Part shown: one piece after another, positions 1 to 64,000 of the stretch
Layout of the letters: each line of letters opens with the position of its first letter
How positions within the stretch are numbered: position 1 is the first letter of the stretch
Assembly: GCF_037975245.1 (NCBI RefSeq)
Contig: NC_092568.1
Location: 34,504,501-34,568,500, forward strand
Direction of reading: 5' to 3'
Length of the DNA: 64,000 nt
Origin: Apostichopus japonicus
Lineage: Eukaryota > Echinodermata > Holothuroidea > Aspidochirotida > Stichopodidae
The notes under the pieces: generated by a model
Seen by the model: only the letters and a program-made list of their open reading frames with translations
Database searches by the model: none
Told to the model about the DNA's origin: nothing
Program-made: the position numbers and the translations under genes

Positions 1-12
1 CCAAATTTATAT

Positions 13-49
13 AGCGCTCTCTTCATGCTTAAGCATGTTCAAGAGCGCT
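13..49. repeat. Imperfect palindrome (hairpin)
   Basis: AGCGCTCT at the left pairs with AGAGCGCT at the right, and the centre holds CATGCTTAAGCATG, which is itself a perfect palindrome. This could be the end of a hairpin-tipped mobile repeat cut by the window edge; only the hairpin itself is visible. Confidence 0.5.
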
Positions 50-536
50 TTATAATGACAACAAAATAACAAAACCCTTAAAATATGAATATGATGAATA
101 AATTTGACACAGCTTAAATATTAATATAAAAAATATAGAGGTTTTTTGTACAGTTTGTACAATATAGAGTCTGTACAGTTTCAATAATAAGTGGTGTCTA
201 AGTGCATAGTCATTAACCCTCTCATTCATGCTAGTTCAAAATCAAAATGAATATGTGGTGATTGAACAAGAAATAATGGGAACGGTCATTGATAATAATG
301 TAGTATCAGCAACATATAGACAAAAAGTAACTCTTCCCTTATATAAACTAAATCAAATAGTATACTGCTTGAGAAGCAACGCTGTTATTTCACAGCAGTC
401 AGTTTTCTGATTGTTTTTTTACTTAAATACATTACATAAACTTTTTTCTGCTGCTGTCAAGGATGTGTATCAAATGAAAACTGGTGTGTGATCCCTGATT
501 ACAGGGTACACATGTTACCTTGGCTTTGTGAGAAAC

Positions 537-776
537 CTACGTTGTAAGAGAATATACAAGCTGAAAACATAACATAAACGATGAAATATGAATAACTTTT
601 TTAATGTGCCTTATCTTTTCCATAACCTTCCAATACATAAAAGCACAGGTAAACAACAAGAACAACCCAAATACCCAATGTAATGAACGGATAACCATAG
701 TCTCATAATCTGAAAACCAACAAACTTTCACCAGACAAAGACACGCTACTATGGTGACCGTGTGAAAGGTCACCAT
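537..776 (-). other. Possible exon of a small multi-pass membrane protein (weak)
   Basis: A 79-codon minus-strand frame encodes two hydrophobic stretches, near residues 4-16 and 33-50, the second followed by a basic segment. A pyrimidine-rich acceptor (ATTTTTAG) lies about 11 bases upstream of the first ATG and the frame is open back to it, so an internal exon is possible. The pattern of a short loop, a His-containing helix start and an F/L-rich helix vaguely recalls the last helices of DRAM/TMEM150 proteins, but I cannot show homology. No good donor follows; the nearest GT is weak. It may be a chance frame. Confidence 0.2.
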
Positions 777-1397
777 AAGGGTGAATGCTAAAAATCAGTA
801 ACCTATACAGCTTGTCAATTTCTACTACAACTACTGTTGGGACTGTGTGTCACCCAAGGAAAGAAATGGTTATAAAGATCGCTACCAATTAAAGACTGGA
901 TATCCCTGTTGGAAACACAGGACTAAGTCTTGTAATCCTGAGGCCACTGGTTATACAATCCTGTTCGAATATGAAAATGTTTAGCTTTCTTCAAATTGTA
1001 TCTATTAGTAAAATTGGAAAACCTTAGATGTGATTGCTGTAATAAATGCTAATTAAATGCAAGCCTTCATAAAGTCTGCTGTGGTAAACAGCTTGAAGTC
1101 CTTTTGATCCTGTCGATCCTGAAGTCCTTGAAATTCTGTTGACATGCTTTATGTTTGGCACTTTAAAGTTCTGAATTGCTCTGCTTTTCTAAATTATTTT
1201 CTTGTCTCAATATTAGTTAAATGTAAATTGCAATGTGAAGCTAACCATTTTAATCAGTTTGTTGGTGTTCAATGTTTAATTAGTAGAGCCATGCCTTTGT
1301 ACAATTATTTTAAATGTCTCTGATATTTGTTTTTAGTCAATGTCAACTCAAACCTTTATTAGTAATATATGTTGGAGCTCTCAGGTTTAATCCCTTC

Positions 1398-1835
1398 AGG
1401 CAAGCGCAAATTGCACTGACCCGACTGCAACCTGACGGGACTCTCCCCGACTACTCATCGGGAATTAGTTGGAGAGAATCAGTGTCACTTAGTAGTATCG
1501 ACGTCTGATCGTAGGTAAGCCGCACATTAGCCTGACCCGACGGACCAGTTTAATCTCCTGTCCATCAGTCCATATATGGGGGCCACCATTTTGAATTTCT
1601 GCAGCCGTCATCTGATTTCACGAAACTTACTCATTGGCCATCCATTAGAATCAGATAGGAGTCGCGTTGGTGACAGCCACAAAATGCCACAACCCAACTA
1701 AACTGTGACACGACAGCCCCTGATGTCACAACGAATATCAAACATACTTGATATGCCCGATATGCAAACTGCACCAACTCGACAGATTTTTTGCTGTGGT
1801 CGTGTTGCAGTCGGGGCTGCAATTTGCATCTGCCT
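1398..1835. mobile_element. Degenerate element with inverted-repeat ends
   Basis: The left end, around 1398-1432, contains GCAAATTGCA followed by CCCGACTGCAAC. The complement of the right end, around 1803-1835, contains the same two blocks in the same order: GCAAATTGCA, then CCCCGACTGCAAC. Together they form a roughly 33-bp imperfect terminal inverted repeat enclosing about 440 bp. I see no long open frame inside and no clear target-site duplication, so this would be an old non-autonomous DNA transposon. The family was not identified. Confidence 0.45.
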
Positions 1836-2231
1836 TTAGCTCATCCAAATATTCTCTGGTTGATCTTCAGAAATCTAGATTGCTCTACTTTGGTAATTGT
1901 TTATTAATTTTTTTCTCTGAGAATAATTTATTTAAATGGCCGTAGCAAAAGAACTAGTACGTCAGTTTCTTTGTGATTTTCTTAGTAAGCTATTTTCATT
2001 TTTTGGAACTGTTCAAGTATTTCTTCCTGTACATTCTTTAGAAAGAAAATGTTGTAATCAAATGTAAATTAATTATTAAGATTGTTAATTTGAATAACAA
2101 AGTTTGAGGAGGTATCAAAAAAGTAACATCCATTTTGGGACACCATTAGTGTTTGTGTGTGAACTTGGTCCTGAAAATGTTGGTATAAATCTGTAATATT
2201 TCTAATGCATTGTTAATGTAATTTTCTGCAG

Positions 2232-4222
2232 GGTCACTGTGTGGCTGGAGGATGTACCATTGCATTTGGAACCGACTATCGGGTAATGTGCGAGGATCAT
2301 CTCACAGGATTAAATGAAGCTAGATTGGTGAGAAATCATTAATCAACTGCCAAGAAATAACAAGTTGTGGAACTTTCTCTGTGATTATTGCATTGTTTGT
2401 AACATATATACTTTCCACAATGAGTATCTTACAAACATTTTCTTATATCAAGGTTTTGTGGTCCACATACAGAAAGTGATGTATCCTTATATATAGTTAT
2501 ATGATATTAAAGGTCTTGTGGTCCACATATAGCAAGTGATGTATCCTTATATAGTTATATGATAGTTAAGGTCTTGTGGGCCACACACAACAAGTGATGT
2601 ATCCTTATATATAGTTCCCATCCATCAACATTGTTAGATGCATTTGCCTATTATCTTATTCATTGACATTCAGAGCTAATGTTATCTTTTTTAAATAGGA
2701 CACTATACTGTGCAATAAGTGTGTAACGTAAACCTTCTTTGTTTTCAGGGCTTACCCATCCCATTTTATTTGAAGAACATGACACAGAATTTAATTGGCA
2801 AGAGACAAGCAGAGAAGATGTTTCTGTTAGGTACGCTTAAAAGAGTTTTTGCTTCTTGTTATGTCAAAACTGGGGCATTGATTTCAGTCCATTAACGTTG
2901 TGTTTAACAAATTAAGATTACAATGCAGGTTTGTACCTCGATTATAAAACAATTTTTTTGTCACCAGCTGTTAGTTTAGCTTTGTTCAGATTTAGTTTAG
3001 ATAATATTGCATTGAGGACTCAATTATGTGCAAGTCTGTATTGATGTAAAGGTTCATATAAAGCAGGAAAAGAAAACAAAGATGTTTTGGTTTTAAAAGA
3101 GTCTGGAATCGTTACAATCATGTATAGTAAAGACATATAAATCTTGAACTTTACCTTTCCAACTCCAGCACAGTTTGTCAAATCTGACAAAGCACTGAAA
3201 CTTGGATTAGTTGATGAGGTTGTTCCAATGGACCAAGTTATGACAGCAGCCAAGAAGCAAGTCACCAAATTTCTAGAAATACCAGGTAACTGAATAATTT
3301 ACTTTCCTTGAATAAAAGGAATGTTTATCTCCCAAAAATATTTGTGAAACATATTTGTGAATGTCAGATGATCTCTCCTGTTAAGCTTTTCCACTGGTCA
3401 GAGCGTTGTTGCTGTGCAAAGATATCTGCTTTTTCCTGCCATGTAATCTGCAGAGGGAAAGGACGTCTAACTTTCCCCTCACCCCTCAAAGTTATTCTTT
3501 TTCTCGTTGAAAATTTTCTATATATTTGTAGCCTATGGTGTGTTAGCTCAGTGGAGTGTTAGCTCAGTGTTTAACGCCGGTGCCTTTCAATCATAAGGTC
3601 CCCGGTTCGAGTCACTCCCAGATTAATGTATGTCGTCCAGTTACAGAGTTGTTGACAATTAACGTTAAATATGAATGTAAGAGACTGACCTCGGTCAGCT
3701 TGCGGCTTTGATAAGCCAATGAGGCTTCTTCGCGAGTTCCTGCTTGCAGGAGGATCTAATATACATACATACATACATAGATATGGTCTCATTTTTGCAC
3801 ATAACTGACTGAGCATCCAGAAACCCTCAAAGGGAGAGAAGACCACCTTCAAATGGTTTCCTTCCTACACAGTACATATCTTAGCCCCTTTCTTAAACCC
3901 TGTGGATACTACTTCCCAAACCCCCTCCCCCAGAAGACAAGTGAGGCAGTGATCAATTAGATACAATTTACATATGATATTTTTTACTTAAAAGTTACTG
4001 AAAATAACCATAATAAATAACACTGTATGGATTTGTTTTTCTGTTGATCATTCAGATGTTGGACGGTCAATAGTTAAGGAAGGATTACGAAAAGCGGATA
4101 TCGAAGAATTCAACGAGAAGAGAGAAAGCGATGCTCGATTCTATGCCAGCTTAAATAGCAGCCGTAAAATCCAGGCACTTTTCAAGGAAAATTTAGAAAA
4201 CCTCAAGAAGAAAAAGAAGTAA
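2232..4222 (+). CDS. ECI1: Enoyl-CoA delta isomerase 1, mitochondrial (C-terminal four exons)
   Basis: ECI1 shifts cis/trans-3-enoyl-CoA double bonds to trans-2-enoyl-CoA in mitochondrial beta-oxidation of unsaturated fatty acids. Four coding exons are seen: 2232-2327, 2749-2830, 3169-3285 and 4056-4222, with TAA at 4220-4222. All introns are GT..AG and the phases (0, 1, 1) join cleanly into about 153 codons. The first exon carries the glycine-rich GHCVAGGC segment and the CDYR-like TDYRV stretch of the crotonase fold. GLNEARLG spans the first junction and contains the Glu that aligns with the catalytic glutamate of the family. KLGLVDEVVP is the typical helix before the C-terminal helices, and the protein ends in a lysine run. 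There is no SKL-type ending, which argues against peroxisomal ECI2. The N-terminal exons (targeting peptide and first half of the fold) were not found and may lie left of the window. The gene converges on DRAP1. The stop is clear; no convincing poly(A) signal was found close behind it. Confidence 0.9.
2451..2620 (+). repeat. Tandem repeat, three copies of about 59 bp, in an ECI1 intron
   Basis: Copies begin at 2451, 2511 and 2569, each starting AGGT(T/C)TTGTGG and continuing through CCACA and AAGTGATGTATCC into TATATAGTT. The copies differ by a few substitutions and short TA-length changes. They lie in the intron between the first and second recognised ECI1 exons. Confidence 0.8.
3540..3785 (+). 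mobile_element. tRNA-derived SINE in the last ECI1 intron
   Basis: An internal pol III promoter is visible: an A-box-like TTAGCTCAGTGTTTAACGCC followed about 35 bases later by a B box, CCGGTTCGAGTC. A tRNA-unrelated body of about 160 bp and a (ATAC)n tail ending near 3778 follow. The first bases (GTGTTAGCTCAGTG) are duplicated in tandem at the 5' end, giving a second partial A box. The same-sense insertion lies between the third and fourth recognised exons. It is too diverged at the acceptor stem to be a working tRNA gene. Confidence 0.7.
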
Positions 4223-7200
4223 TATGTAGCGCTCTATTGTATAACTGTGATCAGAAATCAACTATTTGCCAAGAAATTTAGATAAAGAATATATTATGTA
4301 TTTATAAAGATAACTCGCAGAGATTAAGATCATGTCACTAAAGTTGTATACAATTGAGAAGTTTGTTAGAACAGCAAAGTGAATGCTGATATTATACCAC
4401 ACTTTTAAACTGTATTTTCCATGATGGCCTACACCCAAGATCCACCAGCACCCTTTCACTCCTTTGAGGTACCGTGTTAAGGTGGGAAGGGGTTAGAGTA
4501 ATGCGAACAAAGCTGAAGAAGTGAAACTGAGATAGGTAACCTGGTGGCTTCCAAACTGAGACAAAATGAATCAGAATGAGTATTGTTTAAGTCATTAACC
4601 TACTAGACTCACCATTCCCTCCCCTCCCTTCAAATCTCATTCTCACTTGGTAATATTTGTTTGGTTGGGGGAGGGGTATGTGGAGAGGGGTGAGCGGATG
4701 GTTGGGCAGTACATAGACAGGCTCTTTGTACCCTGCTTCAAAATTTGTAGATATTACATTAATTAGGTCTTATGGTAATATTCACTCAAAGTTACCATTT
4801 CCATGAGTTTGAAATTCCAACGCAGCATTACAGAACTTATCTATACAGTAATCAAATAGTCATCGTGGTAATATTATAATGATCATGTTTTATGTAATAG
4901 TTGTAAAATGATATAAAAAAATGTAAACGGGTGAATGTTTATATCAAGATTGATTCATACAGTTCAACTACATATCACTGCAACTTTACTGAAATACACA
5001 ATGTGGAAGTTTTTGACCAAATATTGATCCAATGTTTTGCTGTTTCTCTCCTTGTAGTGATGGTTTCTTACCTAAGTCAGTCACAAACATTGTGAGCATC
5101 AACTCAGTATCTTTAACATAACTTTGAGAAAGGTAAAGTGATTTACTAAATTAACAGACATTTTCATGAAAATATAGGTAATATCAATCCTCCTACTTCA
5201 TATCTCCCTATTGTGAATATTCTTGGTATGCACCTGCAATCGCCTAAATTTGTTGAATATTTCTGCCAGAAAGTTATGAATGAGTGAGTGAGAATCTGTA
5301 CATGACTCTGTAGTCCACATGTGCTGGTACATCAATGCCTTACAATTGATAGATATTAGCAGTATGTAATGCACACACAAGCTGACTGGTTGAAGTATTC
5401 TGCAAAATTGAATATACATAATTTTAATTCATATTCCTAACATGCCTCATTTCTCTTCACAACAACATATTCAAGGGTGGACAATTTTGTTTGCAAAGTA
5501 TGAAACAAATGTCGTGGTACTAATAAGAAGAAAAAAATGAAGAAAATGTTGACATTTCTTTCATTAAGTCTCTCTGAGTAGGGGACAAAAAATGTTTATG
5601 TTATTCTTACACCTGCTATTTGTCTCTCACTAACCATTGAACTATGAACAACAAGTCAAAACTGAGTAGTAAAGTGATTAATTTAAAATCGTATTCCTGA
5701 CTTTAAAAAATTTGGGGATTTTTTTTTACAATATCTTTGCAGCATGCATCCTACACTCCTTCACATCCTACCTCCAAATAGATAGAGCACCTTTAAGCAA
5801 AATATGAACTCATCTTGATTGCACTCGGATTGAAAATATTTATGGTGGATTTGATAATGGACCAAAAGCAATCACAAAGAAAACTTGAAATTCTAGATTT
5901 TAGGTCCTTCTAGATCAAGACCGTTCCTTAATGAAAATATTATGTAACCCACCAAGGAAAAGCTTACTTTTGTAAAGTCACACTTTTGTTTAAGAGACAT
6001 ATAAATCCAGAATACTCTCTTCAACCTGTTTTGACAATCTCCATTATTTTGAGTGTGTAAGGTGTTGCTTGGTATCTTTGAAGACTGGTTCCAAATGTAA
6101 ACATTACCTATAACTTTTAAAGAGACTTTTCTGTAGTGACAATATATTTAGGGCATATCCCAGTAGCAGATGTTGATTAGGCAAAAGTTGTTGCTAACTT
6201 TTCTGCATGAACAAGTTCAGATAGCAACATTTTCATTCCTAAAATATCAGGGTAAAATTGATGAATGTAGTCTGGTAACAGCAGAGCAAGTGATATTATC
6301 ATGACTATTGAACTTATAAATGTCTGTGTGTTTCTTAATAAGGTGTAAATTCTATTTCAAGAGGGATCATGGCAATATTCTACTTGGTAGCAAACTGAAG
6401 TCATTTAGCCAGTTCAGAGAAAACTTTCACATTAAATGCATCACATTATTTAACAAAAGATGGTGCTCTTTGAAGAAAACTTTGTCCCGATAGCATCACA
6501 GACTATCAATGTTCAGAGGCAAACTGATTGACTTGGGGCACAGAGGCCAAGGATTAGTTGGGCCCCCATAGGAATACCCCTTTAATACCCCTCTACATAT
6601 TCATTTTGACCAGACTTCAGAGTTTAACAGTTTTTTTTATATCATATGTGCGAACAACGGTAAAGCAAAAAAGACATAAAACTTTGCTTGAAATTATTAA
6701 TTTGTTCAGAATATGAATGAGAAAGTTTGTAATCCAGAAAAGTGATTAAACAAGTTAAGAATATTTAAAATTAAAAAGTTGATGAGCAGCTATCCCTCCA
6801 AACCAAAATACATAATACAAAATATAAATGCTAACTCTAGTCATATCTTCAACTGTCTCCTTTCAATTGTGAAGTATGTTCTTTTCACAAACATTGCACT
6901 TCCTGCTTTATGATTTTTTTCTTCTTCAAAACTAAATCATTCAGAGAATAATGTGGTGAGGTGTTCAATACAACATAACAAAAGCAAATGTCAGTGCAGA
7001 TAAACTGAAATCGGTTTGTAGTCATGGTACCGAGGTCTGAGTCAACGAGTTTACTTTCACACTAATGACATTTCTAGGATTCCTACACTCATAACAAATA
7101 AGTAATCCTATCAACATGATAATAGCAATTCCAGTAATCCCTGTGCTTCTGAACCTTTGTAATTATGATAATCCTTAATGAAAGGTGGCTTAATAATTCA

Positions 7201-8000
7201 AAATTCACTCACAGATAAAACTATGCTAAATTGCTCACAGAATCATCTTTCAAATTGGAATATTCAAATGAGTGATCATTACATTCATTCAATAAATAAC
7301 TCCTGCCTCTGTAATTCTCCAAACATAAGCAAACTTGAAGTAAAGTGATCTACAGAATCTGCGTATCGATAGTACTTCCATATCAGCTACCGCGTAACAA
7401 CTTCCCAACTGGGTAACCACCGCTGGGTTCAATAAATGTAACAATAAACATGTTTCTATTTACAGTGTTCAGGTATAAAGATTGAGATCAGAAATTACAT
7501 TTTATATCATTGCTGTTTCCTTAGGCTCCCTTTTAATTCCAAAAAAAATGTATTACTTTCCTTAAAAACAGGTACTCTGTTTATTTGAACCCTACATATT
7601 TTTGTTCTTAAGTGGCTCTGTATAAAATCCATGTTAAGAAGCTGGTCAAACACCAGGAAGACACTGTCCAATGTGATTTGCAAAAGGTACAAAATGCAAG
7701 CTATGCCATGTTTCATATCCTCATTTACCCAATTGACTATCCTTCATTCCGACATTCTTCAATTCTTGATTGAATTTTGTGCATCAGGTGGTTTACTTTA
7801 CTCTCCAAAGTTTTTTGGAAGTAAACTTGCAAATCAATGTTGTCTTATCATTCTCTTCAGCTAAAAATCAAATAACTATACACTTGTTTGATTTCGGAAA
7901 TGGATTGGGGAGAAGGTGGGGGGGGGGGGAGTAGTGGTGTCAATTCCTTACTCCACCGGTTACTTGATGTGCTGATCCCATTTCAAACAGCAGATCAAAG
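4223..8000. other. Intergenic region between convergent ECI1 and DRAP1
   Basis: This stretch holds the 3' untranslated regions of both genes and AT-rich spacer. I see no coding signal; the few open frames of 60-80 codons have no recognisable content and no splice support. A 17-19 base G run lies around 7913-7931, just beyond the DRAP1 stop. Confidence 0.6.
7580..7585 (-). promoter_or_regulatory. Candidate DRAP1 polyadenylation signal
   Basis: AATAAA on the minus strand (TTTATT on plus) lies about 415 bases past the DRAP1 stop codon. It is the first canonical signal I see downstream. Position and sequence fit, but nothing else tests it. Confidence 0.4.
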
Positions 8001-11000
8001 TCATGTGTCATAATCTTCATCATCTTCCAGTGTTTGTTCTGTAGATACTTTTCTCGGTGTGTACTGGCCCATTGGTACGGGGCAGCTGAAATTCATATGT
8101 GCACTTTTTGAGGGATTCATTGTCTTGAGGTCAACATATGAGGGTCCTGGTTGGTCAGCTTCATGTGTCTGTTCTTCTCTTGATGAAGACCTGGTCAAGA
8201 AAGAAATAAATGAATCATAAAATCTCTTATCTTCTATAATTAACAGAGCCTTGTTAAAAAGTCTTGGAGAAAAATCCACTACTGTTTACTGGAATGTCAG
8301 CAAATTATGCAAATACTTTTGCTCTCTGGATCACCCTCAACCCATCATTAATATTCACATTAAAGGGTGTGAAGACTCTCGCAAAAAGAAACGTCTAATG
8401 CCGGTAATCTGACCTAGTTTCGAATGAGGTGTAACAGAAGTAAACACCACCATCGATCCCAGAAAATACACACACAGCTATACCGTCGGTAATAAGACAG
8501 CTTCAGCTACGGTCATTACCCACAGCACAGTACACAAACGATACAGCAATGGACATCTCAGGTCCAGCTAAAGATAACAAGGTATCACGTTTCATTACTG
8601 TCTGCATTTTGTAGCGACACGAACAAAACGTCACTTGCATGCAACAGAAAGTTAACAGTTTTCAGATGGCTGCAGGCGGTTTGGGGCGAGTCTTCAATGG
8701 CTTTAACTATATAGCCCTCAATCTTACTAGTAGTCTAGAGATATAGGTGACATTATAAGGTTTCAATTCAATTAAAGGCGATACCGTAGATTGCATGAAT
8801 TGAACCACTAATAATACAGAGTGACACAACTGTTCCCAGACTACTAAGGACTATATGCCATTACCTTTCAACACAACAAAAAAGTTCTGAAAATTTCCAG
8901 TTTCTTTGGAAATGCACGATCTCAAAAATAAGCATGATCTTTGGTTTTTTGTTATTTCCATACGAAATAATTCAACTGGAATGATCTGGATCAAACTTCC
9001 CTTGAACCTAGAAATGGTGTCATCATGATCCTATCTTGCCCCCAAAATAATTAAATCTAGCCCATTTGGGACAAACCTACCTACACCCTGTTTAATAGTC
9101 CTGTAACCTCCACAATTAGAATTCTAATCAAACATATTTTAAATACTAAAAACAAAATAAAAATACTCTAAGCCATTTCAAGGCATATTTAATCATATGT
9201 TCTACCCTGTTTTTATAATTTTTGAGGTCACAGAATGATTTGAATCAAACACCTACACAACTGGATTAAAACTCCTGCTCTATTGAATTAAAGATTTTAC
9301 ATCTTTTCGAAGGTTTATATGTAAAAACATTCTTCGCTCTGATTATGCTTTGTCTTTAGACAAATAAAATAATTGCTAATAATTCTTTTTTTCGAATACC
9401 ATTTTACATTTGGTTTTCAATTTCATATGCTCACCCTTCAGTAAAATTGCTGTTATACGACTGACTTCCAGAAGGACTGACTGTTGTGCGACTCCCTGAA
9501 CTATTTTCATCATACAAATCTTCCTCCTCCTCATCTCCATCCTCCTCATTCTCAGAAGATTCCTGAAAATACAGAGAAAAATCACTTAATATCACATATA
9601 GACAGGAATTTTTTTGTACTTTTATCACCAAATAGCAAATACCTACGGAAGACTAATGCAGCCATGGCCCAAAAAAAAAAACACAGATAAATATTGAAGG
9701 AAAAAAATGAAAACGAAAAAAAAAAATGTTAAACGAAAAAAAAAAATTTTACTACGAAAAACAACATTTTTACAACGAAAAAAAAAAAATTGTTTTTCGT
9801 TTTAAACGTTTTGTTTTTCATAGTAAAAATTTTGTTTTTCGTAGTAAAAATTTTGTTTTTCGTAGTAAAAATTTTGTTTTCATTTTAAAAATTTTGTTTT
9901 CATTTTAAAAATTTTGTTTTTCGTAGTAAAAATTTTGTTTTTCGTAGTTAAAATTTTGTCTTGTATATATATCTGTGTTTTTCGTTTTGTTTTTGTCATG
10001 GCCGCATTAGTCTTCCGTAAATACCTTCGGATGGAGTTGTAAACTTGTTTCATTGAAACTTATTGGGAAAGGATGTACTTTAGAAGGAGATATTGAGTTG
10101 GATCTGATATTTAAACAAGTGCTATTCACTACATAAATCCTTTTAAAATATAAGAAAAAGAAATTGGAATTTTTTAATTTTCCAATCTGCTTTGTATGTG
10201 TCATTAATACTGATTTAACAACTATCTGGGTGATGAAATGTTGTGACTAAAAAAAGAAAAGAATAAAAAATAATTCACTAGTTAACTTCCACTTGGTCAC
10301 AAATCTAGGACGGTGGGTTTGAGCTTGATAAATTGTCAAGTTTTAGTAAATGCTTGGTTAGGTTTGCTAAAGTTTTTTGACAAACAAATTCATTGACAAA
10401 CAAATTCAAGGAACAGTTTCAAGCTTCTTCGTATCTGTGAGTAATAAAAGAAGGCAGCCCATCTTACCTCGTCTGAAAATGAATTTGAATGCGATGCTTT
10501 CGTTTTCCTCTTCTTTCCTCTGCCTGCTCTGTGTTTGTTTGTTTGTTGACAAAAGAATATGAGACCATCATTAGTTTAAAATATGGTAGGAGATAATCAA
10601 CATTTACAAATTACAACCAACTCTCGCATCATCTGTAAATGAAATAGACTTTTTCAAAAAGACAGTTTTCCAGTCTTATGTCCCACTTCATTTTGGTGAG
10701 AAATCTCTGATGCATATATCAGACCTCCCAGCTGCTCTTCGACATAAAAAAAATCTTTTTTAGGGTTTTAAAGGTTTCCCTGTGAGGTCTGATATGTTTA
10801 TGAGAAGTTTGTTATGTAGAGATGGTAAGATGAAAACAAAAACAACCCCACAGATAATATCTTAAAGATGACAGCACTTGTTCTCTTTCCGAAATTAGAG
10901 AGATGAAATATGGGTAATTCACTAAGTACCTTATAATATATATAGGACGGAATACATTCCTTTCTGACAAATTGTAAGACAATTTTTATCTTAGAACAAA

Positions 11001-14000
11001 CATCATCATGTGACAAGAATGATTACAGTACTATTGACAAAAAATGAGCAATGAAACAATTATTGGATGGTTTCGAAACAGTTTTCTGCAGTGGTGATAT
11101 TGATGAATTCTGGAGGGTTAAAGCAACAGTCTTTGTTTTCCAATACTATTTGTTAACCTATAAACCAGTCTAGTATGGGTGCAATGCAAAATGGAGGCAA
11201 ACTTTCTAGTGGATTCGAATAGGATATAACAAAATACCAGATAAACCATACTTTTTTTGTCGTGTACTCTGTCCTGAGTTAGATGAAGTGCTGTTGTCTT
11301 TTGTATTCTGTAAGTCTGGAATATCTACAACCAGGTCTTTCAGAAAGTCAAATACTTTCTCTCTGTGAATGCATTGCTTTCTGTAGGAAAGTAAAATGAA
11401 GAAAGAATTGAAGATCAGAATTGAACGCCAGGAAACGATAAATAAAAGCAAATGAGATATTAATAACAAAAATCACTTCTTATAACGTTCTTTTAAAGGG
11501 TAAGAAGGAAAACCAGGGCAGTGCTTTGGAAAAGCCTAATTGAAAAGGAACTGTGTGACATCACCTTTATACAACTACAAAAAAAGTAGTATTGGTTAGA
11601 ACTCAAAACGATTAAAACTATGAGAAAGTTAAAAGCATAGATCAACCCTCTCAATGTAATTTCTACATTTAACCAGGACTCAGGACAAGCAGTAATGTTT
11701 ACAAGGTCTTGTTTGATTTTCAATTCTTTGCACATGGCCTCCAGTGTGATATTCATCGGTTGAATAAAATTTCAGTATCAATTGTACCTTCAAACAAAGT
11801 ACAAAAGAGGTTATCATAAAAACCAAATCCTGTCAGAATTATTTTCAATAATGCATACTAAATTTAGATGAAATTCTGATTCAAAACAACCAGTATATTC
11901 ATCAAATTTTCAGTTATACTTTGTCAACATGGGATCAAGAAAGAGGTGTTTGGTCCTGTTTGAAGCATGTGCAAATGAATAAAACAATTGAATGGAACAT
12001 AAAAGTAAAACTATTTCTATGTAAAAGTCTGGAATGATTGATGACACTGCACTCCTGTTCAGAAAGGGGGGGGGAGTTAAAGAAGAGCTTGAAATCAGTT
12101 CTAACATGTGCAATATTGTCATAAAGGGGGAGTGAAGGAAGAGCTTGAAATCAGTTCTAATGTGTGCGACATTGTCAGAAAGGGGAAGTGAAGGAAGAGC
12201 TTGAAATCAGTTCTAACATGTGCCACATTGTCAGAAAGGGGGAGTGAAGGAAGAGCTTGAAATCAGTTCTAACATGTGCCACATTGTCAGAAAGGGGAAG
12301 TGAAGGAAGAGCTTGAAATCAGTTCTAACATGTGCCACATTGTCAGAAAGGGGAAGTGAAGGAAGAGCTTGAAATCAGTTCTAACATGTGCCACATTGTC
12401 AGAAAGGGGAAGTGAAGGAAGAGCTTGAAATCAGTTCTAACATGTGCCACATTGTCAGAAAGGGGAAGTGAAGGAAGAGCTTGAAATCAGTTCTAACATG
12501 TGCCACATTGTCAGAAAGGGGGAGTGAAGGAAGAGCTTGAAATCAGTTCTTACATGTGCGACGTTGTTAGGGTCTTTGCATTCTTCTCCAAGGTCTGTCG
12601 AGAGGCTTTGACTAATAAATCCTGAATAAAGTGCTCCAGAGCTTTCGCTGTAATATAATTTAGGAAATATGTGTGATGCTGCAAATGACTTGTATTAGTA
12701 AAAGAAAGAAACGAAAGGAAAAATATACACTGTAATACCTAAGCTACAAAGCAAATGGTTTACATTTAATTCATATCATTATATCATATATTTCACTTTA
12801 GTAAATAGTACAATGCACTATGCTGTGAAGTGTGGTCACCTGACCTGAAAATAATTCAGTTTACAGCAGCTGGTTCTATAAATGGCATCACCCATCAATG
12901 ACTACATTCGCTACCCCAAATAGTACATAAAGTAGCCTGGCCATGGTAGCATCTGCTATGAGAATGTTATTGGCCTAGAGTATGCTAAGTATTAGTGGTT
13001 GTCTTGAACAGCAGAGGGATGGATACAGTATGTTGTGACACTATCTTTTACTCAAGTGCATTGGAATGCAAAGTCAGAGATGAACATTATGCTACAAACT
13101 TGAATTAATGCTGAATGGCAAATCAAACCACAGGCAACATTGGTTTCTCAGTGCCCAAAATATTTTACATTTTGAATATTGGTGTCTTTTACTTGATATT
13201 ACAATCCTATATAACAATGCAGTCAAGTAAAAAATGTTTGTTTTGACTAATAAAAGAACCATGACATAAGGTTTAGACAACAACACTTTCAACAATACAT
13301 TCATATGGATCCATAATGTACAGTAGTTGTGATAGTGTTACGTTCTTTTGGCAAACCCAGCTAATGCCACAAGGGCTGGACATCTTAAGTTGAGCAATTG
13401 CAAATTGTTTGATTTGCAACTATTACACAGATAAGGGTACATAAAAAACTGTGCATTTGCCACCGAATGCAAAACACTGAAATAAATCCATTCATTTCAT
13501 TAATGCTGCTCTTTTAAATGTGCATGTATTATGATGTTTATAATATTTTGAATCTATATGGCATCCATTCATTAGCTGTCAAGTTTATTTTGATCCTGTA
13601 TGATACATCTGAGAAAATCCTTGAGGTACAAATTTATCCTTTTTGGATACATTTGTTGATTCAAAATAGAGGATACAAATTAAAACTGGGACAGCTGCAG
13701 CAACTTTCCCAACTTCTTCATCGGTCTGCATAATCTTTTTTATACGTGCCTGTTGAGAAACAAAAGACAAGACAGCGGATGTAATGATAGCAATGGTCAA
13801 GAGACCTGTAAATTGTGAAGTCTTCTTTTAAAAATGGGTGTTCACACTGGACTGCTTCTGAAGTCATGTGGGCAGCCACTCCAGAGGTGCTGTCAAATGA
13901 ACCATGCCAAATTAGGTTTCACAATAGGCCTGTATCATGATCAAGGGTATCCATTGTTTGACAATTCAAGCATTTTCTTAGTTTTTTTCTAACATGGATA

Positions 14001-14642
14001 TGGTCTCAAATAAGCTTCTGTAAGGCTTCCTGATCCTTAGGTCTCTAAAACTAAAAACTGATGTACCGAAATGCTGTAGTATAGCATACAGTAGGAACTT
14101 CATGAAAACAGTAGCCACAACAGTAGGACTTGACGTTTTAATGGTGCCTACCTACCCTGCAGCTGGAGGGATAAGGTGGTGGGCCCACAGTATTTGCCCA
14201 GCTATGGAATTTATATAGGTGATGTGCCCTCAGCCACACGAATAAGGTACGTACGCCTAGCCTAGGCCTATTAAAATAGTAGTAAGTATTAGTAATTTGC
14301 AGTCACTGTTTCAAGGAAGCCGAACGAATAAGGCATTTTCTCTCTCTAATCGCCTGGCTACCTGATGGATGATTACGTATGTTATGCTATCCGCCTGGCA
14401 GACGATATATATCAATGGCGTTTTTTTTTAGTACACATTGTGCTAACAATAATATGAAACTTGAATCAATATAACTTTGTGAAACTAGACCACATGATGT
14501 AGGTGGCCAACCAGGAACATGAACAGTTATACGGATGGGTTTTGGAAAGTATATATGCATGTCTATTTAAAACAACGAACTGCAAGAAAATCCAACTAAC
14601 CGGAGGGAAACGAGCATTAAATTTCTTTTTCTTATTCGGCAT
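8001..14642 (-). CDS. DRAP1: DR1-associated corepressor (NC2 alpha), seven coding exons
   Basis: DRAP1 pairs with DR1 (NC2 beta) through a histone fold; the dimer binds TBP on DNA and blocks preinitiation-complex assembly. Coding exons, in transcript order: 14601-14642, 13677-13749, 12554-12647, 11252-11380, 10468-10528, 9435-9562 and 8001-8190 (TGA at 8001-8003). Phases 0,1,0,2,0,2 join exactly, giving 238 residues against about 205 in human. The N terminus MPNKKKKFNARFPP, then ARIKKIMQTDEEVGKVAAA, match the family almost letter for letter. The histone fold continues through VPVLIS/KALEHF (Ser codon split by intron 2) and LTTSHIKQCI to FDFLKDLV near residue 85. A basic linker (RGKKRKTK), an acidic stretch (NEEDGDEEEEDLYDE), a Ser/Pro-rich region and the conserved acidic terminus DDEDYDT follow. 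The first ATG is taken because it exactly gives the family N terminus. Introns 3 and 5 carry repeats described separately. Confidence 0.95.
9645..10018. mobile_element. Mini-transposon (hAT-like MITE) in DRAP1 intron 5
   Basis: The left end ACGGAAGACTAATGC... and right end ...GCATTAGTCTTCCGT are inverted repeats of about 24 bp that also include GCCATG. The element is flanked on both sides by the perfect 8-bp duplication AAATACCT (9637-9644 and 10019-10026). The 374-bp body has no coding capacity. It is built from runs such as ACGAAAAA on the left and their complement TTTTTCGT on the right, so the element can fold into a long hairpin. An 8-bp target duplication is typical of hAT-superfamily elements; assignment to that superfamily is inferred from this alone. 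Confidence 0.85.
12062..12595. repeat. 56-bp minisatellite that includes the DRAP1 exon 3 splice donor
   Basis: Nine copies start at 12091, 12147, 12203, 12259, 12315, 12371, 12427, 12483 and 12539 (positions of the shared GAAATCAGTTCT), exactly 56 bp apart. The last copy, nearest to exon 3, contains the true 3' end of exon 3 and its donor (CACAT, then GTAAGAAC on the minus strand). The other copies carry CACAT followed by GTTAGAAC, so each repeats about 17 bases of exon end plus a weakened donor. The leftmost copy is the most diverged; the middle ones are nearly identical. Confidence 0.9.
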
Positions 14643-16829
14643 GGTAGGTTTGGGAAGGATTAAAATCACATAAAAGTTGCTTTTACAAACGGTAGTACTT
14701 GCGTGACGTCCGTTATCAATAGAAATGGTAGTACAAAACTAAGATTGCTCCCTTATCAACTGGATACTCCAAATTCTGGGACTGAGTAGCTGTGTAGATC
14801 TGTTGTGAGGCAACATATTTTATCGTCCCGGTTATGCCAACAATTTTTAAAATCTATAAGCCTACTTTATGGACCATTAAATAACTATCCGACATCTCAG
14901 AACGTTAACAGATAGATTGTCTTACACTTTTTCTTGGTGTTGGATTACGTATTGTTCAATGACGTTCGTAGTGTTTAAATATTCATATTATGGGCGAGGT
15001 TAATTGGAATCCCAACGGAAAATATCTTGAAGAAAAACAAAGTTGAAAGTTGCAATTTTTTCGACTTTTATGCCACCATTTGAAGTAAGATTTAAATAGA
15101 AAATCTAGTTATGTATGTCGTAATAGCATAGTGGAGTCAGTGAGGTTGAGAAATATCATACAAAAGGACGCAAAATGCTGCTTTAAACATTTGTCTATAA
15201 AAATCCAGAAAACTATCAAACTACAAGGCTAAAAACATACGTGCCACCATAATGTGTACACAAGCTTCACAAGAAAGCCACATGTAGGCCATCGAGTAGG
15301 TTGCTCTTCATAAACTTGTCGGTGCCCCTCCAACTCAGAATTTCTGGGCCCGGCCTGGTTACACCATCGACAATGTCGCCAGCCATCCAAATGTCACCAC
15401 AAAACGTTATACAAGCAGGGAAAGAATCAACACATGTAAATACCTATCGGAATATGCAGCTTATACTTGCAAGATTACAAAGGCTTTGCCAAAATGACTG
15501 ACAATTGTCAATCCATGACAAACCTCAAGCCAAATAACCCTTTCTGTCAAGAGCCGTTAATTGATCAAATGAAAACAAGTAAAAACTCTCTTTGAAAAAC
15601 CTTGACATTAGCCATATACAGAAGGGGAAAAAAGCATATACTTCCTGGTAAATAAACCCATTGGTTCTGACATAACCTTCACACCATAAACACCCATTGA
15701 ATTTTAATCAAATGCAAGAATACTTTGGAATCTCAAATCCTTAGGAACACATTCGATTATGACATTGAAAGGGACAAGTTAATCTCCCTATAGTTACAAG
15801 AGGTTTTAGCTTTTGATCCTGGTTTTGACCTTAAGTACGTAAGTCCTGTGTTGGAGTAAACAAAAAACAATCAAAACAATCGGAAATCTCATAATCAAGT
15901 TAATAGGAATCTAAATATTCCCATTACTGGTAAAAAATAAAAGATGAAAAAATTATAGAAACTAGGTAAATAAGAATTCACAATATCACCCAAATGTTAC
16001 AACTTAACTAGTAGAGGGCGTTAACCTGAAATATACACATAACATTGTTGTGCAACCAATAGGTGTCATGCCGCTATTAATTGCTCCATTAACTTCCTCA
16101 CTTTCAGAGACTCAGTAGAGCATAAATAGAAGTTTCAACTGACATGTCCTATCCACCATATATATGATACCTAATCGCTTGAATTATCATTACACTTACA
16201 ATTTTAACCACAATGATTGCTTAGATTCTTAACTAAAAAGAGGTGAAAGTTAAGCACAGTAATTCCAAACCCGTGTGTCATCTCAACAGTTGCGGAATCT
16301 CTCTGAGCATCGAAAATAATAATGATATCTGTAAAAGGGTAATTCATATAAAGTCATCTATTAAAGGACTTTTCCAGACAATGGTTAACCTTGCGGGCGT
16401 TTAAACACTATACTCTAAATGTGGTACAACAATAGTTGAGAAATCCCAACCGCGAGGTTATCGGGACGTGAACTGGGTGCATTATGTTCAATGTTATCAA
16501 GATATGAGTGAAGATACTGTATCTCTCAAACCAAACTGATGTATTTACTCATATTACACTTTGTCTATAGACACATACAGTCTTTGTTTATCGCCGGTAT
16601 ATATAGGCATTGTTTTATCCAGTTAAGTTTCCTTCAATTATACACCATAAAAACATCATACATATCTATTTTTAGAGGTCACGTAGGCAATCAAACGAGT
16701 TTCTATTCGTGTTTAACGCCGTCTAGTGACTTTTTAAGCAGCTGTTTGCATCCCACTATGGTAGTTGGCTTAGTAACGTTATGACAAAGACGTCGTATAA
16801 CCGGATTGTGACTGATCAAAGGAACGGGA

Positions 16830-16836
<7 letters not shown>

Positions 16837-16868
<32 letters not shown>
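16837..16868. repeat. (TA)n microsatellite
   Basis: An uninterrupted AT dinucleotide run of about 32 bases, about 40 bases ahead of the SINE remnant. Confidence 0.95.
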
Positions 16869-16873
<5 letters not shown>

Positions 16874-16904
16874 AAACTAACGTTAGTTCATTAACTTTCA
16901 GTTT

Positions 16905-16990
16905 TCATATAAAGCGAGAGGCCCGGGTTCGAATCCCGGTGGAGGCTGAAAGTTTTTTCACTGTTCCGGATTTTTCAACTCACTACGATT
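16905..16990 (+). mobile_element. 3' half of a tRNA-derived SINE
   Basis: The perfect B box GGTTCGAATCC (16926-16936) sits in a T-arm stem (CCCGG...CCGG) and is followed by a non-tRNA tail, GAAAGTTTTTTCACTG. No A box or D arm is found upstream, where (TA)n and unrelated sequence lie instead. This is therefore a truncated SINE or tRNA pseudogene and not a functional tRNA. Confidence 0.55.
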
Positions 16991-17659
16991 TCTTTAAACA
17001 CATCAATCATAGAAGGCCTGCACAGTGAACTTGTGTAAAGACTTCGAACTAGCATTCACTGGAGAAATAGCGCTTATATAAGTTTGTCAAATATATTGTT
17101 TATTTACCGACAGCCCGTTGTATATTTGCTTGACTTTGCACAAGGAAATCTAATTATCGTAGACTGTGAATGTTCATTCACATCCTGTTTTGTCAAAAGT
17201 TTCTCAGTTTTTAGTCAGATTAATGAAATATCTTTAGGGGATGATGAAAATGAAAAGTTCAATTTCTGTCTAGAAAAGAATCGTCTTTGGCATGTACTGT
17301 TGAGATTCATACAAAATGAAATGATACGAAAGTAAATGAAAGAATACGTTCTTTAGACGTTTTGAACCATGATGTGACATGTTTTTTTTTTTGAATAGCC
17401 TACAGTACAAGAAAATGAAAATATGTAAGTTGACAATCCGTTCAACTTTAATGGCAGCACTGTTAAAAAGCAGCAGATTATGCGAAAGGTATGTAGACCG
17501 ACAGTGCTGTCCAAGCAGTCATATGAAATTATATGATGAATAGACTTATACCCCCCCCCCCCCCAATCCTACCTATTTCCCGGGCACGCTCGGCCTCCTT
17601 TTCAATTGTACACAGAAACATGATGTTATGCTATTTATCACAAACATGTTATAACTCCC

Positions 17660-17790
17660 TCCTTTCATTCCCAACCACCTACCCCTCGACCCCCTACCCC
17701 TCGACCCCATACCCCTCAACCCCTACCCCTCAACCCCCTACCCCTCAACCCCTCTACCCCCTACCACTCAACCCCTACCCCTCGACAGAA
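17660..17790 (+). repeat. Pyrimidine-rich minisatellite, CCCCTACCCCTCAA-like units
   Basis: About eight short units of 13-17 bases built from CCCCTACCCCTC(G/A)AC. The C-strand run could form i-motif or G-quadruplex structures on the opposite strand. The reading frame across it is low complexity and not credible as a gene. Confidence 0.8.
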
Positions 17791-19239
17791 ACAAGCCACT
17801 GCGCCCCTTAACAATGTCGCTATAATTCAAGAGGAGGCAAGTATTACAATGCCTCTGTCCCCTTTGCTAATGATATGTGCTTGCGTAGAGGTATACGACC
17901 CTCGCCCAATTGATACATATGTGTTTTTACCAACCGAGGCGTATTCAACTTGGCTTGTAATTACCGAAGAGGTGTATCGTGACTGAGATCCTAACCGGCC
18001 CTGCAAGCTACAAGGTAACCGTAACAAGCCTTAAGCCCGCGCATCATTTACAAAGGAGGACTAATGACATATGTTACAGTGAGAGTAGTGAGCCTAATTG
18101 ATGAGATTCCCACCCCCCCCCCACACACCCACCTCAATCCCCACGCATCCAACCTTTAGAAAAAGCAGGTCGAGGCGAAGGACGGGACCAAGGATGAGGT
18201 GCAATTATGTGAATTAAGGAACTCCTTAAACTTCAATAATTCATATTCGTATGTAACAGAAGAAACATGTTGCTCTCCTTCGACTTTGAGACTCGCCCCC
18301 GCATAAACTTCAAGACATGCATTGGATGATGTTATCAGACAATAATTAATACGATCCTCGAATCTATCGTGCAGTGGTGGTAATTTAAAATTAATTGGTA
18401 TTTGACCCAACATAGATAGGTGATCTAGGTCGTGGTATGTTTGAAAGTTTATAAAACTAGATTCATGGAGGTTGATATAAGATTGCAGGTGGAAAACAGT
18501 CAGGATGCTCAATTATATGATGCAGAAATAATGTATTCATTGTTTTAGCATCATGTATATGTGTGTTGTCCTTAAGCCGTGTGCAATGTTTTTTAAACTA
18601 TGGGAATTGAAAAACGAAACAACTATAGGCTATACATGAATCGAATTGAAGTAAAACTGAAGCATATTGTGGTAATTTTAACTTTTTAAACATCGTTTTC
18701 CCAAACGGGAGACTTACAGCTGACCATTTCACACTACCTGCAGACCTAGCATTACAACTGGAGAATGTCGTTTAGGTCGTTTCTGCATAGGCTATAGACT
18801 ACAAAATATATATTTATTTATGTAGCGCCCCAGTGACTGCATCAACAACCGTGCGCTATGAAAGCTGTACCGCAGTAGACTACTGAAGTGTTAGCATGCC
18901 GTGATATACTAAGATCGCTGTTGATTCGTTGAATGAAAGCAGGTTCATTAACTTCAAAAGTTTCATCGTACAGCCAGAAGAGTAAACTGTACGGTATCAG
19001 GCTATGTCTGTGCGCTACAGAGAATCTGTGAGACAGATGTCGCATAGCAGAAGAACTGCAGTCGGTGTTAAATTTCCTTTCTCTCTCGAACGAAGACAAT
19101 GACGATGTCTATGCAATAAACATGAACGAACATAAATGTCAGGCCACGGTAGGCTCTACTGGAGGATGGAAAGACAAGATAAAAATTCTAGCTATTCTTA
19201 ACTGGCTTTGCCTAGCAAGATGAATAGACAGCTAATCAA

Positions 19240-19441
19240 TGATGACTGATTACGTCACTCAAGCGAGACATCGTTATTGGATGACAAAATGTCACGTGAT
19301 CAGGCGTTACCTGGGAAAGCTAAGTAAGGTTTTGTGTTGGGATGATTGGCATTCTTCACTGCTGCAGTGGTGCTTCACTCGAGATCGCGTCCGGAACAAT
19401 TCTACTCTCCCTTATTTTCAAACATTTCAGGGCACTTTCAG
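19240..19441 (+). promoter_or_regulatory. Possible promoter and non-coding first exon (weak)
   Basis: Within 60 bases there are a CRE-like TTACGTCAC (19250-19258), an inverted CCAAT box (ATTGG, 19276-19280) and an E-box CACGTG (19293-19298). The segment ends in a good splice donor, TTTCAG then GTATGTGA, after 19441. This resembles a promoter plus non-coding leader exon, but I found no coding exon to pair it with. The next plus-strand coding exon is arginine kinase, about 20 kb away. Confidence 0.2.
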
Positions 19442-20387
19442 GTATGTGAAATCAAGTTTTTTTTTATATTTGTAAATTGTTTAAGAGTATACTGCTACTA
19501 TATTTAAAACAACGATTGTGTTTTATTTATATCTTTTCTTTTCATGTATGATTTGCTTTACTAATATATGTTTCGTCGAGGCCGTCGCCCCATATATGTT
19601 GTTCTAAAATTCATTATATATCACAGGTTAGATTAACATCGTTTCTTGAAGTAATTATATACCACTTAATATACTGAAGGTTCTCCCACGCTTAAGTAAC
19701 CTGGCCTGGGAAATACTTTGAATAATTTTTCAAGAGGTGTATTTTTAAAGCCAAATGTATATTAACCAGGCGTGTTAGCTAACATACTGGGGCCTGTAAT
19801 AAATACAATCGCTTCGCTAAGTCTAGTTTATTTCTGCGATTTACTATGCTTCAGTCGTTTCTATGGACAGGCGTCTATACTTATGTAATACTACTAACTT
19901 TACTATCGCAAACGGTCTATAGGTTTCCGCGTACATCAATCATATAGAAATATGGTTAGTATACAGAAGGAAAAACCATTTTTATATCATTTTTTCTTTG
20001 GAAAGTTGATTTCTTTTGGTGTTTACTACACGCAACCTACCCTCGGACTACAGTATAGCAACAGCTGTATAGACCATTATTTAAGGTTATAGTTAAGTCT
20101 CAAGTAGACTGAGAACACGCTACAACTTCTTGTATCGAAGAGTTGTTAATGAACGGAAAGGAAATACCTGTGTCCATTGTGCTAAATTGCAAATGGATTA
20201 AGAATGCACTAGAAAACTATATGAAGGATTCGAACAGCCATTCAGGTTTCTGTGCTAAGCTTCTAGTTTTCTCGTGGTAATTACTGAGAAGCAGAATCCT
20301 GATCCTCGTATTTCTAATGAAATCAAGACTAAACTAACGCGGTAATTAAAAAAAAAATCCCTATCGTAGAAGAGGTTAACCATAAGG

Positions 20388-20770
20388 CAGTGGCGTAACC
20401 AGACTTTTTTTATCGGGAGGGGGGGGAGAGAAAGAGTTCGAGTGGGGTGGGGAAATATAACCACATGTGCTCTGTTCTCATACTGTTGACAGAACACATA
20501 CATCGTTCACATTTTGTCTACAAAAGCCTATGTATTTCTTTATAATTGGATGATTCATTTTTCAGTAAACTTTCTCATTTGGCAAATCAAGTTTAGAATT
20601 TGGATAACTTAAAAAAATCAATAGAGAATTCCCGTCAATCACGGATTTTGTAAGTTTCGTCAAAATTGTTGTTCTCCAAATAATGTCATTTTTTGGGTGT
20701 GGGGGGGGGGTATGGGGGAAGACATTTGACCGAGGGCTCCTGACCCCTGACACCGCTGGTTACGCCACTG
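20388..20770. mobile_element. Mini-transposon with CAGTGGCGTAACCAG ends (hAT-like MITE)
   Basis: Terminal inverted repeats CAGTGGCGTAACCAG and CTGGTTACGCCACTG bound a 383-bp body containing G-rich tracts and no gene. Flanks CCATAAGG (20380-20387) and CCATAATG (20771-20778) form an 8-bp target duplication with one mismatch. The first ten bases CAGTGGCGTA are shared with the elements at 53887 and 57044, suggesting mobilisation by related transposases. Confidence 0.8.
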
Positions 20771-20778
20771 CCATAATG

Positions 20779-21749
20779 GGTGGTGCCTCTAGGGGATAGG
20801 ACAAGTGGAATATTTTGTCCACCGCTTCCCCCACCCACCCCTTTAAATGAAATTTCCACGTTCCAATATAGAAGCAGGAAGATTTACAAATCGTTGACAT
20901 ATACTGACAATAATTTACTAGTCTATCTCAAAATTTGTACTGATTTGCAGTTAATATAAGTTCTGGAAATAATAGAAATTGAACAGCTTCAGATTCCGAT
21001 TCCCCCTCCCCCTTGACCCCCAGCAGGGGTCCTATGGCACGACCACTGATCTGTACACTAACTGGATTGGAGCAACAGGCCTACTCTGTGAAGTCACCGG
21101 AAGTTACTGTCCGCCATGTTTGTTCACCCAAGAAGAGCGATACGGTTCACTGATTTTGTATGCTAGCGATATTTGAACGTTGATTTAATGAGTGTTTTCT
21201 TGTAGACAGAAAGTATCCAAGACAAGAGAAGGGGCGCTGATATTAGGTGTGTGTCACTGAGGTGGTGGGGGGGGGGAGGTGGTCGGGAGACGTGCCCCCG
21301 TACTCAATATTAGATTGATTTTTTTATTGCGGTTAATTGACTAAGTAAAATGAGGGTTGCAAAAGCAGATCAATATGGACAACTCAAAAGCCTTTCCGAA
21401 TATATTCTTGGTCGAAAGCAACATTGAGGGGTTGGTGTGGCGGGAGGGGGGAGGTGGGGGGACTCAAAAATTCGAAGTTTTCAAACAGTTGTAGTCTAAG
21501 AGCAATCTCGTGAGTCATAAACTGTGGTATTTCATGTTTATGCTGTAATGCTATTGTCTTTACTGGTTGGGTGCTTGCAGTTTCAGCTTCACCCTTAAAT
21601 GATTACAAATAGAGAACCGACAAGGTAAACTATGAAAGCACATAATGGAAACAAATATCCTTTTCTTTAAATATATTCAGTTAAAGTGACACAGTTGTAA
21701 GAATATTGATTGTAGTGACTTGTTAGCACTTACAAAGTCCAACAAGAAC
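20779..21749. other. Spacer with a dispersed repeat and G-rich runs
   Basis: Apart from the promoter-like repeat at 21037-21130, this region holds G-rich tracts near 21262-21280 and 21440-21460 and otherwise featureless AT-rich DNA. Confidence 0.5.
21037..21130 (-). repeat. Dispersed repeat with YY1-like and ETS-like sites, copy A
   Basis: Read on the minus strand, this copy runs through ACATGGCGGAC (YY1-like), ACTTCCGGT (ETS-like), TTCACAGAG, CCAATCCAGTTAGTGTACAG and ATCAGTGG. The same blocks in the same order recur at 23862-23975 and 52606-52705 on the plus strand. It has no coding capacity. It is either a short mobile repeat or a duplicated promoter-like module. Confidence 0.7.
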
Positions 21750-22490
21750 TTCATTTCCAGAAAATTTAAAATCATTACACTCGGGACCCTGGAAGTCAAT
21801 GCAATGTTTCTGGTGGTTAAAATTTATAAAAAGAAATATAAGTAAATCAGCAAGAACTTCACATATAAAAGAATATTATAAAAATATTGTTAAGAAATGT
21901 ATAATGGTAAGAACTCCACATTTCATAATCTGAAAACATTACAGTATGGGCAGAGGAAGTCAGTGCAATGCTTCTGGTGGTTAAAATTTATAAAAATAAA
22001 TAAAAGTAAATCAGCAAGAACTTCACATATAAAAGAATATTATAAAAATATTGTTAAGAAATGTATAATGGTAAGAACTCCACATTTCATAATCTGAAAA
22101 CATTACAGTATGGGCAGAGGAAGTCAGTGCAATGCTTCTGGTGGTTAAAATTTATAAAAAGAAATAAAAGTAAATCAGCAAGAACTTCACATATAAAAGA
22201 ATATTATAAAAATATTGTTAAGAAATGTATAATGGTAAGAACTCCACATTTCATAATCTGAAAACATTACAGTATGGGCAGAGGAAGTCAGTGCAATGCT
22301 TCTGGTGGTTAAAATTTATAAAAATAAATAAAAGTAAATCAGCAAGAACTTCACATATAAAAGAATATTATAAAAATATTGTTAAGAAATGTATAATGGT
22401 AAGAACTTCACATTTCATAATCTTAAAACATTACAGTATGGGCAGAGGAAGTCAGTGCAATGCTTCTGGTGGTTAAAAATGTCATGAAAC
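21750..22490 (+). repeat. 164-bp satellite array, about 4.5 copies
   Basis: The block GGTAAGAACT(C/T)CACATTTC recurs near 21905, 22069, 22233 and 22397, and TGCAATG(C/T)TTCTGGTGG recurs at 164-bp steps, so the unit is 164 bp, close to nucleosome length. The central copies are nearly identical and the first is more diverged. Faint further similarity continues to about 22690. The repeated 66-codon open frames seen here are a by-product: 164 is not a multiple of three, so each copy is read in a different frame. Confidence 0.92.
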
Positions 22491-24194
22491 TTTCCAAAAA
22501 GACTATAAAGGTAAGGTCCTTATGTATAAAAAGTAAAACGATACATAGGGTGGAACCTGCAAATCCATGAAATGCTTCTAGTGCTTGCAAATTATCATTT
22601 AACCTATACAAAAACAAATTCCGGCAAGAACTTAACACCAAACAATATGAAATCACGAGATGTTTTGCCACTAGAGGTCAGAGAAATGTTTCCATATTGT
22701 TTAAAAACATAATGAAACTTAAACTTCTTCTTCATTAACTGTATGATTGGATGGCAGAACTGTGATAATTATGATGGCAACAGAGCCTAAAAAGTACTGA
22801 CAAATCTTTACTATAAGTTCTATCATTTTTACACTTGGAATGTTCAGCCACATCCCCCATGTTCCCCCATGTGTGATTACTGCCATGTCTTTCTGCTTAT
22901 ATTGCTCTCATGAAACTTTCTCTATGGTCTCTTATGCCCTTGAACATGTCTCTTGACATAAAAAGAATGAAAAGATAAATAGTTTCAACCCAGTATGCAT
23001 GAAAATGTATGTGATGTCGGGTATTTTGCACTTTAGCTTTCTAGGAGACTCCATTATAGCATATGTAGGATCTCCAGGGGTACTCCATGTTCACTGCACT
23101 CCGCATTTGGTAATTCATGTTTTGTACATGGGATTGGGCTGGATCGTCTTGCAGATGGTGGTTTACGAGTTGGAGTAATCTGCAAATTACATAAACAAAA
23201 CATCGAAATTTTTAATATAAATATAAAATTCATCTGTAGAAACGAAATAATTTCACCTGTAGGCAGCAGATCAATTGAATTGTAACCTGTCCTTAGTAAT
23301 ACTCATTCATAAAAGGAGAGGCTTCAAATTTCCAAATAAGTCAAGCTTAGGCTTGTGCCTTGAGTTAGGCAACAACTCTCTGTTTTCAAAACTGAGTTAG
23401 GTGGTAAGCCTATGTATACCCTTTCAATTATTAAGCTACACATAACTCCTTATGTATTCAGTACGTCACGCAGTGTACTGAAAACTGTACTTTGATGCAA
23501 GTAGACCCAAATATGTCGAAAAGCTAATGTTACTTATCATGTAACTTATTTCTTTCGCGAAACACGTCCATATTCTCGCCAGTGCATACAACGTAGTACA
23601 AAAGACTAACTAGAATTCATCCCAAGTAATCGGCATAGCCTACCTGTGAAAGGTTAACCCCTTTTCTCGTTTTCCACGAACATCCCGGTTTGTGCATCCA
23701 TAGGCTGAACAGGCATTCTTTTCAAAACATCAGATATTAAACGAGTGAGGTAAAGTTACTAAACGAGTGAGGTAAAGTTATTTCTTTTAGGATAATGCGA
23801 AGTGCTGACTGCCGATTCCGTACCTAGCTACAACAGAACAAGAAATGTTTGGCGTCTTTTTGGGTGATTCAAGATGGCCGCAAACCCACTTCCGGTAGCT
23901 TCACAGGGAATAGACCAGCTAGCGCTCAGAAGCGGCGAGCCGCCAATCCAGTTAGTGTACAGATCAGTGGGCACGACTCTGGAATGAATCCCCTAAAGTC
24001 TCATTTGCTGTACCCCTCCCCTTCCACTTCAAAATGTCTTGTGATGCAAATGCCCATCGAAGGATCATGACAATGCTTTGTTCACGGCAACCGGTGAGGG
24101 GAGGGTTCGTCTGAAAGTCGAATATATTGTCTATTTATAGTCTGTGCGTGATATTTCACATGTGAAACACATATACATGTGTGCACCCGTTGCT
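22491..24194. other. Spacer with decayed satellite copies; no gene
   Basis: Around 22491-22690 short blocks of the 164-bp satellite remain recognisable (TGAAATGCTTCTAGTGCTT, AGAACTTAACACC). The rest contains no coding signal. The promoter-like repeat at 23862-23975 is listed separately. Confidence 0.5.
23862..23975 (+). repeat. Dispersed repeat with YY1-like and ETS-like sites, copy B
   Basis: Contains AAGATGGCCGC (a good YY1-type core), CACTTCCGG (ETS core), TTCACAGGG, CCAATCCAGTTAGTGTACAG and ATCAGTGG in the same order as copies A and C. It has the best-preserved regulatory-looking sites of the three. No downstream exon is recognised. Confidence 0.7.
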
Positions 24195-24872
24195 CGTTGC
24201 TAACAACGAGGTAAATGAATCTGGAGAAACTATCACACAGTAAATACGGGCGTACGCGCGTACCATGTATGGAGGGTCATGTGATGTGTTCCAGGGTGGT
24301 ACTAATATACTACTCTCCCTATTACGCATGATTATTTCACCCAACTAGTACGTAAATGTGTTTGCGTGCTTAGAGCAGCAGACGACACCCGTTACCTAGC
24401 AATAACCGTGCCTGTAGCCTAACGTGATAGCTATATTCCCGTCGAGCAGCATTAGGCTCTGTTCCATGGAGAATTCCGTGGTTGCACTGAACTAAACATT
24501 TCCCATTTCTACATTAACTTATAGCGTGTATTAAAACGTTAGGCCATATGAGACAAAGCGTGCCCTAGAGCTGTATTAATAAGTAAGATTATGTAGAAAG
24601 CCTGCCTTCATTCAAGAGAATAAGGTTGAACGTTAGCATATTAGCACTATTTCGTAGGCCTGAAGTACCAGTACCTTCTTATGCCGTTATTTCCCATGTC
24701 CGAACCGACCAATCTTTCACGAAGTCACTAACACTGTTCTCGAACTGCTACAGAGAAATATCAGTATAGTACCACCCTGGAACACATCACATGACCCTCC
24801 ATACATGGTACGCGCGCACGCAATTGACATGAATCCTCCAGATTCATTTACCTCGTTGGTTGCTAAGCGATT
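24195..24872. mobile_element. Element bounded by about 110-bp inverted repeats
   Basis: The left arm (about 24195-24305) and right arm (about 24770-24872) are reverse complements. Shared blocks include AACGAGGTAAATGAATCTGG, CGCGCGTACCATGTATGGAG and GGGTCATGTGATGTG. The left arm has a 10-15 base difference between the first two blocks. About 460 bp of non-coding DNA lies between the arms. This fits a non-autonomous DNA transposon or a local inverted duplication; no target duplication was identified. Confidence 0.75.
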
Positions 24873-27800
24873 TATGGGACGCCGCCTACATTGTATATTC
24901 TATCCTAAAATTGTTTTCGGTAATCTAACATTTTCAAAGAAAAAATATGTATATTTCGAGATCAATAAGTACCCTTCTTCATGCTGGTCCTACATTTTTT
25001 TCTTTGAGCTTTAGAAATATGTGTTGTAAAAGGAACACGACTTTTCATTGCTTCCACCTTTAACACACTATCACACACTAGTTTCGTGTTGCTGTTTGTA
25101 GTTGTGACACTGACACGTATCTCTTATCTATGAAAATAGCATTGAGAGTGACGTCATCCCCACCTTCTCATACCTACCTATCTAAGTTCACTTATACTCA
25201 TATGAAAAAAAACCTGAACACGTTATGCCCATCACTACAGTACCTTTCTGTGCTCTTATCATTATTTTAAGTGTGTACTATGTAGGCTTATAACGCAACT
25301 TTAAAGATCTTCTTCAGTAAAGTTTATCCAAAATGTTAAGCTGAAATGATAGTTTATGGCCCCCATAATGAACTTTTGACAAACAAATATCCATGACACC
25401 ATCAAAGTCTGGGTAACATGGTTGATTATCTGAGAATATTTCTGAAAAGTTGGAGCAATATTATAACATGATGAATTGTAGGCACAATACTGATAGAATT
25501 TATATAATTTACTAGCTCTCAACGAGCAAACATACTGCATGCTTGCTGTGGTTTTGTGTATCGTAGCTACCAAAGAGACCTGTACAAACAAGATTTGAAA
25601 AAGTAAATACTTTTATTGAAAATTGCGGTTCCAAGGTGTACTCATTGTCTATATATAGCAACTAGTGATGTAAAGGCACCATCTTCTCCATCTTTGTATA
25701 TATATTTGCGTAAAGCTTTGACTATAATTGGTTTAATTTTTATTATTATTATTTTTTGGGAAGATATTGAAATTGGTCGGTTGATTTTGATTGGTTGTAA
25801 TTCAAATGACGATTTGCTATTCCTTTAGGAGATGCTTATCCTCCCTTTTTATGGGGTTCATACTTCAATGATAGAAAAGAAAGGGCTTCCCATTGTTTTA
25901 CAGGATTACTGAACACATTAGCCATCTTCATGGTACTCATGATAATATTTCACATATGCTGTAGCGGGGTAGATAGACATGACAAATTTCGCGGAACTGG
26001 ATAAAGCACCTTAATTGCACTTTAGGAGGTTTGAGACTTACAGACCAGCCATTTGTCATTTGCCACAAAATTCCGGTGTATTTTTAAATGATATCATTTG
26101 TCTTATTCATATTGGCGAAGTGCAGGTAAATGGCGGAACCCAAGTCATATTTGAAATCAATGGTCTGTGGGATCATTTGAATGTAACTATAGGCAACCGG
26201 GTAAACAATAGAAGTCTCGTCTTTTGCTCGGGATCCAGTATCAAGTGTGCTACCAGTGGCTTTAACCCATAGCTTATCATGCAGTTAGGCCTACATATAT
26301 GTGCAACCATGGAGGTAAAACATTGACAAATCCATGGCTGGAGGGGAAGGGGAGTGGCGATAGCACTAATAGCTATAAACCCGTAGGACCAACCATAGAG
26401 GTAAATTGGACCAACTTACATCAGTGAAAGATATATATTATATTGTACTCTTAAATACCCTGAGCTCTCTGAGACGAATCTTCTACTTTCCCCTACACAG
26501 TAGGCCTACCACACTGTCCTCCTTCAGTGTTTCCACTTTAAATATTAAAAGCACTCTTGACGTTTAACTAGACTGCCAAACAGAAACAAAGGCGTTGCTA
26601 ACATGTCACAACGATCATATATCTGGAAGGTTGCTATTATACTACTTAGGTTTGTATAAATTGTATATGTTTTTCATAAACACGAACTATTGACTTTTAT
26701 GGTGCCGTTTTCGTAATTGTAGACTAACCATCCGGCATCTTCCATGATATAGCGGCTTATATGTCAAGACCTCATACAAATTGGCGCCAATGATATGCCT
26801 ATATACTAGTATAGTAGGTGGCGAATGAATCCTTGGAAGCCGTATCTGAGATATGTTTGTGTGAGAGATGTGGTATAGAGACATGATTGTGTTTGATACC
26901 TACATTTCGATCTACATCATTAGAATTTCGATGAGAAGCATACCCCTTCCCCATGCACGTAGGCTCAGAAATTTAGCTATATAGCGTTGTTGTTTTGTTT
27001 TTGCCGTGTATATACAGTTTGTACCTTTTGAAATATTTCCACACTAAAGTACATCTTTGCCATGTGAATATACCTCAATTATATCGCTGTTATTTTAAAT
27101 ACACTATAGAGAAGAGGAATAGTCTGGTGTTTGGAGGGGGAGGAGGTTGGGGAGGGGTCCGGTCCATTGATTACGTGACGACAGTTCTGAACACCAAACT
27201 TGTCAGGTTCCAAATCAAATCGGTTGCAAGTGTGTATATACCAAGATATGAACGTGCATACGAGACGCAACAGTACACGAACTGACCAAGCGTCATCGGG
27301 GTTATAGGAGTCACTGGTTGCTACAACAATCCTTGGTAACAAAGGTTTGGATAAGCTCTTCAAATTTCAGATCAATAATGTCCAGCTCACAGAATGGACG
27401 CACCGATACGTTAGGTTGTATCCATCTTGAATAGACATGGTGACTTGTATAAGAACCTATTGTTTGGTTTCTCTGTCTTATTGTTTACAAAGAACATCCA
27501 TTCTTCAATGACCAGTTTACCAAGGGTTAATTGAAGTCTGATGGTGTAACATATAGAACCAACTATAAGGTAAATTTTATGTGCAGCGATGAACGGTACT
27601 ACAGAGATTGCTTATCGGTCCTTTAGCAAGTGCAGTCAGGTTTATTAACAATGTGCCGATATTAAGACGGTAGGAAGCACAAACCTAAAAGGATTACATA
27701 TGTATGTTGCCGTTAGGGATTCAAAGTCATCTCACATGATGGTTTCAAGATTAATTTGACAGCATCATTTAGCCAAGCATACTAAGTGCTAAGTGATTAA

Positions 27801-30800
27801 AATCGTTGTAAGGACAATCGTTATTTTTCTTTAAAATACATGAGATCAAGTTATTCATGTGTATATAGGGAGAGAGCGACTGTTCATGAGATAATGGCCT
27901 GGAATTCACATGACTTTAATATGAACAATGAAAAATGTTGAATAATGTATTAATACATATGTATACGCAACACATGCCACTGATAGACTACCAAGCCATT
28001 TGGAAACTGACAATCAAAGCCGGGAATGGGATTGCAATTGCTGATATATAGTTTACCGTTTCATGGCTCAAGGGGTCGGGATTCACCTTCCTCCACACTC
28101 CACAGTAGTTTGATCATATATGCTTAATGCTTTAGCTACTGTAGATGGATTATGGGATCCTCTCTGGACAGTTTAGCCTACACAGGATTATTGATCAAGG
28201 TCTGTATCGGAGCGCGCTCATTTTGAATATCTAGCCTTTTTGGTGAACAAAAATATCAATTTTTCTGCCCAAAGGTTCATTATAGGGTCAATATATACTA
28301 TCACAGAATACATTTTTTGGCGTTTCCTCCTTCTGCCTACAAGTAAAGCGAAGCAAAACCTATACTGTTGTGTATACATATGTTGGCGTCATGGCAAAAT
28401 TTGAGTAAGCAAGGCATATACAATCAGATAATAGTCATGTTAAGAGAGAACTCTCTTGAAACAGACAACTCAAACAAATGAGAAATTAATTAATAATTAC
28501 TGCATTATGCATAAAACTGTTAATAGAAACCCTAGTGTTTATATGCATTCTCGTATGTATACATGTTTAAAACAAAAAACGTAATTTGAAATTTCTATCC
28601 CTGTGAAAATTAACATAACGGAGATGAAGCCTTTCCCGTTCCCTGTCATTCAGTCGTGAATGAAGTCAGCTCAAATATCCAAAGGGAAGCGTATAACGAC
28701 TCGGTCGTGCCTTTGCCGAGGTAATGAAACTCAACCTATAGACGAACTCGCAGAAAGACAAAACTGGGGGAAATGGAGATACACCGTAGTAGTAAGACTA
28801 TAATACGAAGAATTTTGATTTATACATCCTAAACCTCGGTTTTTTTTTATGAGACGCTGCAGAGCGTACTGGGAGATGCGCTCATCTTACGAATGATAAG
28901 ATGAAGTACAGCCAACAGATACTGCCTACACCGCTATAGTAATTAAAGGAGCAGAGATGTAAATATTTAAACTGATACAAGCGAAGCTGACTTTTTTAAT
29001 TTTCTTGAAAGCATAACATTTTCTAAGACTTGAAACGGGACTGTGAACTGGATTTATATTATCGCCGAAGGAATGACATCTCAAGGTGTTTAATTCTCAA
29101 GACAGGGAGAGGGAGGAAGAGAGTAAGACGTGGAGAGAGAAAAAAAAAGGAGAGAGTGTGTGTTTCAGTGTAAGGAAATAACTATAGAGGCACACAGGGA
29201 GGTTCAAAACAGCAGTCTATTATACTACTCTAGCATAAACCGTATTTGCCCGTACTCATAACTGGCCTTGATGTTGTATTCGGAGAGGAGGGGGAGGGGC
29301 ATTTTGGAAATGTTGAAAAACTACCGTACTATGTATTGTGCAAGGTATAGTACTCTTGTGTAGAGCTTTATAACTGTTTGAGTATTGTTCATATATATAT
29401 TACTGTTGGGCTCTTACTATATATATATACAAGTCTTCCTGATAAACACATGCTCATGTGCTATTGTATATAGGACTGTCTAATAGTTAGACAGTTTCTT
29501 TCATTTGGCAAACCTGTTGACATTTAAACTATATGAAATTACTTGGTTGCCCTTTTATCCAATTTGACCCTAAAACTATAACCTATTCTGAATCAGAACA
29601 ATGACCAGGAAACATGTTTGATTAACCAGATTAATGAACTACTAGGCGGAACTTGACTCAACACGAAGAAAAAGTTGTTAAAGGGGTCAAATATGTCTGT
29701 TGAACCATATGTGTGTGTGTCTGCCTGTCTCTCTGTCACAACAAGGAACTGTTTGTGAAGAAACCTTTTACAGCAATTTTAAAAACATAATAAAAATACT
29801 TTACTTGCATTAAATTCACATAAATTGGAAATATTTAGACATGTACCCTTTACACACACACATGCACACACAAACAAGAAACCGACAACTTTTGCCAGTA
29901 CTATTGTCAAAGGCGAAAAGCCCCTTTAAGAGTAATTAACTTTCGCGCGAACCTTGACAAGCGAGAGCGGAAAGCAGAGGTGATGGACTTGGGGGGGAAA
30001 TATTCACATTTTGTTTTTGTGCCGCAATGATGAGAATTGGAAATCATAAGATTTCGTTTCCTCGACGTACAGTCTTTCATGTTCAAGTACACCGTTGAGT
30101 ACACCGTAATCATAATAACAGCTTGTGAACTTCTGCCCAAAGCTGTCCCTCGTCTTAATAAGATGAACTATCTTCATTCCATAGTCATCCGGTGACGGAA
30201 ATTACCATTCGTGAAATATTTTACGTCTTTTACAACAACGATAACTCCGAGCTTTGTTTGGATTTTTCCACTTAGGATCGAGAAAAATGGCGCAAAATTT
30301 GTTGATTTAAAATAGCCGGAGGTTGAAATTTGGTTTAATGATGGCAAATGATGGACAGTTGTTGACGGATTCGTATATTGCTGAAATTGCATTAATTTCG
30401 CTCGCTATGAGATGGCAGTTCATAGTTTGTGTAGTGCGTATAGCTAGCCTATTTACTGTAGGCCCACAGTATATATTGAATCTTCACTCATAACAACGCG
30501 ACATATACATGTAGTATCATTTAGTCTACAAGCCATGTAGGCTTAAAATATGACAAAGGTACAAATAAATTTTGATATGTTGCAGAATGTTAAAACCCAG
30601 TTGTATATATGAGCTTAGGTTGTATTTCTATAAACCTGTTTTAATTTCTTTTTTTCTTCTGAGAAGGGGCCCTTTAAACAACCTATGTACACCAGTTAAA
30701 GTGATTGGACTCTATAGTGTTATAAACAAACCATTAGATCAGTTCCTCAGATGCAACACAAAACTAAATGAAACGCATAACAATCTATGGCCTCAAATGA

Positions 30801-31921
30801 CATATCAGTTTACAACACTTCACGAATTGGGTAAGGAAAAATAGTGTTGAATGTCATGCAAATGTATCCTGTTGTTTATATAAAGTTCAAAGAATATGTT
30901 TTGGTTGAGTTATAAGAACTTACGGCTGATTGACATTAAAATTTAGGCCTTCACGAGACATGCTGGTAGCACTTTTCTTTGTTTCCTTTTTCGCTTTTAT
31001 TTACATGGTTGCAAAATTTCTACCTCGTCATAAAAACAAATACTTGTACGATACGCTGAAGTTTAAACACGAAACTTGAATCTCGGCATAACATTTGATC
31101 AGTAGGCCTACCAACTGTATGCTTTGCTTTCAATGGCAGACTGCAACTCGTTAGCTATGGGCTTACACTGTATCCTTAATCTTATCCAAACTATGGGTTA
31201 TCAGTATACATATTTCTCTATCTATATAGAAACACTCAGTAATATCTCTTACTGTCATTTATCATTTAATGAACACAGATATTTGGAACGAACATACGTT
31301 CTATAAGCAGAATGGAAATAGGTGTTCTTTGGGGGAAATGTAATCTTACTGCTGTACAAAGACTATTATGGAACTGAACAATGTGACCAGACTTAGGCAA
31401 CACTCTCCGGCCGAATGCAACCTTGCCACAAGATGATCTTCACGCAATATCCTGAAATGAAATGAGGAAGTACTTTTTATGGGGGTTTTACAATGGATGC
31501 GGTACGATATAGTTTACAGTGAAACCTCACCTCTGCTAAACTATACGGTAACATACATAACAGTGTATCTATAAAAAGATACACTACTAGTATAGCTACA
31601 AAAGGAGTTACACTGAAGCTACTAACAATGTCTCTTGTATATATCATACCTTCTAATTAGAACCGATACATTATAGAATGTTTACGTTCGATCAGTCAAA
31701 TCTTTATAAAATCAGGAGAAACCTTAGACTGTGAAGATAAAGAAATTGAGGCCATTCAATATTCTTATGTTTTGCAACCTTCAACGAAATTTTCATAGTT
31801 ATTCTATATAGTTATAAATAAGATGCTGCGTTTCATTGAATGCGTTGAATTAAACACATGTAAGGCAACAAGGTTAGATCCTTTAAAAACCAATGAATGG
31901 AGACGCCATTCAAACGACTTT

Positions 31922-31953
31922 GGGGGGGGGGGGGAGTGGGGGGAGGGTGAGGG
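31922..31953 (+). other. G-rich tract with quadruplex potential
   Basis: A run of 12 or more G is followed by GTGGGGGGAGGGTGAGGGG, giving at least four G tracts with short loops on the plus strand. Confidence 0.6.
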
Positions 31954-34940
31954 GCAGACGCAATGGGAGCACGGAGATTTATTTGGGTGTGGGTTTGGAT
32001 TGGGTAATACTATTACCCGTGGATACCGATGTTCCAGACAGCAAATCAAGTACGATAGAGGATAGAGCGCGTGTCGTGTTTGAATAATGCTCCATCTACT
32101 AGCATCAACACTACAACAAAAAGAAAATATTTTCGTGAGACACAGGCTTGTTTAAAGTTTATTTCAGTTTACCGTAATACGACTCCTATACCGGATGCAT
32201 AAACGCTGTAGTCCGTCGACATATCGTGTAGCCGCGCCGAGCATAATGAGCATTTTGATTTCTCGCAAACACAGACGGTATATAGAGCATGTAATCCGCC
32301 GCATCGCGATAAGCCGTTAACGTATACAAATATGACGTCATGCTATCAGTCTCCAAACTATAGGCCTACCACAATATGTTCCATTCAGTTCCCTCACATA
32401 TGTGTGTATGTCACTAAAAGAAACCGGCAAATTCATAGACGTAAAACTACTTTGGGGTTTGGGTGGGTGGGAGATTGCAATTCTGTTATAAAAAAATGAC
32501 ACTCCTCATAATTAAGGAATGAATCCCTCCCCTTTTCCGCCCCCCCCCCCTAAACCCTCCAAACATCACCAAATACCCATCTTACTCTCAATTTTAAAAG
32601 TAACTGTGTCGATATAGTATTTTAGATCCTCTCTCCATAGAAGTTATTGCGCAAATTTCATAGTTGTAGCGGTTAGCAGGCTGCCGCGTACAAGAAAAAA
32701 AGGGGTTCTTAAGTTGTTAAAAAATAGGACTTTGGCTTTGTCTGATATATTAAACAGTGGATTTATAACACATCTCAAATAAAATTATGAAAGCATATTA
32801 GCATATATATCCTTTGCTCAAAACAATTGCATAGGCCTAATTGATGTGCAGAATATTTATTATGGGAATCAAACCAGACGATAATCACTTGAACAACGTA
32901 TCCCAGGTTGCTGTTGACTTTTGATTACATTGTCAAGTGACTGAGCGTGACATTCTGCACGTAGACCACGAAACTATATCTTAATGAATGGAAAGTCACT
33001 GCTCATTGTATGTATGCTTAGTTATACCTGTTTCTAAGAAGATCGGTTAATGATTAAGTCAACTCTTTTATGTTTTGTTGGTTTATGATAACCATAGTGT
33101 CCGGGGTGAAAAGTCTACAGGCCTACATATCACGTAGGCTACACAATTTCACAACTCAGACACAGACAACACCTTCTCAGTATTCGCGAAATTCACTCTT
33201 GCTACGTTCGAACTTTACTCCATAAATTTACCCAATGATCGTGTGTCAATAGGTCACGCCGAGTACAGTGAGGAAGTGACGGTTGCTAGGAGATGCTAAA
33301 CAAGTTGCTATGGTACCCGTCGTGCAATGGGTCCTGTATAAATATTAGGATAGAATACCACTGTGTTCGTATTCGATGGTAGAAAAAAACTGGAATGATT
33401 GCTGAAGTAGTAAATAGCAAGATCTCCAATTGCCGAAATGTAGCCTATACGTAAGCAAACTGAATGACAGAGGTAAATGTCAAGCTGGAGCACACTTGCA
33501 AGCAAAGATAATTGTGCTAAGGCAACCTCCCGAATGCATGGTGTAAACTGCTTAATAGGCCACACATAAATAATGCGCTGAATGCATGGGAGTGAAGGTC
33601 TCCATGTATCGGTTCACAATAATTAATACTATAATACCAGTGATGTTTAGCGAGTCGAATTGCGTGAATTTTCTATAAATTGTACCCCATCAAAGTCATA
33701 GTCCATCCCTAAGATATACGTAGCCTTATAGCTTTCGCTGTGGCTATATAAAAAACATGCATTGTTGAATAACTAGTCCGACATTCACTTCCATTTTTGA
33801 TAAGGAAGCTTTTTCATTTTGGAACAAACGAATAGCCTCGTACATAAACTTATCAGGAGTATAATAACGTAACGACATTCTGATTGGAATAAAAAAATAT
33901 AAACAATTGTATCTGCCAGAAAATGCGGACTTATAGAAAGTTATAGTATGTGGATATTAATTTGTCATAGCCTGGTCGACTCATATTTTGAAAGCTCTAG
34001 TCTCTTCATTATGTTTGATATTTATATATTCAAAGCTGGTCGCTTGAAGTAACTTGCAGTGATAACGATATGCCCCCCCAAAAAAACAATACCCCCCCAA
34101 AAAAGGTCTCTTGTCAATGAACTGGTGTAAAGCGTTTGAAGTTCCTTTCGAAATAAATTTTCGCCTAGAAGGAAACTTGCTCTTACTCTATATTGCTGGA
34201 GCTATCTATATCAAGTTAATGTGTTATTTTTATATTCTTTACAGTTCGAGAATAAATGTAAAGAAAAACCCACCGTCACCATAAATGAGCGTACCACGTT
34301 CAAAAGTGGTTCGTGTTGTAACCATGGAGACCACTTGCCACAAATTTCTATGCATTACCCGATTCTCAGTAATTCCACCACATATACAAAAAGGAAGTAA
34401 TAAGCAGGCCTAATAAACATATCACGCGGATTATTGTCCCTATCTATTATTCCATAAAAAAAGCGGGGAGCCCCCGTATGCAGCTTACCGTACTGACGAC
34501 ACTTAAACAGTGATTTTGCTTCGACGCGAAATGAATTTATTTTTTCAATTAAATTATGTCATAAATTATCGTAGGATTTTGTTGATTTTATGTTCAGAAC
34601 TGTATGCTCATCAAACTGCTACAGGCATATCTAATCGCGATCCATATACAATGATGTGTTGAAAGAAACTCTGTCTAGCTAAAGAGTATAAGATGGCTTA
34701 CACTTTGATGTCATATATATTTAGGCTGTTTAGTGTCTTCTAGGTTTTACAGTGATGTTCGAATTCACACGGAGTCCCCATATTATAGCCCATCCATACT
34801 TTATAATATACTGTGGTAAATAAATAATTAAACAAAATTAAATAAAAAATAAAAAAAACGATTTTATTGCAAAATTTGTCGCAAAAAATACGAAGCATCA
34901 TTACGACCATATATATAGATCATCGACATAGCGTTCTTAT

Positions 34941-35031
34941 ACCTGGCCCATGTGTCGCCATAGTTGACCCTGTGTATCGCCATACGTGGCCCTATTGAGT
35001 CGCCATTCTTGACCCTATGTGTCACCATACT
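34941..35031 (+). repeat. Short tandem repeat, about three 28-bp units
   Basis: Units of the form TGACCCTGTGTATCGCCATA, with variants of CCCTATTGAGTCGCCATTC, repeat about every 28 bases. Confidence 0.6.
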
Positions 35032-38000
35032 TTGCAGATGTTAACTCTTAGACTTAGTCTTTGTATTTAGAATTGTCATTGCCACTATAACATGTTTCGC
35101 TGTAAGTTATAAACGTTGGATCATGCTGTTCCAACTTTCCCGCATTGAAACTATACCGCATATCAAATTGACTTCGTTGCCTCGGCAACCACACATCTGC
35201 AATCATGTGACGTCACAGTTCGATACCCAATCGTTACGTGGTGAGTTATTTAGTGGTCAACGACCTGTTCGAAACGCTCATATCCGTCAAGAGAGCAGAG
35301 GAGATGAGGCCGCTTAAAACCCGCTGAAATATCTTCAAACATGCACACCGTATTTCAATTCCTACTTATTTCATCTTGAATGAGGGAAGGATTCCTTCAG
35401 GCAACAAATTATACATTTTACTTTTCAAAAACCCAGTGGCGCTATGGGATCGAGGATGATGTGTATCTACACTGGATAAATTATTTTTAAGGATTTGAAG
35501 ACACATTCGAAAATGTGCAAATGGGGGTGCCTGGAATGTACTGTTATACCGACAAATCTCCCTCAGTCGTACAACGACGAGAGCACCTGCGTCTCTCATC
35601 AGTAATTTATTCAACTTTGCAGTTTCCAGTTTAGATAACAGGAGTTTTAACAATTGCATGAAGTTGTTCAAATTAAATACATCCATTAGCTAACCATGAT
35701 AAGTAGCGTTAAATCTTGTACGAAACAACTAATTCGTGGAAACGGCTTAGTATATAATTATATCAAATGAGAGTCAGTTTATAGAGAATGAGGTGAGTAG
35801 GGGAATATAATATCTGTTGATAGCATTGGGTATACTAAATCATTGAATCTAACCAATTCTTAGGGAACGCCAAAAAGGCTCACCGTATATGTCAATGTTC
35901 TAATTGATGTCAATGTGAATTGATTTATGGCTGATGTAATCGTGTACATTTCTGCTGTGAAATGACATGTGCATGATGTTCATTAAAATGTATCAGTTTG
36001 CATAATAAATAAACGTCAGATGCTCAGAGCACATTCGCACTTGGTGAACCTCGCTTTGGCACGCATTCGAAAGGTTCCACAAATGCGAGGATACCCTACA
36101 AGGTTTGTACAGGTGCACATTAATAACACTATATATGCTTAATTTGTTCCCGTCTGTTGCGAACGTGACACCTTACCAAACAGCAACATCTGGTTAAATC
36201 TGGTGACCCTTTTGGCGTTCCATGAACTGAAACCCGATCGACGTCTGATTTATTCCAGCAAGAGTCTAAGTGTGCAAGGTCATACGTAGGTCAACTTAGG
36301 CGTACCACTTACTGAAAATTCTGACATACCATTCTATATTCGTATTTGCTAATGCTGAAGTATATAATGGAGATGATTAGGCCAGACGAATGTTAGAAAG
36401 AGAATCACTTGAATTCATGTTGATTAAATTGTCATTGGGATGGATTTAGTACGGTACGTCAGGGAAAAAGATGAATATGAAGTCAGCATTTTCGTCAGTG
36501 CCATAAACGATTTTACCTTTGCACATGCGCAGTCATTATATAAATGGCATACCAAACAAATATTTTTTGTTTTCACCTGTAAATACCACTCTCGACCCCG
36601 TCATCTTTTCTAAAGTACTGTTAATTCCTTCTCCTCCAAATAAGCTCTATTGTCCCATTTTTGTTCTTTGCGCCATACTCCCCACGTTATACCGATGATA
36701 ATGATAGCAACTTAGATCAAGTTTCTCCGAAATCGGTCCGTTTTATTTCTCTGAACTTCCTTTTCATTCCTATAAAATTTACTATACGATGGATGTGGTG
36801 AAGTAATATTCACCAGGACCATATTATATAGCCTATACCTGCATCACAATGGCCCAAATCAAACAATTGTGCCATTGTAACAAATATACCATTTAAATTT
36901 CGCATATTATAGGAACTGAAGATTCGAATATGGATGAGTATTTTAGAACAACATTAACTATGCTGTAAACCTCTTCTATTCTTGTCTGAAGAGGGGGAGA
37001 GGAGCTTAGGAGTTAAAAAATATGTTTGAAATAAAGGGAGGAAACATTAGAACCATTCTCGAAGAATCCTCCCTATTTCTTCACACCCATTCTCCGTTAT
37101 ACCTATTAATAAAACAATCCAGAACTCCACAGTGTGGACCATGCATATTGGCTCATATGTAACTGTTTCATTCATAAGTATCATATGTAGTCTGAACCAG
37201 AGATGAACTTTGTATGCCCATTTTCGTACATACTGTTTAGGCTATACTGTATCTAGAGTGCACATTTGTTATGCAGCAAATTTAGATAGAGGTGTAGGCA
37301 GGCCTACTACATATTATTCCGTCGTCTAGCATTTAGGCGACGGGATGTTTTCATATAGTTCATTACCTTGCATTCCCATGATACCAGCGTATTTATTGGC
37401 TTACAGTTTCTTATCTCGTCCTTGGCATTTCAGCTCCTCTCTATATTGGATGAGAGAAAATTGTTAAGCGGCTTTTAACCAAAGCTTATATAACCTATTG
37501 AATTCGCGTGCAGGATTTAGCAATTCGATTTCTTTCAAGCAGAAACTAAACGCATGCATACCTTATAAGGATATACTGGATGAATAAAGAAGAAAGTAAA
37601 CTGTATAAGCTTCTATATACATTTATGTATGAGGGTATTATGTTTCATACTTCAGTCTGTATCAAACAGTTACGAGGGCCTGACGCTTTGATCTCATAGC
37701 AGAATTGAAAGACGAACTAAGTGTATATATAAAATCATAAATAATATAATTATGTACACACTTTTAAAGCGTACGACTGTTATATTTTATAAGTTAGGCA
37801 GAAGCAGATCTGTTAGTGCACGATGTATGTACGTATGTCTGAGTATATGGGGAAACTGCAGCATTGTGTATGGTTGAACGAGAGAGAACTGTAATGGAAA
37901 AGACTGCAGTCAAATGATAGGCTATAAGGATAGCCACCCCGTCTAATTAATCCAACTGTCATGAGATAACGAAAGCGCGCCAGGAATGTCTATCGTCATA

Positions 38001-39131
38001 TCTGCTGGCCAAAAATGGATGTGACTTCTCCTACACTGCACTTTGATGACTGTGCGTCGCCTAGACGATATGAATGATGATAGATTACTTTGTAGTACTA
38101 TGGTTATCTTGCCACACGGGACTTCTATGATCACGTGACCCACGGGGATAACATTATCATTTATAGACCTAGTTCGATGCTTCCCTGCTGTTGCCTGAGG
38201 GTCACGGCGATGATAGATAAACAAAGTGAGGGACATCATCCATCATAAAGGTTCATCAAAAAATAAATTATATTATGATGAAATGCTCTAGAAGTCATGA
38301 CAATAACTAAAGATGAATCTAACATAATATTCCATAGCTTGTTTAGACATGTATGCCACAATGTTGACTATTTCTTACATGCTTTATGCATATTTCGCAC
38401 GTTCTATACATTTTTTCGTTAAAACTGAGCTATCTTCATAAGATAAGACTGGTTTTTTGTAGACTAGAATATGAATTCAGTGTCAAATGCAATAGCGATT
38501 GGCCCCTCAATCTGGATGCAGATTTGCTGAAGTGTAAAGGAAACGCCTGACTTGTCGCTGTCACAGAAATTGGAAATTACAAAGCTATATATATCTAACT
38601 AATCAGGAAAAAGAAAAGTGAATTCATATATAAAAGGCTAACTTTTTATAGACTTTATGTCTGTTGAAACTTGTTCCGATAGACAACGAATTGTTACATC
38701 AATTAACGGTTAACATGGTAATGACACATGTATATATTCTAGGTATAGGTCATTGGGCTCCTGTGACTGATGACGTAATATGTCAGAGGTCATTAATGAA
38801 AACGATCTTCTGTTACTATAATATGCACATGACAAAACATAAAATACAATAAACTAGGCCATGTGAACAATGACTTCAATGGTTATATATTATTAATTTA
38901 CCTAAAATGTCAAATGTCATTGAAGTTTAAAGTTTATAGAAGACGTTTATCCACCTATAAGCCTGTACTTCAAACTCGGTAGGTGTATAAGACAATGTGG
39001 CTACAGGTTGGTGAGATTTTTGTATGAGATCTGCAACAGCATGGATTGCCTATATCTTGCTAACATTTTTAACCACTTGTTATCGTCATTATTGTTATTA
39101 ATAATTTTCGTTTGTAAATTTTCTTTTGCAG

Positions 39132-39160
39132 CCATTTATCCAAAATATCCGGTGTTAATC
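39132..39160 (+). other. 5' untranslated leader of the arginine kinase start exon
   Basis: A strong acceptor (TTTTCTTTTGCAG, ending 39131) precedes 29 non-coding bases and then the ATG at 39161. At least one upstream non-coding exon is therefore expected; I did not identify it. Confidence 0.7.
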
Positions 39161-42100
39161 ATGGCAAACTTAAACCAGAAGAAATACCCTGCCAAGGATG
39201 ACTTTCCAAATTTTGAAGGGCATAAGAGTTTGCTCTCAAAGTACCTGACAGCAGACATGTATGCAAAGCTTCGAGATGTTGCAACCCCGAGTGGCTACAC
39301 TCTGGACAGAGCCATACAGAACGGTGTCGATAACCCCGGTACGTAACTACGTATATACAGACATTACATGATGGTTAAATTGTAAGTTCTCACACGTACA
39401 CGTGGGTTGTGTGTGACAATATCAATACTATAGATTCACGATATTGGCCACCTTGATTCATACTGTTAGACGTGAAGGTTAAGGTTAACGGAATATCTAT
39501 ACATCTCCCCTGTACTTGTCAAAGAGAAAACATCAGAAGAAAGCATGAGATGCTTCTTTCAAAAACAACATCTTCTTTGTTTTCTGTTTGTGACATGTAT
39601 TTTTGTGCTTGGAAGTCGCTATACGGGAGAACAAGAAATGTTGCAGCTGCTGGCTATTATTCCCGATAGGGCGTTCCTTGGGCGTTCCTTGCATGTAGTT
39701 ATATGAAACACAAAACGGGCAATAATCTCTTGATATAAAATAAATGTAACCTACCAATCCCTCGATCTATTAATCCTTTTAACACCCCATATATATAGGG
39801 TTGTAGCCTTGATTAAAATATGTAACTAATTCCCGTATATAACGATGTTTTACTTGCTGCACCATAAACGATAGTGTACCAGTATGTTGCGATCAAATGG
39901 GACACATGAATAAGTAGGCCTATATACATTACAGTTGTAACGATGTAAACCGATGTAATGTTACAGCCCCATAATGTATTATTGTACAGCGGAAGTTGAC
40001 AGGGCAGCCTTATTGTATACTAGACTCGTCTCGAACTGAATGACTTAAACTCCAATTCACCGTATCTTGTTACAATCTTCTTTATATACTGAAATATTTC
40101 ACTAAAGATTTCTTCAGTTCGATAGTTAACTTCAAATCTCGTGGCTAGAACGATGACGTGTGTTGACATGTCGTATGTTGTATTTTCCGGCTATGGTGAC
40201 TGACCTATACACAAAACTTGTCAGCAATAGTGGCTTAGTACAAACAGTTTGAACCACCGTGATACGTCCAGGATGGTAGAATGCAATTACATTGGGCAAT
40301 TAAGTACTCTATTAATGATGATATGATGGGTACCAGCCTGAAATTACACATGGGATGCCATGTCACAATATAATTAATTAACCCGTAGATACAAATATTT
40401 TTTGCGCTATATCTCAGCAACATTTACGTTGTTATCCAACCGGTGAAAATAATGAACGTCCCGCAACACGTCATATATTGATTGCATTAGTTGTCAGTTC
40501 TTTTCGGAATCCTTGAACGTATATTACACTCTGATGTAGCCAAAACTATAGGACTTGACTCGGACTCGCGGTGAGTGTACACTAACTATAGCTCGACTAT
40601 ATACCTCCCTGAAAATGCCATATTCAATGTAGTAAAGGTCATTGTGTTATTTGTGTATTATTTATTCCCTATTTATACGAAACATGTTATGTGTAATAAT
40701 TATGGCACAAAGATAAACTTCCATTCAACAAAGTATTTTCCATATATTGTTATAAAATAGAAGATTTTTATGAAAGGAATACCACCCCTCCCACCCTGGT
40801 GTTGTTTATTATATAGTTATAGTGTTGTTGTGTAAAGTTTTGTTCAATCTTCTCTGATCGCTGATGGAGTTGATGATATAGCGAAAGCAAACTTGGCGTA
40901 CTTTTTCTGTTTTGAATAATTCAAACATATCCTAATGTATATAGATGCAGGCTGTAAGTACATACATGCATATATGCATAAATCTGTAAACCAAAAGACT
41001 TATTAGCTGATGATATAGAGGTTTACATGGCGAATTTGAGATATCTATACTAATTTACATGACACAACGTACGTATAATCGAATGACTATTTTCAAATTT
41101 GATAGTTATTTTACCAACTTATATTTTTTCTTCTTCTAAGATTTCCATTTGGGTCTTCTTGCCGGCGATGAAGAAACTTACACTGTGTTTGCTGATCTAT
41201 TTGATCCGGTCATCGAAGAATACCATAATGGCTTCAAGAAAACAGGTATTTATTACATGTTTGGTCAGTCATTGAATATATATATAGAAAATATCAAAAA
41301 TGCGAGAAATTTAAATATAGAAATTACGACTTATGTTTATATGTTTTATAGACCTAATAAGTTTTCGTCTAAATATGATGCATCAAAATGCACCAGTTGA
41401 CGTTGTAAAATGTCTGACCACCCTATCCCATGGCCACACCCCTTGTATCTAAACTTGTTGACCCGCCCTGGACATGTGTTTTGTAGTGTTACTTTATATA
41501 CGAATTCATAATAGGCGAAAGAAACACAACTCATATACATTATCTATTTACATATTGAATGTGGTAATCATTTGACAATCTCTGAGGTGTTCAAGTGACA
41601 ACATGATCGCACGCAGACACACAGACACACGCAGAACGAGGTATAGTTGTCACATAAATCTTGTAACTTTACAACCAAGAGATCTTTGCTTTGTTTCACT
41701 ATTTAAATAATCTATAAATGACATGGCATATATTAAAGTTTCGTGATATTAAATGGGTTCGGTGTACGCGTCCATTGCTTGTTGCCTTCATTGTTGATAA
41801 CATGGATGACAACACTTTACTTGACATACACTTTTGTAAGTCCGCATTGACTCGCGGTAAACAACTGAAAGAAATGTCTTTTACAATGATAGTATTGTCT
41901 CAACAACCCCCGGTCCACAATGCCGACGGCAATATACAACCTGCATAAATATTTCGAAATCATATATGGTTAATTAGTCAGTATTGTACTGGTTCCATAC
42001 TTAAACCTCTATTAAATCAATAAGTTAATTGCATCAGCAATCAAAACACAATGAGCTCTCACGAATGCAGAATGTACATTACGAATATTAAGAATCGTAG

Positions 42101-45100
42101 CTGAAAGATGCTTTGAGGTAGTTAATTGGTTTCTCAATAAGAACCCTATAACTGTGGAAGCGTTAAGGTGTCGTCCAAATATTCAGATCTTGTTTAATAA
42201 TATTTTATTATATATATTATATATAGGCCTATTATATATATATATATATTAAATATTTGAATATATATATTATATTTGAATATTATAGTAGCAATTTTTC
42301 TACAACATGATTAATTGTTTAGTTAATATATTAACAGTTTGCTATAAAATGACAGATTCCTTTAATCTAATACGTGATGAATTGCCAAAAAACAGCTGTA
42401 GAAACAGATCTTATACAGAAACAGATAATAATTTCTAGGCTAATAAGATTGCCTGAATGAGAGAAGTACGGCATAACTTTGATTACAATATATACATTTT
42501 GACAATTCACGACATAAGTAGTTGTCAATAGTGAATAAATATATATTAGGAAAAAATTGTAGCTAAATTTAGACATGCTTACGTATATAAAACATGTTGC
42601 AGGCATGAAAACCATTTAAAACAAGATAATAAACTATGTAATGTAATGCAATGTCGACGAACTGCACGAACACAGTAAAACGTGATTTTTTAATCGTTTA
42701 TTTTCAAATAAACATCTTACCCAAATGGATTGACATGAGATGCTATGTATTGGTTTATTCTTAAGCTGAAAAAGGAAAATATATTAGTGATTGAGCAATG
42801 AAACCTAAGATCCATTGAAGGAGACGTGGAGGAGGGGGGGGGGGGGGTGCCGAGTTTCATTACGTATTTTTTTGTTGGTTAGGGTGAAAATATGCATGAA
42901 TAATTAATACGATGTATATTCAATACTTAAAACTGTCGTTTTCTTCTTTTCCTCGCTTATTTTCATAGATAACCATAAGACCGACTTGGATGCTTCTAAG
43001 ATCCTTGATGATGTCCTCGATCCTGCTTACGTCATCAGCTCCAGGGTACGAACGGGACGTAACATCCGGGGTATGGCTCTCTCCCCTCACGTGTGTAGAA
43101 GTGAGAGAAGGGCAATCGAAAAGATGGTCTCCGAAGGTAAGGCATGATGCCTTTCTCGTGTGTATAGTTACAGTCTCTCTAATGTCGTTGTTGTTGCTGT
43201 GGTTACACCAGCTATAGTGTGGATGCCCTATATAAAAGGATAATATCTCCCTCAAATGTAGAAGGATGATATGTCCCTCATATATGATGCTATGTCCCTC
43301 ATATATGATGCTATGTCCCTCATATATAGAAGGATGATATGTCCCTCATATATAGAAGGATGATATGTCCCTCATATATGATGATATGTCCCTCATATAT
43401 GATGCTATGTCCCTCATATATAGAAGGATGATATGTCCCTCATATATAGAAGGATGATATGTCCCTCATATATAGAAGGATGATATGTCCCTCATATATG
43501 ATGCTATGTCCCTCATATATGATGCTATGTCCCTCATATATAGAAGGATGATATGTCCCTCATATATAGAAGGATGATATATCCCTCATATATGATACTA
43601 CGTTCAATACATGGAACTATATGATAATGATTCTATTTCTCTACTATTGTTAATCCTCACCAGCTCTGAATTCTCTCGCTGCTGATCTCAAGGGTAAATA
43701 TTACTCCCTGATGAAGATGGACGAGAAGACGCAGCAGCAATTAATTGATGACCATTTCCTCTTCGATCGACCTGTGTCCCGTCACTTTACTAGCGGTGGT
43801 ATGGCTAGGGACTTCCCCGATGGTAGAGGTATCTGGTAAGTTTACCAATCCCATCATTCACCTTACATCAATGTCTGTAATAGTTTCTTTTGTTTTCTAG
43901 GGGTCCAGTTCCCCTGCAGTAGGTGTTGCTCTCTTGACCACCATGGGTTCTGCATATCCATTGAGCTTTCATCACCTTGCTAACAGATGAAAACTGACTC
44001 ATTTCTTTAAAAGACATGTCACCGAAGATAAAGTATGTGCCAGTATGATGAAAACCAAACATTTCCATCCACATTCAACCACATAGCATGCAGGCCCGTA
44101 TATACACTGTAAAATCCAATGTGTTCATTCAATTCAATCTGATTTCCAAGTTATTTTAATTTAATTTAGATAATTTTTCCCAACTAGCAAATTGTATGTA
44201 TGGGTTGCAAGAAATTATTGCAAAGAACTACTAGACGTGACAGGTTATGACAATAGATTAAGACTTGTTGAATAAACAAAAACTTTGAAGTCTGCCACAC
44301 ACATTCTTTCATTTCATTTCATTTATTTGTTTTTTCTCAATATACGGTACATTGTATGTCATACAAACGTTTACAGATATGAAATTGAGTATAAAGAGAA
44401 AGGAAGTGATCTAAAAACCTGAAAGGCTTATCGAGTAGAGCCACTCCCTAAAGAAGGAAAATAATTAAGTTATCAGAGTTAACGATATAAACAAACAAAG
44501 ATTTCTAAAAAGTAATATGGATCAATAATCACTTATGTAAACCTCGCTTAATTGACTTTTAAAGGAACGTGGTGACTGAGAATCGTTTTGTATATGATCA
44601 TGATGATTAAGTAGATAATTCCAGCAAGTGTTTGCCCGATAACGTATACTCTGTTTACCCAGGTTACTATGGGGAAAAAGTCTATGTATGTGACCAGCCT
44701 GTCTTGTATTATAATCATGGATTTCCCTATTAACAGTGAATACATTTTTACATGTGGGCGGATTATACCCATTAATAGAGCGATAAGCGAATGTAGCAAG
44801 ATGAACTTTCACAAGGTCCGGTAATTTCAGTAGCTTAAGTGAGGCAAATAATTTACTAGTATGATCGTTATAGTCGGCAGAAGATATATGTCGAATAGCC
44901 CTTTTCTTCTTCAGTTTTAATTACCCAAACGGTTCTAGTATGAGTAACTAACCGGTGACTATTTATTTTCGGGCTGCTTATTTCACAGGCATAATGACAA
45001 GAAGAACTTCCTTGTATGGATTAATGAAGAGGACCACACTCGTATCATTTCTATGCAGATGGGAGGAAACATGAAGGAAGTCTTCGAACGGTTCACTCGT

Positions 45101-47335
45101 GGCCTTACAGAGGTACCTCTTCCAGTCCTCTCCCTCAATTATTGCGCTTCTTTCCCACCCCCGCTGCTCCATCTTTCCTTTCAATACGTAATGCCATGTC
45201 TATACACCTCTTTCTGATTGACGTGTTTTAATTATTCAAAAAGAACTATTAACCTTATTCTGCTCTAACCTGTCTCCTAAACGTACGCGCTCCGAACGGG
45301 ACTAGCATGAGAACTGTTGACATTCTTGCACTGCGCCCCCTTTATGGACTCTCTTAGTTTAACGCCCTCTTTTTCTTTCGAAGCTACCATTAAGAAGGAC
45401 TTACACGCATGTGTGACAGAGAGAGAGAGTTATAAAATAAATTGGATGTTTCTACATAAATTGTCAATGGCTGTGCTTTGAATTTACTGGCAATATCAAG
45501 TTTAAATTGGTTATGGTTAATGCTTATGGCATGTACACAAAAATTACGTATGTATAGTTAATAATGTAAGGGTAACTGTTCGCAGCACTACAGATACCAA
45601 ATGTGCAGTAAGGTACCTGTTAACAGATATAACAATCGATCCGTGCGAATAGTATACTTGTGTTACAATCTAAGTTAATGTGTTCAATGATAAGCTGTGG
45701 CGACGAACTACCTCTCAGCAGTCTGTCATCCTCTTTGCTTCGGTTGTCCTTTTTTTCTTCTTCTTTTCTTTTCTCGTTATGTCTTTCTCTATTGTGATAC
45801 CATCAGTTCTGCTTACATGAGGATGATTGGTTCCACGACAGCTGGCAAAATTGTGCATTAGTCCTACATTGTATATGTTTTATCATTAATGGAATGTCTT
45901 TGGAGATTTTCTAGATTACTATCCCTCTGTTTGCAAAGGAACATTGTCCGTTATACGAAGAAAGGATACCCCCTTCCCTCCCCCACCTACAATGTCTTAT
46001 GTTGAAATTTCTTTACCAGAGTTGTGTAAAATTACCATGGGATTCTCTCTCTTTGTTTTTAGTATTGATTGTTTATGATTATTTTTTTTTATTTTCAGGT
46101 CGAGAAACATATTAAAGATAAAACCGGCAAAGAGTTTATGAAGAACGATCATCTTGGATTTGTTCTGACTTGCCCATCCAACCTAGGTACCGGAGTAAGG
46201 TGTAGTGTACACGCCAAGCTACCACACATGGCCAAGGACAAGAGATTTGAAGAAATTTGCACCAAGATGCGACTGCAGAAGAGAGGAACAAGTATGAACA
46301 TTTTCTAATTTTCTGGAAAAATCGTTCCAAAGAACGATTTAGAATTGATAATTAGAAAGATACAAAAATATTGGTTACGGCCCTGATTGTGATAACGGAA
46401 AGCAAAACTCCTTTTTTTTTTTGGCGCTTCGGCGTCTCATAATGTTTGATTTACATGAGAAAACCGCACAATCCCCGACAGAAGGATATAATAAAGAGCT
46501 AGACCGCGCATAAAGCACAGTTCGTTTTCTTACGTTAGCCCCGAAGAAACATGCCGATTTAATTAACTCAAAGGTAGAGTTCGGTTTCGCATTTGAAGGA
46601 AGAATACCGCATCAGTAAAGTTTTACGACCTAAATCGAGCATAATTTGAGCTCTTGAGATACTGAAAAATCAGTAATTAGGAATTGGAATCATTTTAAAT
46701 GTTCGTGAACCTAGGTTTGATGTAATCAGCAGACCACTACAGAGTGAGAACTAAATGTCATATAACAGGTGCAGTGGGAATGCGTGAACGATTAGTATGC
46801 GAAATATATATATACTTTTTTCCATTACTTCCAATAGATTGTTTCAAAGACTAATAACATTTGATAGACCGAGATTTCAAAATGAGTTTTCTTTTAAGAT
46901 CTATCATTTGGCAATGATTTTTCTAAATGAAAAACAAGACAAAACAGAAGATTTTTTTGGTAGAAGAAATAAGGTCACAGAGCATCACGTAAGAATTTAG
47001 TCATGAAAGCATTGCGTTACATAAACATCTGACCTATTGTTTGATTTATTAAAAGTGATCGTTACAAAATAAACAGGTAAAATCTCAACGTCCATGAATG
47101 TATCTTCAAATGTTGAAAAACCACCTCCTCACATATTGCTCTCATCTTCCTTTCTCTCACAGGCGGTGAATTCACCGAGAGTGTCGGCGGTGTCTACGAT
47201 ATCTCAAACTTGGATCGTCTCGGAAGTTCAGAGGTCGAACAGGTCAATTGCGTCATCAAGGGTGTCAAGGTTCTCATCGAAATGGAGAAGAAACTTGAAA
47301 AGGGAGAATCCATCGATGACCTTGTCCCCAAGTAA
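39161..47335 (+). CDS. Arginine kinase of the creatine-kinase-derived echinoderm type, seven coding exons
   Basis: This enzyme reversibly transfers phosphate between ATP and arginine, buffering ATP in muscle and other active cells. Exons: 39161-39338, 41141-41245, 42969-43136, 43664-43835, 44989-45112, 46099-46291 and 47163-47335 (TAA at 47333-47335). All introns are GT..AG and phases 1,1,1,2,0,1 join exactly into 370 codons. Visible family features: NTP-binding arginines in SSRVRTGRN (about 118-126), NEEDH (220-224), the reactive Cys274 in [18 protein letters not shown] with Glu316, and the [11 protein letters not shown] loop. Overall it resembles creatine kinase, but the substrate-specificity loop after VDNP is about four residues shorter than in creatine kinase, as in arginine kinases. 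Glu316 replaces the valine found in creatine kinase. This mix is known for sea cucumber arginine kinase, a dimeric enzyme that evolved from creatine kinase. Arginine specificity is therefore inferred, not shown. The start is fixed by the family N terminus. Confidence 0.95.
43232..43592 (+). repeat. Minisatellite with two alternating unit lengths, arginine kinase intron 3
   Basis: Two related units share (G/C)(A/T)ATGTCCCTCATATAT. The long unit L (26 bp) carries AGAAGGATGAT and the short unit S (21 bp) carries GATGCT. Reading left to right the order is about L S S L L S S L L L S S L L S, i.e. an SSLL block of roughly 94 bp repeated about three times with one extra L. It starts about 95 bases after the exon 3 donor and ends about 70 bases before the exon 4 acceptor, so it fills most of the short intron. 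Confidence 0.9.
44305..44955 (-). mobile_element. Dead LINE fragment: end of reverse-transcriptase ORF plus 3' tail
   Basis: Minus-strand translation of about 44522-44925 shows the characteristic tail of non-LTR retrotransposon ORF2: [10 protein letters not shown], a [19 protein letters not shown] block, [10 protein letters not shown] and a CWNYL block. A 3' region of about 200 bp ends in tandem AAATG units (AAATGAAATGAAATG on the minus strand, near 44305-44330), a common tail type for such LINEs. The 5' end is truncated near 44950, and a stop or frame break sits just before KLKKKRA, so it is not functional. It lies antisense in arginine kinase intron 4. Confidence 0.8.
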
Positions 47336-47682
47336 ACGGCTTGAGACAAGTCTAAACTTGATCAAGTCATTTAACTTGCCTTTTGATACTTCCATGAGGA
47401 CTCTTTTACCTACATTGTGAAAGCTGTAAACCCATGGAATGTACCGTAGCTAATTGGTGACTTGTTTATCTTTGTCATAGCTGTCTCAGCTATGTGAAAC
47501 GCTAGTATTTATGTTTAATCATATCTTTGTGGGTGTGTCTTAGCTTGAAGTGATGTCCTTATCCTGCACCGTCAATGTGATGTGAAACGACCCGTCCCAT
47601 TGTACTCAATTAATATCAATTAATATCAGATTATATTTAAGTCAAATTGAGAGACACAAATCCCTTCATTATACAGTAATTT

Positions 47683-47688
47683 AATAAA
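47683..47688 (+). promoter_or_regulatory. Arginine kinase polyadenylation signal
   Basis: AATAAA lies 348 bases after the stop codon and is the first canonical signal downstream; no further exon is found before it. Confidence 0.6.
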
Positions 47689-48639
47689 ACACTATATAGG
47701 CCAACTAAACTTTCAACTATATGGTATCAAAGCGCGTGCATTTGTCATTCACATTATTACTGAGAAAAATTCTAAGGAAGGCCAATCAAAACCAGCGATA
47801 CCTTTCTAAAAGATTCATATAGATAGAGTATGGGGTACCCTTTTCCAGTAAACTCATATATAACAACAACAAAATATATGATATAAAAACATAGCGATTA
47901 TGGTGTTTACAAGGTTTATGAATACTTTACCTCAGTATTCCAGATGTTATTAAAGATATTTGTCTCTATAAAATGCAAAAAACAAAATATTATTGACTGT
48001 ATAGATAGTAACATTTTATGAAATTAATAGACATTATTTAAATGGATGAATTGTATAGAGTACTCAGATATCTTTCATTATTCAATTGCGTTTACTTTCA
48101 AAATTCTTGTCTTCGGTGATAAATTTAACGAATCTAAAATCATTAGTCAGTGAATAATACATATCTGAATATGTAAACATAAATCAATCCAGTCTCCCGT
48201 TACCAATCACAGCACCAAAAATGTAATTGCCCACCAAATTTTGATGTGCCTTTTAGTTTTAATTACATATTTAACCTTCCATAATAGTTTAATGTCTATT
48301 GTTTGGCCATCTAATAATACTGAATGAATATATTTGTGTGGATTTTTTTTTCTCGTTTTCCAAGCAATAGTAGTTTTCTATGACATTGAAACAGTGTATA
48401 ACAAAGAGAGTACAAATAAACCAAGTGCAAACATACCGTTATATTTCTCCCCGTTTGTAGAATTTTTCGTTACTTTGTACTTTATACATTTTCGTTTGAT
48501 AATAGAAAGAAGAACAACGCCTGATCGAGAAGTGACAATTATTTTTAAATTTCATTCAGGCTATACAAACTCTTCAGTCTTCACCAAACGAAATTCTTAT
48601 CGTTACTCTGACAAACCGTCCCTCGTTATGTCAAATCTC

Positions 48640-48815
48640 AGTGTATATGGAGCGCCATCTATCTCAACGATTCTCATCCCGCCCATTGATCCAATATATC
48701 CAGTGTATGAAGCGAAATTTACTTCAACAATTATCATCCCGTGCCTTAATCCAATATAGACAGTCAGTATATGGAGTGCAATCTATTACGACAATTCTCA
48801 TCACGCGTGCTTTGA
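48640..48815 (+). repeat. Degenerate tandem repeat, about 63-bp unit, nearly three copies
   Basis: Copies begin near 48643, 48705 and 48768 with TATATGGAGCG-like sequence, then a TCAACGATTCTCATC-like block, then GATCCAATATA. Identity between copies is roughly three quarters by eye. Confidence 0.6.
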
Positions 48816-49714
48816 TGACACACACTCTTTCTCTCGCTATCAAACACGAAATAAACAGCCTCTATTGCTAGATCAATGGCATATCAAAGGGGTAGCCTGC
48901 CTGTGTGAGAATGGTTGAAATTGTTTTAAAGATGAATCTTACTTCTCCCCCAGCAGCGCCCTCCCCGCTCCACCTCGTGTGCTCCTCTCTGGATTCACTA
49001 CTGTACTTTGTTTTCATTAAGGTCAGAAGTGTTGAAAAATAAACATCGCTACGTAAACTAGAACGACCTACCACACTTTCATAGCAGACTTACCAATATA
49101 GTCTAGCCTATTTTATTATATATAAGGAATCTGGACTGATTCCTTGTTAACCAGAGTTTCGTGCTGGTATTATTCCACAAACAGGTCAAATTAAGAAGGT
49201 TGACATTGTATATGTATATCAATATGTATATTAACCAGTTGAGTACTGAACTTATAAAATATGAAATAAGAGGAACTTATTGTTTCGAAGAAAGAGTTTA
49301 CCACGTAAAATTAAGCTGTGCAGCAAAGAGTGTTTCATTGGTAAACTCAGAGTAGTTTGCTTCCCCAATGTTAGAAGGAGAGTCACCATGCCTTATCCCC
49401 ATGGAAACATGGATTCATTCGAACAGCTTATTGCGTAACGATCCGTTCAAGTGACGCTCCCCTCATGTTGAAAGTGACCGTTTGCTTCAGCAATTAAGGC
49501 AAATTTCCTTGTGCGGCTTTTTATTGTCTCCTATCGATCTATATTAAACGTGCTCTATACACTTAATACTCCGTCATCACACTTGATGTTCCTTCCCATC
49601 TGCTGTCGTCAGCAAGAGGAGAGTGGTCTTATTGTGATGGTCATTTGCGTATGATGGCTGGAGCGTCAGCCAGGCTAGAACACTATAGTGTTTCTTACCT
49701 GATCGCTTGCGAGT

Positions 49715-50873
49715 CACTTCGCCCAACAACCATTTCGCCCAACTGCCATTTCGCCCAACCAGCCTGGTCATTTCGCCCAACCGCGTTGGTCATTTCGCCC
49801 AACCAGCATGGTCAGTTCGCCCAACCGTGTTGGTCATTTCGCCCAACCGTGTTGGTCATTTCGCCCAACCTTATTTTTACTAATATTCAGTCAGAATAAT
49901 ATTACTTTTTCTATTCCACCAGTTCAATTTGATTTATTTTGGGTAAGGTTACTTCGTAATAGGTAAATAAAGTGAGGTCCGCTCGATATCGATCGGAGTC
50001 TGAGCAGTTATTTCGGGTATAATGGGAGGATTACACTACTTTAGGCGTTTACGCATACAATGGAAGTTATATTATTATACAAAGGGGAATCGGTGTGGAA
50101 TAATATAACCGTTTCTATTTCACTAGTTCAATTTGATTTATTTTGGGTTATATTATTGGTAGTTATATTATCTAGTTTTACATAGTGTTAATCTAATGTT
50201 ATACAAACACAGGGGAATCGGTCTTCATAAAAACCTATCAAACCTAACCCCTAAAATACTGGTCCATTCTACTGACTAACAATTCCGGAACGTTAAGTGA
50301 AAAACAATATATATATATAAAACCCGTCCGTAATATTTATCAATGTAACCACATATGTAATCACATATGTAGGCCTAATCAATTTACACGACTTCAAGTT
50401 TCCTTAATACTCGGTTCGTATCCCGTAACGTTAACAATTCCCGACCGTTTACTATCAAACCTATCAAACCTAACCCCTAAAACACTGATCCATCCTCAAG
50501 ATTCCTTAATATTCGGTTCGTATTCTGTAACGTTTCCTTACTAAAGTTATACAAAGAAAAGGACTTCAAGTTTCCTTAATATTCCTTAATATTCGAACGT
50601 TTACTATCAAACCTAACCCCCAACACACTGATCGGTCCTCAAGTTTCCTTAATATTCGGTTCGTATCCTGTAACTTTAACAATTCCCGAACGTTTACTTT
50701 TCAAGTATCATATTTAATCAAGGTTGGGCGAAATGACCAGGCTGGTTGGGCGAAATGACCAGGCTGGTTGGGCGAAATGACCAGGCTGGTTGGGCGAAAT
50801 GACCAGGCTGGTTGGGCGAAATGGTAAGGTTGGGCGAAATGGCAGTTGGGCGAAATGGTTGTTGGGCGAAGTG
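49715..50873. mobile_element. Fold-back element with minisatellite arms (TTCGCCCAAC repeats)
   Basis: The left arm (49715-49871) is a series of CATTTCGCCCAACC units separated by spacers such as AGCCTGGT. The right arm (50722-50873) is the same series inverted (GGTTGGGCGAAATG). The outermost 46 bases of the two arms are exact reverse complements, including the diagnostic first unit CACTTCGCCCAAC and the two irregular spacers AACCATT and TGCCATT. The 0.85-kb interior is non-coding and contains tandem copies of a roughly 100-bp block (TTCCTTAATATTCGG, TCCTGTAACGTTAACAATTC, ATCAAACCTAACCCC) between about 50380 and 50700. No clear target duplication was seen at the ends. Confidence 0.85.
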
Positions 50874-52605
50874 TCCTGCTTCCACCTGATCCACCCACGG
50901 AACAAAACAGAACACAGCCCTCCCCCCCCCCCCCTCCAAAAAAGAAGAAAAATGGAAAATACGGCACTCCTTACACATAACGTTAACATACTGTAACGGA
51001 TGAAAGCTCGGTGACTGTGGGAACCATTGCAACTTTCCCGCGATTTCTTAGCAGTATTCAAATGAGCTACCTGATGGACTCACAGCCGACACGGGGAAGG
51101 AACATATTAATTTTACATCATGTTGTAAGCTCAATAAGTGGAGATTCACTGAATGGACTCTTAAGAGTCCCTTTCCTATCGTGCTTTATAATTGATGATT
51201 AATTACAACTAAATTACAACTAAATCAGATGTTGCATTACAGCTTTCCCATCATGCATCATTTCCAATTATATATAATGGCATCACGTGACTGAGAGTTC
51301 ACGTGTTATATAAAGATCCAAGACAGGCTTGTTCTGGGTTTCTTCCTCGAGTCGATCAGTTAAACTAATCGCCTCCTATAATATCAGATTGACATTAAAA
51401 GTTTCAAGATTTTTTTTATATAGCTTCAAGCATCCTGGTGAAAATTGCGAGCGAATTCCATCATAGCGTAATCGAATTATTGATAATTGTAGCATAAGTG
51501 TCCTGAATAAAGCAAACAATGTTAGGTACATTGTTATAGTTACACACTGGCAGTAAAATGATTTGGTTTTCTTTATTTTTAACTAGTCTTGTTTTGACCT
51601 ATAATTGGATAGGGGTCGAACGTTACCTCAGGGATATAAAATTAACAATCTACAAATGACTGCAGTGTGGTTATACTGAGATATATCCTTAGTTATGAAG
51701 TCGAAGATTGCATGTAAATTTTATAGAAAAACATAAAACAAATTTGAAATATAATTAGTATCATTCTATGACATCACACCTGTTTGCTTCAAGTTCATTT
51801 CGGTACAAAACGTGTCAACTTTAAATGTTGTTATCTCGAAAAAGGTACGTAGGCAAAAGAAACTTCACGAGGATGCTTGGATTATGTTCCTCTGTCATCA
51901 ATCAGAAATGTTACCTGGACTATCCCTTAATTAAACAAATTAATACTCACCTACGTGAGGTGCTTTTTATGGTGGCGGTAGTCATAAACTGAATTCATGC
52001 TGGCACCATACCTGTTTAAGCAGACTTCTCCTCATCACGTATTGCATGAGAGATGCAACAAAGCATGGACAACTGATCTCTACACTAACTTCTAGTTTCT
52101 AGATGGAAATAAACTCAATTTTTGTAACCCTGCGAGCCACCTACAATTTTAATATTTGCCCTTCCCAATACTAGATACCGGTACATGTAGTTTGTGCATG
52201 GATGGTGTAGCCTCGTCCAGTTATGAAATTCTTTCCCCCAATTTGAAGTGAATTTAGAAGAAATGCTTAACATTTTTCTTGAAATTAAAAGGCCCTATCC
52301 ATGGAGGAAGGGATGCCCCTCAAGTTCCTAGGCCGACATATCCCATAGACTTTGTATTGCATTGCACTTGCAGCGTCTGTCGCTGTACAGACGACCCATT
52401 CCATATCTTTTCCTGCACGGAAAATAGGCATATTTACCATTTTAGTCTGGCAAAACACATATTTCACAGGGGTTCAAATGTTCAACTTCACTTCCTTGAT
52501 CAATAAGAATTGTTTTTGCGACATTCACTTCCCTTCCTTGGCCTCTCTTCGCATCACCTTCTCGGCCACCGACCGACATAGCAACGTATGAACTGTATGT
52601 GCGCG
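50874..52605. other. Spacer with one TATA-type promoter candidate
   Basis: A C-rich run lies near 50918-50936 and a promoter-like cluster at 51284-51340, listed separately. Otherwise it is AT-rich with no recognisable exon. Confidence 0.45.
51284..51340 (+). promoter_or_regulatory. Possible TATA promoter with paired E-boxes
   Basis: Two CACGTG E-boxes 16 bases apart (51284-51289 and 51300-51305) are followed immediately by TATATAAA (51307-51314). A start site would fall near 51340. The arrangement looks like a real pol II core promoter, but no downstream coding exon on the plus strand was recognised, so its gene is unknown or it is coincidental. Confidence 0.3.
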
Positions 52606-52705
52606 GTGATGTTTTGAATATCCCAACATGGCCGCTGAGTCACTTCCGGCTGCTTCACACACGGAGCCGCGCAGCCTATCCAGTTAGTGTAGAGATCAGT
52701 GGCAT
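52606..52705 (+). repeat. Dispersed repeat with YY1-like and ETS-like sites, copy C
   Basis: Contains ACATGGCCGC, CACTTCCGG, TGCTTCACAC, ATCCAGTTAGTGTAGAG and ATCAGTGG, in the same order as copies at 21037-21130 and 23862-23975. An 82-codon open frame (52599-52847) overlaps the copy and runs beyond it, but I recognise nothing in it. Confidence 0.7.
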
Positions 52706-53886
52706 GGACAGCCTATTCTATAAATTGGACAGCCTTTCAGAAGTTTTTGTTACAGGTGGCATACTCCTATTAGAGTCTATATCAATCCGCTCGATTGTTC
52801 TCCTTCAGGAAAAGTGCCAAAAAGCAGCGGGAGAACATCTTTTGTGACCTGTTTTCAATCATAATCTAGTTTTTTTGTGGCTTGCATGTTGAAGAGCATG
52901 AATGGGATTATATGTGGTGAGAAAATTGGGTCAATTGAGGCAATTTTAGATCCCTTTAGGCCTCCCAGGAGCAGCGTAGGAAATTTGTTTAACACTGAGT
53001 GAAGAGGTTTGTTTACAAGTGACGAAAACTTCCAGACCACATTACTTTTGTGATTTAGTGTGTAAGTCAATGGGGCTTTTAATGGGCGTATGCTACCTAC
53101 AGGCAACTCGTCTTTGTCTTAATGAAACATTCCATGTTACTTTGGAATATATCAAATATGAACATGTTCAAGATATTAAGGATCCAAATGGTCTTTCTGA
53201 TTCCACCAAACAATTACCTTTTTAATTTCAATCAAGTATCCGACTATGTACTATTTTTTTTTTATAAATCCATTTGTTTTACTAGAAGCAGAAAAATTTA
53301 GTTTTTAACAAAATTGAAACGATGTTGCACGTTCTTTGCTATTAAAGGTTTAATACATTAAGTTCCTATTGTTTATTTGTATATTTATTGATAATCGTTA
53401 AGCAGGGAATAGTAACTGATTCGTGTTTTGTTTAACGTTTTCAATATGTCAATTATTGTATATTTCTGTTAGTGTTTAACTACATCAACATTGCAAATAT
53501 AGAGATGGATCACAAATCTCTTTAATTGTGCCTTACAGTGATCGACGGATAAGTAATTAATTTCATCTCGTAAGCAATTAAACTTACAACAAGCGATACA
53601 GATAAGTTGGCATTCCATTGTCGGATAAGTCTTTCAATAAAATGACACGCAACACAGAAAGAAAAAAAAAATTTTTCAGCAATTTTTTCTCAGTTTTTTA
53701 CTACATCATCTGACACAGTATGAAGGAGAAGAAAAAAAAAATTGTAACACTTTAAGAATGTCACGCTTGATAAAGCATGGGCTACAAAAAAACCCAAAAC
53801 AACTTGATTCCCTCTCACACCTTACATCAAGGTTGTAACCATGTGATCATGACGGGTGAAACATAAACGTATATAGACTTCGTGAA
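52706..53886. other. AT-rich spacer, nothing recognised
   Basis: No coding, RNA or mobile-element signal was recognised here apart from poly(A)/poly(T) stretches near 53660-53750. Confidence 0.45.
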
Positions 53887-54232
53887 CAAGGGCGTAGGAA
53901 CCGGAGGGCTGGGGCGCCAGCCCCCCAGTGAAAAATATGGGGGGGGGGAAGTATCATTCCGCCCCCGCGATCCGCAAGTCAGAAAACCCCTTTTTCATTT
54001 CCAAATGAGAAAAAAATCTCATTTGGAGCACCAAATTGCATCTAAGGCCACGTGAAAATGCAAAATTATTTACAAAATGGAGTGGTTGTTGAAGTGTGCT
54101 ATATTGCACCACATTGCATCTGAGGCCACCTGGAAATGCAAAAAATTCCAAAGGAGGGGCACCCCCTCCCCTTAGACCCCTCCCCCAGGCCGGCCTTCAG
54201 TCCCCACTCAAAAGTACCTTCCTACGCCACTG
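53887..54232 (+). mobile_element. Mini-transposon family M (hAT-like MITE), copy 1
   Basis: Ends CAAGGGCGTAGGAA and TTCCTACGCCACTG are inverted repeats. Flanks TTCGTGAA (53879-53886) and TTCGAGAA (54233-54240) form an 8-bp target duplication with one mismatch. The 346-bp body contains G/C-rich ends, the palindrome AAATGAGAAAAAAATCTCATTT, cut short here by two bases on each side, and two related ATGCAAAAT/TGCATCT blocks. It is the same family as 57044-57405, in the opposite direction. Confidence 0.85.
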
Positions 54233-54809
54233 TTCGAGAAGTATACCGAGTCTCATCACAAGGGAAGAGATAGTGTACATGATCTTGGTAAAAGGTTGGT
54301 GCAGCGATCTAGTTTGTTTCTTAATTGTTACTGTCTACAACCGTTAACGTCAATAATCATGTATCTAGATATATCTAGAGCATATATATATGGTCAATTA
54401 TTAGTGTTTATTATTGTAACACGGCTGATCATGATTGCTCGTAACATTTAATTTACTGGAAGATGAAGTACATGTTCGTATTGGCTATCTGAGCTTGGCT
54501 CAATGGTTATACAGGACTCCATTGCATTATCACGATGTCTAATGTATACAAAATGGTCAGTAATACAGAGAACTATTTTCAGTGAAAGGACATTGGAACT
54601 TGAAATCAATACACCACTATACAGACGGTATGAATTGTATTAACTTACACTTGTGTAAGTAAAACCTCTAATATTATGTGACCTTAATTTTACACCTAAG
54701 AAAGTTACAATTGTAATCTATTTTTGTATAAGAGTTTTAAACTTGAATTTCTACATTACAACCAATCTAGTGAAATGCAGACGATCTTTTTTTTTAAAGG
54801 TTTGAACTA
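54233..54809. other. Short spacer between the mini-transposon and the minus-strand exon
   Basis: AT-rich, probably containing the 3' untranslated region of the minus-strand exon at 54810-55344. Nothing else was recognised. Confidence 0.4.
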
Positions 54810-55344
54810 TTAACAAAAATGAGCTAATAAGATGAGAGTAAGACACATTTGTACAGCCCAGAAGTAGGTTTTCACAAACCGATTTGAGGTTCCTGAAGAA
54901 CTTGTCTTTGCTTCTTGTGCAATTGCTGCTTGATCTACTTCTGTCTGTGAAGGCTTAATGTCATTCCCATTTTCATCATTCCAGATGCTACCGTACTTAG
55001 CTCTCATTACACCACCATTGATATTGACAATGAAACTGATATCCCCCTTTTGTTGGATATTTTGCCATATGTACCCCTGAGAGAGACACCAGATGGAGAC
55101 ATAAACATCACTGCCATCAGGGGAAATTCCAACAAAGTCCAATGGTAAGACTTTGGCAAACCCTGCTGTTATAAAGTTCCCGTACGTCGACTTAATCGTG
55201 GCACTAGCAGACACGTATCCGACCCCGACACCGATGGACATCTCCTGAGATGTTAGTTCCTTCACATCTACCTTCACGTATATGGGTTCGAAGTAACCAT
55301 TAGCCACATGAGTTGTAGAATATCCCATTGCCGATATTACGGCT
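54810..55344 (-). CDS. Unrecognised protein, single or last exon (172 codons from first ATG)
   Basis: This is the longest open frame in the window and much richer in ordinary codons than its surroundings. The exon is bounded upstream by an acceptor (ATTCTACTCAG, exon starting 55344), and the frame is open from there to the stop at 54810-54812. Either the ATG at 55326-55328 is the start after a non-coding leader exon, or the frame continues from an upstream coding exon. The sequence begins MGYSTTHVANGYFEPIYVKV and alternates short beta-strand-like segments with glycines (GVGVGYVSASATI). A YGSIWNDENGND block and an Ala/Ser-rich segment follow, and it ends in a hydrophobic stretch (VQMCLTLILLAHFC). 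That end could be a membrane anchor or, after SSSGTSN, a GPI-attachment signal. I see no signal peptide unless one is supplied upstream. I do not recognise the family and assign no function. Confidence 0.6.
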
Positions 55345-56606
55345 CTGAGTAGAATAGAAGAATTATGATATTGAAAATTAGAATATAAAGATCGTGAATA
55401 ACACTCTTTTTGACAGCTTCAGGTTACTAATGGAAGTGTTAAAGATAGAACAAGCCACTACAAAGTTCGCCTTAAACATATAGAACGATACACTTTAGAG
55501 GACTAAAGTTTCGATCCTAGCAGGATCTATACTAATAATGAAGAAACAAATTATGAGTTACGGCACAACAATTAAAGAGAAATGACCTTCTTACGGACCT
55601 TCTTCTCGGAGTGTTGCATTCGTGGAGCGTGACCTCAAAGTCTGATTACGTATTAAATTGTGATGGTTTAAACCAGGGTTTCCCTAACTTTATCCCCCAC
55701 GAACCCCCTGTGGATGTCAGAGTTTTCCAAGAACCCCCAACTTTTCGAGACACGATCTGAGTCATTATTATACTATAATACGCATAACAGTGCTTCCTAA
55801 AAGATCAAGTTCATAGTCTAATATTGTGGAGTTTGTCGATAGGTACGACTTGTGTACATTACTAAATGACATGATATATCAGATTTGAGTTCAATAAAAA
55901 GTATTCTAGTTTTGACTTTCAGAAACGTCTCACGTACCCCCTGGGATGGATTCACGCACCCCCTGGGGATTGATGCACCAGTTAGGGATCCCCTGGTTAA
56001 ACTATTGGGAGGGAGCGGGGGTTGTGTAGCACACTGGCGTGTTATAAATAGTCACGCAATAATGACGATGTACTTTTCTGTCAACATTTTGCAACAATAC
56101 GCAATGATCGAGCTAATGAAAATTCAAACAAAAATATTGCATGTCTCGTCTGTGTTTACAAAAAAAGTCAAAACTTAACCTTTTTTTCGGACGCATGCAC
56201 CGGAAGATGTATTTTTGCCAAAGCACATGCCCAAAGATTCGACATGATGCATTCTTTGCCAGTGCGACTATCACTACAATTCCCAAGTACCGATAGGACT
56301 GTGAGGTTTGGTACGGTATCGTGACGGTAAAAGACTATAACTTATGGGAAGTTCGTTACAGAGAGATAATTTGAACAATTTGAAGAATAAAAAAGTGACT
56401 AAAGTGGTCAATTTTGAAACATAGCTTTAATGCACATGGGATGATCATTAAGAGATATGGCAACTGATTTTTTGGGCTAATATACATTCACATGACGCTA
56501 AATAATCAGAAAGTTGCACCACATCAGAGGTAACTAGCAGCGTGGGTATTCATGGTGTGGTTACATGTGGTATGGTGCTAAGCCCATTATTGCCTCTTCT
56601 GGATAT
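55345..56606. other. Spacer containing one hAT-like mini-transposon
   Basis: Besides the element at 55674-55995, this region may hold the upstream exon(s) of the minus-strand gene, but I could not identify any. The rest is AT-rich. Confidence 0.4.
55674..55995. mobile_element. Mini-transposon with CAGGG...CCCTG ends (hAT-like)
   Basis: Left end CAGGGTTTCCCTAAC and right end GTTAGGGATCCCCTG are imperfect inverted repeats. The 322-bp body repeats ACCCCCTG-type blocks (CACGAACCCCCTG near the left, CGTACCCCCTGG and CGCACCCCCTGG near the right). Flanks GTTTAAAC and GTTAAACT resemble an 8-bp duplication with a one-base slip. The CAGGG(G)TTCCC-type end is common among hAT elements. Confidence 0.65.
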
Positions 56607-56786
<180 letters not shown>

Positions 56787-57043
56787 TATAGGAATGCCTT
56801 GCGCTGTGGCTTTATTGCGGTAGTCGTCAATAAAGCTCTTACATACGTTTGAACACTGCGTATTGCAGATTGATTTACCTCATACTTACCCGCATAATAT
56901 TATAACATGAATAACATGCATGATGCAAACGTCGGTGGACATGCAGATTACTGGAACCAATAATACGTCAACCAGTGGGAGGTTTTATCTAAAGAAAGAG
57001 ATATATAACAGACTGTATAGTTGCATTGAGAGAGACTATAAAA

Positions 57044-57405
57044 CAGTGGCGTAGGAAGGTACTTTTGAGTGGGGGGCTGAAGACTGATAGCCGGCCTGGG
57101 GGAGGGGTCTAAGGGGAGGGGGTGTCCCCCTCCTCTTTGGAATTTTTTGCATTTCCAGGTGGCCTCAGATGCAAGTTGGTGCAATATAGCACACTTCAAC
57201 ACCCACTCCATTTTGTAAACTTAATTTTGTATTTTCACCTGGCCTTAGATGCAATTTGGTGCTCCAAATGAGATTTTTTTTCTCATTTGGAAATGAAAAA
57301 GGGGTTTTCTGACTTGCGAAGCGGGGGGGCGGAATGATACTTCCGCCCCTCCACTTTTTTCACTGGGGGGCTGGCGCCCCCCAGCCCCCCGGTTCCTACG
57401 CCCTT
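57044..57405 (-). mobile_element. Mini-transposon family M (hAT-like MITE), copy 2, inverted
   Basis: Ends CAGTGGCGTAGGAA and TTCCTACGCCCTTG bound a 362-bp body that is the reverse complement of the element at 53887-54232 along nearly its whole length. It is flanked by a perfect 8-bp target duplication, CTATAAAA (57036-57043 and 57406-57413). The perfect duplication and high similarity between copies suggest recent movement. Confidence 0.9.
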
Positions 57406-58917
57406 GCTATAAAACGTAGCCTGCCTAAATATCCTAGAGTGGTCCTAAAGGGACATGCGAGGTATAGACGAAGCATGTCGATGTAACTTGATAACACGTT
57501 CAAGATGCGATATTCGTCAAGTTGACAAGTTATGTTAAGCGATAAATTCTTTGTTGAGATCCTGAGATGCGCGGGACTTGACAACACGCCAAAAATATGT
57601 TTCTTGTCGAGTTAACGAATTTGTCATGTTGTGGTGTTATACTAACATGCTAAGTCTATATAACACGACTGCCCCTATACAGAACCACGGCACTATATAG
57701 AGTAACCAACCGACTGTATAAGAGTAACTGTCATGTCATATAATGTTTTCAATTTACCGATTACAAAGAAAACATGCCAATTCCTGGTGATTGTTTCTTT
57801 TTATTGTTGTTATTGTTGTTGTTATGTCCTTCATACAGTATGGAAATATATCGTTTAACCTGTGACCTGAACGCGTGGAGTCGCACACCAAGGTCCAAGT
57901 ATGCAAGTATAGTGGACAGATGTTTTAAATGTATGGCAAAGCTATTGTTGTCACAAACAATATATCATAATATTCATGTCACAGTTGGGACAATGCTTGT
58001 AAAGCGCACGTTTATGCCAAGCTTCAAAGCACTCGTACTAACAGTATGAACAGTTCCTCAGATAAAGGTTAGGAAATGCATGTCCATTCTCAAATCGGTG
58101 GCAAGTTGGTCTCAGAATAGGAGCCAATTTGGACATAAGAGTACTAAAATCCCTCCCTCCCTCTGAATTTCCCAAGTTTGGGTAATATCAGGTAAGCAAA
58201 ATTCTAAAGCTTCCGGTTGCTCCGCTATCTCTAATTTCTATTTCAGGCTGTTGATTTCCTTTAAAGTCGCAACAAGAGAACACGGAATTTCTCCAAATTC
58301 AGATATACATACCCAAAAAAAATTGAGCTCCTCAGTCGCACATATAATGTTTTTGCTTAACCTCTTTATGCATGACCAAGAATTTTTGTTAAATACTTCC
58401 TGGAGTTTGCCCTCTGAATCCTCATTAGGGCCCCGAGAGGCACTCCAATCTCCAGAGAAGTTTTTAGAATAATTCCTCTTTCCGATTTGTAATATGCTGC
58501 AACGACTTTAACCTACCCGATGTACTCCTAATGAAGGTGTACAAGTGTAAATAAGAGACAAATTGACACTTTCCTTAATACATTTTTTCAAGCTAGTATC
58601 GAAATTGATCTAGACCCCTCTCTTAAAAAAAAACGGATTTATGCTCCTGCAGGGTACTATCCATATTCCCAAAAATTACAAAACGTCCATAATCATTACC
58701 TAAAAGCTTTATACAACACCTAATTATATTCGGCCATTTGATTAGTCAATTGCTCGTCGATTGCATGCAAAATCCGCTCTATTGCACGCTATGATGATAG
58801 AACCATGCGTTATACTTTTTTTGATAGCACTTTGAGAGCAGAGAAGCCTGTCTGTTCAAAACAATCTGTTGCATGAGTGCATTTTACATCCAATTATATC
58901 CAAATTTGAAGGTGCTG
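57406..58917. other. AT-rich spacer, nothing firmly recognised
   Basis: A plus-strand frame at 57774-58049 begins with a leucine-rich run resembling a signal peptide, but that run is encoded by TTGTTGTTA-type simple repeats and no domain follows. No other signal was seen. Confidence 0.4.
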
Positions 58918-59090
58918 TATAAAACAAATAATGAATGGTTTCCATTCGTGCAATAGTGCAAATATTTCATTCGTTGAAAGATGTAATTTGTTCCATTCAA
59001 CGAGGCGCAGCCAAGTTGAATGGAACATTCCATCTTTCAACTCATGAAATATTTGCACTATTGCACTCATAACCATTTATTATTTGTATA
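58918..59090. repeat. Near-perfect hairpin (inverted repeat), about 80-bp arms
   Basis: The left arm 58918-59001 and right arm 59015-59090 are reverse complements with few mismatches and short gaps. Paired blocks include TGCAATAGTGCAAATATTTC with its complement, and TTCCATTCAAC with GTTGAATGGAA. Only 13 bases (GAGGCGCAGCCAA) separate the arms. The outer ends (TATAAAACAAATAAT and ATTATTTGTATA) are also inverted. This is probably a fold-back mini-transposon; it could also be the template of a hairpin RNA. Confidence 0.85.
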
Positions 59091-61920
59091 ATAGTACTGA
59101 AACTTTAAGGGAATTGAAGTCAGACAAAAATTGTAAAAGGTGTTCTTTCTCCCTAACTGCAGTATACCATTTTTAAGTTAGCCTAATATGAGAATATTGA
59201 AATCATGAAATGTGGACTCAATTCATTCTTTAAAAAAGAAAGTTTAGTTTTCATTGTCTATAGAATGCGATGCTACTGATACAAAGCGTTATTAACATTT
59301 CAATTTCGAATGTTTAATTATATAAAATGATATACATTACATGCATGTACCTCGCTTAGTGCGCCACTACTTGGAAGGGTGTTCCTCATTCGGAAATAAA
59401 TTTTCCACAAAATATTATAATTACTAATAGGCCCACCTCTGTATGACTGCTGTCATAAATGGTAGGGGAGATGGAGACGGCAGCTATCAGTATTTTATAA
59501 GATGGGCAGTCATGACAAGGAGGCCTTAAAACAATGCTGTTTGAAGAAAATATTGCAGTCAAAAAGTAAGTTTCCTGAGGCTGCCGGAATCATGGGATAT
59601 ATAGAGAATGTTGGCAACCTTTCTCGCGACGTTATCATAATGTGTCGAAATATTCAGGCAAGAGTCAGAAACGATTCTGGCTTGAATCGGAAACGATTTA
59701 GGCAAGAACCGGGAATGATTCGGGTGAGAATCTGGAACTTATTTCGGGCAAGAATCGAAGATAATTCTGGGAAGCGACCGTGATTTGAAACCTTCTGAAT
59801 ATATTTTTTTAAATTTTAAATTGAATTTAACATTTTGTCACGAGGATGCCCAAATCTTTCAACAACTTTGGCCCGAATTTTAGTCCCCTGAAATTTTGTA
59901 GGCACAGTCTGCCCATGCGACCCCCCTCCCCCACCGCCTCGTAAGGCTTACTTAGGGGGAACTCACACTGATGATTGGATGTTTTGAGCAGCTTGCTTAA
60001 TTTGAATTTACTGTTTGATTTCACCATCGAAGGTCAGAACTCATTGGGTTTACATAAGATGGCTACTTTCACAATGAATGACAACATCAATTTAAGACGC
60101 CCATTTGAAATGAAAGAGAAATGACATACGAGTATGTCATAATCATCATGTTACATTTTCGTTCATTTATTTTCTATATAATACTATAGAGAAATTATTC
60201 CTTTCTAGAATGTCGATGGGAGATGACGACATAGATATTGCATATATGCAGTAAACATGAAAAGTTGAAATGGACATGCGAGGTCAGCGCAATTATTCCG
60301 TATAACTCTTGTCCTGCTATTTGTTCATGCTATCATATTAACATCATTTAAAAGCCGTGCTCGAAAAACGAGAGTGCTATTGGAAATATAAGCTGTCTTT
60401 ATAGTCAAACTTACGATCTAAAAATGTAATACGTAACACCATTCCTGAACTGAATCCATAAAGCTTTCTAAAATGTTTAAGGCCAAAAGTTGAGCAAAAT
60501 GTGAAGAGAAGGTTTATAAAACTTTTGATCGGGTGTTAGCTTTACTATTATATTAGTATGAATTATCGCCAATATAAGTTTACAACTTCACGTGGTTTAC
60601 CGATTTCTTCATGTTGCTAAGTTCTTAATGGTAATTCTACCTTACTTGAGAATGGATGCATCCCATTTATACACGTTTGCGTGACAGGCTGTTCTTCCTT
60701 GCAACTTTCTGCTCTTTCTTTATAAAACACTTATTGCATTACCATGGTTTAGTTATTTTGCGTAGCACTTTGCTGTTCAATAATAGGATTCAAATTTGAT
60801 TCATTCCTTTCATTTTGATAAAAATCGGTTTATCTCGAGCAAGCATTCGTAGTCGGGCCCAAACCCTAAAATTATCTTCCTGGTAACATTTAGTACACTA
60901 GGGCACTTTTTTGAGTTGATTTTGATCAAGTTTTTGATGTTGGTTATTAACACCAAATCGCTCATTAGCACGACTACCCACCCAACTTTCTTTTTGAAAA
61001 AGTGAAGTAAAAGTCCAAACGTTTGAAAAGTTCTGAAAAATATTAACTGTGGTAGTTTTCCTTAATTAAGAAGTGATGACAAGTGGAACAATCACAGACG
61101 AGTGTCTTATTGTGACTAAGTGAAATCTTAATTTTAGTAATGTTTGGAAAAATTACAAACCGAACTCTATATTGCTTTAAAGCTTTAGTATTAACCTTAA
61201 GCAATGTTGTTTATTAATAACCGTCTAACAATGACATGATGCCTTCCCTTTTCACTTGTACTTTAACTATAATAATTATTGTTGTTAATAATGTTTCAGT
61301 TGTATTTCAACATGCTCAGACCCCCTGCCATGTAATTGGATAAACTAATGAGCTAACTCCTGCAGCAAGTGATCATTTTGACTTTATTTATTATTTTAGT
61401 TTCAGGACGCCGTCCTATTTTTCTCTCTTTTATTAGTGTTATTGTTTCTCATTTTTCACCATCTTTCTGTTTACTCCTGTGATTCTTTGGAAGGTAAGAT
61501 TCATGCTAGCAAGCTAATATGAGCCTCTTTTTGAGTTCCTTCTTTCTCTATATTTATAAACATCTCTTGAATCGAATTGAATACCGGTGGTTGAAACGAA
61601 ACGAGAATTTCGTTTGGATTCTCTGTCCATAATTTTTACATCTACCTGCAGCATATTGGCCAACATCAAAACCACTTGAATGAATGAATTTCTGTTATAT
61701 ATTTTTTTATTATCAAGATGACTTATCTCGGAAAACTTTTTGCGTTGCATTATCGTATTTAAAAGTATTTGCAATAAAAATGTTTGTTATCATTCCGTAC
61801 AAATGTTCTATGTGAGACATTCACTAACAAACTTCAGTTTTTCGTACTTATATACCATTCTATGTCCCCTCTTTGAACGTTAAAACAAAGTTTTCCCTGT
61901 CTGCGCTACTATTACCACAG
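59091..61920. other. Spacer with one minisatellite; no recognised gene
   Basis: Apart from the tandem repeat at 59646-59780, I see nothing but AT-rich DNA and short open frames. A hydrophobic segment bounded by plausible splice sites (about 61405-61494) was considered and not called. Confidence 0.45.
59646..59780 (+). repeat. Degenerate minisatellite, about 22-26 bp units
   Basis: About six imperfect units built around CAAGAATCGGGAAYGATTC, with repeated ATTCNGG and GGCAAGA blocks. Confidence 0.65.
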
Positions 61921-62008
61921 GGAATTGGTAAAGATTGTGGTAAAAGGTAACTTCAATGTAACTACTTACCCAAGCGATGGTTTTGTGCTGGAATACGAAT
62001 TCACCTCT
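61921..62008 (+). other. Possible CUB-domain-like exon piece
   Basis: An acceptor (CTATTACCACAG) ends at 61920 and a donor GTATCT follows 62008. Between them one frame reads ELVKIVVKG, then NFNVTTYPSDGFVLEYEFTS. The hydrophobic strand, Ser/Thr turn, then GF-x-L-x-Y-x-F pattern is what the last strands of a CUB domain look like. The exon would encode only 29 residues, no neighbouring CUB exon was found, and the donor is ordinary. Known CUB proteins are secreted or cell-surface adhesion and protease-associated proteins; no specific function is inferred. Confidence 0.3.
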
Positions 62009-63184
62009 GTATCTTGGTCTGCCTATACACGTCTACTCTGCGATAAGGCTAATCTCGATCTGTTCGTAGCAAAGGTCCTGCTTGATTTAAACTTCCTGTC
62101 AATTCCTAAACGAAACTCGCCTTCAAATGCAAACATACAATGAGTACACAATCGCTAGAGAAAAGAGAAATGCATGTATACATGCATTTCTACTTTTGCA
62201 CAATTACCACTAAACATTAGTATTACAGTGTGCATTTGGTAAGCTTATTAATATTCATTAGTTTGATTATATTTTGCCGCACAGTAAATGCTGCGTACTA
62301 AGTTTATCCCTAATAGAAATCATAAGACACACCCTAAATCAACGAGGGGCGTTGTCATATCGGTTCTATCTAGTTCCGTGAAACTTGACATGTTGCTGTC
62401 TCTGAAATCACTGAGAATTCCTTTGAGAAATCAGGCTGACGGAAATGTCTAGGAAAACTATACAAGAATATTCCCTTTACACATAGCTAGTGTGACATAT
62501 TCGAGCTAACATATGGTTTTACCACACGTAGATACTATATTGTACCAACTAAATGTCGCACAGCGTTTGTTGGACAACATAACACATGTCTATAGTGATC
62601 AACCAATCAGAGAGTTTCATTGACGTATTTAAATAACACGAGTAAGTTTTGAGCGTCAGTAAAACCAGACATGGAATATACTGGACGTATACCTGAAATT
62701 CCTAGTTGTATTTACAATTTTCTAGTGGTATAACGGTTTATTTTTGAAAGTATCGAACATATTTTCACAACTAGCAAATAGATTGAGATATCTTACAGCC
62801 CTTTAAAAAGTCTTGGAGATCTGTAAGCAGTATAGATCACGCGCATTAGGACCCAGAGCCATATTTAGAAATACGGCTTTGCTAGGACACAGCACAGTAG
62901 ATAGAGAAACGGCTCTGCTAGGACCCAGATGTGTAGATAGAGAGAGATGCTGTAGGAACTACAAGAGCAGAAGAATTGTAAATATGCATTGCACCTTATC
63001 TCACTAGATAGTCCTTTATACAAATTTGCAAGTTTACATATTCTCTCCTGTCCGGGTCATTCGGTGAAATTATGTAGCCTATCAGTTGATTTATAGTTGG
63101 ATAAAAACATTGCTGATGCAGATACTATAAGGTTGCGTGGGCTGGATTTATTGGGGGTGGGGGTGGGGAGAGGGGGTTGCAGAC
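62009..63184. other. Spacer with a short decayed tandem duplication
   Basis: Around 62856-62945 the block GCTAGGACNCAG with TAGATAGAGA recurs two to three times. Nothing else was recognised. Confidence 0.45.
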
Positions 63185-63257
63185 CTCCTCGAGAGCTGCA
63201 AGTAATTCCTGCACTGACCGTATGCGATCCACGGACCGCACTTGGCCCAGCTGTGTA
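63185..63257 (-). other. Possible minus-strand exon (weak)
   Basis: An acceptor CCCTCTAG and a following 73-base frame read as 24 codons, TQLGQVRSVDRIRSVQELLAALEE split here as TQLGQVRSVDRI then RSVQELLAALEE. The second half is a clean amphipathic helix with balanced codon use, unlike the AT-rich surroundings. The donor would be GAG then GTCTGC, which is weak. I do not recognise a family; it could belong to a gene or a mobile element that continues beyond the right edge. Confidence 0.25.
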
Positions 63258-63722
63258 CTAGAGGGATTTGGTGATCTGATTTAGAACTGATCCACTCCCT
63301 CTGATATGTGGTCAATACTGGTCTACTGCCCTCTCTTTTCGTGCCATCTCCCAGAGCCAAGTATCAACTGATTAGGCCAGGATCGTTGCCCGTAAATAGT
63401 GGGTTGTACTGATGCTCTCACGTATTTTTATTTTAACAACTAGTTAGCAATGGTCCTTAACAGTTAATGACTATGACAGTTTCAGTTGTGATTATGATAA
63501 GCTAGGAAGGTATATAGGTAACAGATAAGCAATGCAGTTTATGCTTTTATAGTGTAAAACACTAATGGAAAAGAAAGAGGTGATGCTTTGAAATGCAACC
63601 AGCTTCTTTAAAAAAAAAAACATTCGTTTCTAATACAGAAGTTTTGCCTAACTTCCTCAAACAATGGAGGCAAATGACACCATTTAAAGTGAATTCATTA
63701 TACACCAAGCAAAGCTTTATAT

Positions 63723-64000
63723 TTATTTGAAGTCCTTTTGTTTCTCCGGAACAGGCAACAAAGAGGGAATTAAGTCCAAGTACTCTCTTTCCCCGATTGG
63801 TTCCCTCGGACATGGGCAAGAGTACGCTACTTTGCCGTCTCCCCGGACAGCGAAATCATCAACAGTTCCAAGTCTCAGTCCCTGACGCCTCCATCCAGTC
63901 CTGCCACTCTGACTAGCGTCGCCGTTTCAGGCCCTCGGCCCCCATCCACCCCACCGTTGTGTGGTCCATGAAAGGGGGAGACCAGAGAAATCCTCCCAGC
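63723..64000. other. GC-rich edge segment, possibly coding or part of a mobile element
   Basis: Base composition shifts abruptly to GC-rich from about 63770 to the window end. On the minus strand a frame ending at TAA 63723-63725 reads LRLGTVDDFAVRGDGKVAY and then SCPCPREPIGEREYLDLIPS. On the plus strand a Ser/Pro-rich frame reads SPDSEIINSSKSQSLTPPSS and continues to a stop near 63972. The two strands conflict and neither matches a family I know. It may be the end of a gene or a retroelement terminal region cut by the window edge. Confidence 0.3.

Follow-up and report, generated by a model that had tools for sequence, protein, structure and literature searches.

Exon 3 of a DRAP1/NC2-alpha gene on the minus strand of the window, by which we mean the whole 64-kb stretch of DNA analysed, ends inside the first unit of a 56-bp minisatellite, whose remaining units run on into intron 3 (Table 1). 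With a probability of about 0.75, we read this array as a passive minisatellite that was born by tandem duplication across the exon 3 border and whose copies are mostly silent relics. It is a splice-donor-spanning minisatellite of the kind already known from human IFI6 and ABCA7, and it shares their anatomy in that the genuine donor lies in the first unit. By itself, such an array is not surprising; it is an everyday minisatellite that happens to lie at an informative spot. It offers a clean sequence snapshot of a minisatellite arising over an exon-intron border with the coding frame intact, and since a neighboring intron is likely of the U12 type, donor competition and exon bridging might be studied here in a natural setting.

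Table 1. Features of the DRAP1 gene and of the 56-bp array, in window positions; a slash marks the exon-intron border.
Feature	Position	Strand	Details
DRAP1 exon 1, coding part	14601..14642	-	MPNKKKKFNARFPP; donor CCG/GTTAGT
DRAP1 exon 2	13677..13749	-	ARIKKIMQTDEEVGKVAAAVPVLI; donor TTT/GTATCCTC
DRAP1 intron 2	12648..13676	-	probably U12-type; 5' end GTATCCTC, branch-like TTCCTAAAT
DRAP1 exon 3	12554..12647	-	94 nt; (S)KALEHFIQDLLVKASRQTLEKNAKTLTTSH(I)
DRAP1 intron 3	11381..12553	-	1173 nt; houses the 56-bp array
DRAP1 exon 4	11252..11380	-	KQCIHREKVFDFLKDLVVDIPDLQ...; start backed by protein match, 3' end ambiguous
Probable C-terminal DRAP1 exons	near 9562-9435 and 8190-8001	-	
56-bp minisatellite	12062..12570	-	nine units; 2, 3, 4, 5 and 7 identical; 8 and 9 divergent
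Exon part of the repeat unit	12554..12570	-	final 17 bases of exon 3
Genuine exon 3 donor GT	12552..12553	-	CACAT/GTAAGAAC
Unit 8, GT lost	12160..12161	-	CACAC/ATTAGAAC

The identity of the gene follows from its predicted product. When exons 1-4 were joined, the best match among solved structures was 1jfi_A (E 4.2e-33, residues 1-77), which we take to be human NC2-alpha, and the product also matches PF00808 (E 3.9e-20); judged by this likeness, the gene is DRAP1/NC2-alpha and encodes the NC2-alpha histone fold sequence. A protein search with DRAP1 across the 671.6-Mb genome (E<=10) gave two matches, exons 3 and 4 of this very gene, and a second copy or retrocopy was accordingly rejected at that threshold. 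The 3' part of the gene allows several models: when exon 4 was ended at either of two GTs or at one non-GT site and set against AGs near 9562, five open joins to exon 5 resulted, none of them preferred. The acceptor at 9562 (9435-9562, minus strand) looks good and, among the exon 4 ends tried, is in frame only with the non-GT end. There may be a small extra exon between exon 4 (11252-11380) and 9435-9562.

Upstream of exon 3, the terminal signals of intron 2 suggest that it is probably of the U12 type. Its 5' end, GTATCCTCTATT, fits the U12 word [AG]TATCCT[CT], of which the 64-kb window has 13 instances over its two strands, the one at intron 2 included. The branch-like TTCCTAAAT of intron 2 agrees with the U12 branch consensus TTCCTTRAY at 8 of 9 positions and lies 11 nt from the 3' end, where about 10-15 nt is expected. 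Introns 1 and 3 have no U12 word at their 5' ends but reach 7/9 for the branch word, at 3 and 16 nt, respectively, from their 3' ends, so that the branch word separates weakly and the assignment depends mainly on the 5' end. The signals are consistent with the choice of mouse Drap1 as a U12-intron gene (PMC3695530), a comparison made between genes and not between intron positions.

The array itself is highly regular. Tandem Repeats Finder reports a period of 56, 8.9 copies and 96% matches, and the nine units follow one another at a spacing of exactly 56 bases; a stretch at the register of a tenth unit, beyond the array, was excluded from all unit counts. The first unit holds the end of exon 3 and the genuine donor (CACAT/GTAAGAAC at 12553), which bears out the preliminary description of a 56-bp minisatellite with the exon end and donor in its exon-proximal unit. 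Compared with the five identical units, unit 6 differs by one base, unit 8 by four and unit 9 by six, and a pyrimidine-rich stretch is present in every unit. The same description had eight extra units carrying a pseudo-donor at 56-bp steps. This holds for the spacing and for seven of the eight units, which have CACAT/GTTAGAAC with AG kept at +4/+5; unit 8, reading CACACATTAGAAC at 12161, has no GT. At donor position +3, T stands in every one of the eight extra units whereas the genuine donor keeps A, so that a weakened copy seems to have been the one that was amplified, through selection or chance.

A genome search with a two-unit query, by a method that skips common words, returned five match rows, all inside this array, and a dispersed repeat family was rejected within the reach of that search. 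As to the base rate, 20 samples of this chromosome, each 10 kb long, contained five arrays with a period of at least 40 and at least five copies, covering 2,763 of 200,000 bases; arrays of this kind are thus fairly common in the chromosome sample, and some are to be expected across exon borders. At the distal end of the array (12050-12085, minus strand), CCCCCCCCCTTTCTGAACAG/GAG resembles a splice acceptor, a putative site beyond which one frame stays open for some distance.

Does the repeat unit derive from the exon? The last 17 bases of exon 3, CTAACAACGTCGCACAT, are identical at 14 of 17 positions to the corresponding part of the common unit, CTGACAATGTGGCACAT; identity to the exon is 14/17 in each of units 2-8 and 12/17 in unit 9. 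The copies, which had been said to carry the same exon-end sequence, are therefore similar to it but do not repeat it letter for letter. To the left of these 17 bases, likeness to the exon falls to 3/23, which places a sharp edge inside the exon, and the distal end of the array, at TTTCTGAACA, coincides with the point at which the exon-like part begins in the other units. Unit 8 retains the exon's TCG. The TTSH codons of exon 3 are common to NC2-alpha 1jfi_A, and this conservation makes the exon the likely source of the repeat. It is scarcely credible that an intronic minisatellite merely adjoins the exon and resembles its end by accident: just 17 exon bases are involved, of which the common unit mismatches three and unit 9 five, yet a match of 14/17 at a fixed register has a binomial P of ~2e-6, and when the common unit's 17-mer was compared with both strands of the window, 12040-12590 left out, none of the 126,866 other 17-mers had more than 12 matches and eight had 12. 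Taken together, the in-register match, the sharp exon edge, the coding constraint on the exon and the matching distal edge support the earlier proposal that a segment across the exon-intron border was duplicated and then expanded.

We envisage the following course. A single tandem duplication, probably between two short words of similar sequence, exonic CTAACA (exon 3) and intronic CTGAACA (intron 3), would have copied the final 17 exon bases along with ~39 intron bases. The founder copy would have had, or soon gained, the T at donor +3, and slippage or unequal exchange would have spread it into the eight extra units. The genuine donor would have remained in use because selection on coding and splicing kept it intact. 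Any copy, if used, would yield a truncated protein of 70 aa and probably lead to mRNA decay, whichever copy it was.

This last point follows the reading frame. The bases after the end of exon 3 read ATG TAA, and use of a copy gives ...TCG CAC ATG TAA. We tried eight extensions, of 56 to 448 bases, and all of them stop at the same TAA after 70 residues; the 392-base extension would finish at unit 8, where the GT is lost. Since every extension meets this one TAA, no change in copy number can move the frame in steps. Of the earlier expectation that 56-base steps shift the frame and truncate the protein, the truncation stands in 8/8 extensions, whereas the stepwise frame effect is rejected in favor of an immediate stop. 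Messages that stop prematurely in this way are expected to decay.

How strong are the copies as donors? We scored them with a human donor table (PWM) and with predicted U1 duplex energies. The genuine donor reaches 2.68 in this human table and -4.4 kcal/mol, against -1.35 and -0.5 kcal/mol for the seven GT copies. By the same table, 1,294 of the 7,363 GT sites in the window score at least as high as the copies (one per 99 nt per strand), and 202 at least as high as the genuine donor. Three further GT sites of intron 3, at 11564, 11476 and 11787, score above the copies; that at 11564, with 3.04, even exceeds the genuine donor, which shows that the human table discriminates poorly here. The exon 1 donor, CCG/GTTAGT, scores 3.13 in the table and -5.4 kcal/mol; as exon 1 apparently uses a GTTAG donor, T at +3 is not disabling alone and can function where the context is more favorable. 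The low table score of the exon 2 donor (-7.71) is what would be expected if that donor belonged to another class. As far as a table with these limits goes, the seven GT copies are weak donors by prediction.

Arrays at splice borders have been described before. Turri et al. reportedly found in 1995 that the minisatellite of IFI6 provides several splice donors. According to a further report on this gene (6-16, G1P3), two downstream minisatellite units are used as donors (PMC4526556); there, extra-donor use is reported, whereas the DRAP1 copies are donor-like by sequence only. The intron-18 VNTR of human ABCA7 has a 25-bp unit that starts at the exon 18 donor, and alleles range from about 12 to 427 units (PMC5954066). 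Like the DRAP1 array, it lies directly 3' of an exon and includes its donor, and a cryptic donor one unit downstream is used at a low level; unlike the DRAP1 unit, the ABCA7 unit is described as starting at the GT, with no mention of copied exon sequence (PMC5954066). The ABCA7 effects were also measured in RNA, while the DRAP1 array is known from DNA: retention of one unit is low and independent of array size, and longer VNTRs bring more skipping of exon 19 (PMC5954066). In human CBS 844ins68, 68 bp over an intron-exon junction are duplicated and the gene is still spliced; it differs from the DRAP1 array as a single extra copy at the intron 7/exon 8 border, with the distal site favored, and as a human polymorphism (PMC2630376). 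Next to ABCA7, IFI6 and CBS, the DRAP1 array is a further example, which differs in the 17 exon bases that it includes and in copies that are weak by prediction. In human segmental duplications, too, gene structure is altered by variable minisatellites, in some cases at an exon-intron boundary (PMC2812944); those cases are primate-specific paralogues, some with novel introns, whereas the DRAP1 search matched a single locus.

What, then, could the row of copies do? The preliminary description saw in them competing decoy donors through whose number the amount of DRAP1 is tuned. In its favor, seven of the eight extra units retain GT and the +4/+5 AG, a GTTAG donor seems to serve exon 1, downstream units of IFI6 do act as donors (PMC4526556), and one unit of the donor-spanning ABCA7 VNTR is retained in few transcripts, apparently 2 +/- 1% (PMC5954066). 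However, the predicted U1 pairing of the copies is weak, one of them has no GT, three other sites in intron 3 score above them, and every extension ends in the identical truncation with no stepwise effect on the frame; in ABCA7, unit retention is unchanged by VNTR size (PMC5954066). We therefore do not retain the tuning proposal and consider it quite unlikely. An effect of the array on splicing through its length or pyrimidine content, with no use of decoys, strikes us as doubtful; by analogy with ABCA7, it might take the form of exon 4 skipping. The array's likeness to the VNTR that begins with the donor of ABCA7 exon 18 (PMC5954066) and the pyrimidine-rich stretch in each unit would suit such an effect, but at ~0.5 kb the array is close to the short ABCA7 alleles of 298 and 592 bp given there (PMC5954066), and the predicted fold of exon 3 with the first units is no stabler than that of shuffled sequences (z 0.04). 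By this last result, with 95 of 200 shuffles equally good, a folded RNA element was rejected as a candidate.

The neighboring intron 2 invites one more thought. U1 at a downstream major donor enhances splicing of the upstream minor intron (PMC8034651), and given the U12-type ends of intron 2, the array might affect exon bridging: by adding weak U1 contacts downstream of exon 3, it would aid the splicing of intron 2 through bridging between minor and major spliceosomes. The treatment of mouse Drap1 as a U12-intron gene (PMC3695530) fits this idea, whereas the weak U1 pairing predicted for the copies speaks against it, as does a U12 assignment made from motifs; we hold it to be very improbable. 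A long shot of much the same order is that the row of weak donors forms a length-variable platform for U1 or for pyrimidine-tract proteins, such that array length sets exon 3 bridging and the rate of minor intron removal. If this were true, the length of a minisatellite would govern how fast the transcripts of a gene for a general transcription repressor lose their minor intron. A passive array with mostly silent copies is the reading that we prefer to all of these.

Elsewhere in the window, several features bear mention in their own right. A 164-bp tandem array at 21791-22478 (4.2 copies, 98% matches) looks recent. Two 22-bp arrays, at 49747-49870 and 50722-50823, one built from a TTCGCCCAACC-type unit and the other from the reverse complement of that unit, are inverted and ~0.85 kb apart; they are perhaps parts of a mobile element. 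A 202-aa open frame at 54813-55418 (minus strand) gave no match in a Pfam search at E<=0.01. On the plus strand, 38924-39343 is an exon of an ATP:guanido phosphotransferase, matching the N-terminal domain PF02807 (E 6.4e-14).
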